Of a stretch of 64,000 bases of DNA, positions 1 to 64,000 are shown in pieces (within the stretch, counting starts at the first letter, position 1; the number at the start of each line of letters is the position of its first letter). The DNA comes from Hydrogenophaga sp. BPS33. Lineage in GTDB: Bacteria; Pseudomonadota; Gammaproteobacteria; Burkholderiales; Burkholderiaceae_C. The position numbers and the translations under genes were made by a program. Location of the stretch: assembly GCF_009859475.1 (NCBI RefSeq), contig NZ_CP044549.1:6067501-6131500 (forward strand), read 5' to 3'. A model generated the notes under the pieces. That model was not told the origin of the DNA and did no database searches. It worked only from the letters and a program-made list of their open reading frames with translations.

Positions 1-247
1 GCACGATGCCCTGTTTGTCCGTCCAGACCTTGGGCGTGAGCCCGCCGCTGAGCGTGAGCGACTCGCCATCGCGCAAGGCCACCAGTGCCTTGCCCGCTGC
101 TTCGTCGAAGGCGATGACGTTGACGATGAATTCCTCGTCGGCCCGGTTGCGCGCGAGCACACGCGCCACGATGTAGCCGCGACCGGCCTTGTCCACGCGG
201 CGCGAAGCCTCGCCCATCAGGCGTCCTGCGATCAGGCCGTCGATCAT
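1..247 (-). CDS. SSB-like OB-fold protein, 3' end cut by window edge
   Basis: This reading frame runs off the left edge of the window, so only the first 82 residues are visible. It opens MIDGLIAGRLMGEAS and continues with a beta-rich stretch (YIVARVLARN, EEFIVNVIAF) that resembles the OB-fold of single-stranded DNA-binding proteins, especially the short plasmid or phage-type SSBs. The ATG at 247 overlaps the TGA of the upstream gene as ATGA, so the two are probably translationally coupled. No DNA-binding residues can be assigned with certainty and the C-terminal tail is outside the window. A function in ssDNA binding is an inference from local resemblance only. Confidence 0.6.
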   Translation of the reverse strand, partial: MIDGLIAGRLMGEASRRVDKAGRGYIVARVLARNRADEEFIVNVIAFDEAAGKALVALRDGESLTLSGGLTPKVWTDKQGIV

Positions 248-723
248 CGCGCTGGCTTCTCGAAGCCGCTGGCGATCCAGGCCTGCGCGCTGTCCACCGT
301 CAAGCGGAAGTTGGGCGGCACCGGCACACGGGCCAGTTCGGCGTCATACGGGTCCCAGGCGCTCAGGGTCGCGGTGGCGCCCTCTTCGTCGGGCACGATG
401 GCCAGGGCGACGCGGATGCGCTGCCCATCCACCGTCACGCTGACGTTCTTGTTCAGCTCGGCGTGGCGCTGCTGTTCGGAGCGGCGGATGAACTCCTTGG
501 CGGTTTTCACCAGGGTGTTGAAGGCGGCGCTGTCCAGCGGCTTGGGGTTCTTCTTGTCGCGGCCCATGGTCCAGGGGCCGACGAGCGCGGGCTCGGCCTG
601 GCCATCGAGGTACATGGCCACGGCCCAGCCGTCGTCGTCTTCGTTCTTGATGACGCGGGCGGTCCAGGGGTCGTCGCGCCACAGGCGGTCTTCTTGAATG
701 GGTGCTTGGGTATCAGAGGTCAT
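244..723 (-). CDS. Hypothetical protein coupled to SSB-like gene
   Basis: A 159-residue acidic, soluble protein with no signal peptide or membrane segment, starting MTSDTQAPIQEDRLW. I do not recognise a domain. Visible features are a tryptophan-rich N-terminal third (DDPWTARVIKNEDDDGWAVAMY) and a central charged helix (around residues 75-100, LVKTAKEFIRRSEQQRHAEL). The start at 723 was preferred to one 19 codons upstream, because the upstream extension overlaps the divergent promoter region of the glutathione S-transferase gene. Its stop overlaps the start of the SSB-like gene, which suggests a shared role, possibly in ssDNA handling; that is inference from context. Confidence 0.7.
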   Translation of the reverse strand: MTSDTQAPIQEDRLWRDDPWTARVIKNEDDDGWAVAMYLDGQAEPALVGPWTMGRDKKNPKPLDSAAFNTLVKTAKEFIRRSEQQRHAELNKNVSVTVDGQRIRVALAIVPDEEGATATLSAWDPYDAELARVPVPPNFRLTVDSAQAWIASGFEKPAR

Positions 724-767
724 GGTCACCGAGGGTACAGGGATTCGGGCGGGCGACAATTGGCCAC

Positions 768-1430
768 ATGCCCACTGCACCTCTGCCCCTGCTCTACAGT
801 TACCGTCGCTGCCCTTATGCGATGCGGGCGCGCATGGCGCTGCTGGTCGTGGGCGTGGCGTTCGACGCGCACGAGATCGTGTTGCGCGACAAGCCAGCCG
901 CGATGCTGGCCCTGTCGCCCAAAGGCACGGTGCCAGTGCTCGCCTTGCCCGACGGCCGCGTGCTGGAGCAGAGCCTGGACATCGTGCAATGGGCCTTCAT
1001 GGCCCACGGCGACCCGGTCGGCTGGTGGGCGCGGGCGCAGAGCGCCGAAAACCTGGCCTTGCTGTCGGCGTGTGATGGCCCGTTCAAGCACCACCTGGAC
1101 CGCACCAAGTACCTCGAGCGCTTCGCAGGTGAAGACCATCTGCTGCACCGCGAACAGGCGGTGGCGGTGCTGCTGGCGCCGCTCGACGCGCGGCTGGCGC
1201 GCGCCGAGCACTTGGGCGGGCAAACACCCTGCGCTACCGATATGGCGATCTTCCCTTTCGTGCGCCAGTTCGCCGCCATCGATCCGCCCTGGTTCGCGCA
1301 ACTGCCGCTGCCATCGCTGCGCCGCTGGTGGGCGCACTGGCTGGCGCACCCCTTGTTCGACGCGGCCATGGTGAAACTGCCGGTGGACGAAGTGGTTCGG
1401 TTTCCGCGCGCCTGGCCTGAGCCTTCCTGA
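768..1430 (+). CDS. Glutathione S-transferase family protein
   Basis: A 220-residue soluble protein with the two-domain GST layout. The N-terminal thioredoxin-like part begins PLLYSYRRCPYAMRARMAL, with the CPYA motif where redox-active or GSH-binding residues sit. The conserved cis-proline segment follows (KGTVPVLAL), then the SLDIVQWA stretch that normally binds the glutathione gamma-glutamyl group (E/S-S/L-x-I). The C-terminal half is helical. The CPxA motif makes an Omega/glutaredoxin-like or Cys-type GST more likely than a Tyr/Ser-type enzyme. It is divergent from the preceding gene pair and convergent with katG. Substrate unknown. A maleylpyruvate isomerase role was considered because gentisate dioxygenase lies elsewhere in the window, but nothing supports it. 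Confidence 0.85.
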   Translation: MPTAPLPLLYSYRRCPYAMRARMALLVVGVAFDAHEIVLRDKPAAMLALSPKGTVPVLALPDGRVLEQSLDIVQWAFMAHGDPVGWWARAQSAENLALLSACDGPFKHHLDRTKYLERFAGEDHLLHREQAVAVLLAPLDARLARAEHLGGQTPCATDMAIFPFVRQFAAIDPPWFAQLPLPSLRRWWAHWLAHPLFDAAMVKLPVDEVVRFPRAWPEPS

Positions 1431-1441
1431 GCGCTCCTTCC

Positions 1442-1477
1442 AAAGACAAAGACCACCCGAAGGTGGCCTTTGTCTTT
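1442..1477. terminator. Bidirectional rho-independent terminator between GST and katG
   Basis: A near-perfect hairpin: arms AAAGACAAAG and CTTTGTCTTT flank an inner CCACC/GGTGG stem with a CGAA loop, broken by one A/C mismatch. It lies between two convergent genes and ends in T-rich arms on both strands, so it can serve both. There is no long separate U tract, because the arms themselves supply it. Confidence 0.75.
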
Positions 1478-1500
1478 CAGGCAGGGGCCGGATCAGCGGC

Positions 1501-3744
<2,244 letters not shown>

Positions 3745-3792
3745 TTACGAAACCGGCTGCGGGTCCGCCATTTGATTGTCGGCATCTTCGGC

Positions 3793-3807
3793 ATAGGCAA
3801 TGTCTAT
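3793..3807 (-). promoter_or_regulatory. Candidate OxyR half-site upstream of katG
   Basis: The string ATAG, seven bases, CTAT matches the spacing of half of the OxyR consensus (ATAG-n7-CTAT-n7-ATAG-n7-CTAT). The second half, expected at 3771-3785, is poorly conserved. It lies about 118 bases before the katG start codon. The placement fits peroxide-induced katG control, but chance occurrence cannot be excluded by eye. Confidence 0.4.
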
Positions 3808-3861
3808 CCCCTGGACCGGCCTCCTTGCCGACTTTTACACCACGCGCGTGTCGCGCAGCCG

Positions 3862-4326
3862 TCAGCGCAGCGGGATGGTGGTGGCGCGGTCCACCGACAC
3901 CACGGCCACGGAGTTCTGGGGCGAACCTTCGATCACGCGGTCGGAGTAGGTGAGGTACACGAGCGAGTTGCGCTTGGCGTCGACCATGCGCACGATGCGG
4001 ATGCGCTTGAAGATCAGGCTGGTGCGCTCGCTGAAGATTTCTTCCTGCGCCCGGATCGGCTTGGGGATGCTGATCGGGCCGACTTGGCGGCAGGCGATGG
4101 AGGCTTCGGACTTGTCCTCGGCCAGGCCGAAGGCGCCCTTGATGCCGCCGGTCTTGGCGCGCGACATGTAGCAGGTGACACCACCCACGCCCGGGTCGTC
4201 ATAGGCCTCGACGACGATCTTGTGGTCCGGGCCGATGAACTTGAAGACCGTGTCGACGGAGCCGATTTCATCGGCGCGGGCGGTGGTGGCAAGAAGCAGC
4301 AAGAGGGGAAGGATGTGGCGGCGCAT
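3862..4326 (-). CDS. creA: CreA family periplasmic protein
   Basis: A 154-residue exported protein with a short signal peptide ([18 protein letters not shown], cleavage near residue 18). The mature part shows the strongly conserved CreA signatures [32 protein letters not shown] and KRTSL-like [10 protein letters not shown], closely following the E. coli CreA sequence as I remember it. Two cysteines (in VTCYMS and IACRQV) could form a disulfide. The molecular function of CreA is not known. It stands alone here, without creBCD. It sits between katG and the DUF2199-like gene on the same strand, with a promoter region of only about 65 bases. Confidence 0.93.
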
Positions 4327-4391
4327 GGTGAAATCAGTCTACCGAAATCCGTCCGTCCATGGCGTTGTCGGCGACAACGCGCGGCAAGGCT

Positions 4392-4910
4392 TTACGCGCC
4401 GGGCGCCTTCAAATCGCAGCCCAGGGCCGAATTGAGGTATTTGCGCAACTCGCCCACGCTCTCAAGCTGCATGTGCAGGGACATGAACAGCGCCGGATCC
4501 ATGTCCTCGAATTGCCCCAGCACTTCCCGGATGTGCAGCTTGTGCTCCACGTTGACCGCTCTCACGACCACCGACAATCCACAGGCGCCTTCAAACCCTG
4601 GCCAATGGTTGGCCAGCACACCCTCGACGCGGAAGCCCCGGTACAGATCGTTGTCATCGGTGGCTTCGAAGTAGCGGTAAAAATCGTATTGGTTGACCTC
4701 TACCCACAAACCGAATCCAACGCCCTTGCCCAGGTCGGTCAAGGGAAGGGTGGCACGGGTGTGGATGAAGAAGCGCTCATCCCGCCAGGAGCAGGCGAAA
4801 CCGGGTTCGTAAATGACATCGGCGGGCAACTCATCGTGTTCTTTGAAATAGGCCGCCAGCTCTTCCGGAAAATCGCAAACGATGTCGTGTGGGATGGCCT
4901 GGGTGTTCAT
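4392..4910 (-). CDS. DUF2199-like protein
   Basis: A 172-residue cytoplasmic protein starting MNTQAIPHDIVCDF. The middle (DERFFIHTRATLPL, then FGLWVEVNQYDFYRYF at about residues 55-90) resembles the DUF2199 family core, in which an RFF/RFI strand is followed by a GLWV segment. The N-terminal CxxC pair found in many DUF2199 proteins is absent, so no zinc site is expected. No function is known for the family. A 47-codon gene directly upstream repeats the first 35 or so residues (see that entry), so this locus has undergone a tandem partial duplication. The start at 4910 was chosen because the repeat defines the N-terminus. Confidence 0.7.
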   Translation of the reverse strand: MNTQAIPHDIVCDFPEELAAYFKEHDELPADVIYEPGFACSWRDERFFIHTRATLPLTDLGKGVGFGLWVEVNQYDFYRYFEATDDNDLYRGFRVEGVLANHWPGFEGACGLSVVVRAVNVEHKLHIREVLGQFEDMDPALFMSLHMQLESVGELRKYLNSALGCDLKAPGA

Positions 4911-4923
4911 TCTTGTGTCGCCC

Positions 4924-5067
4924 TCACGCGAAGAATCCGGGCACATCTTCGGGCAAGGCCCCGTGCTCCTGGACGTAGAGCGCCAGATCGTCCGGCAAGT
5001 CGCACACGATGTCGTCCGGAATGGGCCATTCGGTGGCGGGAGCGGTGGGTTTGGGGTGGGCATTCAT
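4924..5067 (-). CDS. 47-residue truncated copy of DUF2199-like N-terminus
   Basis: A short frame opening MNAHPKPTAPATEWPIPDD and ending PEDVPGFFA-stop. Its residues 15-47 (IPDDIVCDLPDDLALYVQEHG...) align closely with residues 6-40 of the next gene (IPHDIVCDFPEELAAYFKEHD...). The alignment ends at PGFFA against the partner's PGFAC, where the stop codon follows. The gap to the next start is 13 bases. It is either a decaying duplicate or a small stand-alone peptide retained for a reason not visible here. Conserved amino-acid similarity despite nucleotide divergence argues that both copies were under selection for some time. Confidence 0.55.
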   Translation of the reverse strand: MNAHPKPTAPATEWPIPDDIVCDLPDDLALYVQEHGALPEDVPGFFA

Positions 5068-5221
5068 GCTGGAACCGAAACGGGTTAAACGGGGCGCTAT
5101 CGTTCCACAGGGCATGGCATTGCCCAACAGTCCACATGGCCGGTGCGCCCCCGTCTTGCCACCGTGCTTCGTGCTCAGGAGCAGCTTCCCCGGAAGGTGG
5201 AGACGGCGCAAATCCCAAACA

Positions 5222-6676
5222 TCAAAACGGGTAATGCCGCGGCGTCGTCTGCAGCGTGATCCAGCGCAACTCGGTGAACTCGTGGATGCCGGCCTTGCCG
5301 CCAAAGCGCCCCATGCCCGAACCCTTCACGCCACCAAAGGGCATTTGCGCTTCGTCGTGCACGGTGGGCCCGTTGACGTGGCAGATGCCCGAATCGATCT
5401 TGCGCGCGACGTTGAAGGCGCGGGCCACGTCGCCACCGAACACCGAGGAGGACAGACCGTATTCGTTGTCGTTGGCGCAGGCGATCGCTTCTTCCACACC
5501 CTTGACGCGCACCACGCATTTCACCGGGCCGAAGGTTTCTTCGTGGTAGATGCGCATGGCCGGCGTGACGTGGTCGAGCACGGTGGCGGGCATGAGCGTG
5601 CTGTCGGCCTTGCCCCCGCAGACGAGCTTGGCGCCTTTGGCGAGGGCGTCGTCGATCAGCGCGTTGCAATGCTCCACCGTGCCCATGCCGATGACCGAGC
5701 CCAGCACCACGGGTTCGGGCTTGCGCGGGTCGCCCAGCGGCAGGGCCTTGGCCTTGTCGCCGAACTGCTTCACGAACGCATCGGCAATTTTCTGGTCGAC
5801 GATGATGCGTTCGGTGCTCATGCAGATCTGCCCGCTGTTGGCGAATGCGCCGAAGGCCGCACCGTTGACCGCATCGTCGATGTTCGCGTCGTCCAGGATC
5901 ACCATGGGCGCCTTGCCGCCGAGCTCCAACACCACGGGCTTGAGGTACTTGGCGCAGGTCATGGCGATGATTTTGCCGACCTTGGTGGAGCCGGTGAAGT
6001 TCACGCGGCGCACCGCCGGGTGCGCCACCATGGCTTCGACCACCGCGCCCGCATCGGCCGGGGCGTTGGTGAGGTAGTTCACCACGCCGGGCGGGAAGCC
6101 CGCGTCCTGGAACGCTTCGACGATGAGCTGGTGCGTGCGCGGGCAGTTCTCGCTGCCCTTGAAGATCACCGTGTTGCCGCAGGCCAACGGCACGCAGATG
6201 GCGCGCACGCCGAGGATGATGGGTGCGTTCCACGGCGCGATGCCGAGCACCACACCGGCCGGCTGGCGCACGCCCATGGCGAGCGAACCGGGCACGTCGG
6301 AGGGGATCACCTCGCCCGCGATCTGCGTGGTGAGCGCGGCGGCCTCGCGGATCATGCTGGCGGCCAACATGGTGTTGAAACCGGCCCACATGCCGGTGGC
6401 GCCGGTCTCGGCGGCCACGGCTTCGACGAACTTCGGCAATTTGGCTTCCAGCGCGTCGGCGGCTTTCAGCAACAACGCGCGGCGTTCGTTGGGCCCGGTC
6501 TCGCTCCAGGTCTTGAAGGCCTCGGCGGCGGCTTCGACCGCCATCACCGCGTCAGCGGGCGAAGCAGCAGGCGCGCGCGTGGCAACGCTGCCATCGAGCG
6601 GGTTGCGGCGCTCGAAGGTCGCGCCTTTTTCGGCCGTGACTTTGAGGCCGTTGATGAGCATGGACAGGTCGGACAT
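5222..6676 (-). CDS. Aldehyde dehydrogenase, vanillin/salicylaldehyde dehydrogenase-like
   Basis: A 484-residue NAD(P)-dependent aldehyde dehydrogenase. The catalytic set is complete: Asn150 in APWNAP, general-base Glu251 in LELGGKAP, nucleophile Cys285 in GQICMS, and the NAD-binding FTGSTKVG loop. The sequence around Cys285 (FANSGQICMSTERIIV) and the C-terminal PFGGVKGSGMGRFGG are typical of the vanillin, benzaldehyde and salicylaldehyde dehydrogenase branch, so an aromatic aldehyde is the likely substrate, oxidised to the acid. The start at 6676 is preceded by AAGGAG; an upstream in-frame ATG at 6703 is not. It lies downstream of, and on the same strand as, the branched-chain-type importer operon, separated by an inverted-repeat element, so joint use of an aromatic compound is plausible. 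Confidence 0.9.
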   Translation of the reverse strand: MSDLSMLINGLKVTAEKGATFERRNPLDGSVATRAPAASPADAVMAVEAAAEAFKTWSETGPNERRALLLKAADALEAKLPKFVEAVAAETGATGMWAGFNTMLAASMIREAAALTTQIAGEVIPSDVPGSLAMGVRQPAGVVLGIAPWNAPIILGVRAICVPLACGNTVIFKGSENCPRTHQLIVEAFQDAGFPPGVVNYLTNAPADAGAVVEAMVAHPAVRRVNFTGSTKVGKIIAMTCAKYLKPVVLELGGKAPMVILDDANIDDAVNGAAFGAFANSGQICMSTERIIVDQKIADAFVKQFGDKAKALPLGDPRKPEPVVLGSVIGMGTVEHCNALIDDALAKGAKLVCGGKADSTLMPATVLDHVTPAMRIYHEETFGPVKCVVRVKGVEEAIACANDNEYGLSSSVFGGDVARAFNVARKIDSGICHVNGPTVHDEAQMPFGGVKGSGMGRFGGKAGIHEFTELRWITLQTTPRHYPF

Positions 6677-6709
6677 GGGGCTTTCTCCTTGAGGTTGTTT
6701 CATTCAAAT

Positions 6710-6787
6710 CCCCGTTCACCCTGAGCTTGTCGAAGGGTCTGCCCAACCCAATCGGGACAGGCTTCGACAGGCTCAGCCCGAACGGGG
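6710..6787. repeat. REP-like inverted pair between livF and the aldehyde dehydrogenase
   Basis: Two arms of about 25-30 bases face each other, one containing CCCGTTCACCCTGAGC and TTGTCGAAGGG, the other CTTCGACAGGCTCAG and CCCGAACGGGG. They are imperfect inverted copies separated by about 20 bases. The core CTTCGACAGGCTCAG is a common dispersed palindromic unit in many proteobacterial genomes. It could end transcription of the importer operon or protect its 3' end. No second copy was seen in this window. Confidence 0.75.
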
Positions 6788-6788
6788 C

Positions 6789-7604
6789 CTAAGTGGTCGC
6801 CGCCGCCCTGCGCCGTTGCACCGCATCGGCCGCGCCGGTGGTGCCGGTGGCAGGGTCTTTGTCGGCGCCGAGGTAGGCCTCGCGGATGACAGTGGAGCGC
6901 GCGAGCAACTTGGCAGGCCCGCTGGCGACCAGCGTGCCGCGCTCGAGCACATAGCCCCGGTCGGCCACGGCAAGTGCTTTCTTCACGTTCTGCTCCACCA
7001 TGAGCACGGTGGTGCCGGCATCGGCGATGCGGCGCACGATGGAGAGCAACTCGTCGACCATGCGCGGCGCAAGACCGAGCGAGGGTTCGTCGAGCATCAA
7101 CAGGCGCGGCGCGCACATCATCGCGCGCGCCACGGCCACCATCTGCTGTTCACCACCGCTCATGGTGCCGGCGAGTTGGCTGGCGCGCTCCTTGAGTTTG
7201 GGAAAGTCGACAAAGGCTTGTTCGAGCCGCCGAGCGCGTTCGGCCTTGGGCACGAGCCAGCCGCCGAGTTCCAGGTTCTCGGTAACGCTCATCTGCGGGA
7301 ACAGTTGCCGTCCTTCGGGCACCAGCGTGATGCCGGCCTGCACGATCTCGTGCGTTTTCTCGGCCAGTTCCTGACCATCGAGCAGCACGGTGCCGCGGCG
7401 TGGAATGAGGCCATTGAGGGCCTTGAGCAGCGTGGTCTTGCCAGCGCCGTTGGGGCCGAGCACGACGGTAAGGCCGGGCGGGATGTCGAGTTTCAGGTCG
7501 CGCAACACGAGGAAGGCGCCATAGCCGGCGGACAGGCCATCGATCTTCAGGCACGCCTTCGCGCCGCCACCCAGTTCGAAGGCTTGAGGGCGGTACCACA
7601 TCAT
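6789..7604 (-). CDS. livF: Branched-chain amino acid-type ABC transporter ATPase LivF
   Basis: A 271-residue ATP-binding subunit, one of two that drive the importer. Walker A (GPNGAGKTT), Q-loop region, signature SGGEQQMVAVARAM and Walker B LLMLDEPSLGL are all intact, and the LivF-type EGRQLFPQMSVTENLELG segment distinguishes it from LivG. The C-terminal extension (residues 245-271) is Ala/Arg-rich and longer than in typical LivF. The ATG at 7604 overlaps the livG TGA as ATGA, so translation is coupled. It is the last gene of the five-gene operon. Confidence 0.93.
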   Translation of the reverse strand: MMWYRPQAFELGGGAKACLKIDGLSAGYGAFLVLRDLKLDIPPGLTVVLGPNGAGKTTLLKALNGLIPRRGTVLLDGQELAEKTHEIVQAGITLVPEGRQLFPQMSVTENLELGGWLVPKAERARRLEQAFVDFPKLKERASQLAGTMSGGEQQMVAVARAMMCAPRLLMLDEPSLGLAPRMVDELLSIVRRIADAGTTVLMVEQNVKKALAVADRGYVLERGTLVASGPAKLLARSTVIREAYLGADKDPATGTTGAADAVQRRRAAATT

Positions 7605-8389
7605 GCGGCGACCTCCTCTTCTGACGTCATTTCATCCCCCAGGTAGGCCTCGATCACCTCTGCGTTGCGCACCACGTCGCGCGGCGTGCCGTCGGCGATC
7701 TTGCGGCCCTGGTGCAGCACGATCACGCGCTCCACGTGGCGCAGCAGCGTGGTGACGGCGTGTTCGATCCAGACCACGGTGAGGTCGAGTTCGTCGCGCA
7801 GACGGCGGATCAGCCGGGCCATGTCCTCCACCTCGTTTTCGGTCAGGCCGGCGGCCACTTCGTCGAGCAGCAGCATGCGCGGGCGTGTGGCCAGGGCCAT
7901 GCCGATTTCGAGCAGGCGTTGCTGCGAGGGCGTGATGGCAGCGGCCGGCAGATCCGCCTGGGAAGACAGGCCGATGAGGCCCAGGATGCTCTCGGGCGTG
8001 CGCAGCACCCACGGCACCGACGCCTCTTCGCCCCACAGGATGTACTTGCGACGGCGGCGACCGGCGAACTTCAGGCCGAAGGCGATGTTGTCGCGCACGC
8101 GCATGTCGCCGAAGACGCGCGGGGTTTGAAAGGTGCGCGCCAGGCCATGCGCGGCGAAGCGGTGCGGGCCCTTGCCGCCGAGTTCGCGACCCTGCACCTG
8201 GAGCGTGCCGCTGGTGGGCCGGGTCACGCCGGAGATGGCGTTGAAGAAGGTGGTTTTGCCCGCGCCATTGGGGCCGATGATGCCGACGAGCTCACCGGGC
8301 ATGAAGCGCGCGCTCACCGCATCGACGGCGGTCAAGCCCCCGAAGCGCACGGTGACGTCGCGGGCGTCGAGCAAGGCGTCAGTAGACAT
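7601..8389 (-). CDS. livG: Branched-chain amino acid-type ABC transporter ATPase LivG
   Basis: A 262-residue ATP-binding subunit with Walker A GPNGAGKTT, the LivG-type insertion after the Q loop (LARTFQTPRVFGDMRVRDNI) and Walker B MLLLDEVAAGL. The ABC signature region reads ITPSQQRLLEIGMALA, where family members usually have LSYGQQR; the serine-glutamine core is kept but the glycine is not, so it is slightly atypical. The start MSTDALLDARD at 8389 lies 11 bases inside the end of livM, indicating coupled translation. Confidence 0.92.
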   Translation of the reverse strand: MSTDALLDARDVTVRFGGLTAVDAVSARFMPGELVGIIGPNGAGKTTFFNAISGVTRPTSGTLQVQGRELGGKGPHRFAAHGLARTFQTPRVFGDMRVRDNIAFGLKFAGRRRRKYILWGEEASVPWVLRTPESILGLIGLSSQADLPAAAITPSQQRLLEIGMALATRPRMLLLDEVAAGLTENEVEDMARLIRRLRDELDLTVVWIEHAVTTLLRHVERVIVLHQGRKIADGTPRDVVRNAEVIEAYLGDEMTSEEEVAA

Positions 8390-9407
8390 GGCGGCGCTCC
8401 CGTTGTTCTTTTTCGCGTTGCTTGCGGCGCCGGGTTTCACCGCTCAGGTCGTCACGGATGTCCGTCCACCACGCCTTGAAGCTGTCGCGCCAGCCCCGGA
8501 AGGTCTCCAGGCGCACCGAGGCCAATCCACCCGGCAGGTACAGAACGGAGACGATCAGCAGCAGGCCCAGCGCCATCATGTAGATCTGCGGCACTTGCAG
8601 CCGCAAAGTTTCGGCCAGCACGCTGAAGACGATGGCAGCGATCAGCGGCCCCCAGAGCGTGGCGGCACCGCCGATGAGCGCGATCAACACGGTCTGGAAA
8701 CCAATGAACGGGTTGAACACGGTGTGCGGGTCGATGTAGGTCCAGCGCACCGACATCGCCGCGCCGACCGCACCCGCGACTGCCGCGGTGAGTGCGAAGC
8801 CGGCGATCTTGACGGTGCGGGTGTTCACGCCCAGTGTCTGCGCGCGCTGCTCGTCCGCGCCGATGCCCTGCATGGCCAGGCCAAAACGCGTGCGGCGGAT
8901 GGCGATGGACAGCGCCACCGTGAGCAATGCGAGCAGCAACACGGTGAAGTAGATCGTGTCGCGCTCGGGCACGACCATGAGCACGCGGCCCACGGTGCCG
9001 GTGACGCTTTTCTCAAAGTAGCTGATGGCGTGGCGGATGAGCTCGGTCATGCCGAAGGTGAGCACTGCGAAGTAGGTGCCGCGCAGGTGCAGCACCGCCG
9101 CGCCCATGAGCACCGCCACGGCCGCGGCGATGAGCGCACCCAGCGCGATCGCTTGCGACCACGGCACCTGCTCCAGCAGGATTGCGCCAGCGTAGGCCCC
9201 GATGCCGAAGAAGGCCGAGGTGGCCAGCGACAGGTAGCGCGTGGTGCCGCAGAACAGCGCCCAACTCGACGAGAGTGCGACGTACATCAGGCAGGTAAGC
9301 GCCATCGAGACGACGAAGTCGCTAGCGATACCGGGCAGGGCCACGCCCCAGCCGGCCAGGCCGAAGAGGACCAGCAGGTCGCGGATGAGGATCTGTCTGG
9401 AAGTCAT
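8379..9407 (-). CDS. livM: Branched-chain amino acid-type ABC transporter permease LivM
   Basis: A 342-residue inner-membrane permease with about eight to ten hydrophobic segments. It shows the family pattern SLATSAFFGIGAYAGA near residue 65 and the GADEQRAQTLGVNTRTVKIAGFALTA cytoplasmic coupling region near residue 190, which contacts the ATPases. The tail (about residues 310-342) is unusually charged (ETRRRKQREKEQRERRHVY). Its start overlaps the livH stop by four bases. Confidence 0.93.
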   Translation of the reverse strand: MTSRQILIRDLLVLFGLAGWGVALPGIASDFVVSMALTCLMYVALSSSWALFCGTTRYLSLATSAFFGIGAYAGAILLEQVPWSQAIALGALIAAAVAVLMGAAVLHLRGTYFAVLTFGMTELIRHAISYFEKSVTGTVGRVLMVVPERDTIYFTVLLLALLTVALSIAIRRTRFGLAMQGIGADEQRAQTLGVNTRTVKIAGFALTAAVAGAVGAAMSVRWTYIDPHTVFNPFIGFQTVLIALIGGAATLWGPLIAAIVFSVLAETLRLQVPQIYMMALGLLLIVSVLYLPGGLASVRLETFRGWRDSFKAWWTDIRDDLSGETRRRKQREKEQRERRHVY

Positions 9408-10306
9408 GCTTTTCTGGATTTGCGCGCGAACAAGCCTTCGGGCCGCAGCAGCAAAACGCCGATGAACACCACGTAGCTCAGCAGCGCCTTGAGCGAAGGG
9501 TTGGTGAAGTGCATGCCCAGCGCTTCGATCACGCCCAGCAGCAGGCCGCCCGCGAGCGCGCCGCCCATGCTGCCGAAACCGCCGAGCGTGATGACGATAA
9601 GTGCGGTGACGGTGTAGGGTTCACCCATGGAGGGGCTGATGGTGTAAGCCATGGAGAGCAGGCAACCGGCCACGCCCGAGAGACCCAGGCCGATGCCGAA
9701 CATGAGCGGGTGCAGGCGCCGGGTGTTGATACCCACGAGTTGCGCGCCGGTGGGCGACTGCATGAGCGCGCGCACCCCTTTGCCGAGCAGGGTGGTGCGC
9801 AGCAACACGATGAGCGCACCGGCGAACAGCAGCGAGAGCGTGAACACCACCAGTTTGTTGACCGCGAACTGCGCGTGGCCACCGGGCAACGGGATCGCCA
9901 GCGGTTGGGTGAGGTAGTCGTAACCGCGCAGGTCGCCACCCCAGACGTAGGAGATGACGTTCTGCACCAGGAACATCAGGCCAAAGGCGACCATGAGGCC
10001 GCGCGCCTCGAACACGTCGAGGTTGGGCGAGGTGGCGGTGAGGCGGCGAAAGCACAGCCAGTGCACCGCGATGCCGACGGCGAAGAGCAGGCCGAAGGAC
10101 ACCGGGATCATCCAAAGCGGAGACAGTCCGAACGAGGTCTGCACCATCCAGGTGAGGAAGGCGCCGACCATTAGGAACTCGCCGTGCGCGATGTTGAGGA
10201 TGCGCATCAGCCCGTACTGCAGGTTCAGCCCGAGCGCAACGAGCGCGTAGATGCCTCCGGTGATGAGACCGGAGGCGATGAGTTCAAGCCAGGCGGAGAA
10301 CGACAA
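9404..10306 (-). CDS. livH: Branched-chain amino acid-type ABC transporter permease LivH
   Basis: A 300-residue permease, partner of LivM. It opens with a typical LivH N-terminus: GLITGGIYALVALGLNLQYGLMRILNIAHGEF is split by the first two membrane spans. The coupling region VRALMQSPTGAQLVGINTRRLH near residue 190 and the GGFGSMGGALAGGLLLG segment near residue 245 are conserved. It follows the binding-protein gene by three bases. Confidence 0.93.
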   Translation of the reverse strand: MSFSAWLELIASGLITGGIYALVALGLNLQYGLMRILNIAHGEFLMVGAFLTWMVQTSFGLSPLWMIPVSFGLLFAVGIAVHWLCFRRLTATSPNLDVFEARGLMVAFGLMFLVQNVISYVWGGDLRGYDYLTQPLAIPLPGGHAQFAVNKLVVFTLSLLFAGALIVLLRTTLLGKGVRALMQSPTGAQLVGINTRRLHPLMFGIGLGLSGVAGCLLSMAYTISPSMGEPYTVTALIVITLGGFGSMGGALAGGLLLGVIEALGMHFTNPSLKALLSYVVFIGVLLLRPEGLFARKSRKA

Positions 10307-10309
10307 GCG

Positions 10310-11509
10310 TCACTTCCACACAGGCTTGTTGGGGTTCAGCTTGGCGGTGGCCAGCTTCTGCGGCCACACCACTTCGAACTCACCGTTCTGCCACTGGCCC
10401 ACGGTGCCGGGCGTGCCCACGTTCTCGCTGCCGTTGAACTTGATGTCGCCGATGATGGTCTTGTGCGTGGTGTTGGCCACGTAGTCGCGGATCGCCTTGC
10501 GGTCCAGCCCCACCTGCTTGCAGGCGTTGGTGAGGATTTCCAACCCCGCCCAGCATGCGCCGCTGGCCCAGCGGTCGGGCTCTTTCTTCTGGCTCGCCAC
10601 GTGCGCATCGAAATACGCTTTTGCGCCCGGGCTGGTCTTGCTGTTCCACGAGCCCATGCCGAGCACGCCCTCGGCGCCTGCGGGCGTCATCACGTTCTTG
10701 TAGAGCGGGAAGGCGGTGCCCACGGACGCGTAGAAGAACTTGGGGTTGAAACCGATTTCCTTGGCCTGGCGGCTGGCGAGGATGGTGTCGGGTGGGTAGG
10801 TGAAGCCGACGAAGGCGTCGGGGTTCTTGTCCTTGATGCTGCGCAGCGTGGGCGACAGGTCTTTCACGCCACCGGGGTAGCTGGTGTCCTGCACGAGGCT
10901 GATGCCCGTGCCCTGCAGCGCGACCTTGAGCGCCGAGTAGTTTTCCAGCCCGAAGAGGTCGTCCACATAGACCACGGCCACGGTCTTCACCCCGTTGGCC
11001 TTGAACATCTCCACCAGCGCATCGCACATGGGCTTGGGTTGTTGCAGCAGGAGGAAGAAGTAGGGCAGCTTCATTTCGGCCAGGCGGCGCGAGAGCGCGG
11101 TCGGCGCGAGGAAGGGGTAGCCCAGGCGGTTGGCCAGCGGCGCGACGGCGAAGTTGGCGTTGCTGCCCCACGGGGGCAGCACCAGGTCGACCTTGTCGCT
11201 GCCCATGAGTTTTTCGTAGGTGCGCACCACGGTTTCCATATCGCTGCGGTCGTCGCTGCTGATGAGTTCGATCTTGCGGCGAACGCCCTTCACATCGAGG
11301 CCGCCGGCAGCGTTCTGCTGCTCGGCCCACAGCAGGTAGTTGGGCTCCTGGCTGACCTGCGCGCCGCCGGTCCAGGGGCCGGTGCGCGACATCGAATAGC
11401 CGATGCGCACCGGCGTGGACTGCGCGAGCAGCTGAGGCGCGAAGGACATCGCGCCCACCGTGGCGGCAGCGCGTTGGATGAGCAGACGTCGATTGGGATG
11501 GGCGGCCAT
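10310..11509 (-). CDS. Periplasmic substrate-binding protein of the Liv-type importer
   Basis: A 399-residue exported binding protein that delivers substrate to LivHM. The start MAAHPNRRLLIQRAAA is preceded by CAGGAG at good distance. The signal peptide has a paired-Arg n-region (NRRLLIQ), a hydrophobic core and a likely cleavage after LLAQ near residue 31. The mature part begins PVRIGYSMSRTGPWTGG, the usual type I periplasmic-binding fold, with ligand-contact segments LVLPPWGSNANFA and VVYVDDLFG. The family includes leucine-, urea- and aromatic-acid-binding proteins; with the aromatic-type aldehyde dehydrogenase next door, an aromatic acid is as likely as an amino acid. First gene of the operon, divergent from the broken AraC regulator. 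Confidence 0.88.
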   Translation of the reverse strand: MAAHPNRRLLIQRAAATVGAMSFAPQLLAQSTPVRIGYSMSRTGPWTGGAQVSQEPNYLLWAEQQNAAGGLDVKGVRRKIELISSDDRSDMETVVRTYEKLMGSDKVDLVLPPWGSNANFAVAPLANRLGYPFLAPTALSRRLAEMKLPYFFLLLQQPKPMCDALVEMFKANGVKTVAVVYVDDLFGLENYSALKVALQGTGISLVQDTSYPGGVKDLSPTLRSIKDKNPDAFVGFTYPPDTILASRQAKEIGFNPKFFYASVGTAFPLYKNVMTPAGAEGVLGMGSWNSKTSPGAKAYFDAHVASQKKEPDRWASGACWAGLEILTNACKQVGLDRKAIRDYVANTTHKTIIGDIKFNGSENVGTPGTVGQWQNGEFEVVWPQKLATAKLNPNKPVWK

Positions 11510-11710
11510 GGCGTTGTCTCCTGGAGTGGTGTGAACCGGGTTTTCATCGTAGGCACAAGCGAGCGCCAACGCTATGCTGACCGTGCACTTGCGGCTTGTC
11601 CAAACGCGCACAACGATCCGGGTTAACCCTCGATTTCAAGCACGGTGCAAGCGTGCCTGCCCGCCCATAATTTCTTTTCACGTGTTGCCGCCACCGAAAA
11701 CCTCGATCGC

Positions 11711-12682
11711 ATGGCCTCTTCTTCCATCATGAGCACCGACATCGCTGCACCCGCCGAGCGCGCGGCGATCTGGCGCGAGTGGGTGTGGACGCATTTCGGT
11801 GGCCTGGAGTCCGACCTGTACGGCGACACGGGTTTTGATGGCCACATGCAGGCTTCGAACGCGGGCGACGTGGTGCTGACGAAGCTGGAGGCGAACCGGC
11901 ACCGCGTGCTGCGCAGCCCGCAGTTGGCGCGTGGCAGCGAGCGGGCGTACCTGAAGATCGTCGCGCCCTGGCGCGGCAGCGCGGGCGTGCAGCAGCACAA
12001 CCGCGAGGCCTAGGTGCGGCCTGGGGGTTGGGCCATCTACGACACGACGGGCAGTTACGAGATCGCGAACCCGGAGCGGGTGGAGCATCTGATCGTGATG
12101 TTGCCCAAGGAGCAACTCACCGAACGCGGGCTGCGGCTGGAGCCGCTGATGGCGCGCCATGTGGGTGGCGTGAATGGGATCGCGCGGGTGGCGCTGGAGA
12201 CCATGCGCACCACGTACCAGGAGCTGCCGGGCATGAGCGAAAACGCCGCGCGCGGTGCCGGCGAGTTGATCGTGGAGCTGGTGCGCCTGTCGTTGCAGGA
12301 GCTGGCGGGGCGCGAGAGCAGTGCCACGCAGCTGGAGGCTTTTCGAGACCGCATCCGCGAGCATATCGGCCAGCATCTGCGCGACCCTTCGCTCACGCTG
12401 GACCACATCGCTCAGGCGCTCAACTGCAGCAAGCGGCATCTGCACAACGCGTTCAGCGCGGAGGAGGACACGCCTGCGCACTACATCCTGCGCCAGCGCA
12501 TCCAGGCCTGCATGCGGGAATTGGCGCAGCCGGCGCGCGCGGACCGCACCATCACCGAGATCGCATTTTCCTGGGGCTTCAACAACGGGGCGCATTTCAG
12601 CCGGGTGTTTCGGGAGCACACGGGGCAGTCGCCGAGCGATTTCCGCGAGGCTGCCTTGCGGTCTCGCTCTTCCGCTGTTTGA
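11711..12682 (+). pseudogene. AraC-family regulator interrupted by an in-frame amber codon
   Basis: Two open halves share one frame. Residues 1-100 start MASSSIMSTDIAAPAERAAIWREWVW and end QQHNREA; after a TAG at 12011-12013 the frame resumes VRPGGWAIYDTTGSYEIANPE and runs to a full AraC helix-turn-helix pair (LDHIAQALNCSKRHLHNAF, then ITEIAFSWGFNNGAHFSRVFREHTGQSPSDFR). Homologues of this FeaR-like type, as I recall them, read EAWVRPGGW, so the TAG most simply replaces a TGG tryptophan codon. No frameshift is involved. The distal half could restart at the GTG right after the stop, yielding a 222-residue DNA-binding half, but no clear Shine-Dalgarno is seen. It is divergent from the Liv-type operon, its likely target. 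Confidence 0.8.
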
Positions 12683-12906
12683 GTTTCTTCTCTCTCGCTG
12701 CGTTTCGTGCATCGACCTCGCGTCAGGACGATGGCGGTACCCGCGTTCTCCGGCCCCCGTCGCGGGCGTCTGCCCGGGTCCGCCTGAATTGCTTCGTCAA
12801 CCCCGTTGCGTCGTTCGCCCCCTGTGGCAACCGCGAAATGGGCCTGCGCACGGCGTCCCGGACCGTCCGGCCTTCCCACCAAGCTGGAACGAAACAATGA
12901 GAAATG

Positions 12907-13959
12907 TCAGCGAACCGAACAGGCCAAAGAAACCTTCATCGCCATCTGCTGCAAAGCCTGCCAGGGATCGGCCGGCCAGGTCGGCACCTTGAGCCCCTTG
13001 ACGATGCCGTCCACCGTGTGTGCATCGTCCAACCACTTCGACAAGGTGGCAATGCTCAACAAGGGCAGCGCACGCTCCATGAGCTTTTCCTTCAAACCCC
13101 ACACGCGGTTCTCGCGCAACGCCATGGGCAGAGGACGACCTGCATCCATCGCCAAACGGATGCGGTGCAAGGTGCGGATGTCTTCCGACAAGGCCCAGTG
13201 CACCAGCACCGGCGCTTCGCCCTCGGCCTGCAGGCCATCGAGCATGCGCTGCACCCGCTGCACCTGACCGCCCAGCACGGCCTCGGCCAGCTTGAAGGCG
13301 TCGTAGCGCGCCACGTTCAACACCGCCGACTCCACCTGCTCGAAACCCAACTCGCCCGCCGGGTGCAGGAGCGCGAGCTTCTGGATTTCCTGGTGCGCGG
13401 CCAGCAGGTTGCCTTCCACCCGATCGGCAAAGAACTGCAGCGTGCGTTGCCCTTCTTCGCCAGCCACCACGCGCTGCCCTTGCTGCTGCAGGCGCTGCGC
13501 AATCCACTGTGGCAGCGTCTTGCGGTCCACCGGATCGAGTTTGACGGTGGCACCAAAACTCTCCAGCGCCGCGAACCACGCGCCCTTCTGCGTGGCCATG
13601 TCCAGACGCGGCAACAGCACGAGTGTGAGCGTGCTGTCGTTGCCCTGCGCCGCTTCGGCGATCTGCTGCAATGCTTGCGAACCGTCCTTGCCCGGCTTGC
13701 CGGACGGGATGCGGATTTCGATCAGTTGCTTGTCGGCGAACAGGCTCATCGAGCCGCCGCTGGCCAGTACCTCGCCCCAGTCGAAATGGGCGCCTGCCAC
13801 GGTGTGCACCGTGCGCTCGGTGTAGCCCTGCTCGCGCGCCACCGCGCGGATCGCATCGGCCGCCTCCTGCACCAGCAATGGTTCGTCTCCATGCAAGGTG
13901 TAAAGGCTCTTCAAGCCGCGCTGCAGCTGGGCCGTGAGTTGCGGGGCAGCAATCTGCAT
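12907..13959 (-). CDS. holA: DNA polymerase III delta subunit HolA
   Basis: A 350-residue clamp-loader subunit that opens the beta sliding clamp. The N-terminal region LYTLHGDEPLLVQEAADAIR, the GSMSLFADKQLIEIRIPSGKPGKDG segment (about residues 69-92) and the C-terminal WALSEDIRTLHRIRLAMDAG region follow the HolA pattern and length. It is the distal gene after leuS and lptE, with 10 bases between lptE and holA, an order conserved across proteobacteria. Cytoplasmic. Confidence 0.95.
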   Translation of the reverse strand: MQIAAPQLTAQLQRGLKSLYTLHGDEPLLVQEAADAIRAVAREQGYTERTVHTVAGAHFDWGEVLASGGSMSLFADKQLIEIRIPSGKPGKDGSQALQQIAEAAQGNDSTLTLVLLPRLDMATQKGAWFAALESFGATVKLDPVDRKTLPQWIAQRLQQQGQRVVAGEEGQRTLQFFADRVEGNLLAAHQEIQKLALLHPAGELGFEQVESAVLNVARYDAFKLAEAVLGGQVQRVQRMLDGLQAEGEAPVLVHWALSEDIRTLHRIRLAMDAGRPLPMALRENRVWGLKEKLMERALPLLSIATLSKWLDDAHTVDGIVKGLKVPTWPADPWQALQQMAMKVSLACSVR

Positions 13960-13969
13960 GGCACGGGCC

Positions 13970-14500
13970 TCAGAGCGACTTCACGGCGGCCATGCGGCGC
14001 ACCACCTGCTGCACGGCGTCCGACGCCATGTCGCGGTACAGCAGCTCTTCCTCGGCGGCCTTGGAGAGCACCGCCGTTTCACTGAAGCTCATGTCGCGCT
14101 CCAGCAGCAGCTCGGTATCTTCGATCAGTTCTTTCTCGTTCGCCGCGCGCAACCGGAAGGTGAAGCGCGTGCGCAGTTGCAACTCGCGCACCTGCCCCGC
14201 GGCCGTCTGGCCCACCGCGATGCGTTCGCGCTGGTCGGTGGTCACGGTGAGCACCACCTGCGCAGGCGTGCTGGCGGGCGTGGCGCTGGTGATCACGGTG
14301 AGGCCATTGGTGATCAAGGCCGTGCGCAACTCACGCGCCACCGGCGTGTTCTCGCTACCGGCGATGCGCACGGTCTGGAAGGCGAAGGTAGGCGCCTTGC
14401 GCAGCGCAAAGCCGCAGCCCGACGCACCCCACACCGCCGCGCCGGCCACCAGGGTCTGAAGCGTGCGCCGGCGCATCGTGGAAACGCTGGGAGATGTCAT
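13970..14500 (-). CDS. lptE: LPS-assembly lipoprotein LptE
   Basis: A 176-residue outer-membrane lipoprotein that plugs LptD and completes LPS export. The signal ends in lipobox ASGC with Cys29 as the lipidation site, followed by GFALRKAPTFAFQTVRI, the usual LptE start of the mature protein. Its position between leuS and holA is diagnostic for the family, which is poorly conserved in sequence. Sixteen bases separate it from leuS. Confidence 0.93.
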   Translation of the reverse strand: MTSPSVSTMRRRTLQTLVAGAAVWGASGCGFALRKAPTFAFQTVRIAGSENTPVARELRTALITNGLTVITSATPASTPAQVVLTVTTDQRERIAVGQTAAGQVRELQLRTRFTFRLRAANEKELIEDTELLLERDMSFSETAVLSKAAEEELLYRDMASDAVQQVVRRMAAVKSL

Positions 14501-14515
14501 GCCTTGGGCCCTCGA

Positions 14516-17230
14516 TCAGACGACGATGTTGACCAGGCGGCCGGGCACGACCACCACCTTTTTCGGCGCGGCGCCCGCGGCCTGCTTGGCGAAGGCCTCG
14601 CTGGCCAGCGCCGCCGCTTCGATGGTCGCCTTGTCGGCGTTGGCCGCCACGGTGACGCTGCCGCGGTGCTTGCCGTTGATCTGCAGCACGAGTTCGAGCT
14701 CGTCGCGCTTCAGCGCGGCTTCATCGGCCTTGGGCCAGGGCGCGTCGAGCAGTTCGCCCGCGTAGCCCAACCCGCTCCAGAGCGCGTGCGCCGCGTGCGG
14801 CGTGGCCGGATAGATGCAACGCAGCAGGATGCCGAAGCTCTCGGCCAGCGCGGCGTTGTCCGCAGCACTGCCATCGGACTTGAAGTCTTCCAGCGCGTTG
14901 AGCATCTTCATCGCACCCGAGACCACGGTGTTGTATTGCATGCGCTGGTAGTCGTAGTCCACCTGCTTGAGCACGGTGTGGATTTCCAGGCGCAGCGCCT
15001 TGGCCGCCTTCGACAGGGCTTGGCCCGACACACCGGCCGCGCGTTCACCCAGCGCACCCAGCGGCGCGAGCTTGAGGCCGAACGCCCAGACACGGCGCAG
15101 AAAGCGGTAGCTGCCCTCCACCGCCGCGTCGTTCCACTCCAGCGTGGCCTCTGGCGGCGCGGTGAACATGGTGTAGAGACGCGCCGTGTCGGCACCGTAT
15201 TTCTCGATCAGGTCCTGCGGATCCACACCGTTGTTCTTGGACTTGGACATGGTGCCCACGCCCTCGTAGTCGATGACCGTGCCCACGGGCAGCATGCCAT
15301 CGCCACTGGTGGCCGGGTTTTTCAGCTTCGCACCGACGATCTTGCCGCCTTCGTCGAGCACGTGCTCCACATCGTGCGGCCAGAAATAGTCCTTGCCGCC
15401 CTTGGCGGTGCGGCGGCTGTAGATGTGGTTGAGCACCATGCCCTGCGTGAGCAGGTGGGTGAAGGGTTCGTCCACCTTCACCAGGCCGAGGTCGCGCATG
15501 ACCTTGGTCCAGAAGCGCGCGTAGAGCAGGTGCAGGATGGCGTGCTCGATGCCGCCGATGTACTGGTCCATGCCGCTGCCGCCCACGGCCAGCTTCTGGT
15601 CCCGCATCCAGTAGTCGGTGCCCTCGGCCACCATCTTCTCGGTGTTGGTCGGGTCGCAGTAGCGCATGAAGTACCAGGACGAATCCACGAAGGTGTCCAT
15701 GGTGTCGGTTTCGCGCCGCGCGGGTTGGCCGCACACCGGGCACACCACGCCGGCGTGGAAGCCTTCGTGCTTGTGCAGCGGGTTGCCCGAGCCGTCGGGA
15801 ATGCAGTCTTGCGGCAGCACCACCGGCAGGTCTTTCTCGGGCACCGGCACCGCGCCGTGCTCGGCGCAATGGATGATCGGGATCGGCGTGCCCCAGTAGC
15901 GCTGGCGGCTCACGCCCCAGTCGCGCAGGCGGAAGGTGGTCTTCTTCTCGCCCAGGCCCTTCTCAGCCACCAGTTGCGCGACTTTGTCGACCGCGGCCTT
16001 GAAAGCCAGGCCATCGAGCACGCCGGAGTTCACGCACACGCCGCGCTGCTTGTCGGCGTACCAGTCGGCCCACACCTCGGTGCTGAAGGTTTCGCCTTCG
16101 ACGCCGATGACGGGCACGATCTTCAAACCGTACTTGTTCGCGAAGGCAAAGTCGCGCTCGTCGTGCGCTGGCACGCCCATGACCGCGCCGTCCCCGTAGC
16201 CCATGAGCACGTAGTTGCCCACCCACACGTCCACCGCATCACCTGTGAGAGGGTGCGTCACGGTCAGGCCGGTGGGCATGCCCTTCTTCTCCTGCGTGGC
16301 GAGTTCGGCTTCGGTCGTGCCGCCGGTTTTGCATTCTTCGATGAACGCGGCCAACGCCTGGTTCTTCGCGGCGGCGTGCGTGGCCAGCGGGTGCTCGGGC
16401 GCCACCGCGCAGAAGGTCACGCCCATGAGGGTGTCGGCCCGCGTGGTGAACACGTACATCTTGCCGTCGCCGATCAGCGCGCCGGTGTCGTCCTTGATCG
16501 TGTGTGGAAAGGCGAAGCGCACGCCCTCGCTCTTGCCGATCCAGTTCTCCTGCATCAGCCGCACCTTGTCGGGCCAGCCGTTGAGCGTGGCCTTGGGATT
16601 GCCGATCTGCACGTGGTCGAGCAGCTCTTCGGCGTAGGCGGTGATGTTGAGGTAGTAGCCCGGGATCTCGCGCTTTTCCACCACCGCACCGGTGCGCCAG
16701 CCTTTGCCGTCGATCACCTGTTCGTTGGCCAGCACCGTCTGGTCCACCGGGTCCCAGTTGACGACCTGGGTCTTGCGGTAGGCGATGCCCTTCTCCAGCA
16801 TCTTGAGGAACAGCCACTGGTTCCACCGGTAGTAGCTCGGGTCGCAGGTGGCCACTTCGCGCGACCAGTCGATGGCCAGGCCCATGGCCTGCATCTGCTG
16901 CTTCATGTAGGCGATGTTTTCGTAGGTCCACTTCGCGGGCGGCACACCGTTTTTGAGCGCCGCGTTTTCCGCCGGCAGGCCGAAGGCGTCCCAGCCCATG
17001 GGCATGAGCACGTTGTGGCCGTTCATGCGCAGGTAGCGCGTGAGCATGTCGTTGATGGTGTAGTTGCGCACATGGCCCATGTGCAGCTTGCCACTGGGGT
17101 AGGGCAGCATCGAGCAGGCGTAGAACTTGGGCTTGCTCGCGTCCTCGGTCACGCGGTAGGCGTCGTTGGCATTCCAGTGGGCGTGCGCGGCGCGCTCGAC
17201 TTCCGTGTGGGCGTATTTGTCTTGAAGCAT
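14516..17230 (-). CDS. leuS: Leucyl-tRNA synthetase
   Basis: A 904-residue class I aminoacyl-tRNA synthetase. The HIGH-type motif [11 protein letters not shown] is at residues 43-53, and the KMSKS-type motif appears as TMSKSKNNG near residue 658. The CP1 editing domain lies in between (threonine-rich [17 protein letters not shown] and the [13 protein letters not shown] region), so proofreading is expected. A CPVC zinc-type pair and the DSSWYFMRY segment precede the KMSKS loop. Length is slightly longer than in E. coli (860). First gene of the leuS-lptE-holA group; an A/C-rich spacer of 112 bases separates it from exbD. Confidence 0.98.
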
Positions 17231-17342
17231 GAACCAGAGGCCGATTCGGGCCGGGAACGGGGTGGAGGAAGGCTGCGCGCCGGGCGCAAAGGGATGCGGG
17301 ATTTTAGGCCTTGCTCCGAGCCGCAGCCCGGGGCTGCGACAT

Positions 17343-17777
17343 TCAGCGCGGCGCGGTCGGCGGCGCGTCGGCCACGAAGCCGATGCGCGAGAGCCCGGCG
17401 GTCTGCGCCAGACCGATCAGCTGCACCACGCGGCCATAGGACACGGTGGTGTCGGCGCGCAATTGCAGCTCGGTGGCGGGGTTGCGTCGCGCGGCCTCCT
17501 GCAGGCGCTGACGCAAGGCGTCCTCGTCCATCGGCTCGTCGTTCCAAAACAAGCGGCCTTGGGCGTCCAGCGCGACAGACACAAAAGACTCGGCCGTGGA
17601 CGGCGTGCTCGCCGGCACCTCGGCGCGGGGCAGCTCCAACGCCAGCCGGTTGGCCATGAAAGGCGCGGCGATGATGAAGATCACCAGCAGCACCAGCATC
17701 ACATCCACCAGGGGCGTAACGTTGATGTCGCTCATGGGCCGATCGCCCGCAGGGCGTTCCAGCCGGCCGAAGCTCAT
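17343..17777 (-). CDS. exbD: ExbD/TolR family biopolymer transport protein
   Basis: A 144-residue inner-membrane protein with one N-terminal transmembrane helix (about residues 22-42, [18 protein letters not shown]) and a periplasmic domain. The conserved [14 protein letters not shown] motif carries the membrane aspartate that couples proton flow to force transmission. The start [23 protein letters not shown] was chosen over upstream frames that run into exbB. It may serve TonB-dependent uptake (ExbD) or the Tol-Pal system (TolR). No tonB, tolA, tolB or pal is in the window, so the assignment to ExbD rather than TolR is tentative. Confidence 0.88.
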
Positions 17778-17796
17778 ACCCCCACGCTCCACCGCC

Positions 17797-18471
17797 TCAT
17801 GCACACCCCCCGTGCGCCAACAGTTCGCGCAGATCCCGCGCAAAGCCCTCCAGATCGGCCTCGATACGGGCAATCTGGCGGCCGAGCACGTTGTAGGCGA
17901 GCACGGCGGGAATCGCCACCGCCAGGCCAGCGGCGGTCATCACCAGCGCTTCGCCCACCGGACCCGAGACCTGCTCGATGCGAAACGGGCCGTCCAGCCC
18001 GATGCCGGTGAGCGCGTGGTAGATGCCCCAGACCGTGCCCAGCAGGCCCACAAAGGGCGCGGTCGACCCCACAGTGGCCAACAGCACCTGGCCAAATTGC
18101 AAGCGGTGCAGCACCTGGTGCAAGGCATCGCGCAAGACCCGGGTGAGCTGCTGCGCGCGGTCCCCGGCAGCGGCCAGGGTGTGCGGAGCGGCAGCCTCCA
18201 GACCCCGTGCGGCCTGCAGCAGGGGCAGCACGATCTGCTGTGCGTCGAAGGTGTGCAAGCGGCTCTGGGCATCGTCCAGGTCGCTGGCCTGCCAGAAGGC
18301 GGCCGTGCTGAGCTGCAGATCGCGCCGCGCGCGCCGCAGCAACCAGCCCTTCCAGAGAATCACCACCCAGCTGGCCACCGACATGGCCAACAACAGGATG
18401 GCCACCACACGGCCGAGCGCATCGGCCTGGGACAGCGTGTAGAAAAGACCTTGACCGACGCCTTCACCCAT
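17797..18471 (-). CDS. exbB: MotA/TolQ/ExbB proton channel family protein
   Basis: A 224-residue membrane protein with three predicted helices: near residues 20-40, 130-155 and 165-190. The conserved GLLGTVWGIYHAL and the TAAGLAVAIPAVLAYN segments line the proton path in this family. It forms a complex with the ExbD-type protein encoded 19 bases downstream. The start MGEGVGQGLFYTLSQADALGR at 18471 is preferred, because upstream in-frame sequence overlaps the repeat element that separates it from dapB. Confidence 0.9.
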   Translation of the reverse strand: MGEGVGQGLFYTLSQADALGRVVAILLLAMSVASWVVILWKGWLLRRARRDLQLSTAAFWQASDLDDAQSRLHTFDAQQIVLPLLQAARGLEAAAPHTLAAAGDRAQQLTRVLRDALHQVLHRLQFGQVLLATVGSTAPFVGLLGTVWGIYHALTGIGLDGPFRIEQVSGPVGEALVMTAAGLAVAIPAVLAYNVLGRQIARIEADLEGFARDLRELLAHGGCA

Positions 18472-18512
18472 GGCCGCAGTTCTTTTGAGCGCAACAACGG
18501 CGCCGGCGCGAA

Positions 18513-18620
18513 GTGCCCCCATCCAGAGACACCGAGGGTCCGGCTCCGCCGGCCCCAGGTGTCGCCCCCCTCCCACCGAAGGCGAGAGAGGGGGGAGCCG
18601 CGCAGCGGCGCGGGGGGTGT
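18513..18620 (-). repeat. 3'-UTR structured repeat, copy A (after dapB)
   Basis: On the minus strand this element starts four bases after the dapB stop with a C-tract and GCCGCTGCGCGG, continues through a second C-tract and a CGCCTTCGG hairpin, and ends in a stem formed by GACACC and GGTGTC around a GC-rich loop. The same order of modules occurs at 26294-26392, and related versions at 20689-20763 and 61361-61439. Probably a transcription end or mRNA 3'-end structure. Confidence 0.75.
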
Positions 18621-18624
18621 TTCA

Positions 18625-19446
18625 TCACCTCAAGCCGAGGACGTCGAACATGTCGTACAACCCCGCGGACTTGCCCGCCAGGAACCGCACCGCGCGCAGG
18701 CTGCCCTGCGCGTAGGTGACGCGGCTGCTCGACTTGTGCGTGATCTCGATGCGTTCGCCGGTACCGGCGAACAGCACCGTGTGATCGCCCACGATGTCGC
18801 CACCGCGGATGGTGGCGAATCCGATCGATGAGGGATCGCGCTCGCCGGTCACGCCTTCGCGGGCGTAGACCGCGCAATCCTTGAGATCACGGCCGAGCGC
18901 CTCGGCGATCACTTCGCCCATTTTGAGCGCAGTGCCACTGGGCGCATCCACCTTGTGGCGGTGGTGCGCCTCGATGACCTCGATGTCGTAACCGGTGGAC
19001 AGCGCCTTGGCCGCCATCTCCAGCAGCTTGAGCGTGACGTTCACGCCCACGCTCATGTTGGGCGCCATCATGATCGGGATCTGCTGGGCCATCTGCGCGA
19101 TCTCGGCCTTCTGCGCTTCTGAAAACCCAGTCGTGCCAATGACCACCGCCACGCCGTGCTTCGCGCACTCGCGCAAATGCGCCATCGTGCCTTCGGGGCG
19201 CGTGAAATCGATGAGGAACCGACTGCCAGACAGGCCGGCCGCGAGATCGTCGGTGATCAACACCCCGCTAGCCTGGCCCGCAAAACCCGCCGCATCCTGG
19301 CCAATCGCCCGGCTGCCCACGACGTCCAGTGCGCCCGACAGCGTGCAATCACCACTGGCTCGCACGGCCTCCACCAGCATCTGACCCATGCGGCCGCTGG
19401 CACCCGCCACGCACACGCGCAGCGCTTCGTTGGCCGCGGCGCTCAA
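18625..19446 (-). CDS. dapB: 4-hydroxy-tetrahydrodipicolinate reductase DapB
   Basis: A 273-residue NAD(P)H-dependent reductase in the diaminopimelate/lysine pathway. The nucleotide-binding motif VAGASGRMG is near residue 13, the catalytic [16 protein letters not shown] near residue 160 contains the proton-donor His and Lys, and FTRPEGT is in the expected place. The start is a TTG overlapping the bamE TGA as TTGA. The next Met lies inside the nucleotide-binding loop, so TTG is the only sensible start. This implies coupled translation from bamE at a weak start codon. Cytoplasmic tetramer in the family. Confidence 0.96.
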
Positions 19447-20009
19447 CGCGAGCGCTCCAGCGGCGGGTAGGTCGTGCCCGGCTCCACCGTGGGCGGCGTT
19501 GGCGCGCTGGGCGCGCCGGCATTCTTTTCCTGGAAGGTCTTGAGCTGCTCCTCGGTTGCCTGCAGTGGCGGCACCTTGCCGAACTTGCGGCGCGTGTCGA
19601 GCGAAGCGACGAACTCGGTTTCGCTGGGCAGGTCATCCGCCTCGAAACGCTCCAGCACATCGTCCTTGAAGAACAAGGCCACCTTGCGCTGCTGCGGCTC
19701 CTGGCCCTGGCGCTTGAAGGTGAACACATAGTCCCAGCGGTTGCCATGGAACACACTGGTGAGCAAAGGCGAGCCCAGCACATCGCGCACGGCGCTGCGC
19801 GTCATGCCGGGCTTGAGCACCTGCGCCTGCTCGCGCGTGACGACGTTGCCCTGCACGATGTCGATCTTGTAAGGCGTCACCAGACCGGCGATGCCGCGGG
19901 TGGAACACGCGGACAGCGCCACGACAGCGGCCAGTGTGCACAGCGCGAGGGCCGATGGCCGCATGGCAGGCGTAGAAGAGAGGATTCGTGCGAAAGAAAT
20001 ATGGCGCAT
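19443..20009 (-). CDS. bamE: Outer-membrane assembly lipoprotein BamE (SmpA/OmlA family)
   Basis: A 188-residue lipoprotein component of the BAM complex that inserts beta-barrel proteins in the outer membrane. Lipobox LSAC with Cys35; the SmpA/OmlA core follows ([35 protein letters not shown], split here by the family's loop). It has a longer C-terminal tail (about 60 residues, proline-rich at the end) than E. coli BamE. An internal Met at residue 16 would give a more usual 20-residue signal peptide and is a possible true start (19964). Divergent from fur, upstream of and overlapping dapB; both the fur neighbour and the dapB partner are conserved in this bacterial group. Confidence 0.94.
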
Positions 20010-20202
20010 GCAGATGTACCGTGAATGCGAATCGCCCCGCATAGGCTCCTGGGGGCAATGCCGTGGCCAGCAGTCGCTGGCGATATGATCCGGGCATTGT
20101 AGCCCCGGGCCTTTGCGCCAGCGGGCGTCCTGCCCCGGAGACTCGGCGATACCCGAGACACCTTTTGGCACCTGTTTAACCCCCTTGTGATGACTGGCCG
20201 CC

Positions 20203-20649
20203 ATGACCACCAACATCGAAGAACTCAAAAGCACCGGCCTCAAGGCCACGCTACCCCGGCTGAAAATTCTCGAGGTGTTCCAGAACGCCAAGCAACGGCA
20301 CATGACGGCCGAAGATGTCTTCCGCGTGCTGCTGGAGGACCGTTCCGACATCGGCCTGGCCACGGTGTACCGCGTGCTGATGCAGTTCGAGCAGGCGGGT
20401 CTGCTCACGCGCAGTAACTTCGAGTCCGGCAAGTCGGTCTTCGAATTGAATGAAGGCCAGCATCACGACCACCTGGTGTGTCTCGACTGTGGCCGGGTGG
20501 AAGAGTTCTTCGATCCCGAGATCGAAAAACGCCAGCAGATCGTGGCCAAAACGCGCGGCTTCCAATTGCAGGAACATGCGCTGTCGCTCTACGCGAATTG
20601 CACCAAGACCGATTGCCCGCACAAGGGCAATGTGCACCGCGCGACGTAA
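20203..20649 (+). CDS. fur: Ferric uptake regulator Fur
   Basis: A 148-residue iron-responsive repressor. The N-terminal winged helix ([14 protein letters not shown], then the recognition helix in [19 protein letters not shown]) precedes the metal-binding dimer domain with [14 protein letters not shown]: the HHDH site and the CLDC zinc pair. A second Cys pair is in NCTKTDC. All the residues needed for Fur metal sensing are present. Transcribed divergently from bamE. The 193-base spacer holds a TATGAT and, on the other strand, a TACAAT that could be -10 elements, but no convincing -35 or Fur box was found. Confidence 0.97.
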
Positions 20650-20688
20650 TTTACGCGCACAGTCGCTCTTTTCAAGAGGTCAAGAAGT

Positions 20689-20763
20689 GCCGCGGAACTG
20701 GCTTCGCCAGGCCGCAGGCACTGCCCCCTTGAGGGGGTGACGCCGAAGGCGGCGCGGGGGTGT
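20689..20763 (-). repeat. 3'-UTR structured repeat, copy B (after hprK)
   Basis: It contains GCGGAACTGGC-TTCGCCAGGCCGC, then CCCCCTTGAGGGGG, then CGCCGAAGGCGGCG and a G-tract that ends eight bases before the hprK stop. It shares the first module with copy D and the C-tract/G-tract pair with all copies. Each part can form a hairpin, and because fur converges on it, the element may end transcription from both sides. Confidence 0.7.
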
Positions 20764-20770
20764 CTCCCCT

Positions 20771-21721
20771 CTACTCGTCACCCGACATGGCCGCGCGGTG
20801 GCGCGAAACGAACTCCTGGTAGGTATCGATACCCCGCAATTGCAGGATCGTGTTCCGCACGGCGGCTTCCACCAACACGGCAATGTTGCGCCCCGCCACC
20901 ACCTGGATCACCGCCTTGCGCACCGGAACGCCCAGCACGTCTTGGTAGAGTGGCTCGTACGGCATGCGCTCATAGTCGCGCTCCATGGTTTCGCGGCGCA
21001 CCAAGTGCACAATGAGTGAGAGCCGCATTTTGCGCCGCACCGCCGTCTCACCAAAGATGGCCTTGATGTCGAGCAGGCCGATGCCACGCACTTCGAGCAG
21101 GTTTTGCAGCAGTTCGGGACAGCGCCCTTCGATACTGGTCTGGTTGGTGCGGTAGAGATCCACCGCGTCGTCTGCCACCAAGCCGTGGCCGCGCGAAATC
21201 AGTTCCAGACCAAGCTCGCTCTTGCCCAGGCCCGACTCCCCGGTGATCAGCACTCCCATGCCCAGGATGTCCATAAACACGCCGTGCATGGACGAGCGAT
21301 CGGCGAAATGGCGCGAGAGGTAGGCGCGCAGCACGTCGATGACGAACGCGGCCGACTCGTGCGTGGCAAACATCGGAATCTGCGCGCGCTCGCACATCGC
21401 CATGAGCGCATCGGGCGCGGTCTGGCCATCGGCCACCACCAGCACCGGCGGCTCCAGCGTGACGATGCGCGCAACGCGACGGCGGTTGTCGTCTTCACTC
21501 GGACTCGTGAGATAAGCGACCTCGCGCTCGCCGAAGACCTGTACGCGATAGGGATGGATGTAGTTCAGGTAACCAACGAGATCGGCGCCGGAACGCGCGG
21601 CGCGAACGGCAACTTCATCAAACCGGCGCTCGGATGCGCCAAGGCCGGCAATCCACTGCCACTTCAACGCATCCCGATGGTCCTCGAACAGGACGTCTGC
21701 GCTGACGACGGTGGGTTTCAT
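20771..21721 (-). CDS. hprK: HPr kinase/phosphorylase HprK
   Basis: A 316-residue bifunctional enzyme that phosphorylates and dephosphorylates a serine of the PTS carrier HPr. The P-loop GESGLGKSE is at residues 161-169, preceded by the catalytic His146 in MHGVFMD; the signature AVNTGEP-like region is represented by [16 protein letters not shown] (about 215-230). Its ATG overlaps the ptsN TGA as ATGA. In proteobacteria HprK usually regulates a partial PTS together with PtsN rather than sugar uptake. HPr and enzyme I are not in this window. Confidence 0.95.
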
Positions 21722-22188
21722 GCGGCCGCGTGGGCCGAATGCCAGGACGTGATGAGCTGGTGCAGCCTCGCCGCATCGCTGGAGGTCTTCATCTGCTCGC
21801 GCAAGCCGCTGTCGCTGAGCAATTCGGCGATCTCGGAGAGTATTTCCAGATGCTTCTGCGTGGCCGCCTCGGGGACCAACAGGAAGATCATGAGTTGCAC
21901 GGGCTGCTCGTCGGGCGCGTCGAAACCGATCGGGCTTGCCAGCTGGAACACGGCGGCCAGCGGTTGCTTGAGGCCCTTGATGCGGCCATGCGGAATCGCC
22001 ACGCCATGGCCCAGACCGGTGGAGCCCAGGCGCTCGCGGGCAAAGAGGCTGTCGGTAATGAGGGCGCGGTTGAGTCCGTGCAGGGTCTCGAAGAGCAGGC
22101 CCGCTTCTTCGAATGCGCGCTTTTTGCTGGTCGCATCAACACTGACGAGCACTTGCGCGGCGGGCAATATGGCGGAAAGTCGGTTCAT
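21718..22188 (-). CDS. ptsN: Nitrogen PTS EIIA protein PtsN
   Basis: A 156-residue EIIA-Ntr regulator. The phosphorylation site is His67 in [13 protein letters not shown]. The fold and length match the family (MNRLSAILP at the start, LHQLITSWH near the end). The start at 22188 was chosen over an upstream in-frame ATG that lies beyond the hairpin terminator. Coupled to hprK by a four-base overlap. A terminator separates it from hpf, so ptsN-hprK probably has its own promoter between 22189 and 22250 or depends on readthrough. Confidence 0.94.
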
Positions 22189-22249
22189 GGGGGCCTCTTC
22201 GAACCGCAAATTATGCCCAGATGACAATCGCTGCCTAGACCGTAGGCAC

Positions 22250-22279
22250 AAAAAAGCCGCTTGACTTTTCAAGCGGCTT
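22250..22279 (-). terminator. Rho-independent terminator after hpf
   Basis: Perfect 11-bp stem: AAGCCGCTTGA pairs with TCAAGCGGCTT around a four-base loop, followed on the minus strand by a run of six Ts. It lies between hpf and ptsN and so should uncouple their transcription. Confidence 0.9.
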
Positions 22280-22338
22280 GCTGCAGCGCAACATATGTCA
22301 CGTTACCCAAACCCCGTAGGGGTAGTAACGAGGCAAGT

Positions 22339-22668
22339 TCACATCAACCGTTTTGCCGGCTCGCTGTAATGCGCCTTCGTCTTGTCCTTGTAGCGCAGCA
22401 CCTGGCGGTCCAGCTTGTCGGCCAGTTCGTCTACTGCGGCGTATAGGTCGGCATGCGCGCTCTCGGCAAACAGATCGCGCCCCTTGACGTGGACATTGCA
22501 TTCGGCCTTTTGTCGCAGGTCCTTTTCCTTCAGGTTGTCCACCGTCAACAGCACCTTGATGTCGACCACCTGGTCGAAGTGCCGGGAGATGCGTTCCAGT
22601 TTGGTGGTGACGTAGCCGCGCAAGGCGGGTGTGACCTCAAGGTGGTGACCGCTGATCGTCAGGTTCAT
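22339..22668 (-). CDS. hpf: Ribosome hibernation promoting factor, short form
   Basis: A 109-residue ribosome-binding protein of the YfiA/HPF family, which inactivates ribosomes in stationary phase. It opens [35 protein letters not shown] and has the basic patch near [19 protein letters not shown]. There is no C-terminal dimerisation domain, so it is the short form. The start at 22668 follows GGAGGCTTCTTT, a strong Shine-Dalgarno. In many proteobacteria rpoN and lptB lie directly upstream; here they are absent and a patatin gene is divergent instead. Confidence 0.94.
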
Positions 22669-22922
22669 AAAGAAGCCTCCATTTGCTCCGGGTTGACACA
22701 AACCGCCCAAAGGCCAGACCTCCGGCGGCACGGGGATGTCTTAAGACCACTATGCCGATGAAAGCGACCTGGCGCAAGCCTGCAGCACGCAACAAAGGGT
22801 GAATTCAAGGATCGGCAGAGTGGCGGCGCCGCCCGTCGGATACTGCTCGGGGGATGTGTCATGATTTTGTGCAGCTTCCCGCGTCAGGCCACGCCAGGCA
22901 CGCGCATTGAAAGGCCTTCGAT

Positions 22923-24191
22923 TTGTCCCTCGACACGCTGATCTCCCACAACACCCTGGCGCCCGATATGCCCGAGTACGGCGCCGATGCCTGCGCCCTC
23001 GTTCTCATGGGCGGCGGCGCTCGCACTGCATACCAGGTGGGCGTTCTCAAGGCGATCGGCACGATGCTGGCATCGAAAGCGGCCGTGGCCGCCAGTGCAG
23101 TGCAACCCTTTCCCTTCCAGTGGCTGTTCGGCACATCGGCAGGCGCACTCAACGCAGCCTACCTGGGCAGCATTGCTGCACAGGGCCTGTCCGCGTTGGG
23201 CGCGTTGGCGGCGTTCTGGAGCAGCCTTCGCTCCGAACGCGTGTACCGGCTCGAAGCGCCCGGATGGGTCCGCGCCAACCGGGTGGTTGCGGGCCTGACC
23301 TTGGCGCGCCAGGTACGCAAGCACCGCGCCCTGCTCGACACGCTGCCTCTGGTGGACACGCTGCACCACGCGATCGACCTGCACGGTCTGGAGCGCGCGC
23401 TGGAGCAGCGCCTGATCCACGCTCTGGGCGTGACCGCCTCGAGCTACACCAGCGGCGAGCACTGGACCTTCTGCCAGACGAGGCCCGAGCACCCCATACA
23501 ACCTTGGCACAGGCCGGGGCGCCGATCGGACTTTCAGCCGATCACGATCGAACACCTGATGGCGTCGAGCGCGATTCCCTTCCTGTTCCCCGCAGTGCCG
23601 CTCTGGGTGGATGGGCGCAAGGAATACTTCGGCGACGGCTCGATGCGGCAACTCTCGCCACTGTCCCCGGCCATCCATTTCGGCGCACGCCGCATCTTGG
23701 TGGTCGGCGTGGCCCAGCCCCAGCGCGCGGGCATGGCCGCGCACGGTGCAGGCGACCCTACAGCAGGCACCATCGCTGGCCACGCCATGGCCAGTGTCTT
23801 CCACGACACGCTGCAGGCCGACGTGGAACAGGCACAGCGCGTCAGCCAGACGCTGGCACGCCTGCCACCTGCCCTGGCGGCCGCGCTGCCGTACCGGCCG
23901 GTGGACGTACTGGCCCTTCAGCCCAGCTTTTCGCTCGACGAGCTGGCCAGCAAACACATCAAGGAGCTGCCCGCCTCCACACGCAATACTTTGACCGGTC
24001 TCGGCGCGCTGGACACCCGGCGTGGTGCGGCTGGCAGCGCGGCCGCGCTCGCGAGCTACCTGTTGTTCGAGCCGGGCTTCGTCCATGCCTTGATCGAGTT
24101 GGGGGAGCATGACGCCTGGCGGCGAAAGGATGAGTTGATGCGCTTTTTTGGCGCCGCCGAAGCCCTTGCCTCCGGCGGCCCGGTGCCATAA
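22923..24191 (+). CDS. Patatin-like phospholipase
   Basis: A 422-residue predicted serine hydrolase. The patatin signatures are complete: oxyanion loop GGGARTAYQVG (residues 30-40), nucleophile Ser in GTSAG (about residue 72) and the catalytic Asp in GDGS (about residue 238), so a Ser-Asp dyad lipase or phospholipase is expected. No signal peptide; a helical region follows the nucleophile. The start is uncertain: TTG at 22923 has a GAAAGG box about 8-10 bases upstream, while ATG at 22968 has none but would still include the oxyanion loop. The gene is divergent from hpf across a 254-base spacer in which I see no other gene. Confidence 0.88.
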   Translation: MSLDTLISHNTLAPDMPEYGADACALVLMGGGARTAYQVGVLKAIGTMLASKAAVAASAVQPFPFQWLFGTSAGALNAAYLGSIAAQGLSALGALAAFWSSLRSERVYRLEAPGWVRANRVVAGLTLARQVRKHRALLDTLPLVDTLHHAIDLHGLERALEQRLIHALGVTASSYTSGEHWTFCQTRPEHPIQPWHRPGRRSDFQPITIEHLMASSAIPFLFPAVPLWVDGRKEYFGDGSMRQLSPLSPAIHFGARRILVVGVAQPQRAGMAAHGAGDPTAGTIAGHAMASVFHDTLQADVEQAQRVSQTLARLPPALAAALPYRPVDVLALQPSFSLDELASKHIKELPASTRNTLTGLGALDTRRGAAGSAAALASYLLFEPGFVHALIELGEHDAWRRKDELMRFFGAAEALASGGPVP

Positions 24192-24223
24192 TCCCAGCCA
24201 GTTTCACTCCCCTGGAAAGACGC

Positions 24224-24277
24224 ATGGAAAGCACACCTCCCAGTTGTGTGCTTTCAGCCTCCCCCGCGACCGTCTGA
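24224..24277 (+). CDS. Possible 17-residue leader peptide upstream of corA
   Basis: ATG at 24224 opens a 17-codon frame (MESTPPSCVLSASPATV) ending in TGA, with GGAAAG four bases upstream as a weak ribosome-binding site. It lies inside the first hairpin and ends within the second of two competing stems in the corA leader. Its acidic second residue and paired prolines recall leader peptides of enterobacterial Mg2+ transporter genes (mgtL; corL for corA), but this is an analogy, not homology. It may be a chance ORF. Confidence 0.35.
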   Translation: MESTPPSCVLSASPATV

Positions 24278-24323
24278 GCGCTGCCTGCAGCGGCCTGGAC
24301 AGGGCAAGCGGTAGGCTGAAAGC
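24227..24323 (+). promoter_or_regulatory. corA leader with two mutually exclusive hairpins
   Basis: Stem 1 is a perfect 10-bp pairing of GAAAGCACAC (24227-24236) with GTGTGCTTTC (24246-24255). Stem 2 is a perfect 11-bp pairing of GCTTTCAGCCT (24250-24260) with AGGCTGAAAGC (24313-24323). The GCTTTC at 24250-24255 belongs to both, so only one can form. The 52 bases enclosed by stem 2 contain a further CGCTG/CAGCG hairpin. No U-tract follows, so control would be by Rho access, by translation of the short leader ORF or by ligand binding rather than by an intrinsic terminator. The element ends 79 bases before corA. Confidence 0.6.
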
Positions 24324-24402
24324 AGCACCTCAACCGCCTCCGAGGCCCGCAGCGCCGGCCTCGACCCTTTGCAAGACCGCATGAAACCGCAGGGAGCACC
24401 GC

Positions 24403-25389
24403 ATGCTCAACGTATTCACCTTGGCCAATGGCCGCCTCTTCCAGGAAGAGATCGAGTCGCTCGAAGAACTGGCGCGGTTCAAGCCGATCTGGGTCGACCT
24501 GGAAGACCCCACACCTGAAGAACGCCGTTGGGTCAAACAGCATTTCGGGCTGTCGATCCCCGAAGATGCGATGGACGAAGACATCGAGGAATCCGCCCGC
24601 TTCTTTGAGGAAGACAACGGCGAGCTGCATGTGCGCAGCGACTTCTTGATCGACGACGACGAAGACCCGCGCGCGGTGCGCGTGGCCTTCATCCTGAACG
24701 AGCACAACGAAACGCTCAAGAGCCAGGGTGTGCTGTTCTCCATCCACGACGAAGACGTGCCGGTATTTCGCCTGCTGCGCATGCGCGCGCGCCGTATGCC
24801 GGGTTTGATCGAGGATGCCAAGGACGTCCTGCTGATGCTGTTCGACGCCGATGCCGAGTACTGCGCCGACACGCTCGAAGACATCTACGACGACATCGAG
24901 ACCGTGAGCAAACAGGTGCTCAACAGCAACGCGTCGGACAATCTGCTGAGCGAGGCCTTGTCGTCGATCGCGCGCCACGAGGACATGTCGGGGCGTATCC
25001 GCCGCAACGTGATGGACACGCGCCGCGCCGTGAGCTTCATGATGCGCAGCCGTCTGCTGAGCGCGGAGCAGTTCGAGGACGCACGCCAGATTCTGCGCGA
25101 CCTGGACTCGCTCGACAGCCACACCGCGTTCCTGTTCGACAAGATCAACTTCCTGATGGATGCGACCGTCGGTTTCATCAACATCAACCAGAACAAGATC
25201 ATCAAGATCTTCTCGGTGGCCAGCGTGTCCTTGCTGCCACCCACGCTGGTGGCGAGCAGCTATGGCATGAACTTCGACTTCATGCCCGAGTTGAAATGGC
25301 ACTTCGGCTACCCGATGGCGCTCGTCCTGATGGTGCTGTCGGCGGTCTTGCCGATGCTGTACTTCCGCAAGCGCGGCTGGTTACGCTGA
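24403..25389 (+). CDS. corA: Magnesium and cobalt transport protein CorA
   Basis: A 328-residue homopentameric Mg2+/Co2+ channel of the inner membrane. Long acidic cytoplasmic N-terminal domain (DEDIEESARFFEEDN; DDDEDPRA), then a helix leading to two C-terminal transmembrane segments. The selectivity signature YGMNFD is in the periplasmic loop between them (about residues 287-292), and the protein ends with a basic tail RKRGW. Start at 24403 has AGGGAG eight bases upstream. Monocistronic, behind a structured leader. Confidence 0.95.
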   Translation: MLNVFTLANGRLFQEEIESLEELARFKPIWVDLEDPTPEERRWVKQHFGLSIPEDAMDEDIEESARFFEEDNGELHVRSDFLIDDDEDPRAVRVAFILNEHNETLKSQGVLFSIHDEDVPVFRLLRMRARRMPGLIEDAKDVLLMLFDADAEYCADTLEDIYDDIETVSKQVLNSNASDNLLSEALSSIARHEDMSGRIRRNVMDTRRAVSFMMRSRLLSAEQFEDARQILRDLDSLDSHTAFLFDKINFLMDATVGFININQNKIIKIFSVASVSLLPPTLVASSYGMNFDFMPELKWHFGYPMALVLMVLSAVLPMLYFRKRGWLR

Positions 25390-25402
25390 CCACCCCGCGC
25401 TT

Positions 25403-26152
25403 TTAGGTTTTCAGCAGAGCTCCGACGATCGCCGCGCTGTAGCGACTCGCCACCTCGCGCAGGAAGCGCGGAAAGTCCACATGGGCGTCGTCGTCGGCAC
25501 GGTCGGAGATGGTGCGCACCACGGCCAGCGGCACACCGTAGTCGTGGCACACCTGGGCGAACGCCGCGCCTTCCATTTCCACGGCCAAAGCGTCGGGCAG
25601 GGTCTGGCGCAGGGCTTCGCTCTCCCCCGTGGTGGAAACAAAGCGATCGCCACTGATGAGCAGGCCCTGGTGGCAGCGCGGCGCCTGCAGATGAAACTCG
25701 TCGCGCACGCCGGGTTCAAGTTGCGATGGGAGATCGCGCAGCACATCTTCGCTGACTCGCCGCAACACCCCGGTCATGGCAGCGTCGGCATCGAAGTGGG
25801 CGCGGCCATACCCGGGCACCTCGTGCCGGGGAAACAGCGGCGATGCGTCCATGTCGTGCTGCAGAAAGCGCTGCGCCACCACCACGTCGCCCACCCGCAC
25901 ACCAGATGCCAGGCCACCCGCCACACCTGTGAACACGATGCGCCGCACACCGAAGCGCTCAATCAGCGCCGTGGCCGTCGTGGCGGCGGCCACCTTGCCA
26001 ATGCCCGAGAGCACCGCGACCACGTCCTGCCCATGCAGATGGCCGCGCCAGAACGTGCGCCCCCCCACGGTCTGTTGCTGTTCGTCGGGCATGAGATCGA
26101 GCACGGCGGCGAGTTCTTCGTGCAGGGCACTGACGATGGCGATAGGGGTCAC
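25403..26152 (-). CDS. mtnN: 5'-methylthioadenosine/S-adenosylhomocysteine nucleosidase
   Basis: A 249-residue nucleosidase that cleaves methylthioadenosine and S-adenosylhomocysteine to adenine and the thiosugar. The family motifs are in order: ALHEEL near residue 10 (catalytic Glu), LSGIGKVAAATTATALIERF, FTGVAGGL, LISGDRF, VEMEGAAFAQVCHDYGVP (Met-Glu ribose contacts) and VVRTISDRADDDAHVDF with catalytic Asp. A GTG at 26152 is taken as start because homologues begin just there (TPIAIVSALHEE); the frame is open farther upstream, so a longer form is possible. Convergent with corA with only 13 bases between. Confidence 0.92.
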   Translation of the reverse strand: MTPIAIVSALHEELAAVLDLMPDEQQQTVGGRTFWRGHLHGQDVVAVLSGIGKVAAATTATALIERFGVRRIVFTGVAGGLASGVRVGDVVVAQRFLQHDMDASPLFPRHEVPGYGRAHFDADAAMTGVLRRVSEDVLRDLPSQLEPGVRDEFHLQAPRCHQGLLISGDRFVSTTGESEALRQTLPDALAVEMEGAAFAQVCHDYGVPLAVVRTISDRADDDAHVDFPRFLREVASRYSAAIVGALLKT

Positions 26153-26293
26153 GGATTGCGGTTCCAAAGATAAAAAGAAAAGGCGGCCGAAGCACGACCG
26201 CGACGCATGAAAAACGCTAACCAGAGGCACCACGGGACGGCTGCGTCAACACGAGCTGCCGCTCCCTCTCCGGCGAGCGTGCCCGAACCCAGA

Positions 26294-26392
26294 GGCATCT
26301 TGGGACGGCTGCGCCGGCCCAAGATGCCGTCCCCCTTCGAAGCGCCGAAGGCGCGCTACAGAGGGGGGAAGCCGCGTCAGCGGCGCAGGGGG
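26294..26392 (-). repeat. 3'-UTR structured repeat, copy C (after fadD)
   Basis: Directly after the fadD stop on the minus strand: C-tract, GCGCCGCTGACGCGGC, a second C-tract, a GCGCCTTCGGCGC hairpin, and finally an 11-bp perfect stem GGCATCTTGGG/CCCAAGATGCC. Module order matches copy A. About 60 bases of GC-rich sequence with a related ACGGCTGCG string separate it from the nucleosidase gene. Confidence 0.75.
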
Positions 26393-26393
26393 G

Positions 26394-28073
26394 TCACCGT
26401 AATTCTCGCCGCAAGATCTTGCCCACCGGCGTCTTGGGCAGCTCGGTGCGAAACTCCACCACCTTGGGTTGCTTGTAGCCGGTGAGATTGGCTTTGCAGA
26501 ACTCACGCACCTGGGCCTCGGTCAAGCTCGGGTCCTTCTTCACGATCACCAGCTTGACCGCCTCGCCCGACTTGTCGTCCGGCACGCCCACGACCGCGCA
26601 CTCCAGCACGCCGGGCAGTTGGGCCACCACGTCTTCCACCTCGTTGGGATACACGTTGAAACCGCTGACCAGCACCATGTCCTTCTTGCGGTCCACGATC
26701 TTGAAGTACCCGCGCGCGTCCATGACGCCGATGTCGCCGGACTTGAAATAGCCATCGGCGGTCATGACCTTGGCCGTTTCGTCGGGGCGCTGCCAGTAGC
26801 CCGCCATGACCTGCGGACCCTTGATGGCGATCTCGCCCGGTTGCCCCAGCGGCACCTCGTTGCCGTCATCGTCCAGGCATTTCATGAAGGTATTGGGCAG
26901 GGGAACGCCGATGGTGCCGGTGTATTCCTTGTTGGTGGTCGGATTGCAACTGGCCGACGGACTGGTTTCACTCAGCCCGTAGCCTTCGCAGATCGGACAA
27001 CCGGTCTTCTCCAGCCACAGCTTGGCGACCGCGCCCTGCACCGCCATGCCGCCGCCCACCGACACCTTGAGGTGGCTCCAGTCCACGGTGTTGAAGTCGG
27101 GGTGGTTGGCCAGGCCGTTGAACAAGGTATTGACGGCGGGAAAGCTGTGAAAGGTTTGCTTGGAGAGTTCCTTGAGCACCGCCGGCAGGTCGCGCGGGTT
27201 GGGGATCAGAATCGTCTTTCCGCCAGTGCGCATGGACAGCATCATGTTCACCGTGAAAGCGAAGATGTGGTACAGCGGCAGGGCACACACGCTGGTGGGT
27301 TGCTCACCGGTGGGCACGGTCTTCATCACCGGGTCGTTCCAGGCCTCGGACTGCAGCACGTTGGCGATCACGTTGCGGTGTTGCAGCACTGCGCCCTTGC
27401 TCACGCCCGTGGTGCCGCCGGTGTACTGCAGCAATGCCATGTCGTCGGGCTTGATCTCGGGCCGCTTGAAGTTGCCGCGCGCACCCTTGGCAAGCGCATC
27501 GTTGAAACGCACCGCCTGCGGCAGGTTGAAGGCCGGCACCATCTTCTTGACATTGCGCACCACGTAGTTCACCAGCGCGCCTTTGAGCAGCCCCAGTTGA
27601 TCCCCCATGGCGGCGAGCACCACATGCTTGACCGGCGTATGGGCCATGCACTGCTCCAGCGTGTGTGCAAAGTTCTCGATGATGACGATCGCCTTGGCGC
27701 CCGAGTCCTTGAGCTGGTGCTCGAGTTCGCGCGCCGTGTAGAGCGGATTGACGTTGACCACCACGAAGCCTGCGCGCAGGATGCCCGCCACCGCGACCGG
27801 GTACTGGGGCACGTTGGGCATCATGATGGCCACGCGGTCGCCTTTGACCAGACCCAGTCCCTGCAGGTAGGCCGCCAGGGCTTGTGAACGCGTATCGGTC
27901 TGCTCGAAGGTGACGTCCTTGCCCATGAAGCTGTAGGCGGTGCGGCCGGCATGCTTCTGGAAGCTTTCTTCCATCAGATGCACCAGCGAGGGGTATTGCG
28001 CCACATCGATGTCGGCGGGCACGCCAGCAGGATAGGCGCTCAACCAGGGACGATCGGCCGTTGATTCGGTCAT
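26394..28073 (-). CDS. fadD: Long-chain-fatty-acid-CoA ligase
   Basis: A 559-residue AMP-forming acyl-CoA synthetase that activates fatty acids for beta-oxidation. The AMP-binding P-loop YTGGTTGVSKGA lies at about residues 215-226, the A5 motif YGLSETSPS near 365, the TGDI-like motif FKSGDIGVMDARGYFKIVDRKKD near 435-457, and the catalytic Lys in PKTPVGKILRRELR at the very end. The start MTESTADRPWLSAYPAG has GAGGAG seven bases upstream. Its length and closeness to E. coli FadD favour the long-chain assignment. Monocistronic, with its promoter in the 135 bases before the pntB terminator. Confidence 0.93.
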   Translation of the reverse strand: MTESTADRPWLSAYPAGVPADIDVAQYPSLVHLMEESFQKHAGRTAYSFMGKDVTFEQTDTRSQALAAYLQGLGLVKGDRVAIMMPNVPQYPVAVAGILRAGFVVVNVNPLYTARELEHQLKDSGAKAIVIIENFAHTLEQCMAHTPVKHVVLAAMGDQLGLLKGALVNYVVRNVKKMVPAFNLPQAVRFNDALAKGARGNFKRPEIKPDDMALLQYTGGTTGVSKGAVLQHRNVIANVLQSEAWNDPVMKTVPTGEQPTSVCALPLYHIFAFTVNMMLSMRTGGKTILIPNPRDLPAVLKELSKQTFHSFPAVNTLFNGLANHPDFNTVDWSHLKVSVGGGMAVQGAVAKLWLEKTGCPICEGYGLSETSPSASCNPTTNKEYTGTIGVPLPNTFMKCLDDDGNEVPLGQPGEIAIKGPQVMAGYWQRPDETAKVMTADGYFKSGDIGVMDARGYFKIVDRKKDMVLVSGFNVYPNEVEDVVAQLPGVLECAVVGVPDDKSGEAVKLVIVKKDPSLTEAQVREFCKANLTGYKQPKVVEFRTELPKTPVGKILRRELR

Positions 28074-28207
28074 TCGGAAGCTCCTCATTCTTGTCCATGC
28101 ACGAATGGCGCATTGTCTTTGGGAAGTTTTACGTCGGTCCTCGTGTTTTTCCCTTACGCGGTTCTGACTGCCACCGCTCGGGGCAAGTTCCCAGCCACAT
28201 CATCGCT

Positions 28208-28245
28208 ACAAAAACAGAAGGGCTGGTGTTGCCACGAGCCCTTCT
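28208..28245 (-). terminator. Rho-independent terminator after pntB
   Basis: AGAAGGGCT pairs with AGCCCTTCT (9 bp) around a 12-base loop; on the minus strand the stem is followed by GTTTTTG. It lies 30 bases past the pntB stop and ends the transhydrogenase operon. Confidence 0.85.
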
Positions 28246-28274
28246 GCACATACCGTCGGTGTGGGGTCCTGGTC

Positions 28275-29711
28275 TTACTCGATGGCCTTGGTCATGTCCT
28301 CGACGACCTTCTTCGCATCGCCGAAGACCATCATGGTCTTGTCCATGTAGAACAGCTCGTTGTCCAGGCCCGCATAGCCCGCGGCCATCGAGCGCTTGTT
28401 CACGATCACCGTCTTGGCCTTGTACGCCTCCAGGATCGGCATGCCATAGATCGGACTGCCCTTCTGCAAAGCAGCAGGGTTCACCACGTCGTTGGCCCCC
28501 AGAATGATCGCCACGTCGGCCTGCCCGAACTCGCCGTTGATGTCTTCCATTTCGAACACCTGGTCGTACGGCACCTCGGCCTCGGCCAGCAGCACGTTCA
28601 TGTGCCCCGGCATGCGCCCGGCCACCGGGTGGATCGCGTACTTCACCGTGATGCCCTTCTCGGTGAGCTTGTGCGCCAGTTCCTTCACCGCGTGCTGCGC
28701 GCGGGCCACCGCCAGGCCGTAGCCCGGCACGATCACCACCGTCTCGGCGTTGCCGAGCACGAAGGCCGCGTCGTCCGCGCTGCCGCTCTTGACCGGGCGC
28801 GCCTCGGCCTTGGCACCGCCCGCAGCAGCGGTGTCGCCGCCGAAGCCGCCCAGGATCACGTTGAAGAACGAGCGGTTCATGGCCTTGCACATGATGTAGC
28901 TCAGGATCGCACCGGAGCTGCCCACCAGCGAGCCGGCAATGATCAGCATGCTGTTGTTCAGGCTGAAGCCGATGCCCGCTGCCGCCCAGCCCGAGTAGCT
29001 GTTGAGCATGGAGACCACCACCGGCATGTCCGCGCCACCGATCGGGATGATGATGAGCACGCCCAGGATGAAGCCCAGCGCGATCACCAGCACGATGTCG
29101 ATCCAGCTCTGCGAGTGCCAGAAGCCGAAGCAGAAGAACACCACCGCCAGGCCCAGCAACAGGTTGAGCTTGTGCTGGCCGGGGAAGGTCACCGGTGCGC
29201 CCTGGAACAGGCGGAACTTGTACTTGCCCGAGAGCTTGCCGAAGGCGATGACCGAGCCCGAGAAGGTGACCGCGCCGATGAAGGCGCCCAAGGCGAGTTC
29301 GATGCGGTTGCCACCGGGAATCGGCGCACCTTCTGCAACGATGCCAAAGGCCCAGGGTTCGGCCACCACGGCCACCGCGATGCAGACAGCGGCCAGGCCG
29401 ATCATGCTGTGCATGAAGGCGACCAGCTCGGGCATCTTGGTCATCTCCACCCGCTTGGCCATGACGGCGCCCACACCGCCACCGACCACCAGGCCACCGA
29501 GCACCCAGCCCAGGCCTTGCGCGGCGTTGACCTGCATCTGCTCGGCCAGGGTGAAGATCAGGCCGCCCGTGGTCAGCACGGCAATCGCCATGCCGGTCAT
29601 GCCGAAGACGTTGCCCCGGATCGAGGTGGTGGGGTGCGACAGGCCCTTCAAGGCCTGGATGAAGCAGACGCTGGCGATGAGGTACAGCAGCGTGACGAGG
29701 TTCATGCTCAT
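28275..29711 (-). CDS. pntB: NAD(P) transhydrogenase beta subunit PntB
   Basis: A 478-residue inner-membrane subunit that binds NADP(H) and couples hydride transfer to proton flow. About eight or nine membrane helices fill residues 1-260, and the NADP-binding domain follows, with the dinucleotide motif [14 protein letters not shown], then [18 protein letters not shown] and the [10 protein letters not shown] segment. Its ATG overlaps the end of pntAb as ATGA. Last gene of the pntAa-panD-pntAb-pntB operon. Confidence 0.96.
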
Positions 29712-30031
29712 TTCGCAGCCCCTTCAGCGGCCGGTGCCTTGCGTTCTTTCTTCTTGAACATCTCCAGCATGCGCCGGGTGACGAGGAAGCCACCGAAGAC
29801 GTTGACGGCAGCCAGCGCCACGGCGAGCACGCCCATGGTCTTGCCCAGCTGCGTCTCGGTGAGCGCTGCGGCCAGCATGGCACCCACGATCACGATGGCC
29901 GAGATGGCGTTGGTCACGGCCATCAGCGGTGTGTGCAGTGCGGGCGTGACGTTCCACACCACGTGGTAACCCACGTAGATCGCCAGCACGAAGATGATGA
30001 GGTTGAGGATGGTGGGGGATACGGCTTCCAT
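29708..30031 (-). CDS. pntAb: NAD(P) transhydrogenase alpha subunit, membrane part
   Basis: A 107-residue membrane protein with three or four helices, equivalent to the C-terminal membrane part of E. coli PntA. The conserved [28 protein letters not shown] segment (here [16 protein letters not shown] and following, residues 20-45) is the family hallmark. In many bacteria PntA is split into two genes; here the split halves are separated by panD. It starts 14 bases after the panD stop. Confidence 0.95.
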
Positions 30032-30045
30032 GTCAGTGCCTCGCG

Positions 30046-30408
30046 TCAGACTTTCTTGATTTCGGAGATGCGGTTGCCCTCGCCGAGCAACACCACCCGG
30101 GGCTTCCAATGCGGCACGACGTCGTCGGCGACCGGCGCGTAGGTGCAAATGATCAGCAAATCGCCCACGTGCGCCTTGCGCGCGGCCGCGCCGTTGAGCG
30201 AAATCGCGCCCGAGCCGCGCGCGGCTTTGATGATGTAGGTGGAGAAGCGCTCGCCGTTGTTGACGTTGTAGAGCTCGATCTTCTCGAACTCGCGCATGTC
30301 GGCGGCGTCCAGCAGGTCTTCGTCGATCCCGCAAGAACCTTCGTAATGGAGGTCGGCTTCGGTCACGGTTGCGCGATGCAGTTTCGCGCGCAGCATTACT
30401 CGGTTCAT
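30046..30408 (-). CDS. panD: Aspartate 1-decarboxylase PanD
   Basis: A 120-residue proenzyme that makes beta-alanine for pantothenate and CoA. The self-cleavage site Gly24-Ser25 (YEGSCGID) will yield the pyruvoyl group, Lys9 ([11 protein letters not shown]) and Tyr57-58 region ([12 protein letters not shown]) complete the active site, and the length is normal. Unusually it sits inside the transhydrogenase operon, its ATG overlapping the pntAa stop by four bases, rather than with panB and panC. Co-expression with pntAB may link CoA supply to NADPH, though the functional logic is inference. Confidence 0.95.
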
Positions 30409-31538
30409 TTGCGTTTCACTTCACCGTTTTGGGTCATCAGGCAGGCGGCGACGATGTCGTCGTCCATCGGCACCTGCACCGCCGTCGCATCTTTGGGCAG
30501 CACGAGCTTGAGGAAATCGAGCACGTTGCGCGCATACAGCGCCGACGCATCGGCACCCACCATCGCCGCCAGGTTGGTCTCGCCCACGATGGTCACACCG
30601 TGTTTCACCACGGTCTTGTCCGCCTCGCTCAACGGGCAGTTGCCGCCCACACCGTCGGCACCCTTGCCCGCGGCAATGTCCACGATCACACTGCCCGGCT
30701 TCATCGCCTTGACCATCTCTTCGGTGATCAGCACCGGCGCGGCGCGCCCAGGGATCAGCGCGGTGGAGATCACCACGTCGGCCAGCGCCACGCGCTTGGC
30801 CACTTCCACCTTCTGGCGCTCCAGCCAGCTCGGCGGCATCGGGCGCGCGTAGCCACCCACGCCTTCGGCCGCTTCCTTCTCTTCGGCGGTCTCGTACGGC
30901 ACGTCGATGAACTTGCCGCCCAAGGACTCGACCTGCTCCTTCACGCTGGGGCGCACGTCGGACGCTTCGATCACCGCGCCCAGGCGCTTGGCCGTGGCAA
31001 TCGCTTGAAGACCGGCCACACCCACGCCGAGGATGACCACGCGCGCGGCCTTGACCGTGCCCGCCGCCGTCATGAGCATGGGAAAGAAGCGCTGGTAGTG
31101 GTGCGCGGCCAGCATGACGGCCTTGTAGCCGGCGATGTTGGCTTGCGAGGAGAGCACGTCCATGCTTTGTGCGCGCGTGGTGCGCGGCGCGGCTTCGAGT
31201 GCGAAGGCGGTGAGGCCCGCGCTGGCCATGCGTTGCAGGCCGGCGGCATCGAAGGGGTTGAGCATGCCGACCACGGTCGCGCCCGGCTTCATCAAAGCCA
31301 GCTCGCCATCGCTGGGCGCGCGCACCTTGAGCACCAGGTCACAACCCAGCGCGCCGGCCGCATCGGTGATCTCGGCACCGGCGGCCACAAAGGCCTCGTC
31401 GGTCACGCTGGCGGCCACGCCCGCGCCCGACTGCACGCGCACGCTGTGGCCTTGCGCCACGACTTTCTTCACCGTCTCCGGGGTCACGGCCACCCGGGTC
31501 TCGCCCGCTGTGGTCTCAGCGGGTACGCCTATCTGCAT
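30405..31538 (-). CDS. pntAa: NAD(P) transhydrogenase alpha subunit, NAD-binding part
   Basis: A 377-residue soluble subunit (domain I) that binds NAD(H). Conserved segments: [25 protein letters not shown] at the N-terminus, split by family-typical loops; the Rossmann motif [30 protein letters not shown] near residue 175, also split; and [18 protein letters not shown] near 255. It resembles alanine dehydrogenase, as the family does, but the operon context settles the call. First gene of its operon, divergent from the NUDIX gene across about 100 bases. Confidence 0.95.
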
Positions 31539-31610
31539 GGAAGTCTCCTCACTCGATTTCGAAAGACAAATCCGGGCGAGGATAACTGAAAGCGGCAGGC
31601 TGAAAGCCTT

Positions 31611-31638
31611 TTGTCAGCTTTTATGGAACGCCCATAAT
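31611..31638 (+). promoter_or_regulatory. Sigma-70-type promoter of the NUDIX gene
   Basis: TTGTCA, 16 bases, CATAAT: each box matches the consensus at five of six positions. Transcription would begin near 31645, at or next to the ATG at 31646, which predicts a leaderless message. It also shows that the ATG at 31637, which overlaps the -10 box, cannot be the start on this transcript. Confidence 0.65.
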
Positions 31639-31645
31639 GCCCGCC

Positions 31646-32149
31646 ATGCAAGCCCGATGGAAACCCAATGTCACCGTCGCAGCCGTGATCGAGCGGGACG
31701 GGCGATTTCTGCTGGTCGAGGAACACACCTCCGAAGGCTTGCGCCTGAACAACCCGGCGGGCCATCTGGATCCTGGAGAAAGCCTGCTGGACGGCGTGGT
31801 TCGCGAAACGCTGGAAGAAACGACCCACCGTTTCACGCCCACGGCGTTGTTGGGCGTGTACCTGTCGCGCACACAGCGCAAGGGCCGGGGCGCGCAGCCC
31901 GATGAAGACATCACCTATCTGCGCTTCGCCTACTGTGGCGAACTCGGCGAAACGGTGCCGGGCCGCACGCTGGACGCCGGCATCGTGCGCACGCTCTGGT
32001 TGACCCCCGACGAAATCCGCGACAGCGCCGAGCGCCTGCGCAGCCCGCTGGTGCTGCGTTGCATGGAAGACCATCTGGCGGGCCAGCGCCATCCGCTGTC
32101 CATGGTGTTCGTCGATGCGTCGGTAACGACCGGCATCGCGCCACGCTGA
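31646..32149 (+). CDS. NUDIX hydrolase, NudJ-like
   Basis: A 167-residue pyrophosphohydrolase. The Nudix box GHLDPGESLLDGVVRETLEETTHRF (about residues 37-61, given here in two parts by its keys G, E, RE, EE) carries the metal-binding RETLEE core. The sequence, including FLLVEEHTSEGLRLNNPAGHL, is close to NudJ (YmfB), which in E. coli lies next to mnmA; mnmA is also near here but on the opposite strand, with a signalling island between. The start MQARWKPNVTV at 31646 fits the promoter position; an ATG nine bases earlier overlaps the -10 box. Confidence 0.9.
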   Translation: MQARWKPNVTVAAVIERDGRFLLVEEHTSEGLRLNNPAGHLDPGESLLDGVVRETLEETTHRFTPTALLGVYLSRTQRKGRGAQPDEDITYLRFAYCGELGETVPGRTLDAGIVRTLWLTPDEIRDSAERLRSPLVLRCMEDHLAGQRHPLSMVFVDASVTTGIAPR

Positions 32150-32157
32150 CGCGGCAA

Positions 32158-32967
32158 TCAGAGAACCATCAATAGCGCGGCCGGCGCCGGGTTGTGGCGG
32201 CGCGCCTGCGCCAGAGGCACGCGCAGGGAAAAACACGAACCCCTGCCTGGCACGGACCGCAGTGCGACACCGATGCCCAGCACCCGCGCGCCGCTCTTCA
32301 CGATCGGAAGCCCCAGCCCTGCTCCGCGGTCGGCCTCGGGAGCATCGCGGAAGAACGCCTCGAAAACGCGTTCGTGGCACATCGGATCGATGCCCGGGCC
32401 CGTGTCCCAGACCTGCAGCAACAGACTGGCACCACTGTGTCGGCTGGCCACCACCACCCCACCGCTGGCGGTGAAGCGGATCGCGTTGTCCACCAAGTGG
32501 CTCAACATGCGTTCGAGCAGCACCGGGTTGCTGCGGACCTTGGCGATGGACGGCGTCACATCCCAGCGCAACCGCTTGCCCGTCGCCAAGGGGCCGAACA
32601 CCTCATCGACATGGTCCAGCAGGGATTGCACGGAAAAATCGACCAGACCGGGCTGGAGAGCACCCGAGTCCAGACTGGCGATGAGCCCCAATGCGTCGAT
32701 CCGGTCGCCCACGGAACTCAAGGACGCCCGCATCTGAGGCCAGGCCGGCCCGCCCGTCGCCCGCTCAGCTTGGCGCAGCGGATCATCGCGGGCCTGGCCC
32801 GAAACCTCCAGGGGTTGGCGCAAGTACGCCGCGACCGCCATCAACAAACGCGCGCGCTCTGGCGCAAGCCGCCGGGACTCGGCCCCGGCCGCCGCTCGGG
32901 ATCGACCACGCAACCCGGACATGAATTGCGACAGCCAATTCAATGGCGTCGTGTTCCGCACAAACAT
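32158..32967 (-). CDS. Histidine-kinase-like ATPase lacking the phosphoacceptor His
   Basis: A 269-residue cytoplasmic protein without signal peptide, membrane segment or sensor domain. The C-terminal HATPase domain is intact: N box HLVDNAIRFT (Asn161), G1 DTGPGID (188-194) and G2 GAGLGL (215-220). The dimerisation helix shows MAVAAYLRQPLEV, which aligns with the SHDLRQPL H-box of a large kinase family, but Ser-His-Asp has become Ala46-Ala47-Tyr48, so it cannot be phosphorylated at the usual place. Start at 32967 has GGGGAGG seven bases upstream. It is back to back with a small gene and a tandem receiver gene, likely partners. It may act as a phosphatase, an ATP-gated scaffold or a relic. Confidence 0.8.
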   Translation of the reverse strand: MFVRNTTPLNWLSQFMSGLRGRSRAAAGAESRRLAPERARLLMAVAAYLRQPLEVSGQARDDPLRQAERATGGPAWPQMRASLSSVGDRIDALGLIASLDSGALQPGLVDFSVQSLLDHVDEVFGPLATGKRLRWDVTPSIAKVRSNPVLLERMLSHLVDNAIRFTASGGVVVASRHSGASLLLQVWDTGPGIDPMCHERVFEAFFRDAPEADRGAGLGLPIVKSGARVLGIGVALRSVPGRGSCFSLRVPLAQARRHNPAPAALLMVL

Positions 32968-33198
32968 GGCATGCCTCCCCGTCTCAATTGCAACCGCAAA
33001 TTCCTCAGAAGCGCAGGCATCGGGCAAATCCATCCGCACAACGCCGCCCCCCCGAGAAATCGCCATTGTTCGAAGCACGCCATCCATTCGGCCATACCAC
33101 CGCGGCAGTATTTTCAGGATTTCATCACCGCCAATACCCCCGACTGCATTGCAAGGGATCCACAGCCCCAATTTCCTCCCAAATACTACTTGCGCGGT

Positions 33199-33516
33199 AT
33201 GTATGCAATGCCACCCTCTGCCTACCATGCGCCCCTGGTCAACGGCCGATCGGGCGAGCACGGCTTTCACGCCTTCGATTCCGATGCTATTGCCCGTGTA
33301 CACCTGCTCCCCATCGAACTCAAGGAATTCGCGGTGGCCATTCCATTCAAATCAACCCACCATTTCACCGCGGGCCATTACGCCATCGTCGGAATGATCG
33401 ACATGTCCCTGCTCCATTTCCAATCATGCGCATTGAATTTCCTGGAATCGGTGCAAACCGAAGCAATTCGAGCCAGCCAGGAAGAGCAAACCCAGACACT
33501 GGGGCCCGGCGCATGA
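33199..33516 (+). CDS. Small hypothetical protein coupled to tandem receiver
   Basis: A 105-residue protein that starts MYAMPPSAYHAPLVNG. The best argument that it is real is its TGA, which overlaps the ATG of the tandem receiver gene as ATGA. Residues 30-68 (AFDSDAIARVHLLPIELKEF, then AIVGMIDMSLL) vaguely recall the N-terminal part of SapC-type proteins, but I would not name it. The C-terminal 25 residues look helical and amphipathic. No clear ribosome-binding site precedes the ATG, and the frame remains open upstream, so the true start could be earlier. The coding stretch and its 230-base upstream spacer are visibly AT-richer than their neighbours, a hint of horizontal origin. Confidence 0.5.
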   Translation: MYAMPPSAYHAPLVNGRSGEHGFHAFDSDAIARVHLLPIELKEFAVAIPFKSTHHFTAGHYAIVGMIDMSLLHFQSCALNFLESVQTEAIRASQEEQTQTLGPGA

Positions 33517-34388
33517 GGTGGGACAGCGTGAGAAAACCGCGCGTGCTCTGCGTGGACGACGAGCCCGAGGTGCTGCGGGCACTCCAATGGCTTCTGGACG
33601 CGTCGTTCGAGGTCTCCTGCACCACCGATGCACGCGAAGGACGCGCGCGCTTGCGCTGCGATGATTTCGAGGTCGTTATCAGCGATCTGCGCATGCCGCA
33701 GATGCTCGGCACCGAGTTGCTGCAGTGGGCGCGCATCGAATCGCCCAACACGATGCGCTTGATGCTCGCCGAGCCACCGGATTTCGCCGAGGTGGTGGAC
33801 GCGGTCAACGCCAGCGAGGTGTTCCGGCTCTTGCCCAAGCCGTGGGACGCGCCCCAGTTGCTGGACACGGTGGACTACGCCGCGGCGGTGGCGCGCAGTG
33901 TGCCGCTGATCGAACCTGAGGGAGCCGGTGGTGGGTCGATCCGGGAAGAAGAGGCGGTGGTCTTGCTGGACCCCGACCCGGCGATCGAGTCGCAGGTTCG
34001 CGCATGCCTGGATGCACAGACGCGGTTGTACTGGGCACGCAGTCCCGGCGAAGCCGATGCCTTGTTGGCGCGCCACGCCGTGGCCGTGCTCGTGGTTGAG
34101 CCCCAGATCGGCAGCGCGTCCACGCTCGAGCTGATCCATGCACTCAAAAGCCGCCAGCCCCATGCCGTGCCGGTGGCGTTGAGTGCCGAACGAGACCCCA
34201 CGCTGCTCATCCGCCTGATCAACGAGGCGCAGATCTTCCGCTTCCTGAGCAAGCCGGTGGTGCACCCCTATGCCCGCCGCACAGTCCAGGCCGCGTTGGC
34301 GCAGCACAGGGCCTTGCTCGCGCAGCCTCTGCGCACCGCACGGCATGCGGTGCAACGCCCGGCGAACGACGGCCAGGCGTTCGTGTAA
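33513..34388 (+). CDS. Tandem receiver protein, second receiver degenerate
   Basis: A 291-residue protein made of two response-regulator receiver domains and no output domain. The first (residues 8-125) has the acidic pair Asp15-Asp16, phosphoacceptor Asp58 in VVISDLRMP and Lys109 in LPKPWD, but Ala86 replaces the usual Thr/Ser. It resembles receivers of the RpfG/HD-GYP and hybrid-kinase group (FRLLPKPWD). The second (about 147-265) keeps Asp153, Asp155 and Lys247 (FLSKPV), but Glu196 stands at the phosphorylation site (VLVVEPQ), which could mimic a phosphorylated state. It is coupled to the small upstream gene and divergent from the His-less kinase-like gene. Confidence 0.85.
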   Translation: MRWDSVRKPRVLCVDDEPEVLRALQWLLDASFEVSCTTDAREGRARLRCDDFEVVISDLRMPQMLGTELLQWARIESPNTMRLMLAEPPDFAEVVDAVNASEVFRLLPKPWDAPQLLDTVDYAAAVARSVPLIEPEGAGGGSIREEEAVVLLDPDPAIESQVRACLDAQTRLYWARSPGEADALLARHAVAVLVVEPQIGSASTLELIHALKSRQPHAVPVALSAERDPTLLIRLINEAQIFRFLSKPVVHPYARRTVQAALAQHRALLAQPLRTARHAVQRPANDGQAFV

Positions 34389-34391
34389 TGC

Positions 34392-35501
34392 TCAACCCGT
34401 ACCCGAAGTGATCACGCCGCCACCCAGGCACACGTCGCCGTCGTACAGCACCGCACTCTGGCCCGGCGTCACCGCCCACTGCGGTTCGCGGAACGCGAGT
34501 GCGAAGTCGGTCTGGCCATGGGCTTCGAAATGGCAGGCCGCGTCGGCCTGGCGGTACCGCGTCTTGGCGGCGATGTCGGCCGGTGCCGGCGCCTGGCCCG
34601 ACACCCAGCTCGCATCCTGCGCCCGCAAGCGGGGCGACAGCAACCAGGGGTGATCGTGGCCCTGGACCACCCACAACGTGTTCTTCTCGATGTCCTTGCG
34701 CGCCACGAACCAGGGCGCGTGGTCGTTGCCACCCTTTTGCGCGCCTTTCTCGCGCACGCCGCCAATGCCCAGGCCCTGGCGTTGACCCAGCGTGTAGAAG
34801 CTCAATCCCACGTGCTGGCCGAGCACGCGGCCTTTCGCATCCTTGATCGGCCCCGGCTCTTTCGCGATGTAGCGGTTGAGGAAATCGCGGAAGGGCCGCT
34901 CGCCGATGAAGCAGATGCCGGTGCTGTCCTTCTTCTTCGCATTGGGCAGCGCGATCTCGGCGGCCAAGCGGCGCACCTCGGTCTTGGGCAACTCGCCCAC
35001 AGGAAACAGGGTCTTGCTCAGTTGCGCCTGGTTGAGCCGGTGCAGGAAGTAGCTCTGGTCTTTCAAGGGGTCCTTGCCCTTGAGCAACTCGAACCGGCCC
35101 CCGCGTTCGCGCACACGGGCGTAGTGGCCCGTGGCGATTTTCTCGGCGCCCAGGCGCATGGCGTGGTCGAGAAAGGCCTTGAACTTGATTTCGGCGTTGC
35201 AGAGGACGTCCGGGTTCGGCGTGCGCCCGGCCTGGTATTCGCGCAGGAACTCGGCGAACACGCGGTCCTTGTATTCGGCGGCGAAGTTCACGTGCTCGAT
35301 CTCGATGCCCAAGACGTCGGCCACGCTCGCGGCGTCCAGGAAATCCTGGCGCGTGGAGCAGTACTCGCCGTCGTCGTCGTCCTCCCAGTTCTTCATGAAG
35401 ATGCCGATGACTTCGTGGCCCTGCTGCTTGAGCAGATACGCACTCACCGCGGAGTCCACGCCTCCGCTCAATCCCACCACCACACGCTGTTTGCTTGCCA
35501 T
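34392..35501 (-). CDS. mnmA: tRNA-specific 2-thiouridylase MnmA
   Basis: A 369-residue ATP-dependent enzyme that thiolates U34 of Lys, Glu and Gln tRNAs. PP-loop [13 protein letters not shown] near residue 10, catalytic Cys101 in NPDVLCN and Cys197 in STGICFIG, all conserved. The start [14 protein letters not shown] at 35501 follows the family; upstream in-frame sequence would add 24 unlikely residues. Convergent with the tandem receiver gene, with only three bases between the stops, so the two probably limit each other's 3' ends. Confidence 0.96.
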
Positions 35502-35599
35502 CGGGCGATTATCCCGGTGCGGCAATCCACCCGAGGCGCATGGGGTGACTGCGCCCCCGCACGGTCGAACCATGCAGCCCCCCGTGGCACACTGCGCCG

Positions 35600-36004
35600 A
35601 TGCCCATCGCCATCGATCCCGCCGAGGTGGAGTTCACCGCCATCCGCGCCCAGGGCGCGGGCGGGCAGAACGTCAACAAGGTGTCCAACGCGGTACACCT
35701 GCGTTTTGCGGTTCATGCGTCTTCGCTGCCCGAGGCGGTGAAGGCGCGCCTGCTCGCGCTGAGCGACCAGCGCATCACAACCGAAGGCGTGGTGGTGATC
35801 AAGGCACAGACCAGCCGCAGCCTGGAGCAGAACAAGGCCGAAGCGCTGGAACGCCTGCAAGCGCTGGTGGACAGCGTGGCCACCGTGCCCAAGTCGCGCA
35901 AGGCCACCAAGCCCACCTACGGTTCGACCCAGCGGCGGCTCGAAGGCAAGGCCTCTCGCTCCAGCGTCAAGCAATTGCGCGGCCGCGTGCGCGGCATCGA
36001 CTGA
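35600..36004 (+). CDS. arfB: Alternative ribosome-rescue factor ArfB (peptidyl-tRNA hydrolase)
   Basis: A 134-residue release-factor-like protein that frees ribosomes stalled on truncated mRNA. The catalytic GGQ lies in [21 protein letters not shown] (split by the family loop, GGQ at about residues 21-23), and the basic C-terminal tail ([22 protein letters not shown]) that enters the empty mRNA channel is present. Length matches E. coli YaeJ (140). Divergent from mnmA. Confidence 0.95.
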
Positions 36005-36023
36005 AAGCCGCGCATCTTTTGCG

Positions 36024-36060
36024 TTAAGGTTTTTTTAGGGTTCCTTTAAGCGCTATTTAG
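36024..36060 (+). promoter_or_regulatory. Four phase-locked TTAA/TTAG half-sites upstream of hemerythrin gene
   Basis: TTAA at 36024, TTAG at 36035, TTAA at 36046 and TTAG at 36057 repeat with an exact 11-base period. This is the spacing used by OmpR-family winged-helix regulators of the PmrA/QseB group (two half-sites one helical turn apart). The array ends 23 bases before a possible -10 box, TAGACT at 36084, so bound regulator would touch the -35 region. Similar arrays occur at 47301-47326 and 45168-45182. Confidence 0.65.
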
Positions 36061-36166
36061 CAGCGCACGGCGACGGCCATTCCTAGACTGCATGCCATGA
36101 TTCGTGGCGCATGGGGTGCCACGGTCACACCCGAAAAGGCGGGCCCGGCCCGCACAAGGAATCCAC

Positions 36167-36910
36167 ATGCAATCCCACCTTCTCGAATTGGCCCAAGTGG
36201 TCGCCACCGCCCGCACCGGCCAGGGCCGCTTCAACCTGTATGCCGGCATCCACAAGGCCTTGCGCGCCTTCATGGTCGACACGCTCACCGCGATCGGCCG
36301 CACCGACCCGGCGAACCCGGCGGGCGTCGCGCACACGGCACAGCAGACGCTGGCGCTGCTCGGCCTGTTCGAAGGCCACCTCCAGCATGAAAATGGCTTC
36401 GTACATCCCGCGCTGGACGCGCGCTGCCCCGGTGTGGCAAGCCGCATCGCTGGCGAGCACGTGGAGCACGAACACCACATCGCCCACCTGCGCAGCGTGA
36501 CGCAGGCCCTGGCGCAGGGCGACACCCGCGAGCGCGAGGCGGCACTGTACGCGCTCTACCTCGGCATGGCCCGATTCGTGGCCGACAACCTGCAGCACAT
36601 GCACATCGAAGAGACGGTGCACAACCCGGCGCTCTGGGCGGCCTACAGCGACGAGGAACTGATCGCGATCCACGACGCCCTGGTGGCCGCCGTGACGCCT
36701 GAGCACATGGCGCTGGTCACGCGCTGGATGCTGCCGAACCTCAACGCCCCCGAGCGGCTGGAGATGATGCAGGGCATGCGCGCCAGCGCCCCCCCACCGG
36801 CGTTCCAAGGCATGGTGGACGCCGCGCGGGGCCTGCTGCCACAGGCCGATTGGGTCCAGCTCGCGCGCGGCCTGGCGCTCCCGATCGCGTCCGGCTTGAT
36901 GACGGCCTAA
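36167..36910 (+). CDS. Hemerythrin-domain protein
   Basis: A 247-residue soluble protein with an HHE cation-binding four-helix bundle in its N-terminal 150 residues. The di-iron ligands are visible in order: His in GIHKALRAF, HLQHENGFVHPAL (His, Glu, His), EHVEHEHHIAHL and, later, HMHIEETVHNP. Such proteins bind oxygen, NO or iron. The last 90 residues form a second helical region without recognised motif. Start at 36167 has AAGGAA six bases upstream. It is preceded by a four-unit regulator array and converges on the GAF/split-barrel gene, with stops overlapping by two bases. Confidence 0.88.
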   Translation: MQSHLLELAQVVATARTGQGRFNLYAGIHKALRAFMVDTLTAIGRTDPANPAGVAHTAQQTLALLGLFEGHLQHENGFVHPALDARCPGVASRIAGEHVEHEHHIAHLRSVTQALAQGDTREREAALYALYLGMARFVADNLQHMHIEETVHNPALWAAYSDEELIAIHDALVAAVTPEHMALVTRWMLPNLNAPERLEMMQGMRASAPPPAFQGMVDAARGLLPQADWVQLARGLALPIASGLMTA

Positions 36911-38280
36911 GCGGCCACGTCCTCCAGCTGAACCGGACCCAGTGCTTCGAAGCGGAAGCAGCCGCGCCCGGTCTTCTGGATGCGCAGCTGCGGGCACTGC
37001 TCGGCCAACCGCCGGTGCAGCAGCCACAGGCGCGCCTCCAGGTTGTCGGCCACGTCGGGCAGGCGCAGCGACGCGTCCAGGCGCAGTTCGCGGTTGGTGA
37101 ACTCGTGGCGGCCGTTGCGCTCCCGGTCCTGCAGCAACTTCCACAGAATCGCGCCGGCCACGCCCTTGATCAGGTAGCTGTGGTTGACGAAGATGCTGTC
37201 GTTGCTGCGGTAGTGGCGCACGTGCAGCGCCGGCCCCGCGGGCTGAGGCGTGGCCGTGGCGGCGGCGTTCGCTGGCGCGGCGGCGCGTTCGTCTTCGCAA
37301 GCGTCTTCGGCCTCCTGCATCAGATCGATCGCCGCGCCGAGCTGGCCGCCCAAAGCGACCAGCACGTCCTCCTCTTCGAAGCCGAACTGCATGTCCTCGC
37401 GGCCCTCGACGAAGAGCACGCCGATGACACGGTCGGCCGACAGCAAGGGCACCGCCATCTGGCTGCGCGGCTCGGGCAGGCCCGGGTAGGGAATGTCGGT
37501 GCCCGCAGGACCACTGCCTTCGCTCACCAGGCTGTCGCGCATGGCGCGGCTGTAGAGGTAGGCGCTGGCCATGTGCATGATGCGCACCGGCGTGCGCTCG
37601 CGCGCGGCCACGCCGATCACGCCGTCGCCCATGGCGATCTCCGATCCCACGCCCGAGGTGGCATAGCCTCGGCTGGCCACGGTGTAGAGGCGTTGCGTGG
37701 CCGGATCGAGAATGAGCAGCATCGCATGGTGCATGGCCAGCTCGTGCTCCAACGCGTCCAGCGCGGCATGGAGCAAAGCGCCCAGGCTGCACGCCGCCGA
37801 CAGGCGCACGCTCGCGCGGCGCAGCGCGGCCAAGGCATGCGGGCGCGACCGCCGCACCGGCAAAGGCTCGCTCAAAGGCGCCTGCGGCAAGCGTTCGACC
37901 TCGATCACCTCGTGGATGTCGGAGCCGAGCAGGCGAAACACATCGGCCATGCCGGTGTGCGAGGCAATGCCAGCAAGCTGCGCCTTCATGCTCTCGAACA
38001 CCGCGCCCTCGGTCTCGGTGCGCAGGTAGCGCAAATGCAGGCGGTAGAACACCGCGTTGATCGGGTTGAGCACCAGCAGCGTGGAGCGCGGGTTCGCCAG
38101 CAGGTTCTGGCGCGTCTTGTTGAAAAACTGGAACGACAGCGCGACGTGCTGCGGGTCCACGTAGTACACCTGCGAGAGGTAGGCCACGTTGGGCGTGCCG
38201 TCGACCGCGCTGGTGGCCATGATGGCGGGAATGGCCCCTTCCAGGCAGGGTCGCACTTCGTCCAGCTTGGCGCTCTTCAT
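36907..38280 (-). CDS. FMN split-barrel plus GAF domain protein
   Basis: A 457-residue soluble multidomain protein. Residues 1-120 look like a pyridoxamine-phosphate-oxidase-type flavin-binding split barrel (PAIMATSAVDGTPNVAYLSQVYYVD, split here by its turn). About residues 160-310 form a GAF domain (LHAALDALEHELAMHHAMLLILD ... SQMAVPLLSADRVIGVLFVEG). After an Ala/Pro-rich linker, residues 360-457 form a basic domain resembling a winged helix (FTNRELRLDASLRLPDVADNLEARLWLLHRRL, in parts). A redox or ligand sensor is the best guess. ATG at 38280 was chosen over a GTG at 38286 because AAGG sits six bases ahead of it. It overlaps or abuts the second split-barrel gene, so the two are an operon. 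Confidence 0.75.
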   Translation of the reverse strand: MKSAKLDEVRPCLEGAIPAIMATSAVDGTPNVAYLSQVYYVDPQHVALSFQFFNKTRQNLLANPRSTLLVLNPINAVFYRLHLRYLRTETEGAVFESMKAQLAGIASHTGMADVFRLLGSDIHEVIEVERLPQAPLSEPLPVRRSRPHALAALRRASVRLSAACSLGALLHAALDALEHELAMHHAMLLILDPATQRLYTVASRGYATSGVGSEIAMGDGVIGVAARERTPVRIMHMASAYLYSRAMRDSLVSEGSGPAGTDIPYPGLPEPRSQMAVPLLSADRVIGVLFVEGREDMQFGFEEEDVLVALGGQLGAAIDLMQEAEDACEDERAAAPANAAATATPQPAGPALHVRHYRSNDSIFVNHSYLIKGVAGAILWKLLQDRERNGRHEFTNRELRLDASLRLPDVADNLEARLWLLHRRLAEQCPQLRIQKTGRGCFRFEALGPVQLEDVAA

Positions 38281-38282
38281 GC

Positions 38283-38774
38283 TCACCCTTGAAGGGGACG
38301 ACCCGCCTTGGGGCCCGGCGTCTGGTCAAAGGCCTGGTCGGGCTCGAACTCGATCGCCACCAGATCCTCCAAGCGGTGAGCCAGCATGGCGCGTGCGTAG
38401 ACCGGGCCCAGACCGATCAGGGTCAACTCGCGTTCCATGCCCTGCAAATAGCGCTGCAGCACCGGCGCCTCGTCGGCGCGCGCCTCCCGCAACCGGGCGC
38501 GCTGCGTCTTGAATTGCACGGTTTTGTGGCTGCTGGGTTGGCTGAACACCACGGCCAGGCGCCCGCTGCGGGCCACGTCGCGCAACAGCTGCGCCGATTG
38601 GCTGCGGCTCAGATAGACCGTGATGCGGCGGCCTTGGTCCTCGACCCGACTGCCCACCGCGCGCATGACACTGGGCACGAGCTGGTCATCGCAACTGCTG
38701 ACGATGACGGACACGCCCTGGTCCATCAAGGCCAGAAACTCGGGAGACAGCGGCGGTGGAGCGGGTGTTTCCAT
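38283..38774 (-). CDS. Pyridoxamine 5'-phosphate oxidase-related FMN-binding protein
   Basis: A 163-residue soluble protein with the split-barrel pattern: FLALMDQGVSVIVSSCDDQLVPSVMRAVG at the N-terminus (in parts), a strand pair RRITVYLSRSQS, and SGRLAVVFSQPSSHKTVQFKT in the middle. Typical members bind FMN, F420 or haem. It begins the two-gene operon with the split-barrel/GAF protein, and the pair faces the hemerythrin gene. Substrate unknown. Its start ATG at 38774 is about 90 bases from the divergent TetR promoter. Confidence 0.75.
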   Translation of the reverse strand: METPAPPPLSPEFLALMDQGVSVIVSSCDDQLVPSVMRAVGSRVEDQGRRITVYLSRSQSAQLLRDVARSGRLAVVFSQPSSHKTVQFKTQRARLREARADEAPVLQRYLQGMERELTLIGLGPVYARAMLAHRLEDLVAIEFEPDQAFDQTPGPKAGRPLQG

Positions 38775-38862
38775 GGGAGGCGCGGCCGGTGAGGTGCGTG
38801 GGCCGCAGCGATCATAGCGACCAGCCCTCCCAACGCCAAGACGACACGGGGCACCTTTCGAT

Positions 38863-38890
38863 TTGCAATTTCGCACAATCGTGCCAAAAT
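38863..38890 (+). promoter_or_regulatory. TetR gene promoter with embedded palindromic operator
   Basis: TTGCAA and CAAAAT, 16 bases apart, form a plausible promoter. Between them lies GCACAATCGTGC (38873-38884), a GCAC-n4-GTGC palindrome. A string of about 18 bases around it (CAATTTCGCAC..T.GTGC) recurs at 39516 upstream of the hydrolase gene. Binding there would block RNA polymerase, so autorepression is likely. Confidence 0.65.
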
Positions 38891-38898
38891 CAAGCCCC

Positions 38899-39501
38899 AT
38901 GGACGCCCGGACCCAGAAAAGTGAAATGACGCGCGCCGCCATCGTGGGCGCGGCGCTGGACCTGGCCGCCTCCGACGGCCTGGAGGCCATCACCCTGCAG
39001 GCGGTGGCCGACCGCATCGGCGTCTCCAAGAGCGGGGTGTTCTCGCGCGTCGGCTCGCGCGAGGCCTTGCAGAAGGCCGTGATCGAGGAGTTCGGCCGGC
39101 GCTTCCTGGCCGACGTGTTCGTACCCGCCATGCAGGCGCCCAAGGGCCTGCCCCGGCTGAGCGAGATCGTGCGGCGCTGGCTGGTGCGCCTGCGCGACGT
39201 GGAAGCGCACACCGGCTGCCTCTACACGGCAGGCGCGTTCGAGCTGGACGACCGCGAAGGCGAATTGCGCGACCTGTTGCTGGGCGAGGTCACGCGCTGG
39301 CGCGCGGCGCTGCGGCGCACCGTGCAACAGGCCATCGAGGCGACCCATCTCCAGCCCGACACCGACCCGGACCAGTTGGTGGGGGAGATCTGCAGCCTGG
39401 CCATCGGCCTGGTGCACGACGTGCGCTTCCTGCGCGACCCCCGCGCCGCGGACCGCGCGCAGGCCACCTGGGACCGTCTGGTCGCCACCTACCAACGTTG
39501 A
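38899..39501 (+). CDS. TetR/AcrR family transcriptional regulator
   Basis: A 200-residue repressor. The N-terminal helix-turn-helix is clear (AAIVGAALDLAASDGLEAIT, then VADRIGVSKSGVFSRVGSREAL at residues 37-58), and the C-terminal ligand domain contains VRRWLVRL and the HTGCLYTAGAFELDDREG segment typical of a TetR subgroup with a Cys near the pocket. ATG at 38899 lies only about nine bases after the -10 box, so the leader is very short. The matching operators suggest it represses itself and the alpha/beta hydrolase downstream. Confidence 0.9.
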   Translation: MDARTQKSEMTRAAIVGAALDLAASDGLEAITLQAVADRIGVSKSGVFSRVGSREALQKAVIEEFGRRFLADVFVPAMQAPKGLPRLSEIVRRWLVRLRDVEAHTGCLYTAGAFELDDREGELRDLLLGEVTRWRAALRRTVQQAIEATHLQPDTDPDQLVGEICSLAIGLVHDVRFLRDPRAADRAQATWDRLVATYQR

Positions 39502-39515
39502 GTCTTTTTTTATCT

Positions 39516-39540
39516 CAATTTCGCACGATTGTGCTATTTA
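39516..39540 (+). promoter_or_regulatory. Second TetR-type operator, before the hydrolase gene
   Basis: CAATTTCGCACGATTGTGC contains the palindrome GCACGATTGTGC (39523-39534), matching the operator before the TetR gene at all but two positions of the core. It touches a possible -10 box, TATTTA at 39535, 22 bases before the hydrolase start. Confidence 0.65.
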
Positions 39541-39561
39541 AACACCCCCCTGGGCTACGCC

Positions 39562-40449
39562 ATGAACACCCGCTCTCTGCAAACCGCTTCCGCCTATTAC
39601 CAATCCGTGCCGGGCACCCGCTGGCTGCGCTGGGCCCTCGGCCTGTCCGAACGCGTGTGGCCCGCGCTTGCGGTGCGTGGCGCGCTGCGCCTGTTTGGCA
39701 CGCCGCTGCCGCCGAAGTGGCTGCACCGTTCGCAGCCCGCGTTGTCCACGTGGCACACCGAAGCCTGGTCTTTTGAAGACGCCAGCCTCACGCTCTACCA
39801 ACCGCCGCCCGGCCCGCACCAGCCCCTGGTGGTTTTGCTGCACGGTTGGGGCGGCCATGCGTCGCAGATGCTGCCGCTGGCCGAGGCGCTCATGCGGCAA
39901 GGCCTGCGACCGCTGCTGGTGGACCTACCCGCGCACGGCCGCAGCGAGGGCAGCACCAGCAACCTGCCCCAGTTCGCGCGCGCCATCGAATACCTCATCG
40001 CACGCCTGCGCCAGCAGGACCACACGGTGCGCGGCGTGGTCGCGCACTCCTTGACCGCCAACGGCCTGGCATACGCGGCCGCGCGCGGCCTGCCAGTGGA
40101 ACGCCTCGTGCTGCTGGCGCCACCGGCCTCGCCGCACGAATACACGCAGCTGTTCGCCAAGGTGTTCGGGCTGAGCGAAGGCACACGCGCGCGGTTGCAG
40201 CAGCGGGTGGAGGCGCGCGAAGGCATCCTGATGCGCCAGTTCGAACCGGCGGCGGTCGGGCCGCGCGTGGCGCTGCCCACGCTGATCGTTCACGACCGCG
40301 AGGACCGCATCAACCGCTTCGCAGATGCGTTGGCCTACCGCGACGCCATCACCAGCGCACGCCTGATCGAGACCAGCGGCCTCGGGCACACCCGCTTGCT
40401 GCGCGACGAAGCGGTCGCCGCGGCCGTGGCCGCGCACATCAGTGGCTGA
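39562..40449 (+). CDS. Alpha/beta hydrolase
   Basis: A 295-residue hydrolase with the canonical fold. Oxyanion motif LLHGWGGHASQM (about residues 93-104), nucleophile elbow VVAHSLTANG (about 167-176), catalytic Asp in IVHDREDRINRF, catalytic His in GLGHTRLLRDE near the C-terminus. The elbow reads A-H-S-L-T where G-H-S-x-G is usual, so the glycines are changed but the Ser is kept. No signal peptide. Probably the direct target of the TetR repressor. Natural substrate unknown; a xenobiotic or acyl ester is a guess from the TetR context. Confidence 0.88.
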   Translation: MNTRSLQTASAYYQSVPGTRWLRWALGLSERVWPALAVRGALRLFGTPLPPKWLHRSQPALSTWHTEAWSFEDASLTLYQPPPGPHQPLVVLLHGWGGHASQMLPLAEALMRQGLRPLLVDLPAHGRSEGSTSNLPQFARAIEYLIARLRQQDHTVRGVVAHSLTANGLAYAAARGLPVERLVLLAPPASPHEYTQLFAKVFGLSEGTRARLQQRVEAREGILMRQFEPAAVGPRVALPTLIVHDREDRINRFADALAYRDAITSARLIETSGLGHTRLLRDEAVAAAVAAHISG

Positions 40450-40646
40450 GCATCGACATCACCGCCTCCCGCATCCACCGATGCGAAAAGGCGCCAGCGA
40501 GAGCGCCGAGACGAACATCGGAAATCTGCGCTTGGGCAAACCGGCCCCACGGCGCGCGCGACAGCGTTCGCCGCAGACCCCTCCTAGAATGGGTCCAGCC
40601 TGCGCGGGACGCCGTCCCCACCTCCCGCGCAGGGCCAGGAGACCCC

Positions 40647-41705
40647 ATGCACGATCTCGGACGACTCGAAGACCTGCCCGCCAACTACGTCGCCGAGTTG
40701 CGCGCGCTCAACTTGGTGCCGCTGTGGCCCAGTCTGCGCGGGGTGCTGCCACCCACGGTTCCCACGCGCCAGACGCGTGCCACGCACTGGGCCTACCGGT
40801 CCATCAAGCCGCTGCTGCTGAAAGCCGGCGAACTCACGCCGATCGAGAAGGCCGAGCGCCGCGTGCTGGTGCTGGCCAATCCGGGCCACACGCTGGAGAA
40901 GATGCAGGCCAGCGCCGCCATGTACCTGGGCATGCAGCTGCTGCTGCCGGGCGAGTGGGCGCCGAGCCACCGCCACACGCCCAACGCGGTGCGCATGGTG
41001 GTGGAAGGCGAGGGCGCGTGGACCACCGTGGACGGTGAGCGCTGCCCGATGGCGCGCGGCGACCTGATCCTCACCCCTACCGGCCTGTGGCACGAACACG
41101 GCCACGACGGCAAAGAACCGGTGGTCTGGCTCGACGTGCTCGACCTGCCGCTGGCCTACTACCTGGAGGTGAGCTACCACCTCAACGGCACGCGGCAGGA
41201 CGTGAAGCCCGGCCAGGGTGATCGCGCCTACGCGCGCGGCGGCATCGTGCCCACGCCGGTGTTCGGCCGCAGCGGCCGGCGCTACCCCATGCTGCGCTAC
41301 CCCTGGGCCGATGCCAAGGCCGCGCTGGAATCCCTGGCAAGCGACCGTCCCGACATCGACGCCGTGCAAGTGACCTACGTGAATCCCGAGACCGGCGACG
41401 ACGTGGAGAACGTGCTGGGTTTTCATGCGCTGATGCTGCGCCCTGGCCAGGCCTTGCAACTGCCCGCGCGTTCGCCGGCCGTGGTCTACCACGCGATCGA
41501 AGGCGCGGCGCGCGTGGCCACCGACGCGCAAGGCTTCGACCTGGTGGAGGCCGACACCTGCTGCATCCCCGGCTACACCGCCACCACGCTCACCAACGCC
41601 TCGGCCAGTGTGCCCACCTTCCTGTTCGTGGCCGACGAGTCACCGCTGCACCGCAAGCTCGGCGTGTACGAGGTGCGCGCCGACGGCCAGCCTTCGATGC
41701 CCTGA
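40647..41705 (+). CDS. Gentisate 1,2-dioxygenase
   Basis: A 352-residue bicupin Fe(II) ring-cleaving enzyme that opens gentisate to maleylpyruvate. The N-terminal cupin carries the iron-ligand pattern SHRHTPNAVRMVVEGEG (His-x-His) with a third His in LWHEHGHDG. The family-specific N-terminus LPANYVAELRALNLVPLWPSLRGVLP is present in two parts. Start at 40647 has AGGAG seven bases upstream. No maleylpyruvate isomerase or fumarylpyruvate hydrolase is adjacent, which is unusual for this pathway. The next gene begins with the first base after its stop. Confidence 0.92.
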   Translation: MHDLGRLEDLPANYVAELRALNLVPLWPSLRGVLPPTVPTRQTRATHWAYRSIKPLLLKAGELTPIEKAERRVLVLANPGHTLEKMQASAAMYLGMQLLLPGEWAPSHRHTPNAVRMVVEGEGAWTTVDGERCPMARGDLILTPTGLWHEHGHDGKEPVVWLDVLDLPLAYYLEVSYHLNGTRQDVKPGQGDRAYARGGIVPTPVFGRSGRRYPMLRYPWADAKAALESLASDRPDIDAVQVTYVNPETGDDVENVLGFHALMLRPGQALQLPARSPAVVYHAIEGAARVATDAQGFDLVEADTCCIPGYTATTLTNASASVPTFLFVADESPLHRKLGVYEVRADGQPSMP

Positions 41706-42104
41706 ATGGCTTCTTCCACGCCCGCGTCGTCCCGCGCCGTGCGCTGGCTGCTCTGGCTGGCCGGCACGGTCTCGCTGGCCCTGGGGCTGCTCGGCGTGGT
41801 GCTGCCCGGCCTGCCCACCACGCCCTTCGTGCTGCTCGCCGCCGCCTGCTACGCCAAGGCCTCGCCGCGTCTGCACGGCTGGCTTTTGCAACACCGCTAC
41901 CTCGGCCCCATGGTGCGCGATTGGGAAACGCACCGCAGCCTCACGCGACGGACCAAGACCATCGCCATCGCCTCCATGGTGGTGATGGTGGGCCTGTCGG
42001 CCTGGGGCTTTCGCGAGCGACCCTGGCTGCTCGGTGGGCTGCTGGTGGCGGGCCTGATCGGCGCGGTCGTGGTGACGCGCATTCCCACGCGCGCGCCGCG
42101 CTGA
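41706..42104 (+). CDS. YbaN family (DUF454) inner-membrane protein
   Basis: A 132-residue membrane protein with about three to four hydrophobic segments. The DUF454 signature LGLLGVVLPGLPTTPFVLLAAACYAKASPRLHGWLL (residues 23-58, given by its keys LPGLPTTPF and CYAKASPR) is strong. The family's function is unknown. The ATG follows directly on the stop of the gentisate dioxygenase gene, so it is co-transcribed with it, though no functional link is known. Converges on pgk. Confidence 0.9.
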   Translation: MASSTPASSRAVRWLLWLAGTVSLALGLLGVVLPGLPTTPFVLLAAACYAKASPRLHGWLLQHRYLGPMVRDWETHRSLTRRTKTIAIASMVVMVGLSAWGFRERPWLLGGLLVAGLIGAVVVTRIPTRAPR

Positions 42105-42112
42105 TCGAATTC

Positions 42113-43309
42113 TCAACCGTTGGCGCGGCGCGCCAGCACTTCGAAAGCCGGCAGCGTCTTGCCCTCCAGCACTTCGAGGAACGCGCCACCGCCGGTGGAG
42201 ATATAGCCCACGTCCTTCTCGATGCCGTACTTGGCGATGGCCGCCAGCGTGTCGCCACCACCGGCGATGCTGAAGGCGCTGCTCTTCGCGATGGCTTGCG
42301 CGATCGCCTTGGTGCCGCCTTCGAACGCCGCGAACTCAAACACGCCCACTGGGCCGTTCCACACGATCGTGCCGGCCTGCATGAGCTGCGCGGCGAGCCT
42401 GGCCGCGGTCTCGGGGCCGATGTCCAGGATCAGGTCGTCCTCGGCCACGTCGGTGGCCTTCTTCACCGTGGCCGGCGCGTCGGCGGCAAAGGTCTTGGCG
42501 GTCACCACGTCGGTGGGGATCGGCACTTCCGCGCCGCGCGCCTTCATCGCGTCGATCACGGCCTTGGCTTCTCCCAGCAGATCGGGCTCGGCGAGGCTTT
42601 TGCCGATCTTCAGGCCGGCGGCCAGCATGAAGGTGTTGGCGATGCCGCCGCCAACGATCAGGTTGTCCACGTTGTTCGCCAGGCTCTTGAGGATGGTGAG
42701 CTTGGTGCTGACCTTGCTGCCCGCGACGATGGCTACCAGGGGGCGCCCGGGCGCTTCCAGGGCCTTGGCGATGGCATCCATCTCGGCGGCCAGCAGCGGG
42801 CCGGCGCTGGCGATGGGTGCGGTCTCGGCGATGCCGTAGGTCGTGCCTTCGGCGCGGTGCGCGGTGCCGAAGGCATCGTGCACGAAGATGTCGCACAGCG
42901 CGCCCAGCTTCTTCGCCAGTTCGGGGCTGTTCTTCTTCTCGCCCACGTTGAGGCGGCAGTTCTCCAGCAGCACGACCTCGCCGGGGGCAACCGAGAAGTC
43001 GCCGTCGACCCAGTGGGCCACCAGGCGCACCGGGCGGTCCATCAACTCGCCCAGGCGCGCGGCCACGGGGGCCAGGGAATCTTCAGGCTTGAAGGCGCCT
43101 TCGGTAGGACGCCCCAGGTGGCTGGTGACCATCACCGCAGCGCCGGCGTCCAGCGCCATCTGGATCGCAGGAATGCTGGCGCGGATGCGCGTGTCTTCGG
43201 TGATGCGGCCGGCGTCGTCCTGCGGCACGTTGAGGTCGGCGCGGATGAACACGCGCTGGCCCTTGGCTTGGCCACTGGAACAAAGGTCGGAGAAACGGAT
43301 GAAGGACAT
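42113..43309 (-). CDS. pgk: Phosphoglycerate kinase
   Basis: A 398-residue glycolytic enzyme, converting 1,3-bisphosphoglycerate and ADP to 3-phosphoglycerate and ATP. Substrate-binding [35 protein letters not shown], and nucleotide-binding [10 protein letters not shown] and [14 protein letters not shown], are all conserved; Arg-36-type and Lys-type contacts are in place. The start [13 protein letters not shown] fits homologues. No fba or gap neighbour here; the gene precedes nothing obvious in its operon and follows the eptA region on the same strand. Confidence 0.97.
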
Positions 43310-43358
43310 GGTGGGCGTTCGGTCGGCAAAAGGAAGCCCGCATTGTAGGAAACGCCGC

Positions 43359-45113
43359 TCAGCCCGTTGCCGTGGGCGTGGCCTGCGCCCCCGCCTGCGA
43401 TACGCCGCCGCACGGTGCCAACGCATCCAGCGCGAGCTGGTGGGCGCGGGTCTGCACGTCCATCAGGCCCAGCACCGAATGGAAGATGTGGTCGTGCGAG
43501 ATCGGCTGCTCAGCCCGTTCGCGCAGGCACCCGGGCAACAGGCCCGTGCGCCGCTGCAGACCGCGCGAGAACCACGCCACCATCGGCACATGGGTCTGCT
43601 GCTCGGGCGCGAGGGCATAGGGCACACCATGCAAGTACAGGCCGTTCTCGCCCAGCGATTCGCCGTGGTCGGACACGTAGAGCAGGCCGGTGTCCTCGCT
43701 GCCGCTGTCCGCGCGGGCCTTGAGCCATTGCAAGGTCTGGTCGAGGAAGTGGTCGGTGTAGGCGATCGAGTTGTCGTACGCGTTGACCAGTTGCTCGTGC
43801 GGGCAATCGGAGAGCGTGACGCTGGTGCATTCGGGCAGAAACGGTTTGCGCTCGGGAGGTGCGCGGTGCGCATAGGCCGGGCCATGGCTGCCCATCAGGT
43901 GCAGCACCACCACCACGCCGCGCGCGCGGCGCTGCGGGTCCAAAGCGGCAATGCGTTGGTCCAGGCCGTCGAGCAGGGCACCGTCCTGGCACCCGCTGCC
44001 CTTGCACAGGCCGGGCACCGGGTGGTCGTTCGCGAAGGCATGCGGCACGCGGTCGCACACGCCTTTGCAGCCGGACTGGTTGTCCATCCACAGCACGGCC
44101 AGGCCGGCACGCTGCAGCACGTCGAGCAGGTTCTCGTGTTCGGCGGGTTGGTTGCCGCCTTGCACACGCGTGAGCGGCGAAAAGATGCAAGGCAGCGACG
44201 CCTGTGTGTTGGTGCCGCACGAACTCACGGCACCAAAGTTCACCAGGTCACCCTGTGCCTGCCAGCGCGCCAGCGCCGGCGTGGTGTTGCGCGCGTAGCC
44301 GTTGAGGCCGAAGTTCTGCGCGCGCGCGGTTTCGCCGATCACGAGCACGAACAGCGGTGGCCGCGCTTGCTGGGCATAACTCGCGCCGAGATGGGCATCT
44401 TCGCCCACCGGCAGCAGCGGGCGCACCTGGCGCGGCAACTGCTCCACCGCGAGCCGCGCGCCGGCGTAGACGGTGTTGAGCGGGTTGGCCATGTAGCGCA
44501 GGTCCTTGTGGTTGCGCATGAGCGAGGCCAGACCCTGGTAGCTCAGCAGTGCCGCGAGCACCAGCAGCGCAAACGCCATCAACGCGCCGACCAGGTTGCG
44601 CCCCAGCTGGGACCCGGCACGGCGCAGCGCCACGGGCTTGCGCCACAGCGTCCACAGTGGTGCACCGGCCACCAGCAGCACCGTGCCCGGCAAGGACCAG
44701 GACAGCAGGTCGCGCACCTCGCGCGCATCGGTGTGCAGCACGTTGGCCAGCATGGTCGGATCGATCACCACGCCGTACTGCCACATGAAGTGCGTGTTGA
44801 ACGCGGCCACCAGCAGCAGCGCGCTGGCCACCGGCCGGAATACGCGCGGCCAGGACAGCAGCGCGAGCAGCACGGCGGTGGCGCCGGTGAGCAAGGCGCC
44901 CAGCCCCAGGATCAGCGCCAGCCGATGCGTGGGCGAACCGCCGAGTGTGTCGATGCGCTGCCACATCGGCAGGTTGCCCACGGTGGCCAGCCACAGCGCA
45001 AGGCCCCACACCGCCGTACCCGAGCCCGCGCGCGTCGCCGCGGTGGCGGGTGCGGATACGCGTGAAGACGGGAAATGAAAACGTGAAAACGCAGAAGGCA
45101 AAGAAAACGGCAT
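43359..45113 (-). CDS. eptA: Phosphoethanolamine-lipid A transferase (EptA family)
   Basis: A 584-residue inner-membrane enzyme that transfers phosphoethanolamine to lipid A, lowering negative charge and giving polymyxin tolerance in the family. Five membrane helices occupy about residues 28-200 (including [18 protein letters not shown]), then a periplasmic sulfatase-like domain with [19 protein letters not shown], nucleophile Thr in [13 protein letters not shown] (about residue 300), and metal ligands in [18 protein letters not shown]. Start uncertain between 45113 and 45122; both precede the same signal anchor. A PmrA/QseB-like site and the two-component genes lie immediately upstream, so the classical PmrAB-eptA logic applies. 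Confidence 0.95.
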
Positions 45114-45167
45114 AGCCGGCATCCGAATGCCAGCACATGCCGGCCGCCGCACTGTGCGCAACCGACG

Positions 45168-45182
45168 TTAAACGAACCTTAT
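45168..45182 (-). promoter_or_regulatory. PmrA/QseB-like site upstream of eptA
   Basis: On the plus strand GTTAAAC then CTTATG: TTAA at 45168 and TTAT at 45179, 11 bases apart, the half-site spacing of OmpR-family PmrA/QseB sites. The second half-site is imperfect, and the site overlaps the 3' end of the kinase gene, about 55 bases before the eptA start. Confidence 0.5.
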
Positions 45183-46540
45183 GCGTCCGCTGCCGTGGGC
45201 CAGCGCAGCGTGAAGCGCGTCGTCATCGGTGCTTCGCCCCGGTCGCGCACCAGTTGCGCGCCCACCTGCTCGGCGATGCGCTCGACCAGGCGCAGGCCCA
45301 GCCCCAGGCCACCGTGTTCGGCGGCTGGGCTGGCGGCGTGCGCGCGCTGGCCGTCGTCGCTCACCGACACGCCGTGCGCCTGCGGCGTGCGCCACACGGC
45401 CACCTCCACCTGCGTGCCACCGGGCGTGTGGCGCAAGGCGTTCTCGATCAGGTTGCGCAGCGCGAGTTCGACCAGCATCGGTTGCCCCCGCACCAGCACC
45501 GGTTCGCCGTCGGGCTGCTGCAGCGCGAGTTCATGGCCGCTGTCGTAGGCCGCCGGCGCGTGCGCGGCAACCAGGCGTGCCGCCAGTTCACCGAGCGCCA
45601 CCCGCCCTTGCACCAGCGCACCCTCGCCGCTGACCGCGCTGCGGTTCGCGCGCGCGAGCTCGAGCAACTGGTTGAGGATGCGGCCCGCGCGCAGCGATTC
45701 CTGCTCAAGTTGCGCCAGGCGTTCGCGCGAGGGGTCGTGCTGCGCGGCGCTGGCTTGCAGTGCCAATGCAGCCAACGGCGTGCGCAATTCGTGCGCCACG
45801 TCGGAAGCGAATTCCCGCTCGCGCTGTGCACGCGTCTGCAGCGTGTCGACCAAGCCGTTGATGGCGGCCACGGTGCTGGCGAACTCGCGGTGGCGGTGCT
45901 GCGTGTCCAGGCGCTGTCCGGCGAAACCGTCGAGCGCGGCCACCTCGCGGGAAAGGGCATCCAGGGGCCGCAGGCCCCGGCGGACCGCCCACCACAGGAG
46001 CAGCGCGACCAGAGGCAGCACCAGCAGGGCCGGCAGCGCGACATGCGCCGCGATGTCCTTGCTCAGTCCGTAGCGCTGCTGCAAGTCCATGAACACGATC
46101 ACGCGCCGCACGTGGCCGTCTTGCGTGATCTGGGCGGAGTAGGTACGCCATTGGGGCACGAGCCCGGCGGCCTTCACCGTCGCGGTCGAGAAGCCCTGCA
46201 GCGGCACGGCCGCCGGATCCAGGCCACGGGCCATGTCGTGGGTATCGGCGACGAGACGGCCATCGTCCCACGCCATCACGGCCACGTCCTGCAGGAACTC
46301 ATGGCGCAGGTCGGGCGCGTCCGCGGTGCTCGGGGGGCCCACGTGGTACGGTGCGGCGGTCAACCAGAGTTTGGCCACGGCCGTCATCTGGCCGTCGGAG
46401 AACTGGCGCGCCTCGCGGTACACGGTGGGCCAGGTGAAGGCGATCAACGCCACCCACACGACCCCCAGGACCCCGAGCGTCCAGCCCAGCAGGTAGCGCC
46501 GCAGCGTGCGCACGGGGGTGGGCGCGGAGATGCCGTTCAT
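45179..46540 (-). CDS. Sensor histidine kinase, PmrB/QseC-like
   Basis: A 453-residue two-component sensor. One N-terminal helix (about residues 15-36), a periplasmic sensor region (about 37-165), a second helix (167-187), HAMP-like linker, then H-box FASDVAHELRTPLAAL with His250 and HATPase boxes NLIENALRHTPGG and GGLGLGL. The G1 box reads SVSDDGQRAH and is less canonical. The periplasmic part lacks an obvious acidic metal-binding motif, so the signal is unclear. Coupled to the upstream regulator gene by a four-base ATGA overlap. Confidence 0.93.
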   Translation of the reverse strand: MNGISAPTPVRTLRRYLLGWTLGVLGVVWVALIAFTWPTVYREARQFSDGQMTAVAKLWLTAAPYHVGPPSTADAPDLRHEFLQDVAVMAWDDGRLVADTHDMARGLDPAAVPLQGFSTATVKAAGLVPQWRTYSAQITQDGHVRRVIVFMDLQQRYGLSKDIAAHVALPALLVLPLVALLLWWAVRRGLRPLDALSREVAALDGFAGQRLDTQHRHREFASTVAAINGLVDTLQTRAQREREFASDVAHELRTPLAALALQASAAQHDPSRERLAQLEQESLRAGRILNQLLELARANRSAVSGEGALVQGRVALGELAARLVAAHAPAAYDSGHELALQQPDGEPVLVRGQPMLVELALRNLIENALRHTPGGTQVEVAVWRTPQAHGVSVSDDGQRAHAASPAAEHGGLGLGLRLVERIAEQVGAQLVRDRGEAPMTTRFTLRWPTAADA

Positions 46541-47241
46541 CGCACCGGCGCTTCTTGCGGCACGAAGTAGCCCACGCCACGCACGGTCTTGATCAGGGAC
46601 TCGCCCAGCTTGCGGCGCAGGTGGTGGATGTGGACTTCGATCGCATTGCTTTCCAGGCCTTCGCCGAACCCGTACAGCGCCGACTCCAGCCGGGCCTTGG
46701 ACAGCACCTGGGGCCGCGCCTGCAACAGCGCCAGCAACAGGGCGAACTCCTTGCCGCCGAGCACCACGGTTTCGCCGGCACGGCGCACGGTGTGGGAGGC
46801 CGGGTCGATCACCAGATCGCCATGCTCGATCACCGGGTTGCTGCGCCCCCCGGCGCGGCGCAGCATGGCGCGCAGGCGGGCCAGCAGTTCGTTGGCGTCG
46901 AAGGGTTTGACGATGTAGTCGTCCGCGCCACTGTCCAGCCCGCTGATGCGGTCGCTCACGCCGTCGCGCGCGGTCATGATCAGCACCGGCATGTCGGCGC
47001 GGGGCAGACGCTCACGCCCTGCCACGGGTGCGGGCCGGCGGCGCAGGCGGGCCAGCAGGTCCAGGCCTTCGCCATCGGGCAGGCCGAGGTCGAGCAGCAT
47101 CACGTCGAAAGGCTCCACGGACAGGGCGAGCCAGGCGCTGTCCAGCGTGGCACAGGTGTCCACCGCGTAGCCCGCCTGCCGCAGCGAGGCCTGCAGGCCG
47201 CTGGCAATGCCGGGGTCGTCTTCCACCACGAGAGCGCGCAT
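46537..47241 (-). CDS. OmpR-family response regulator, PmrA/QseB-like
   Basis: A 234-residue DNA-binding regulator. Receiver domain: acidic pair in VVEDDPG, phosphoacceptor Asp51 in MLLDLGLPDGEGL, and Lys in DYIVKPFDANE. The C-terminal winged helix (about residues 135-230) carries the recognition helix in LESNAIEVHIHHLRRKLG, the QseB/PmrA type. An extra Arg-rich stretch (RLRRRPAPVAGRERLPRAD, residues 67-85) lengthens the receiver before its fourth strand. The start at 47241 suits the family. It probably regulates itself: a possible -10 (GATAAT, 47290-47285) sits beside a three-unit TTAA array. Confidence 0.93.
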   Translation of the reverse strand: MRALVVEDDPGIASGLQASLRQAGYAVDTCATLDSAWLALSVEPFDVMLLDLGLPDGEGLDLLARLRRRPAPVAGRERLPRADMPVLIMTARDGVSDRISGLDSGADDYIVKPFDANELLARLRAMLRRAGGRSNPVIEHGDLVIDPASHTVRRAGETVVLGGKEFALLLALLQARPQVLSKARLESALYGFGEGLESNAIEVHIHHLRRKLGESLIKTVRGVGYFVPQEAPVR

Positions 47242-47300
47242 GCTGAAACGGTGTTGGGTTGGGGCTGGTCTGCCGAGACGGCCCATTATCGAACCGCGCC

Positions 47301-47326
47301 TTAGAAGCACCTTAAGGTCCTTTTAA
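47301..47326. promoter_or_regulatory. Three-unit TTAA/TTAG array between regulator and PAP2/LTA genes
   Basis: TTAG at 47301, TTAA at 47312 and TTAA at 47323, with exact 11-base spacing (CTTAGaagcaCCTTAAgg, then CTTTTAAC). The left unit lies next to the GATAAT that could be the -10 of the regulator operon on the minus strand; the right end is 25 bases before the PAP2/LTA start codon. The array could therefore control both divergent transcripts. Confidence 0.7.
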
Positions 47327-47351
47327 CCTGCGCCACCCACAGTGCCGCGCC

Positions 47352-50051
47352 ATGCACGCACTGTCTCCTCCGCGCGGAGCGGTTTTCCCGCCGCTCGCCG
47401 CTCCCGCGCTCTGGCTGCTCGGCCTGCTGGCGTTCACCCTGCTGTGGGATACCACCCCACTGGACATGGTGGTGATGCAGCGCATCGGCATGCCGGAGGG
47501 CTTCGTCCTGAAAGACCACTGGCTGCTCTCGCGCGTGCTGCACGACGGCCTGCGACAGGCCATGACCGTGGCGTGGGTGGCGTTGTGCGCGTGGGCGCTG
47601 TGGCCCGGACTGGCGATGCCCCGGCGCGAACGCGGCGCCGTGGTCCTGCTCGTGAGCTTGTCGTTGCTGGCCGTCAACCTCGTCAAGAACCACAGCCTCA
47701 CGAGCTGCCCGTGGGACTTGCACGGTTTTGGCGGCAGCGCCCGATGGGTGTCGCACTGGGCCTGGGGCGTGGCCGACAGTGGCCCCGGCCGCTGCTTTCC
47801 GGGCGGCCATGCGTCCAGCGGGTTTGCCTTCGTCGCGCTGTGCCTGCCGTGGCTGGACGCGCCCGCCGGCATGCGGCGCCACCGCGTGGTGGGCTTGCGC
47901 TGGCTGGCCGCCGCGTTGTGCACCGGCTTGCTGGCGGGAGCGGTGCAGACGCTGCGTGGCGCGCACTTTCCAAGCCACACGCTTTGGACGCTGCTGATCT
48001 GCGCGTCGGTGTCCCTGGCGGGCTGGCGCCTCATGAAGACCGGTCTGGAGCCCGCGCGGGCCATTCCGAAGACCTGCCCCCTGGGACGTGCCCCGCAAGC
48101 GCCAACACAGCACCCGGGCCCTTTCCTCCAGAACGCGTGGGTGGTGCTGCGCCCCCTGCTGATGCCCATGGCCGGCATGCTCGCGGTGCTGTGGCTCTCG
48201 CGGCTGGGCCTGGCGGTCTGGCAGGCCGATCGCATTTCGCAGGCACACGCCTGGTCCCACGTGTGGTTTGAGGGCCTGCGCTTCGACGCGGTGCTGATCG
48301 GCATGGTCTGGGCGTTTCCCGCCGCGCTCACGCCCTGGATGGCCACCACGCGCGCCACCCAGCACATGTGGTCGACGGTGCTGCGCGGGTATGGCGCTTT
48401 CGTCCTGTTGCTCACCGCCTTCATGGAGTTGTCCACCCCGGCCTTCATCGTGCAATACGACAGCCGGCCCAACTACTTGTTCGTGGAGTATCTGGGGTAC
48501 GTCAAGGAAGTGGGTGGCACGCTGGTCAAGGATTTCTGGCCCCATCTGCTGGCCGCGGCCGTGCTGCTGCCCGCGCTGGCGTGGGCATACGTCCGGCTGA
48601 GCCGCCCGACCCGCCAGCCGTCACCCATCCGCCTCTGGCAAGCTGTGCCGCTGTCGGTGTTGCTGTTCTTCGCGCTGGCGCTGTGCGCACGCGGCGCGTT
48701 GGGGCACCGCCCGGCCAACCCCGCCAGCGCGGCCCTCACCACCGACCACCTCGTCAACGAACTCCCGCTGGGTTCGCTGTACACGGTGGCGTATGCCCTC
48801 TACCAATCGCGCAAGGCCGAAGAAGGTGGCATCACCTACGCCGAGATGCCCGAGGCCCACGTGATCGAGACTGTGCGGCGCGAAACCGGCCTGCCCGCGA
48901 GTGCCTTTACCGACCCGGCCTCGCCCCTGCGCCACCTGCAAACCAGCCTGCACCCGCGGGCGCGGCCACTCAACCTGGTGATCGTGCTCGAAGAAAGCCT
49001 GGGCGCGGAATTCGTCGGCCGCCTGGGCGGCTTGCCACTCACCCCGAACCTGGACCGGTTGGGCGAGCAGGGCATCTGGTTCGACAACCTGTACGCCACC
49101 GGCACGCGCTCGGTGCGCGGCATCGAAGCGGTGGTGGCCGGCTTCCCGCCGACCTCGGCGGTGAGCACGGTGAAGCTGGCGAAATCGCAGCGCGACTTCT
49201 TCACGCTGGCCAGTTTTCTCAAAGCGAAGGGCTACGGGTCCACGTTCTACTACGGCGGTGAATCGCACTTCGACAACATGCGCAGCTACTTCATGGGCAA
49301 CGGTTTCGACCGCGTCATCGAGCAGAAGGACATTCCGGCCGACGCTTTCATCGGCACCTGGGGCGCGTCCGACGGCGACCTGTTCGAGGTGGCGCACCGG
49401 CAATTCAGCCAACAACCGGCCGACAAGCCCTTCTTCGCGCTGGTGTTCTCTTCGTCCAACCACGCGCCGTTCGAATTCCCGGACGGCGGTTTTGATCTGT
49501 ACGAGCAACCGAAGAACACCGTGAACAACGCGGTGAAGTACGCCGACCACGCGCTCGGGCGCTTCTTCGAGAAAGCCAGACGATCCGCCTACTGGGACAA
49601 CACGCTGTTCCTGGTGGTGGCCGACCACAACTCGCGCGTGTACGGGCCATCGGTCATACCGATCGAACGCTTCCACATTCCCGGGTTGATCCTGGGCGGC
49701 GCGGTGAAAACGCCCGAGCGCATCCGCACCGCGGCCAGCCAGATCGACTTGGCACCCACGCTGATCTCCTTGATGGGTCTGAGCGGCGAGCACCCCTTGA
49801 CCGGGCGCGACCTGAGCGACCCCGCGCAACGCGCGCGACCCGGCCGCGCGATCCTGCAGTTCGACAAGATCCAGGCCTACATGGAGGGCTCGGAGGTGGC
49901 GGTGCTGCAGCCCGACAGCCCCGCGCGGCTCATGCGCTACACCAACGGTTCACTGCAGGACCACCCCGGCCGCAACGACGCGCTGGTGGACAAGGCACAG
50001 GCGCACGCCCGCTATGCGCAATGGGCGTACGAAAAACAATGGCACCGCTAG
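47352..50051 (+). CDS. PAP2 phosphatase fused to LTA-synthase-like sulfatase-fold transferase
   Basis: An 899-residue inner-membrane fusion. Residues 1-235 form a PAP2/LpxE-type phosphatase: Lys112 in VKNHSLTSCPWDL, PGGH at 150-153, and Arg202, His205 and His209 in RGAHFPSHT, with five or six helices. After a proline-rich linker (about 235-258), residues 262-430 hold a second set of membrane helices, and residues 530-880 a periplasmic sulfatase-fold domain of the LTA synthase/OpgB type: VIVLEESLGAEF, nucleophile Thr in ATGTRSVRG (about residue 583), and metal ligands in LVVADHNSRVYG. Normally these are two proteins. Divergent from the PmrAB-like operon across a shared array, so it probably belongs to envelope-charge remodelling. 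Confidence 0.85.
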   Translation: MHALSPPRGAVFPPLAAPALWLLGLLAFTLLWDTTPLDMVVMQRIGMPEGFVLKDHWLLSRVLHDGLRQAMTVAWVALCAWALWPGLAMPRRERGAVVLLVSLSLLAVNLVKNHSLTSCPWDLHGFGGSARWVSHWAWGVADSGPGRCFPGGHASSGFAFVALCLPWLDAPAGMRRHRVVGLRWLAAALCTGLLAGAVQTLRGAHFPSHTLWTLLICASVSLAGWRLMKTGLEPARAIPKTCPLGRAPQAPTQHPGPFLQNAWVVLRPLLMPMAGMLAVLWLSRLGLAVWQADRISQAHAWSHVWFEGLRFDAVLIGMVWAFPAALTPWMATTRATQHMWSTVLRGYGAFVLLLTAFMELSTPAFIVQYDSRPNYLFVEYLGYVKEVGGTLVKDFWPHLLAAAVLLPALAWAYVRLSRPTRQPSPIRLWQAVPLSVLLFFALALCARGALGHRPANPASAALTTDHLVNELPLGSLYTVAYALYQSRKAEEGGITYAEMPEAHVIETVRRETGLPASAFTDPASPLRHLQTSLHPRARPLNLVIVLEESLGAEFVGRLGGLPLTPNLDRLGEQGIWFDNLYATGTRSVRGIEAVVAGFPPTSAVSTVKLAKSQRDFFTLASFLKAKGYGSTFYYGGESHFDNMRSYFMGNGFDRVIEQKDIPADAFIGTWGASDGDLFEVAHRQFSQQPADKPFFALVFSSSNHAPFEFPDGGFDLYEQPKNTVNNAVKYADHALGRFFEKARRSAYWDNTLFLVVADHNSRVYGPSVIPIERFHIPGLILGGAVKTPERIRTAASQIDLAPTLISLMGLSGEHPLTGRDLSDPAQRARPGRAILQFDKIQAYMEGSEVAVLQPDSPARLMRYTNGSLQDHPGRNDALVDKAQAHARYAQWAYEKQWHR

Positions 50052-50215
50052 GAGCCTGCGCGGCAGAAGGCATCGAAGCGAAACGCTCGAAAACCGAGGA
50101 TCGTCAGGTGCTGCTGACAAGCCCAGGGTGGGCCCCTGGGCGCAGGCGGTAGTACCTGAAGAGACCGGTTTGTCGAGCGTTGCAGCCGATGACCCTTCTG
50201 CCGCGCAGGCTCCTA
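50049..50215. repeat. 167-bp inverted-repeat element beside PAP2/LTA gene
   Basis: A perfect 22-base inverted repeat (outer ends TAGGAGCCTGCGCGGC and its complement) extends inward imperfectly to about 48 bases per arm, with ACGCTCGA and AAACCG conserved on both sides. The roughly 70-base centre contains two smaller hairpins (GTCAG/CTGAC and CCCAGG/CCTGGG). The stop codon of the fusion gene is the first triplet of the left arm. The whole can fold into one long hairpin. It has the look of a MITE-like or structured dispersed element rather than a plain terminator. No second copy in this window. Confidence 0.75.
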
Positions 50216-50226
50216 GGCGCAGTCCC

Positions 50227-50562
50227 TCACCAGCCGAAGGCCAGCCGCAGCGGCAGGTAGACCACCATGCCGCACACGATGGTGCCGAGCACGCTGCGCT
50301 TCCAGAAGAACCAGGCCATGCCGGCAGCGGCGGCGAACAGCCGCGCGTCTTTCCAGGTGCCGATGAGCTCGCCCTGGCTCATCACGATCTCGGGCACGAT
50401 GACCGCGGCCAGGGCGGCGATCGGGGCGTACTGCAGCCCGCGCTGGGCCCAGTGCGGCAGGCTCCAGGGCTTGCTGGAGATGAAGAAGAAACCGCGCGTG
50501 ATCACCGTGATGCACCCCAGCAGCACGATGGCGAGAAAGGTCCAGGGGTCGACGTCAAACAT
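50227..50562 (-). CDS. azlD: AzlD family branched-chain amino acid exporter subunit
   Basis: A 111-residue membrane protein with four helices (FLAIVLLGCITVITRGFFF; APIAALAAVIVPEIVM; LFAAAAGMAWFFW; VLGTIVCGMVVYLPL). It is the small partner of AzlC, together exporting leucine, valine and related compounds in known cases. Starts MFDVDPWTFL, overlapping azlC by eight bases. Last gene of the def-lipoprotein-fmt-azlC-azlD run. Confidence 0.9.
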   Translation of the reverse strand: MFDVDPWTFLAIVLLGCITVITRGFFFISSKPWSLPHWAQRGLQYAPIAALAAVIVPEIVMSQGELIGTWKDARLFAAAAGMAWFFWKRSVLGTIVCGMVVYLPLRLAFGW

Positions 50563-51298
50563 GGTGCGCCCCCGGCCTAGCCCCATCTGGACGAAATTTC
50601 TCCAACACCAGACAGATCGCCACGGCACTGGCGATTGCCACCAGGATGTTGAGCTTGAGCGGCAAGGCCCAGGCCGCCACCGCTGCCGCGCCCGCGACAC
50701 CAGCAGACACCACGCGCAACTTCGACGAAGCCAGCGAACACATCACCCCCAGCAGCGCCAGGATGCCTGCAAAGCCCAGGCCCCAGGCCACCGGAATGGC
50801 ATTGGCCAATGCGATGCCGATCAAGCTGGAGCCCATCCAGGCCACGTAGTTCACCGCACAGTTGCCCATGAGATAGGCCTGCTGCTGCTCCAGCTCTTCG
50901 GCGTTGGCGCCGGGGTGCGGAAAGCGCTTGGCGAAGAACACATAGCTCAGATCGCCCGTCACATACCCCTTGAGCAGGCGCTCCCAGCGCGGCAGGTGCA
51001 TCAGATAGGGCCGCAGATGCGCGGAGAACACTACGAAGCGCAGGTTGACGCAGAAGGCCGCCGCCAGAATCACCCACAGCGGAGCGCCCGCGGCGATCAT
51101 CGGCACGGCCGCGAGCTGGGCACTGCCGGCGTAGACGATCAGCGTCATCAACACCGCTTCCATCGCGGACAGCCCCGACTGCACCATGGCCACGCCGGTC
51201 ATCAGCCCCCAGGCGCCGATACCCATGGCCACCGAGACCTGATCGCGCGCGCCCTCCCAGTACTCCGGACGATCGCGGTACTCGCGGCGGTGGAACAT
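50555..51298 (-). CDS. azlC: AzlC family branched-chain amino acid exporter subunit
   Basis: A 247-residue membrane protein of the AzlC/YgaZ family. Features: MGIGAWGLMTGVAMVQSGLS and LMTLIVYAGSAQLAAVPMIAAGAPL near residues 25-75, the family's most conserved part, then FCVNLRFVVFSAHLRPYL. The ATG at 51298 shares one base with the fmt stop (TGATG), implying reinitiation. Works with AzlD downstream. Amino acid export is the family role; substrate not determined. Confidence 0.92.
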   Translation of the reverse strand: MFHRREYRDRPEYWEGARDQVSVAMGIGAWGLMTGVAMVQSGLSAMEAVLMTLIVYAGSAQLAAVPMIAAGAPLWVILAAAFCVNLRFVVFSAHLRPYLMHLPRWERLLKGYVTGDLSYVFFAKRFPHPGANAEELEQQQAYLMGNCAVNYVAWMGSSLIGIALANAIPVAWGLGFAGILALLGVMCSLASSKLRVVSAGVAGAAAVAAWALPLKLNILVAIASAVAICLVLEKFRPDGARPGAHHV

Positions 51299-52284
51299 CA
51301 ATGCGCCTCTTCTTTCGCGACGTTGACCATCTCAAGCCTCTGCCCTGCTTGCAGCGCGAAGCCGCGCAGGAAATCCGCCGCGCCCAGGCGCTTGCCACCC
51401 GCCCGCTGCAGCTCGGTGAGCACCAGCACACCATCGCCCGTCGCCACGCGAATACCCTCGGCATGGGCCGCCAGCACCTCACCGGGTGCGCCCGTGGCTG
51501 TGGCGCCGGGGTCGACGTGCGCGGCCCAGACCTTGATGGCGTCGCCCCCCAGCGCGGTGGCCGCACCCGGGAAAGGGTTGAAAGCGCGCACACGCTGCGA
51601 GAGCGTGGCGGCCGGCGCGTTCCAGTCGAGCGCCGCTTCGGCCTTCTCGATCTTGTGTGCGTAGGTCACGCCTTCGGCGGGTTGCTTCTGCGCCTGCAGA
51701 GCACCGCAGGCGGCGATCTCCAGCGCCTCGACAATCAGGCGCCCGCCCAGTGTGGCCAGGCGGTCGTGCAGCGCGCCGGTGGTGTCGTCGTCACGGATCG
51801 GCAGGCGCTCCAGGAGCAGCATGTCGCCGGTGTCGAGTCCGGCATCCATCTGCATGATGGTCACGCCCGTCTGTGCGTCGCCGGCTTCGATGGCGCGGTG
51901 GATCGGCGCGGCACCGCGCCAGCGCGGCAGCAACGAAGCATGGATATTCAAACACCCCAGTCTGGGCGCATCCAGCACCCATTGCGGCAGGATCAGGCCA
52001 TAGGCCGCGACCACCATCGCGTCGGCCTGCGCGGCCAGGATCGCATCGCGCGCGGCGGCCGCGTCTTGCGGGTACTTGCCATCGAGGCGCAGGCTGCGCG
52101 GCTGTGCCACGGCGATGTGGTGCTCCAGAGCAAGTTGCTTCACCGGCGAGGCCTGTAGCTTCATGCCGCGTCCGGCCGGGCGGTCCGGCTGGGTCAGGAC
52201 CAAGGGCACGGAGAAGCCGGCAGCGAGCAGGCGCTCCAGCGCAACACGCGCGAATTCCGGCGTGCCGGCAAAGATGATTCTCAT
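51298..52284 (-). CDS. fmt: Methionyl-tRNA formyltransferase
   Basis: A 328-residue enzyme that formylates initiator Met-tRNA using 10-formyl-tetrahydrofolate. The conserved [18 protein letters not shown] start, [11 protein letters not shown], the catalytic [16 protein letters not shown] (Asn, His) and [17 protein letters not shown] with the catalytic Asp are all present. A C-terminal OB domain follows after residue 205 (AFNPFPGA). Usual partner def lies two genes upstream, with a lipoprotein gene between. Confidence 0.97.
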
Positions 52285-52316
52285 GAGGTGCTGGTCAGGC
52301 GTTGGGGGAAGTCGGC

Positions 52317-52829
52317 TCAGGTATAAGGTGCCGAATCGTCGGCCACCAATTCATCGGTGAACATGAGCTGGCGCACGACACCCGCGGGATCCAGGTGGAC
52401 GTGCGCCAGGCGCGGGAAGTCCATCTGCTTGAAGCGGTAGGTCCAGACCTGACCGTCAAACCGCGCCACGCGCTCCACCAGCGCCGGGCGGCCCAGGTTG
52501 AGCAGCACATCGTCACGCGTCCAGCGGCCCAACTCGATGTTCTTCTGCATCCAGTCGATGTCCAGCACCTGCACCGAACGCAACAAGCGCCCGTCCGGAC
52601 CTAGGTCCAGGTTGTGCACCCATTGCCCCGAAGGCTGGCCGGAATACTGCAGGCGCGTGCCGCCGGGCAGTGTGTGGACCGAGGTCGGTCGGCCGAGCCG
52701 GGATTCGATCTCGGCGCGCGAAGTGCCTGGCGCAACGCGCTCGGGCATGATCGAACAACTGGCCAAGGCCAGCACGGCAGCCAGCAGGGACCCGCAGGTC
52801 AGCCGCCGCAAGTGGGAGTGTGTCTTCAT
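52317..52829 (-). CDS. Lipoprotein with SmpA/OmlA-like repeats, between def and fmt
   Basis: A 170-residue predicted lipoprotein; lipobox LASC with Cys25. The mature protein has two BamE-like units: [18 protein letters not shown] with LQYSGQP, and [21 protein letters not shown] with WTYRFKQMD, each a helix followed by a strand pair as in the SmpA fold. Function not known. Its location between def and fmt, overlapping def by four bases, is a feature I associate with this bacterial group. An outer-membrane or periplasmic scaffold role is possible. Confidence 0.8.
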
Positions 52830-53347
52830 GTGCGCGATGCCTCACGTTGTGCCTTGACCAACTTGGACTTGATCCGGTCCCGCTTCAGAGGCGAGAGGTA
52901 CTCCACGAAGACCTTGCCCAGGAGATGGTCCATCTCATGCTGGACACAGACCGCCAGCATGCCCTGCGCTTCCAGCGTGCGTTCCTGGCCCTCGCCATCG
53001 AGCGCGCGCACGCGCACTGCGGTAGATCGCTCCACACCGTCATAAATTCCCGGCACCGACAAACATCCTTCCTCGCCCTTGCGCGTTTCGGGGCTGGCCC
53101 ACTCGATGACGGGGTTGATCAACACCATGGGCTGGTCGCGCGTCTCGCTGACGTCGATCACGATGACCCGCTCGTGCACATCGACCTGCGTCGCGGCCAG
53201 GCCGATGCCATTGGCGTCGTACATGGTGGCGAACATGCGTTCAATCAGCAGGCGGATGCGCTCGTCCACCGCCGCGACGGGCTTGGCAACTGTGAACAGG
53301 CGCGGATCGGGGTAGCACAGGATGGGCAGAATCGACGGCGGGTTCAT
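52826..53347 (-). CDS. def: Peptide deformylase
   Basis: A 173-residue metalloenzyme that removes the N-formyl group from new proteins. All three motifs are present: GIGLAATQV (residues 47-55), EGCLS with metal ligand Cys95, and QHEMDHL with His137, Glu138 and His141. The start [17 protein letters not shown] at 53347 follows the family. It opens the run def-lipoprotein-fmt-azlC-azlD and is divergent from the LysM gene across 278 bases. Confidence 0.97.
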
Positions 53348-53492
53348 GAAAGTTCGTGGGTTTCGGGATCGGTCCGGACAGAACATCCGCGGTCCTCGGG
53401 CGACGGCTGGCGGCGCATCGGGGACAGGCGGAAAACGGTGTCGCTATTTTCGCGACTTTTGCGACGGCCCGTGAGACGCCCAGTCAGAAACA

Positions 53493-53521
53493 TTGCCTAA
53501 TCAAAGGCTTGCGCGCAAAAT
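53493..53521 (+). promoter_or_regulatory. Candidate promoter of the LysM-dprA operon
   Basis: TTGCCT and CAAAAT, 17 bases apart; each box fits the sigma-70 consensus at four of six positions. It lies in the 278-base spacer between def and the LysM gene, about 105 bases before the start codon. Nothing else of note was seen in that spacer. Confidence 0.4.
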
Positions 53522-53625
53522 CAAAACCGACTTGTCAAGACACGAGCGCCGTCGGCGACCGGCTGTGGGTTCCCCCGGAACGGCACAGTCTGAGCGCCAG
53601 CGATCACCGCCCAGGGGCCCATTTC

Positions 53626-54870
53626 ATGCGAATGCACCACAGCCTGTCCATCCCATCCCGTTCGTTGCGCCAGTTGCATCCGTTGCGTCCTTTGGCCTGC
53701 GCTGCCGCACTGCTCGCAACGTTCATCGCCAGCGGCGCCGCAGCCCAGAACTTCCCCATCACACCGTCCCAGCGCGCCACCGCCGACCAGGTAGCGCAAA
53801 TGGGTGTCCCGCTGTCCGCCCTGGCACCCAACGCTCCCGACAGCTACACCATCAAGCGCGGTGACACCTTGTGGGCGATCTCCGGCATCTTCCTCAAGAC
53901 GCCGTGGCGCTGGCCCGAGCTGTGGGGCATGAACCGCCAGGACATCGAGAACCCGCACCGCATCTACCCGGGCCAGGTGCTGTACCTGGTCAAATCGGGC
54001 GATCGCGCCCTGCTCAGCACCCGGCCCGCTGGCAGCGGCGACCCCGCCACGGTGCGCGTCACCCCGCGCACCCGCTACGAAAGCCTGGGCGACTCCGCCG
54101 TGCCGCCGGTGTCGCTGCAGGCCATCGCGCCGTTCCTGACCGAACCCATGGTCGTGGACGAAGCCACGTTCGCGCGCGCGCCGCGCATCGTCGCCACCCA
54201 GGAGAACCGTGTTCTGCTCACCCGCGGCGACCGCGCTTACGCGCGCGCACTGTATGGCGACAGTGCCCAAGGCGAACCCCTGCGCGTGGTCGATGGCAAG
54301 TCCATCGACTACCGCGTGTTCCGCAACGCCGTTCCTTTGAGGGATCCCACCACCGGCGAGGTGCTGGGCTATGAAGCCCAATACGTGGGCAAGTCCCAGT
54401 TGATCTCCAGCGAAACCACACGCCCCGCCGCCGACGACAAGACCGCGACCGAACTCATTCCCGCCGCGATCGACATCGTCTCCGCGAAGGAAGAGATCCG
54501 CATTGGCGACCGCCTGCTGCCCGAGCCCGAGCGCGAGTTGAGCAACTACGTGCCGCGCGCACCCGATTCCGCGCAGAGCGGCCAGATCGTCTCGGTATAT
54601 GGCAATGCCGTGCGCTACGCCGCCCAAAACCAGGTCGTCACGATCAATCGAGGCCGCGAACATGGCATCGAACGCGGCCATGTGCTGGCCATCCAGCGCG
54701 AAACCAGTGTCTTGACCGATGCCACCGACCCCGCCCGCCCGCAAGTGCGCCTTCCCGGCGAACGCAACGGCCTCATGATGGTCTTCCGCACCTTCGACAA
54801 AGTCTCCTACGCCCTGGTGCTGCAGATCACCGATGGCGTGAAGGTCGGCGACCGCTTCATCAACCCCTGA
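53626..54870 (+). CDS. LysM domain-containing exported protein
   Basis: A 414-residue exported protein. Signal peptide of about 40 residues (long n-region, then LACAAALLATFIASGAAAQN). The LysM domain is at about residues 78-125: YTIKRGDTLWAISGIFLKTPWRWPELWGMN, in parts, ending GQVLYLV, so it binds peptidoglycan. The remaining 280 residues are beta-rich and of unknown function, with a late RGREHGIERGHVLAI segment. Homologues commonly sit just upstream of dprA in betaproteobacteria, as here (13 bases between). A cell-wall role is likely, but no enzymatic motif is visible. Confidence 0.9.
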   Translation: MRMHHSLSIPSRSLRQLHPLRPLACAAALLATFIASGAAAQNFPITPSQRATADQVAQMGVPLSALAPNAPDSYTIKRGDTLWAISGIFLKTPWRWPELWGMNRQDIENPHRIYPGQVLYLVKSGDRALLSTRPAGSGDPATVRVTPRTRYESLGDSAVPPVSLQAIAPFLTEPMVVDEATFARAPRIVATQENRVLLTRGDRAYARALYGDSAQGEPLRVVDGKSIDYRVFRNAVPLRDPTTGEVLGYEAQYVGKSQLISSETTRPAADDKTATELIPAAIDIVSAKEEIRIGDRLLPEPERELSNYVPRAPDSAQSGQIVSVYGNAVRYAAQNQVVTINRGREHGIERGHVLAIQRETSVLTDATDPARPQVRLPGERNGLMMVFRTFDKVSYALVLQITDGVKVGDRFINP

Positions 54871-54883
54871 CCCCCGCATCCTT

Positions 54884-55993
54884 ATGCTCCAGCCCGACGA
54901 GCTGGCGGCTTGGCTGCGCCTGCTGCTCACGCCAGGTGTCGGCCCCGAGTCCGCACGCAAACTGCTGGCGGCCTTCGGGTTGCCCGATGCCATCTTCGCG
55001 CAACCCCCATCGGCATGGCAGGCGGTGGTGGGCGCCCGGATGGCGCACGCGCTCGAAACCGAGCCCGCCGACCTCCAGCACCACCTCGACACCTTGCTGA
55101 CCTGGGTGGCGCAGGACCCGCAGCGCCACGTGCTCACCTTGGGAGACCCGCTGTATCCGCCCGAGTTGCTTCAGATGAGCGATCCGCCCCTCCTGTTGCA
55201 CGTGCAGGGCGACGTTCAGGCGCTGCATCATGCGCGCCGATTGGCCATCGTGGGCAGCCGCAATCCCACCCACCAGGGGGCGGCCAACGCACAGCAGTTC
55301 GCCCAGGCGCTGAGCCAGGCCGGCGTTTGCGTGGTCTCGGGCATGGCCCTGGGTGTCGACGGTGCCGCGCATGAAGGCGCGTTGCAAGGGGGCAGCGCCA
55401 CCGTGGCCGTGGTCGGCACGGGACTGGACCGCGTCTACCCCAAGCGCCATCTCGAACTGGCGCGCCGAATCGCCCGGCAAGGCGCGATCGTGAGCGAATA
55501 CCTTCTGGGGACGCCACCACTTCCCGAGAACTTTCCCCGGCGCAACCGCATCATCGCCGGCCTGTCGCAGGGCACCCTGGTGGTCGAGGCCGCGGTGCAG
55601 TCGGGCTCGCTGATCACCGCTCGACTGGCCGCCGAACAAGGTCGTGAGGTGTTCGCGATTCCGGGCTCCATTCACGCGCCCCAATCGCGTGGCTGCCACG
55701 CGCTGATCCGCCAGGGAGCCAAACTGGTCGAATCCGCGCAAGACATCCTGGAAGATCTTCGCTTCACGACACCGTCGAAAGAGCAACCGCCTGCGGAGCA
55801 CGACAGCAACACCTCGCACGGTGAGGATGCGCTGCTGCAAGCCATGGGCCACGACCCGGTCGGCCTCGATGCACTGCAGGCCCGCACGGGTTTGAGCACG
55901 GCCCAGCTACAGGTGCGCTTGCTCGAACTCGAACTACAGGGCGATGTGGGCCGCCTGCCCGGCGGCTTGCTGCAGCGGCAGGGCCGCGGCTGA
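54884..55993 (+). CDS. dprA: DNA-processing protein DprA
   Basis: A 369-residue protein that loads RecA on incoming single-stranded DNA in natural transformation. N-terminal helix-hairpin-helix-like part (LLLTPGVGPESARKLLAAFG), then the Rossmann-like core with VGSRNPTHQGAANAQQFA, VVSGMALGVDGAAHEGAL (about residues 150-167) and GLDRVYPKRH, and SLITARLAAEQGREVFAIPG. The last 60 residues form a small winged-helix domain (DPVGLDALQARTGLSTAQLQVRLLELELQG). All motifs intact. No other competence genes are in the window. Confidence 0.95.
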   Translation: MLQPDELAAWLRLLLTPGVGPESARKLLAAFGLPDAIFAQPPSAWQAVVGARMAHALETEPADLQHHLDTLLTWVAQDPQRHVLTLGDPLYPPELLQMSDPPLLLHVQGDVQALHHARRLAIVGSRNPTHQGAANAQQFAQALSQAGVCVVSGMALGVDGAAHEGALQGGSATVAVVGTGLDRVYPKRHLELARRIARQGAIVSEYLLGTPPLPENFPRRNRIIAGLSQGTLVVEAAVQSGSLITARLAAEQGREVFAIPGSIHAPQSRGCHALIRQGAKLVESAQDILEDLRFTTPSKEQPPAEHDSNTSHGEDALLQAMGHDPVGLDALQARTGLSTAQLQVRLLELELQGDVGRLPGGLLQRQGRG

Positions 55994-56025
55994 GTTCGCA
56001 CTTGGAAAAATAGGGTGAACAGGCC

Positions 56026-58398
56026 CTAGTTCAACAAGCGCTCGGGGTTGGCCTCCAGCTTGGCCATGGCGTCGCGCGTGGCGCGCACGGTGAGCGCTTC
56101 TTCCTCGGTGGGCACCAACAGCCCGGCCTGCAGGTAGGAGGCCACGCGCGTGGACTGGATCAGGAAGCAACGCCCCCCATTGGTCACGAACAGGTAGAGC
56201 TGCCCGCGCTCACTGCGCCAGGCCAGCTGCACGCTGTTGAGCTTGCCGTTGTGGTCCAGGCCGAACCACGAGCCGATCTGCAGTTCGACCGCCCACGCCC
56301 GCATGGCTTCGTTGGGTTGGCTGCCTCCCTGGTTGATGACCTCGATGTTGCTGGCGTCCACCCCGGTGATCATCTCGATGCTCTGGGTGTCCAGGTCCAG
56401 ATCGCCCATGCCATCGGCCGGCAGATAGTCTTCCAGGTTGGCCAGGCGCTCGGACAAGTTGTCCAGGCTTTCCTGGGAAATCGCTTCGGTGCGCGACATG
56501 AAGGCATCGGCCAACGTGTCGCTGACCGACTTGATGTGCTGGTCTTGCAACAGGGTCGGAAAACCCAGCAGGCCCATGCCCTGGCGCAGGCGCTGGAGCA
56601 AGCTGGGCAGTTGCTGGATCACCCGCGCCCGGTCGTTCCGGTTGGGCTTGGCGCTGGCAGCCCACAACAGATCGGAAGCCACTTGCTTGAGGGCGTTGGT
56701 CTCCTCGTGCCGAAGTCCGTGCTTCACGCTGGCGACCGCCAACACATCCACCCAGACCTTGAACAGAAAATCGCGCACCTCGTCGCGCACCGGCACATCG
56801 TCCAGCAACTTGCGCAGCTCGATGGTGTACTGCACCGACAGGGTTTCCTTTTGCTCGACCTGCTGCGCCACGCTGACGAAACGGCTGGCGCTGCCTTGCT
56901 CGCTCAGGTAGGTGGACAGGAACTTCTGGAACTCGTCGAACACCAGCTGGAACACACGCCGCCCGGTTTCCGGGTACTGCTCGATCACCTGCACCACGCG
57001 TTTGATCTCGGCCTCCAGCGCCGCCGAGCCCACATTCGATTCAAACCCCATCACGCACGAACCCATGCGATCGATCAATTGGCGCGCCGGATGCTGCAAG
57101 GCGCTGAAGAACTCCGGCTCGGCCAGGGCGACACGCAGCACGGGGATTTGCAGCCGCGCAAACCAGACCCGGACACTGGGTGGGATGCGCTCTTCGGCCA
57201 GGATGCTCTGAAACATCAGCGCCACCACTTCGATGGTGGCCTTCTCGGTGGCCGTGCTGGCGGCCTGCTTGAGCTCGCTGGAGCGCTGCCGCAACGACGT
57301 GGCCACGCGCTCCACCTGCGCCGCCCCCACATACACGGCCCCGTTTTCAGAGGCGCCCGACAGGTACAGGCCGCCATCCGCACCGGAAGTCCCGGCCTGG
57401 TATTGAATGGCTTGTTGCAAGCGGGGCGAGGGTGACATGACCTGGGTGGCCTCGAAGTCACCGCCCACCTTGTCCATCAGCAGGCGCTTGAGCCGCCCGA
57501 CCACGCCCTGGGCACGCATGCGCGCACGCGCCAGCGGAGAGGTACCCGTCAGGAGCCGGGTTTCGTCCTGGACGCCCATGGCCGAAGAGCGAGCGCTCAT
57601 GCGGCCCAGATCGCTCCCCAGGCCGGAGGGACCACCCGGGACCGATCCCACGCCCGAAGCCCAGCTCCCGTCGCTCGGATGGGTCTCCGGCGAGGTCGAA
57701 CGTGCCGCCGATGCGTCGCGCTGCACGGCAGGCAGAGGGCTGCGACTTCCCGGCACCCGCTTGACCAAGGCTTGCAGATCGATTTCCTTCATGACGCCGC
57801 TGGACACCAGGAATTCGTTGGCGGCCTTGTAGCCTTCATGCAACTTGTTGGCCAGCAGCGGCGCGAGAGCGTCCTGCACCAGTGCCCAGGCCTCGCGCGT
57901 CATGTGCGCGTCGAGCCATTGGTCGACCAGGATGCGGGCGGTCACGTCCGGCAACAGCACATCGCCACGTGGCAGCTCCAGCCGCCCTTCCAGATGCTGG
58001 ATGCGCAGGCGCAGTTCGTTGAGTTCGGTGGACGACTTGTCGAGCACCTGCATGGCCAGGCGCGAAGCCAAGATCTGGTCGTCGATCGCGCCTTCGGCCA
58101 CCAGTTCCAGTTGGCCCGAAACGCTCGTGGGACTGCCGGAGTTGGAGAAGCGGGGCAGCAATGCGCGCTGCAAGGATTTGCGGCTTTGGTTGAGCCACGT
58201 CGTCTGGTTTTTCTGGAACCCCGTCCAGGCATCGCGGCGCGTCTGCATGTCGCGCGCGGAGCCGGCCTGATCCAGGATGGAGGTCAGCCGCGTGTCGCAA
58301 GACTTGACCAATTCGGGAAGGGCACGGCCCACGTGAACCACGAAGAGTTCACGAGCCTGCTTGGCCAAAGAGGAAACGTGCGGATCGGGCGGCGACAC
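56026..58398 (-). CDS. DUF1631 family protein
   Basis: A 790-residue cytoplasmic protein without membrane segments. The N-terminal half is helical with a Ser/Gly/Pro-rich, low-complexity stretch at about residues 210-285 (SPETHPSDGSWASGVGSVPG). The central and C-terminal parts follow DUF1631 (AEERIPPSVRVWFARLQIPVLRVAL; HPARQLIDRMG; then WAVELQIGSWFGLD and CFLIQSTRVASYLQAG near the end). The last region resembles a PilZ-like beta fold, so c-di-GMP sensing has been suggested for such proteins, but the arginine motif is not obvious here. The GTG start at 58398 is uncertain. Monocistronic; convergent with dprA. Confidence 0.85.
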   Translation of the reverse strand: MSPPDPHVSSLAKQARELFVVHVGRALPELVKSCDTRLTSILDQAGSARDMQTRRDAWTGFQKNQTTWLNQSRKSLQRALLPRFSNSGSPTSVSGQLELVAEGAIDDQILASRLAMQVLDKSSTELNELRLRIQHLEGRLELPRGDVLLPDVTARILVDQWLDAHMTREAWALVQDALAPLLANKLHEGYKAANEFLVSSGVMKEIDLQALVKRVPGSRSPLPAVQRDASAARSTSPETHPSDGSWASGVGSVPGGPSGLGSDLGRMSARSSAMGVQDETRLLTGTSPLARARMRAQGVVGRLKRLLMDKVGGDFEATQVMSPSPRLQQAIQYQAGTSGADGGLYLSGASENGAVYVGAAQVERVATSLRQRSSELKQAASTATEKATIEVVALMFQSILAEERIPPSVRVWFARLQIPVLRVALAEPEFFSALQHPARQLIDRMGSCVMGFESNVGSAALEAEIKRVVQVIEQYPETGRRVFQLVFDEFQKFLSTYLSEQGSASRFVSVAQQVEQKETLSVQYTIELRKLLDDVPVRDEVRDFLFKVWVDVLAVASVKHGLRHEETNALKQVASDLLWAASAKPNRNDRARVIQQLPSLLQRLRQGMGLLGFPTLLQDQHIKSVSDTLADAFMSRTEAISQESLDNLSERLANLEDYLPADGMGDLDLDTQSIEMITGVDASNIEVINQGGSQPNEAMRAWAVELQIGSWFGLDHNGKLNSVQLAWRSERGQLYLFVTNGGRCFLIQSTRVASYLQAGLLVPTEEEALTVRATRDAMAKLEANPERLLN

Positions 58399-58453
58399 AA
58401 TGCGTGCAGTATGACACGGTTGACACCAAGGCTTACCGGCGCCAGGCCCGGTA

Positions 58454-58481
58454 GCGCACCCACCCTGAAACGGGTGGGCGC
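58454..58481 (-). terminator. Hairpin terminator after secF
   Basis: GCGCACCCACCC and GGGTGGGCGC pair around a six-base loop (one base out of register in the middle), directly after the secF stop. No strong U-tract follows, so it may be a pausing or 3'-end-stabilising hairpin. Confidence 0.6.
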
Positions 58482-59435
58482 TTAAACGACAGCGCCCGCG
58501 TTCGGGTCGTCGGGGTCACCCTCGGTCTTGGCACCGCTCTTGATCAGATCCTCTCGCTTGATGCCCAGCCACATGGCCATGGCAGCGCCCACGAACACCG
58601 ACGAATAGATGCCAAAGCAAATGCCGATGGTCAGGGCCAGAGAGAAATAGAACAGCGTCGGTCCGCCGAACACCAGCATGGACAGCACCATGGCCTGCGT
58701 GGACCCGTGGGTGATGATGGTGCGGCTGATGGTGGAGGTGATCGCGTGGTCGATCACCTGCTGCGTGTTCATCTTGCGCTGGCGCCGGAAGGTTTCGCGG
58801 ATCCGGTCGAAGATCACGACCGACTCGTTGACCGAGTACCCCAGCACCGCCAAGGTGGCCGCCAGCACCGCCAGCGAGAACTCCCACTGGAAGAAGGCGA
58901 AGAAGCCCAGGATGATGACCACGTCGTGCAGGTTCGCGACGATGGCGGACACCGCGTACTTCCACTCGAAGCGAAGCGCGAGGTAGATCATGATGCCCAC
59001 GATCACCAGCCCCAGTGCCAGAAGACCGCTGGTGACCAGTTCCTGGCCCACTTGCGGGCCCACGAACTCGGTGCGGCGCAGCTCCACCGCCGGGTTTTGT
59101 GCCTTGAGCGCCGACAGCACGATTTCACTCTGCTGGCTGGAGGTCTTGCCGGCCTGCACCGGCAGGCGCAACAGCACGTCGCGCGAGGTGCCAAAGTTCT
59201 GCACCGGCACGTCGGCATAGCCCAGCGACTCGATGACCTTGCGCACCGACTCCAGATCGGCCGGCTGTTCGTAGGCCACCTCCATGACAGTGCCGCCCGT
59301 GAACTCGACCGACAGGTGCAGGCCGCGCGTGGTCAGGAAGAAAACGGCGGCGAGGAAGGTGATGAAGGAGATCGCGTTGAGCACCAACGCGTTCTTCATG
59401 AACGGGATGTCGCGGCGGAGGCGGAAGAATTCCAT
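58482..59435 (-). CDS. secF: Protein translocase subunit SecF
   Basis: A 317-residue inner-membrane subunit of the SecDF complex, which uses the proton gradient to help export. Six helices; the first (about 16-37, VLNAISFITFLAAVFFLTT) is followed by the periplasmic domain, and the signature VEFTGGTVMEV, YLALRFEWKYAVSAI, LAVLGYSVNESVVIFDRIRE, split by its loop, and HGSTQAMVLSMLVFGG segments are conserved. Starts 15 bases after secD. Confidence 0.97.
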   Translation of the reverse strand: MEFFRLRRDIPFMKNALVLNAISFITFLAAVFFLTTRGLHLSVEFTGGTVMEVAYEQPADLESVRKVIESLGYADVPVQNFGTSRDVLLRLPVQAGKTSSQQSEIVLSALKAQNPAVELRRTEFVGPQVGQELVTSGLLALGLVIVGIMIYLALRFEWKYAVSAIVANLHDVVIILGFFAFFQWEFSLAVLAATLAVLGYSVNESVVIFDRIRETFRRQRKMNTQQVIDHAITSTISRTIITHGSTQAMVLSMLVFGGPTLFYFSLALTIGICFGIYSSVFVGAAMAMWLGIKREDLIKSGAKTEGDPDDPNAGAVV

Positions 59436-59450
59436 GGCGTGTCGTCCTGA

Positions 59451-61328
59451 TCAGTCGGCTTTGGCGGCGGGGCTCTGCGCACCATCCGGACGCCAGACGG
59501 TCCCGATGGAAACGGTCTTGAGCTTCTTCTGGCGGCCATACCAGAGGTTGACCACGCCGCGCGAGAAGAACACCGACGAGAACATGCTGGTGACGATACC
59601 CAGGCAATGCACCACGGCAAAGCCGCGCACCGGGCCGGAGCCAAAAATTAGCAAGGCAATGCCAGCGATCAACGAGGTAACGTTGGAATCCAGGATGGTC
59701 GACCACGCGTGGTCGTAGCCCGTATTTATCGCTGTCTGTGGTGACGATCCCCGGCGCAACTCCTCACGCACGCGTTCGTTGATCAGCACGTTGGAGTCGA
59801 TCGCCATGCCGAGCGCCAGCGCCATGGCAGCAATGCCGGGCAAGGTCAACGTAGCCTGCAACATGGACAGCAAGGACACCAGCAACAGCACATTGAAGCC
59901 CAAGGCGATGCTGGAGAACACGCCGAACAGCGCGTAGTACACGCACATGAAAACGACGATCGCGATGAAGCCCCACAGCACGCTGCGGAACCCCTTGGTG
60001 ATGTTCTCGGCGCCCAGGCTCGGGCCGATGGTGCGCTCTTCGATGATCTCCATGGGAGCGGCCAGCGAGCCGGCGCGCAGCAACAGCGCGGTGTCGTTGG
60101 CCTCGACCGTGGTCATGGCGCCCGAGATCTGCACCCGACCGCCGCCAATTTCGCCGCGGATCACCGGAGCGGTCACCACTTCGCCACGGCCCTTCTCGAA
60201 CAGGATGATGGCCATGCGCTTGCCCACGTTCTCGCGCGTCACGTCGCGGAACACGCGCGCGCCCTTGGCGTCCAGCGTCAGGTGCACAGCCGCTTCCTGG
60301 GTCTGGCTGTCGAAGCCGGCCTGGGCATCGGTCAGGTTCTCGCCGGTGAGCAGCACCTCGCGCTTGACCACCACGAACCGGCCACCCCGCTCGGGATAGC
60401 GTTCGGCGCCAAATGGCACGGGGGCGGTGCCATTCGCCGCGGACTGGGCTTCCAGGCTTTCGTCCACCAGCCGCACTTCCAAGGTGGCGGTGCGGCCCAG
60501 AATGTCCTTGGCCTTCGCGGTGTCCTGCACGCCGGGCAGCTGTACCACGATGCGGTCGGCGCCCTGTTGCTGGATGACGGGCTCGGCCACGCCCAGCTCG
60601 TTGATCCGGTTGTGCAGGGTCGTGATGTTCTGCTTGAGGGCCTGGTCCTGCACACGCCGTGCCGCTTCCGGGCTGATCGTGCCCAGAAGGCGGAAGTCGG
60701 CCGTTTCGGTGACCTGCAAATCGGCGAACTGATTGCGGATCAGATCGCTCACGGCCCCCAGGGTCTGGGCATCACCGGCGCGCAGTTCGATGGTCTGGCC
60801 ATTGCGGTTGATGCCCCCGTGGCGCAAGCCTTTTTCGCGCAGGGCGGTGCGCAAGTCCGTGGCCAGCACATCGGCACGGCGGGTGAGCGCGGCCTGCATG
60901 TCCACCTGCAGCATGAAGTGCACGCCGCCGCGCAGGTCCAGCCCGAGGTACATGGGCGAGGCACCCAAAGCGGCCAACCAGCCCGGGGTGCGGGGCAGCA
61001 GGTTCAACGCGACCACGTGGCTGGGGTCACTGGGATCGGGGTTGAAAGCCTTTTCCAACGCATCGCGCGCCTTGAGCTGGTCGTCGGTGCTGTTGAAACG
61101 GGCCTTGACCGAGTTGGCGTCGAGCTGGATCCGTGAACTCTCGAGACTTTGTGCCGCCAGAGCCCGTTCCACGCGCGCGACGGTGGCTGTGTCGATGCGC
61201 ACCGAGGACCGGGCTGCGGACACCTGCACGGCCGGCGACTCCCCGAACAGGTTGGGCAGCGCGTAGAGCGCACTGATGAGCAAAACGATCAGGATGATCG
61301 CGTACTTCCACAGCGGGTAACGGTTCAT
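59451..61328 (-). CDS. secD: Protein translocase subunit SecD
   Basis: A 625-residue inner-membrane protein with six helices and a large periplasmic P1 domain. Conserved parts: GLDLRGGVHFMLQVD (about residues 128-142), RINELGVAEPVIQQQGADRIVVQLPGVQD, divided by family turns, SLGAENITKGFRS, and ALGMAIDSNVLINERVREEL in the fourth helix, which contains the membrane Asp of the proton path. Order yajC-secD-secF is the usual one. Between yajC and secD lies a 3'-UTR-type repeat of 112 bases, so yajC may be partly uncoupled. Confidence 0.97.
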   Translation of the reverse strand: MNRYPLWKYAIILIVLLISALYALPNLFGESPAVQVSAARSSVRIDTATVARVERALAAQSLESSRIQLDANSVKARFNSTDDQLKARDALEKAFNPDPSDPSHVVALNLLPRTPGWLAALGASPMYLGLDLRGGVHFMLQVDMQAALTRRADVLATDLRTALREKGLRHGGINRNGQTIELRAGDAQTLGAVSDLIRNQFADLQVTETADFRLLGTISPEAARRVQDQALKQNITTLHNRINELGVAEPVIQQQGADRIVVQLPGVQDTAKAKDILGRTATLEVRLVDESLEAQSAANGTAPVPFGAERYPERGGRFVVVKREVLLTGENLTDAQAGFDSQTQEAAVHLTLDAKGARVFRDVTRENVGKRMAIILFEKGRGEVVTAPVIRGEIGGGRVQISGAMTTVEANDTALLLRAGSLAAPMEIIEERTIGPSLGAENITKGFRSVLWGFIAIVVFMCVYYALFGVFSSIALGFNVLLLVSLLSMLQATLTLPGIAAMALALGMAIDSNVLINERVREELRRGSSPQTAINTGYDHAWSTILDSNVTSLIAGIALLIFGSGPVRGFAVVHCLGIVTSMFSSVFFSRGVVNLWYGRQKKLKTVSIGTVWRPDGAQSPAAKAD

Positions 61329-61360
61329 GGTGAGATCTCGGCGCGTGATGTCCAGGGCGT

Positions 61361-61439
61361 GGCGGAACCGGGTTTGCCGGGCCGCTCACGCCGCCCCCCT
61401 TGGGAGAGCGGGCTGGCGTCAGCCGGCCCGTGCAGGGGT
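61361..61439 (-). repeat. 3'-UTR structured repeat, copy D (after yajC)
   Basis: It starts two bases after the yajC stop on the minus strand with a C-tract and a hairpin (GGGCCGGCTGACGCCAGCC), passes a CCCCC/GGGGG pair, and ends with CGGCCCGGCAAACCCGGTTCCGC, given here as a near-palindrome around AAAC (GCGGAACCGGG with CCGGGCCGC). The last module matches copy B. It lies inside the sec operon, between yajC and secD. Confidence 0.65.
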
Positions 61440-61440
61440 G

Positions 61441-61761
61441 TTACTTGATGGTGCCCTTGGGCAGCACTTGCACGACAGCGGAGCGTTGCATCTGGACTTC
61501 GACGCCGCTGGCAAGTTCCACGCCCACGTAAATTTCACCGATCTTGGTGACCTTGCCCAGGAAGCCACCCGCGGTGACGACTTCGTCGCCCTTGGCCAGC
61601 GCCGACACCATCGCCTTGTGTTCCTTCTGGCGCTTGAGCTGGGGACGGATCATCACGAAATACAGCACCACGAACATCAGCACCAAGGGCAGCATGCCCA
61701 ACAGGGTGGATTGGGTGTCGCCGCCAGCGGCGGCTTGGGCATAGGCGGAGGAAATGAACAC
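61441..61761 (-). CDS. yajC: Preprotein translocase subunit YajC
   Basis: A 106-residue inner-membrane protein that associates with SecDF. One N-terminal helix (about residues 18-40, TLLGMLPLVLMFVVLYFVMI) followed by RPQLKRQKEHKAMVSALAKGDEVVTAGGFLGKV, in parts, the family hallmark. GTG at 61761 is taken as start because TTGGAG lies six bases upstream and the protein then begins VFISSAYAQ as homologues do (MFISSAYAQ). A TTG four codons earlier would overlap that ribosome-binding site. Confidence 0.94.
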   Translation of the reverse strand: MFISSAYAQAAAGGDTQSTLLGMLPLVLMFVVLYFVMIRPQLKRQKEHKAMVSALAKGDEVVTAGGFLGKVTKIGEIYVGVELASGVEVQMQRSAVVQVLPKGTIK

Positions 61762-61879
61762 GGGGGTCTCCAACAGGTTCGGAAATCACAACAATGCCAA
61801 GCGCCCGGGGCGTCGGATCGCGCCGCCGGGCACTCAAGGCTCAACCGGGGATTGTATGCCGGGGGTGTGACTCGGCCGA

Positions 61880-64000
61880 TCAGGCGGCCCGTACCAGGGT
61901 AGGCGCAGCCTTGGGCTGGCGCCACTGATGCAACAGCCCGTCGCGGCGGCTGCGCGCCGCGGCCAGGTGGCGCTCCTTCACATGGCCGTAGCCCCGGATC
62001 TGCTCCGGAATGCCCGCGATCTCCACCGCCAGCGCGTGGTTGTCGGCGCTCAGACCCGACAGCACCATCTCGATGTCGCTCCGGTACTCGCCGATCAGGG
62101 CGCGTTCGGTGCGGCGCTCTTGGGTGCGACCAAAGATGTCCAGCGCCGTTCCGCGAAGCCCCTTGAAGCGCGCCATGACCTTGAACACCTTGAACATGAA
62201 TGGACCGAAAGGCTGTTTGATCAGTTCGCCGCGCTCGTTCTTCTTCGCGATCAACGGCGGCGCCAGATGCAGCCTGAGCTTGAAGTCGCCTTCGAACTGG
62301 CTTGCCAGGCGGGCATGGAACGCCGGGTCGCTGTGCAGGCGTGCCACTTCGTACTCGTCCTTGTAGGCCATGAGCTTGAAGAGGTAGCGCACCACCGCCT
62401 CGGTCAACGCGGTCTTGCCCAGCGGTTCTTCCACCGCGCGCACGCGCTCCACGAAGGTGCGGTACTGCGCGGCGTAGGCCGCGTTCTGGTAGTCCGTCAG
62501 GAATTCGACCCGGCGCGCGATCAGGGCGTCGAGCGAATCGCGCTTCTTGAACTGGATCACCTGCTCGCTGCCACCGGCCACCTTCTGGCACAGCGCCGCC
62601 ATGGCTTGCGGATCGTGGGCGGCGCGGCGGCCCCACTCGAATGCCGCCTTGTTCTTCTCCACCTGGACCGCATTGAGCTCCATGGCGCGCATCAGCGCAT
62701 CCAGACCCAGCGGCAGCCAAGCTTTTTGCCACGCGTAACCCAGCATCATGGGGTTCGTGTACAGGCTGTCGCCCATCAGGCGCGTGGCAGCGGTTTCCGC
62801 GTCGAAGGTGCCCACGGCTTCCTCGCCCAGGCTGCGCACCAGGGCGCTCACACACTCCTGCGCCGGGTTCTGCCAGTTGGCATTCGTCACGAACGCCGCC
62901 GTGGGCGACGCATGGGTGTTGAGCGCGACATGCGTGCGTCCTGCGCGCAGGCGCTGCCACGTTTCCTTGTGCGCGGTCACGATCGGATCGCAGCCCAGCA
63001 CCAGGTCGGCCGATGCCGCGGAAACGCGCGTGGTGCGGATGTCATCCTGGCGCGCGCCGATCAGCACATGGCTCCAGGTCGCGCCGCCCTTTTGCGCCAG
63101 ACCTGCCGCGTCCTGCGTCACGATGCCCTTGCCCTCCAAGTGCGCGGCCACGCCGAGCAACTGGCCAATGGTGATGACGCCCGTGCCCCCCACGCCCGCG
63201 ACGATCACGCCCCAGGCATCCGCGCCGAGGGTGGGCAACACGGGCATGGGCACGCTGCCACCGGTCCATTCCATCCGGGCTGCGCCCTTGTCCTTCTTGC
63301 GCAGCTGCCCGCCTTCGACGGTGATGAAACTCGGGCAGAAGCCCTTGAGGCAGGAGTAGTCCTTGTTGCAGGTGCTCTGGTTGATGGTGCGCTTGCGCCC
63401 GAACTCGGTCTCCAGCGGCTCGACCGACAAACAGTTCGATTGCACGCCGCAATCGCCGCAGCCTTCGCACACCAGCTCGTTGATGACCACGCGCTTGGTC
63501 GGATCGACCATCGTGCCGCGCTTGCGGCGGCGGCGCTTTTCGGTGGCGCAGGTCTGGTCGTAGATGATGACCGTCGTACCCTTGATCTCGCGGAACTCTT
63601 TTTGCACCGCGTCCAGCGTGTCGCGGTGCACGATCGCGATGCCCTCGGGCAGGCCCTTCACGCTGTCGTATTTCTCGGGCTCGTCGGTGACGATGGTGAT
63701 CTTCACCGCCCCTTCGGCGCGCATGCTCTGCGCGATCTGCACCACGCTGTGCCCCTCGGGCCGCTCGCCCACTTGCTGGCCACCGGTCATGGCGACCGCA
63801 TCGTTGTACAGAATCTTGTAGGTGATGTTGACGCCGGCGGCGATGCTCTGGCGCACCGCCAGCAAGCCGCTGTGGAAGTAGGTGCCATCGCCCAGATTCG
63901 CGAACATGTGCTGGTCGTGGCTGAACGGTTGTTGACCTATCCAGGGGACGCCTTCGCCACCCATCTGGGTGAAACCGACGGTGGCGCGGTCCATCCAGAT
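61880..64000 (-). CDS. Indolepyruvate ferredoxin oxidoreductase, fused IorA-IorB type, 5' end outside window
   Basis: The visible 706 residues are the C-terminal portion of a fused 2-oxoacid ferredoxin oxidoreductase, which decarboxylates aryl pyruvates from aromatic amino acids to acyl-CoA. The start lies beyond 64000. Visible: end of the TPP-binding part (GEGVPWIGQQPFSHDQHMFANLGDGTYFHSG, in parts, GDGTYFHS being the metal/TPP loop), a Cys-rich insertion with CEGCGDCGVQSNC and CNKDYSCLKGFCPS that would hold one or two [4Fe-4S] clusters, then the gamma-type domain GVGGTGVITIGQLLGVAAH and a long helical C-terminal tail typical of the fused bacterial enzyme. Confidence 0.93.
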   Translation of the reverse strand: MWMDRATVGFTQMGGEGVPWIGQQPFSHDQHMFANLGDGTYFHSGLLAVRQSIAAGVNITYKILYNDAVAMTGGQQVGERPEGHSVVQIAQSMRAEGAVKITIVTDEPEKYDSVKGLPEGIAIVHRDTLDAVQKEFREIKGTTVIIYDQTCATEKRRRRKRGTMVDPTKRVVINELVCEGCGDCGVQSNCLSVEPLETEFGRKRTINQSTCNKDYSCLKGFCPSFITVEGGQLRKKDKGAARMEWTGGSVPMPVLPTLGADAWGVIVAGVGGTGVITIGQLLGVAAHLEGKGIVTQDAAGLAQKGGATWSHVLIGARQDDIRTTRVSAASADLVLGCDPIVTAHKETWQRLRAGRTHVALNTHASPTAAFVTNANWQNPAQECVSALVRSLGEEAVGTFDAETAATRLMGDSLYTNPMMLGYAWQKAWLPLGLDALMRAMELNAVQVEKNKAAFEWGRRAAHDPQAMAALCQKVAGGSEQVIQFKKRDSLDALIARRVEFLTDYQNAAYAAQYRTFVERVRAVEEPLGKTALTEAVVRYLFKLMAYKDEYEVARLHSDPAFHARLASQFEGDFKLRLHLAPPLIAKKNERGELIKQPFGPFMFKVFKVMARFKGLRGTALDIFGRTQERRTERALIGEYRSDIEMVLSGLSADNHALAVEIAGIPEQIRGYGHVKERHLAAARSRRDGLLHQWRQPKAAPTLVRAA

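Follow-up and report, generated by a model that had tools for sequence, protein, structure and literature searches.

The corA gene was considered constitutive, and a 2024 paper reports a Mg2+ response of this gene in E. coli (PMC11552253). In E. coli and Salmonella, the corA 5' region contains a short upstream open reading frame (uORF), corL, and mutually exclusive structures, with a regulation reported as promoter-independent and an output through Rho (PMC11552253). The leader of Salmonella mgtB carries the uORF mgtQ, which encodes 8 aa including Asp2, Pro4 and Glu5; its stems 1:2 and 3:4 alternate with stem 2:3, 3:4 occludes the ribosome-binding site (RBS) of the transporter gene, and the reported output is at translation (PMC8092293). 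For the acidic residues of MgtQ, a destabilized ribosome or impaired translation of the leader has been reported (PMC8092293). For MgtL, early acidic residues and prolines are reported to destabilize the ribosome at low Mg2+, so that the efficiency of mgtL translation is said to act as the Mg2+ readout (EttA/MgtL; PMC11282234, PMC11552253).

The window, i.e. the whole stretch of 64,000 nucleotides from Hydrogenophaga sp. BPS33 that was analysed, contains a corA gene preceded by a leader ORF and two competing stems. As the best reading, this leader is closest in logic to Salmonella mgtQ-mgtB rather than to the Rho-based corL-corA system. It shares with mgtQ-mgtB a very short uORF with an acidic residue 2 and a proline, placed before a Mg2+ transporter gene. 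Unlike mgtQ, whose gene is mgtB and lies within an operon, it precedes corA and has an apparent promoter of its own, and no homology was seen between the two; moreover, whereas MgtQ has Asp2 and Glu5, leaders of the type found in the window (variant A) usually encode one acidic residue, and the stop codon of their 7-codon form adjoins stem 2. The product of mgtB is a P-type ATPase. With corL-corA, the leader has in common a uORF in the corA 5' region and mutually exclusive structures, but the corL uORF lies in a three-way junction and the hairpin arrangement here is a different one. Acidic and proline codons at the beginning of the uORF are also found in mgtL-mgtA of E. coli; unlike mgtL, with its destabilizing EPDP motif and Rho output, the window and the variant A consensus show E/D-x-x-P and usually one acidic residue. 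The EPDP motif is missing from both, and the peptides MEPDPSWQLSTPD (L030) and MQPDPR (L258), each followed by a stop codon, come close to it. At the gathering score, Rfam returned no match in the window and none in 20 leader loci, and thus no listed Mg2+ riboswitch; at a permissive threshold, the leader gave three weak matches far below the gathering score. The literature titles and abstracts searched, a scope that left most subscription papers outside, describe no corA leader of the host family.

The corA locus contains the following features:

24403..25389, plus strand: corA, encoding a CorA-family Mg2+ transporter of 328 aa (Pfam PF01544, 181.2 bits)
24224..24277, plus strand: leader ORF MESTPPSCVLSASPATV followed by a stop codon, the corA leader peptide as it occurs in Hydrogenophaga (17 codons, Glu2)
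24184..24192, plus strand: putative extended -10 promoter element TGCCATAAT, from sequence comparison

The extended -10 element overlaps the stop codon (24189-24191) of the patatin-like gene that lies upstream. A scan for consensus sigma-70 promoters found none, the extended -10 having come from comparison: in 169 of 191 loci, TGNNATAAT precedes the start of the leader, as against 9 of 3820 shuffled upstream stretches. The leader seems to be served by a promoter of its own. Elsewhere, the window genome encodes another, distant CorA-like protein (G000:C1:502439-502639; 36% identity over 66 residues).

The two competing stems comprise the following elements:

24227..24236, plus strand: segment 1, the 5' arm of stem 1, covering codons 2-5 (from pairing, near-relative swap and synonymous recoding)
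24246..24255, plus strand: 3' arm of stem 1, with the GCTTTC common to stem 2 at its end (pairing, alignment, swap)
24249..24260, plus strand: segment 2, the 5' arm of stem 2 (pairing, covariation, swap)
24313..24324, plus strand: segment 3, the 3' arm of stem 2 (pairing, covariation, swap)

An earlier note on this DNA had described two perfect stems that cannot form together, and this description was borne out. Stem 1 (24227-24255) has 10/10 pairs around a 9-nt loop, stem 2 forms 12 bp without mismatch, followed by a mismatch and two more G-C pairs (15 nt, 93%), and the two are mutually exclusive because GCTTTC (24250-24255) sits in both. The start codon of the leader ORF lies immediately 5' of stem 1, whereas the reading frame closes inside the loop of stem 2. 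The 17 codons and the acidic second residue were as claimed; the number of prolines had to be corrected from two to three (positions 5, 6 and 14). Folded in silico by itself, the leader is only mildly unusual (z -1.68; 12/200 shuffles equally stable), a value that would fit chance hairpins in a GC-rich leader; this explanation is refuted by the family-wide conservation and covariation reported below and can practically be dismissed.

Four further elements are predicted to form an alternative structure over the corA Shine-Dalgarno (SD) sequence:

24257..24268, plus strand: predicted anti-SD stretch GC.TCCC..GCG, with 24388-24397 as its partner when stem 2 is blocked
24388..24397, plus strand: corA SD region CGCAGGGAGC, with GGGAG at 24392-24396, the target of the anti-SD
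24308..24315, plus strand: segment 3a GCGGTAGG, which, with stem 2 blocked, is predicted to pair with segment 4 (from folds and a family-wide test)
24328..24337, plus strand: segment 4, CCT..ACCGC, which pairs with segment 3a and opens a C-rich stretch before corA (folds, composition)

The corA SD (GGGAGT) has its complement in the inner part of segment 2, which reads ACTCCC in many genera, and segment 3a is complementary to segment 4, predicted to close a hairpin that sequesters the SD. When segment 3 was blocked in the window fold, stem 1 and the pairing of 24257-24268 with 24388-24397 over the SD were predicted (-80.8); the predicted stem 2 state (-85.3) is more stable than this stem 2-blocked state by 4.5 kcal/mol. 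On sequence and predicted folds, stems 1:2 and 3:4 are exclusive with 2:3, a layout like that of mgtQ.

A DNA search within the genus matched the leader in 62/67 genomes, and many of the weaker matches keep approximately query positions 24-33 to 76-90, hardly more than the leader ORF at query 33-86. Among the best 80 of 593 corA relatives, the leader, often with 7 codons (METYPSW, METYPSR or MESSPSR, each followed by a stop codon), is present in Acidovorax, Comamonas, Delftia and Variovorax as well as in Polaromonas, Rhodoferax, Limnohabitans, Malikia and others. The commonest leader has the form M-(E/D)-x-x-P-S-(R/W)-stop, as in METYPSR and METYPSW, with its stop codon adjoining the 5' arm of stem 2; compared with these sequences, the 17-codon ORF of Hydrogenophaga is a genus-specific extension of the 7-codon ORF. 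From the same 80 relatives, 52 leaders were retained as alignment A2 after manual removal of near-duplicate loci and of those with no clear leader; L009, L047 and L068 were dropped from a set of 55, L047 and L068 because of misalignment. As judged by eye, compensatory changes preserve stem 2 in L047, and L068 has a C-A mismatch in this stem. The covariance model R1, built from these 52 variant A leaders, matches 178/399 genomes and 70/141 genera of the host family, with a single match, at corA, in the window genome. Across the order, 10/399 genomes were matched, all within the host family, and in other families of the same order 0/387 genomes were matched, with the stricter filters that operate in such large covariance-model searches. 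All 98 loci fetched from R1 matches (L142-L239) carry corA, and the leader starts 100-198 nt upstream of it. Genome G669 (L160, L242) is the sole family genome among the matches listed with two R1 matches, and L052, a metagenome record titled Bordetella parapertussis that has a Comamonadaceae-type corA and the leader, is probably a mislabelled bin. Reading of L261-L282, a set of 22 loci in other families that are corA-like but in several cases not clear corA orthologues, revealed no comparable ORF. Given this result and the lack of an Rfam match, the independence from enterobacterial leaders that the earlier note had suggested is probable.

In the host family, corA upstream regions were also read for 20 genomes that R1 had not matched: 14 contain a related leader (variant B), five contain none (L240, L241, L243, L244 and L246), and one genome has no orthologous corA. 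The leader is missing from some lineages. Three loci (L240, L246 and L017) have a NATAAT promoter-like box near corA and no leader, apparently through natural leader deletions that are usable as natural controls. The commonest variant B peptide is MDSDHPR, followed by a stop codon, with the stem 2 arms GGTGACCGTCCACTCC and GGAGTGAGACGG, and intermediates such as MDVPPSR-stop bridge variant B and variant A. A variant B covariance model (R2), built from 10 sequences and run within the host family, matches 98/399 genomes and 39/141 genera. The R1 and R2 lists are disjoint, with no genome and no genus in both, and together place the leader in 276/399 genomes and 109/141 genera of the family. All 70 loci fetched from R2 matches carry corA, so that this applies to all 168 loci fetched with either model; in 69/70, a pattern-matching leader starts 108-311 nt upstream. 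Reinitiation coupling to corA was rejected as a mechanism, the leader start lying 100-311 nt upstream of corA. Judged by these comparisons, the leader is not special to the window: it is family-wide and exists in a second version.

For the analysis of variant A peptides, 239 loci were reduced to 199 distinct ones and then to 191, eight being dropped by score: L002 (a paralogue), L016, L017, L036 and L070 (no leader seen) and L037, L045 and L086 (leaders present). Reading of the latter group showed Ala at codon 5 in L086 and Asn at codon 2 in L037; in L045 (Tepidimonas alkaliphilus), the ORF encodes MDSSPSRGPAWVA, followed by a stop codon, and GCTTTC is replaced by the unrelated GC-rich arms GCGGGCCCGCG and CGCGCGGGCC (by eye). 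The 191 leaders consist of 149 with a spacing of 23 nt to GCTTTC and 42 of the Hydrogenophaga type with a spacing of 26. Codon 2 is acidic in 188/191. Codon 5 encodes Pro with all four CCN codons in use (193/194 after addition of the three score-dropped leaders), and the percentages for Pro5 and stem 2 are inflated, because the search pattern admitted only CCN as codon 5 and only spacings of 23 or 26 and because the loci and the 3' arm of stem 2 were picked partly by pairing. When these loci were scanned for GAN behind any start codon, the peaks lay again at 23 (146 loci) and 26 (42 loci). The proline of mgtQ mattered only via pairing (PMC8092293), which calls for caution over Pro5. In the 149 spacing-23 leaders, the start codon is TTG in 72, ATG in 48 and GTG in 29 cases, codon 6 encodes Ser in 142 (AGT 127, TCT 15), codon 7 encodes Arg in 97, Trp in 40 and Cys in 9, and TAG follows codon 7 in 113. 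AGT is favoured for Ser6 (127/149) despite its position in the loop of stem 1. Both AGT and TAG are rare in GC-rich genomes, and the preference for them may reflect a slow codon or an RNA contact. Amino-acid starvation attenuation was rejected, as the leader has no codon run and codon 7 varies.

An RNA element that binds a protein or an ion, i.e. a riboswitch in which the ORF is incidental, would account for the strong conservation of GCTTTC...GAAAGC and for the fact that codons 3, 7, 9, 10 and 11 of the Hydrogenophaga leaders are each represented by one single codon in 42/42 loci. This explanation is very improbable: the third base of Pro5 is free, Ser6 alternates between AGT and TCT, the start codon varies, variant B holds the 7-codon format on a different RNA sequence, and Rfam gave no match. 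Moreover, GAA is changed to GAC at codon 2 in 22/42 Hydrogenophaga loci, by which the acidic residue is kept and one pair of stem 1 is lost. From these substitution patterns, the leader ORF is under coding constraint. Ribosome position, proposed earlier to decide which stem forms, is the likely switch.

Covariation was assessed in alignment A2 by comparison with shuffled alignments. For stem 2, 87.3% of cells are paired, 7/13 pairs are changed on both sides, and the 46 double-change cells exceed the shuffled value of 17.5 (0/500 shuffles reach it); the count of pairs changed on both sides is not unusual when taken alone (63/500 shuffles). The score of stem 1 is 0.109 vs 0.067 for shuffles (0/500), and its pair-type count lies below that of shuffles (492/500 reach it). 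A C.C mismatch occurs in stem 1 of 106/149 spacing-23 loci. Random synonymous recoding of the ORF weakens stem 1 on average, and the natural stem lies in the best tenth of recodings in 43/89 distinct spacing-23 and 17/19 spacing-26 leaders. In a strict swap test, partners were exchanged between close relatives, with counts giving the cases in which the own pairing was better/worse. For the whole set, these were 65/6 for stem 1, 56/17 for stem 2 (inner part 60/28), 45/27 for the anti-SD pairing and 58/30 for 3a:4; a wider anti-SD window gave a non-significant 45/34 (p 0.13). None of the six controls significantly favoured the own partner, with two leaning in the opposite direction (5p:seg4 32/56, 5p:loop 34/53), and the loop:upstream swap was null (40/43). 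The 149 non-Hydrogenophaga loci yielded 55/5 for stem 1, 48/10 for stem 2, 41/14 for the anti-SD and 46/24 for 3a:4. In the 42 Hydrogenophaga loci, stem 1 alone is backed by this test (11/1), since the counts were 8/8 for stem 2 and 5/14 for the anti-SD, which lend no support, and 13/6 for 3a:4 (p 0.08); one control was positive there (12/3). The alignment of corA upstream regions across relatives, suggested earlier as a check, thus showed that both stems covary and that the leader is conserved family-wide.

Variant B was analysed using the 70 R2 loci and 13 others (83 loci, 74 distinct, 65 parsed, with the 3' arm of stem 2 found in 51); the 9/74 distinct loci that were unparsed include MQPDPR-stop (L258). 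In the parsed loci, 23/65 peptides are MDSDHPR, the start codon is TTG in 61/65, and codon 2 is acidic in 65/65, GA at this codon having been demanded by the pattern itself. In 10 variant B leaders, 94.1% of stem 2 cells are paired, with 5 double-change cells vs 1.6 in shuffles (1/500). Swaps in the 51 loci gave 9/0 for stem 2, 14/5 for the anti-SD and 18/5 for 3a:4, with three null controls; stem 1 was uninformative (z 0.3), because it hardly varies in this set. Variant B keeps the 7-codon format on a different RNA sequence.

The pairings were further evaluated in 141 representatives of the 191 loci. When own pairing was compared with permuted pairing, the helices tested reached z values of -7.6 to -16.5 and four controls values of -1.2 to +2.0. 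Replacement of the downstream half by that of another locus made the predicted off state 3.4 kcal/mol worse and left the on state unchanged (141 own sequences, 698 chimeras). With stem 2 blocked in the folds, the SD was more than half paired to segment 2b/loop in 98/129 non-Hydrogenophaga and 34/42 Hydrogenophaga loci, the count using 129 of the 149 and 42 of the 42 loci, as 20 have no recognisable SD. Blocking of the first codons raised predicted stem 2 formation from 0.43 to 0.68 (191 loci). The predicted openness of the RBS was 0.39 in the stem 2 state vs 0.34 in the free state, with a more open RBS in 98/141 loci and a difference of approximately zero in Hydrogenophaga. This predicted opening is small because the SD meets other partners in the stem 2 state, and the output is therefore not proven by thermodynamics alone. 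The alternative structure may occlude the RBS: complementarity outside Hydrogenophaga points to it, whereas swaps within Hydrogenophaga lend no support and the predicted opening is small. As the inner part of the stem 2 5' arm is complementary to the corA SD, translation of corA is the best-supported output.

The earlier note had mentioned Rho for the enterobacterial leaders and missed the anti-SD:SD pairing; the C-rich segment 4 is compatible with Rho. In Rho-dependent attenuation in the style of corL-corA, leader translation would expose a C-rich rut in the stretch from stem 2 to corA that stem 2 or an alternative hairpin hides, and Rho would terminate transcription. The base composition of segment 4 would suit such a mechanism: C averages 0.48 and G 0.17, and the C content is at least double the G content in 160/191 loci. 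The stretch 24324-24388 of the window is likewise C-rich and G-poor, its 0.45/0.23 falling just short of that ratio. Moreover, the terminator scan found no intrinsic terminator, and E. coli corA is reported to act through Rho and an inversely acting uORF (PMC11552253). The C bias, however, runs into the first 24 nt of corA (167/191) and may be general, and a Rho model does not require an anti-SD that changes along with the corA SD from lineage to lineage, so that we consider it unlikely as the output. Rho and translational outputs could also coexist.

Taken together, the alignments and folds suggest that the leader is probably a uORF-driven RNA switch acting on corA translation. On a leader free of ribosomes, stem 1 and the anti-SD:SD and 3a:4 helices would form, and corA would be off. 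A ribosome that initiates and then stalls or is lost early, at the acidic/proline codons, would open stem 1 and leave segment 2 bare, upon which stem 2 would form, the anti-SD would be taken up and corA would be on. A ribosome at the stop codon, which adjoins segment 2 in the 7-codon form, would mask segment 2, and its departure would restore the off state. Low Mg2+ would favour early destabilization of the ribosome, as for MgtL, such that corA would be upregulated when intracellular Mg2+ falls.

By analogy, from the gene identity and the peptide, we infer that the corA leader senses Mg2+. The same uORF switch could instead answer to another signal, such as another metal carried by CorA, growth rate, or the state of ribosome or tRNA (proline, slow termination at Ser-Arg/Trp-stop, or EF-P or ABC-F activity). 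The signal is not named by the sequence, and E. coli corA also responds to Mn2+ (PMC11552253); yet every fetched leader match precedes corA, and the acidic residue 2 and the proline recall MgtL (EPDP) and MgtQ (Asp2, Pro4, Glu5), and a signal other than Mg2+ is the less likely possibility. The charging of one tRNA is unlikely as the signal, because codon 7 varies between Arg, Trp and Cys. In a more specific reading for Mg2+, which has somewhat less than an even chance, the sensor would be the ribosome translating the 7-codon peptide: throughout the host family, leaders retain the format M-acid-x-x-(P or HP)-...-R-stop on an overlapping RNA that is rewritten (GCTTTC..GAAAGC in variant A, GGTGACCGTCCACTCC..GGAGTGAGACGG in variant B), each rebuilding stem 2 and the anti-SD to corA. 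On this view, the leader may have arisen independently as a translational Mg2+ homeostat, by convergence with mgtQ/mgtL of enterobacteria.

If true, a uORF switch built independently before corA throughout the family would imply more than one origin of ribosome-based Mg2+ sensing, and its leader ORFs would be among the shortest regulatory ORFs proposed as ion sensors. The 7-codon ORF is short enough for codon-by-codon testing, and the many natural variants, leader losses included, would allow the sensing part (peptide, stems or anti-SD) to be dissected.
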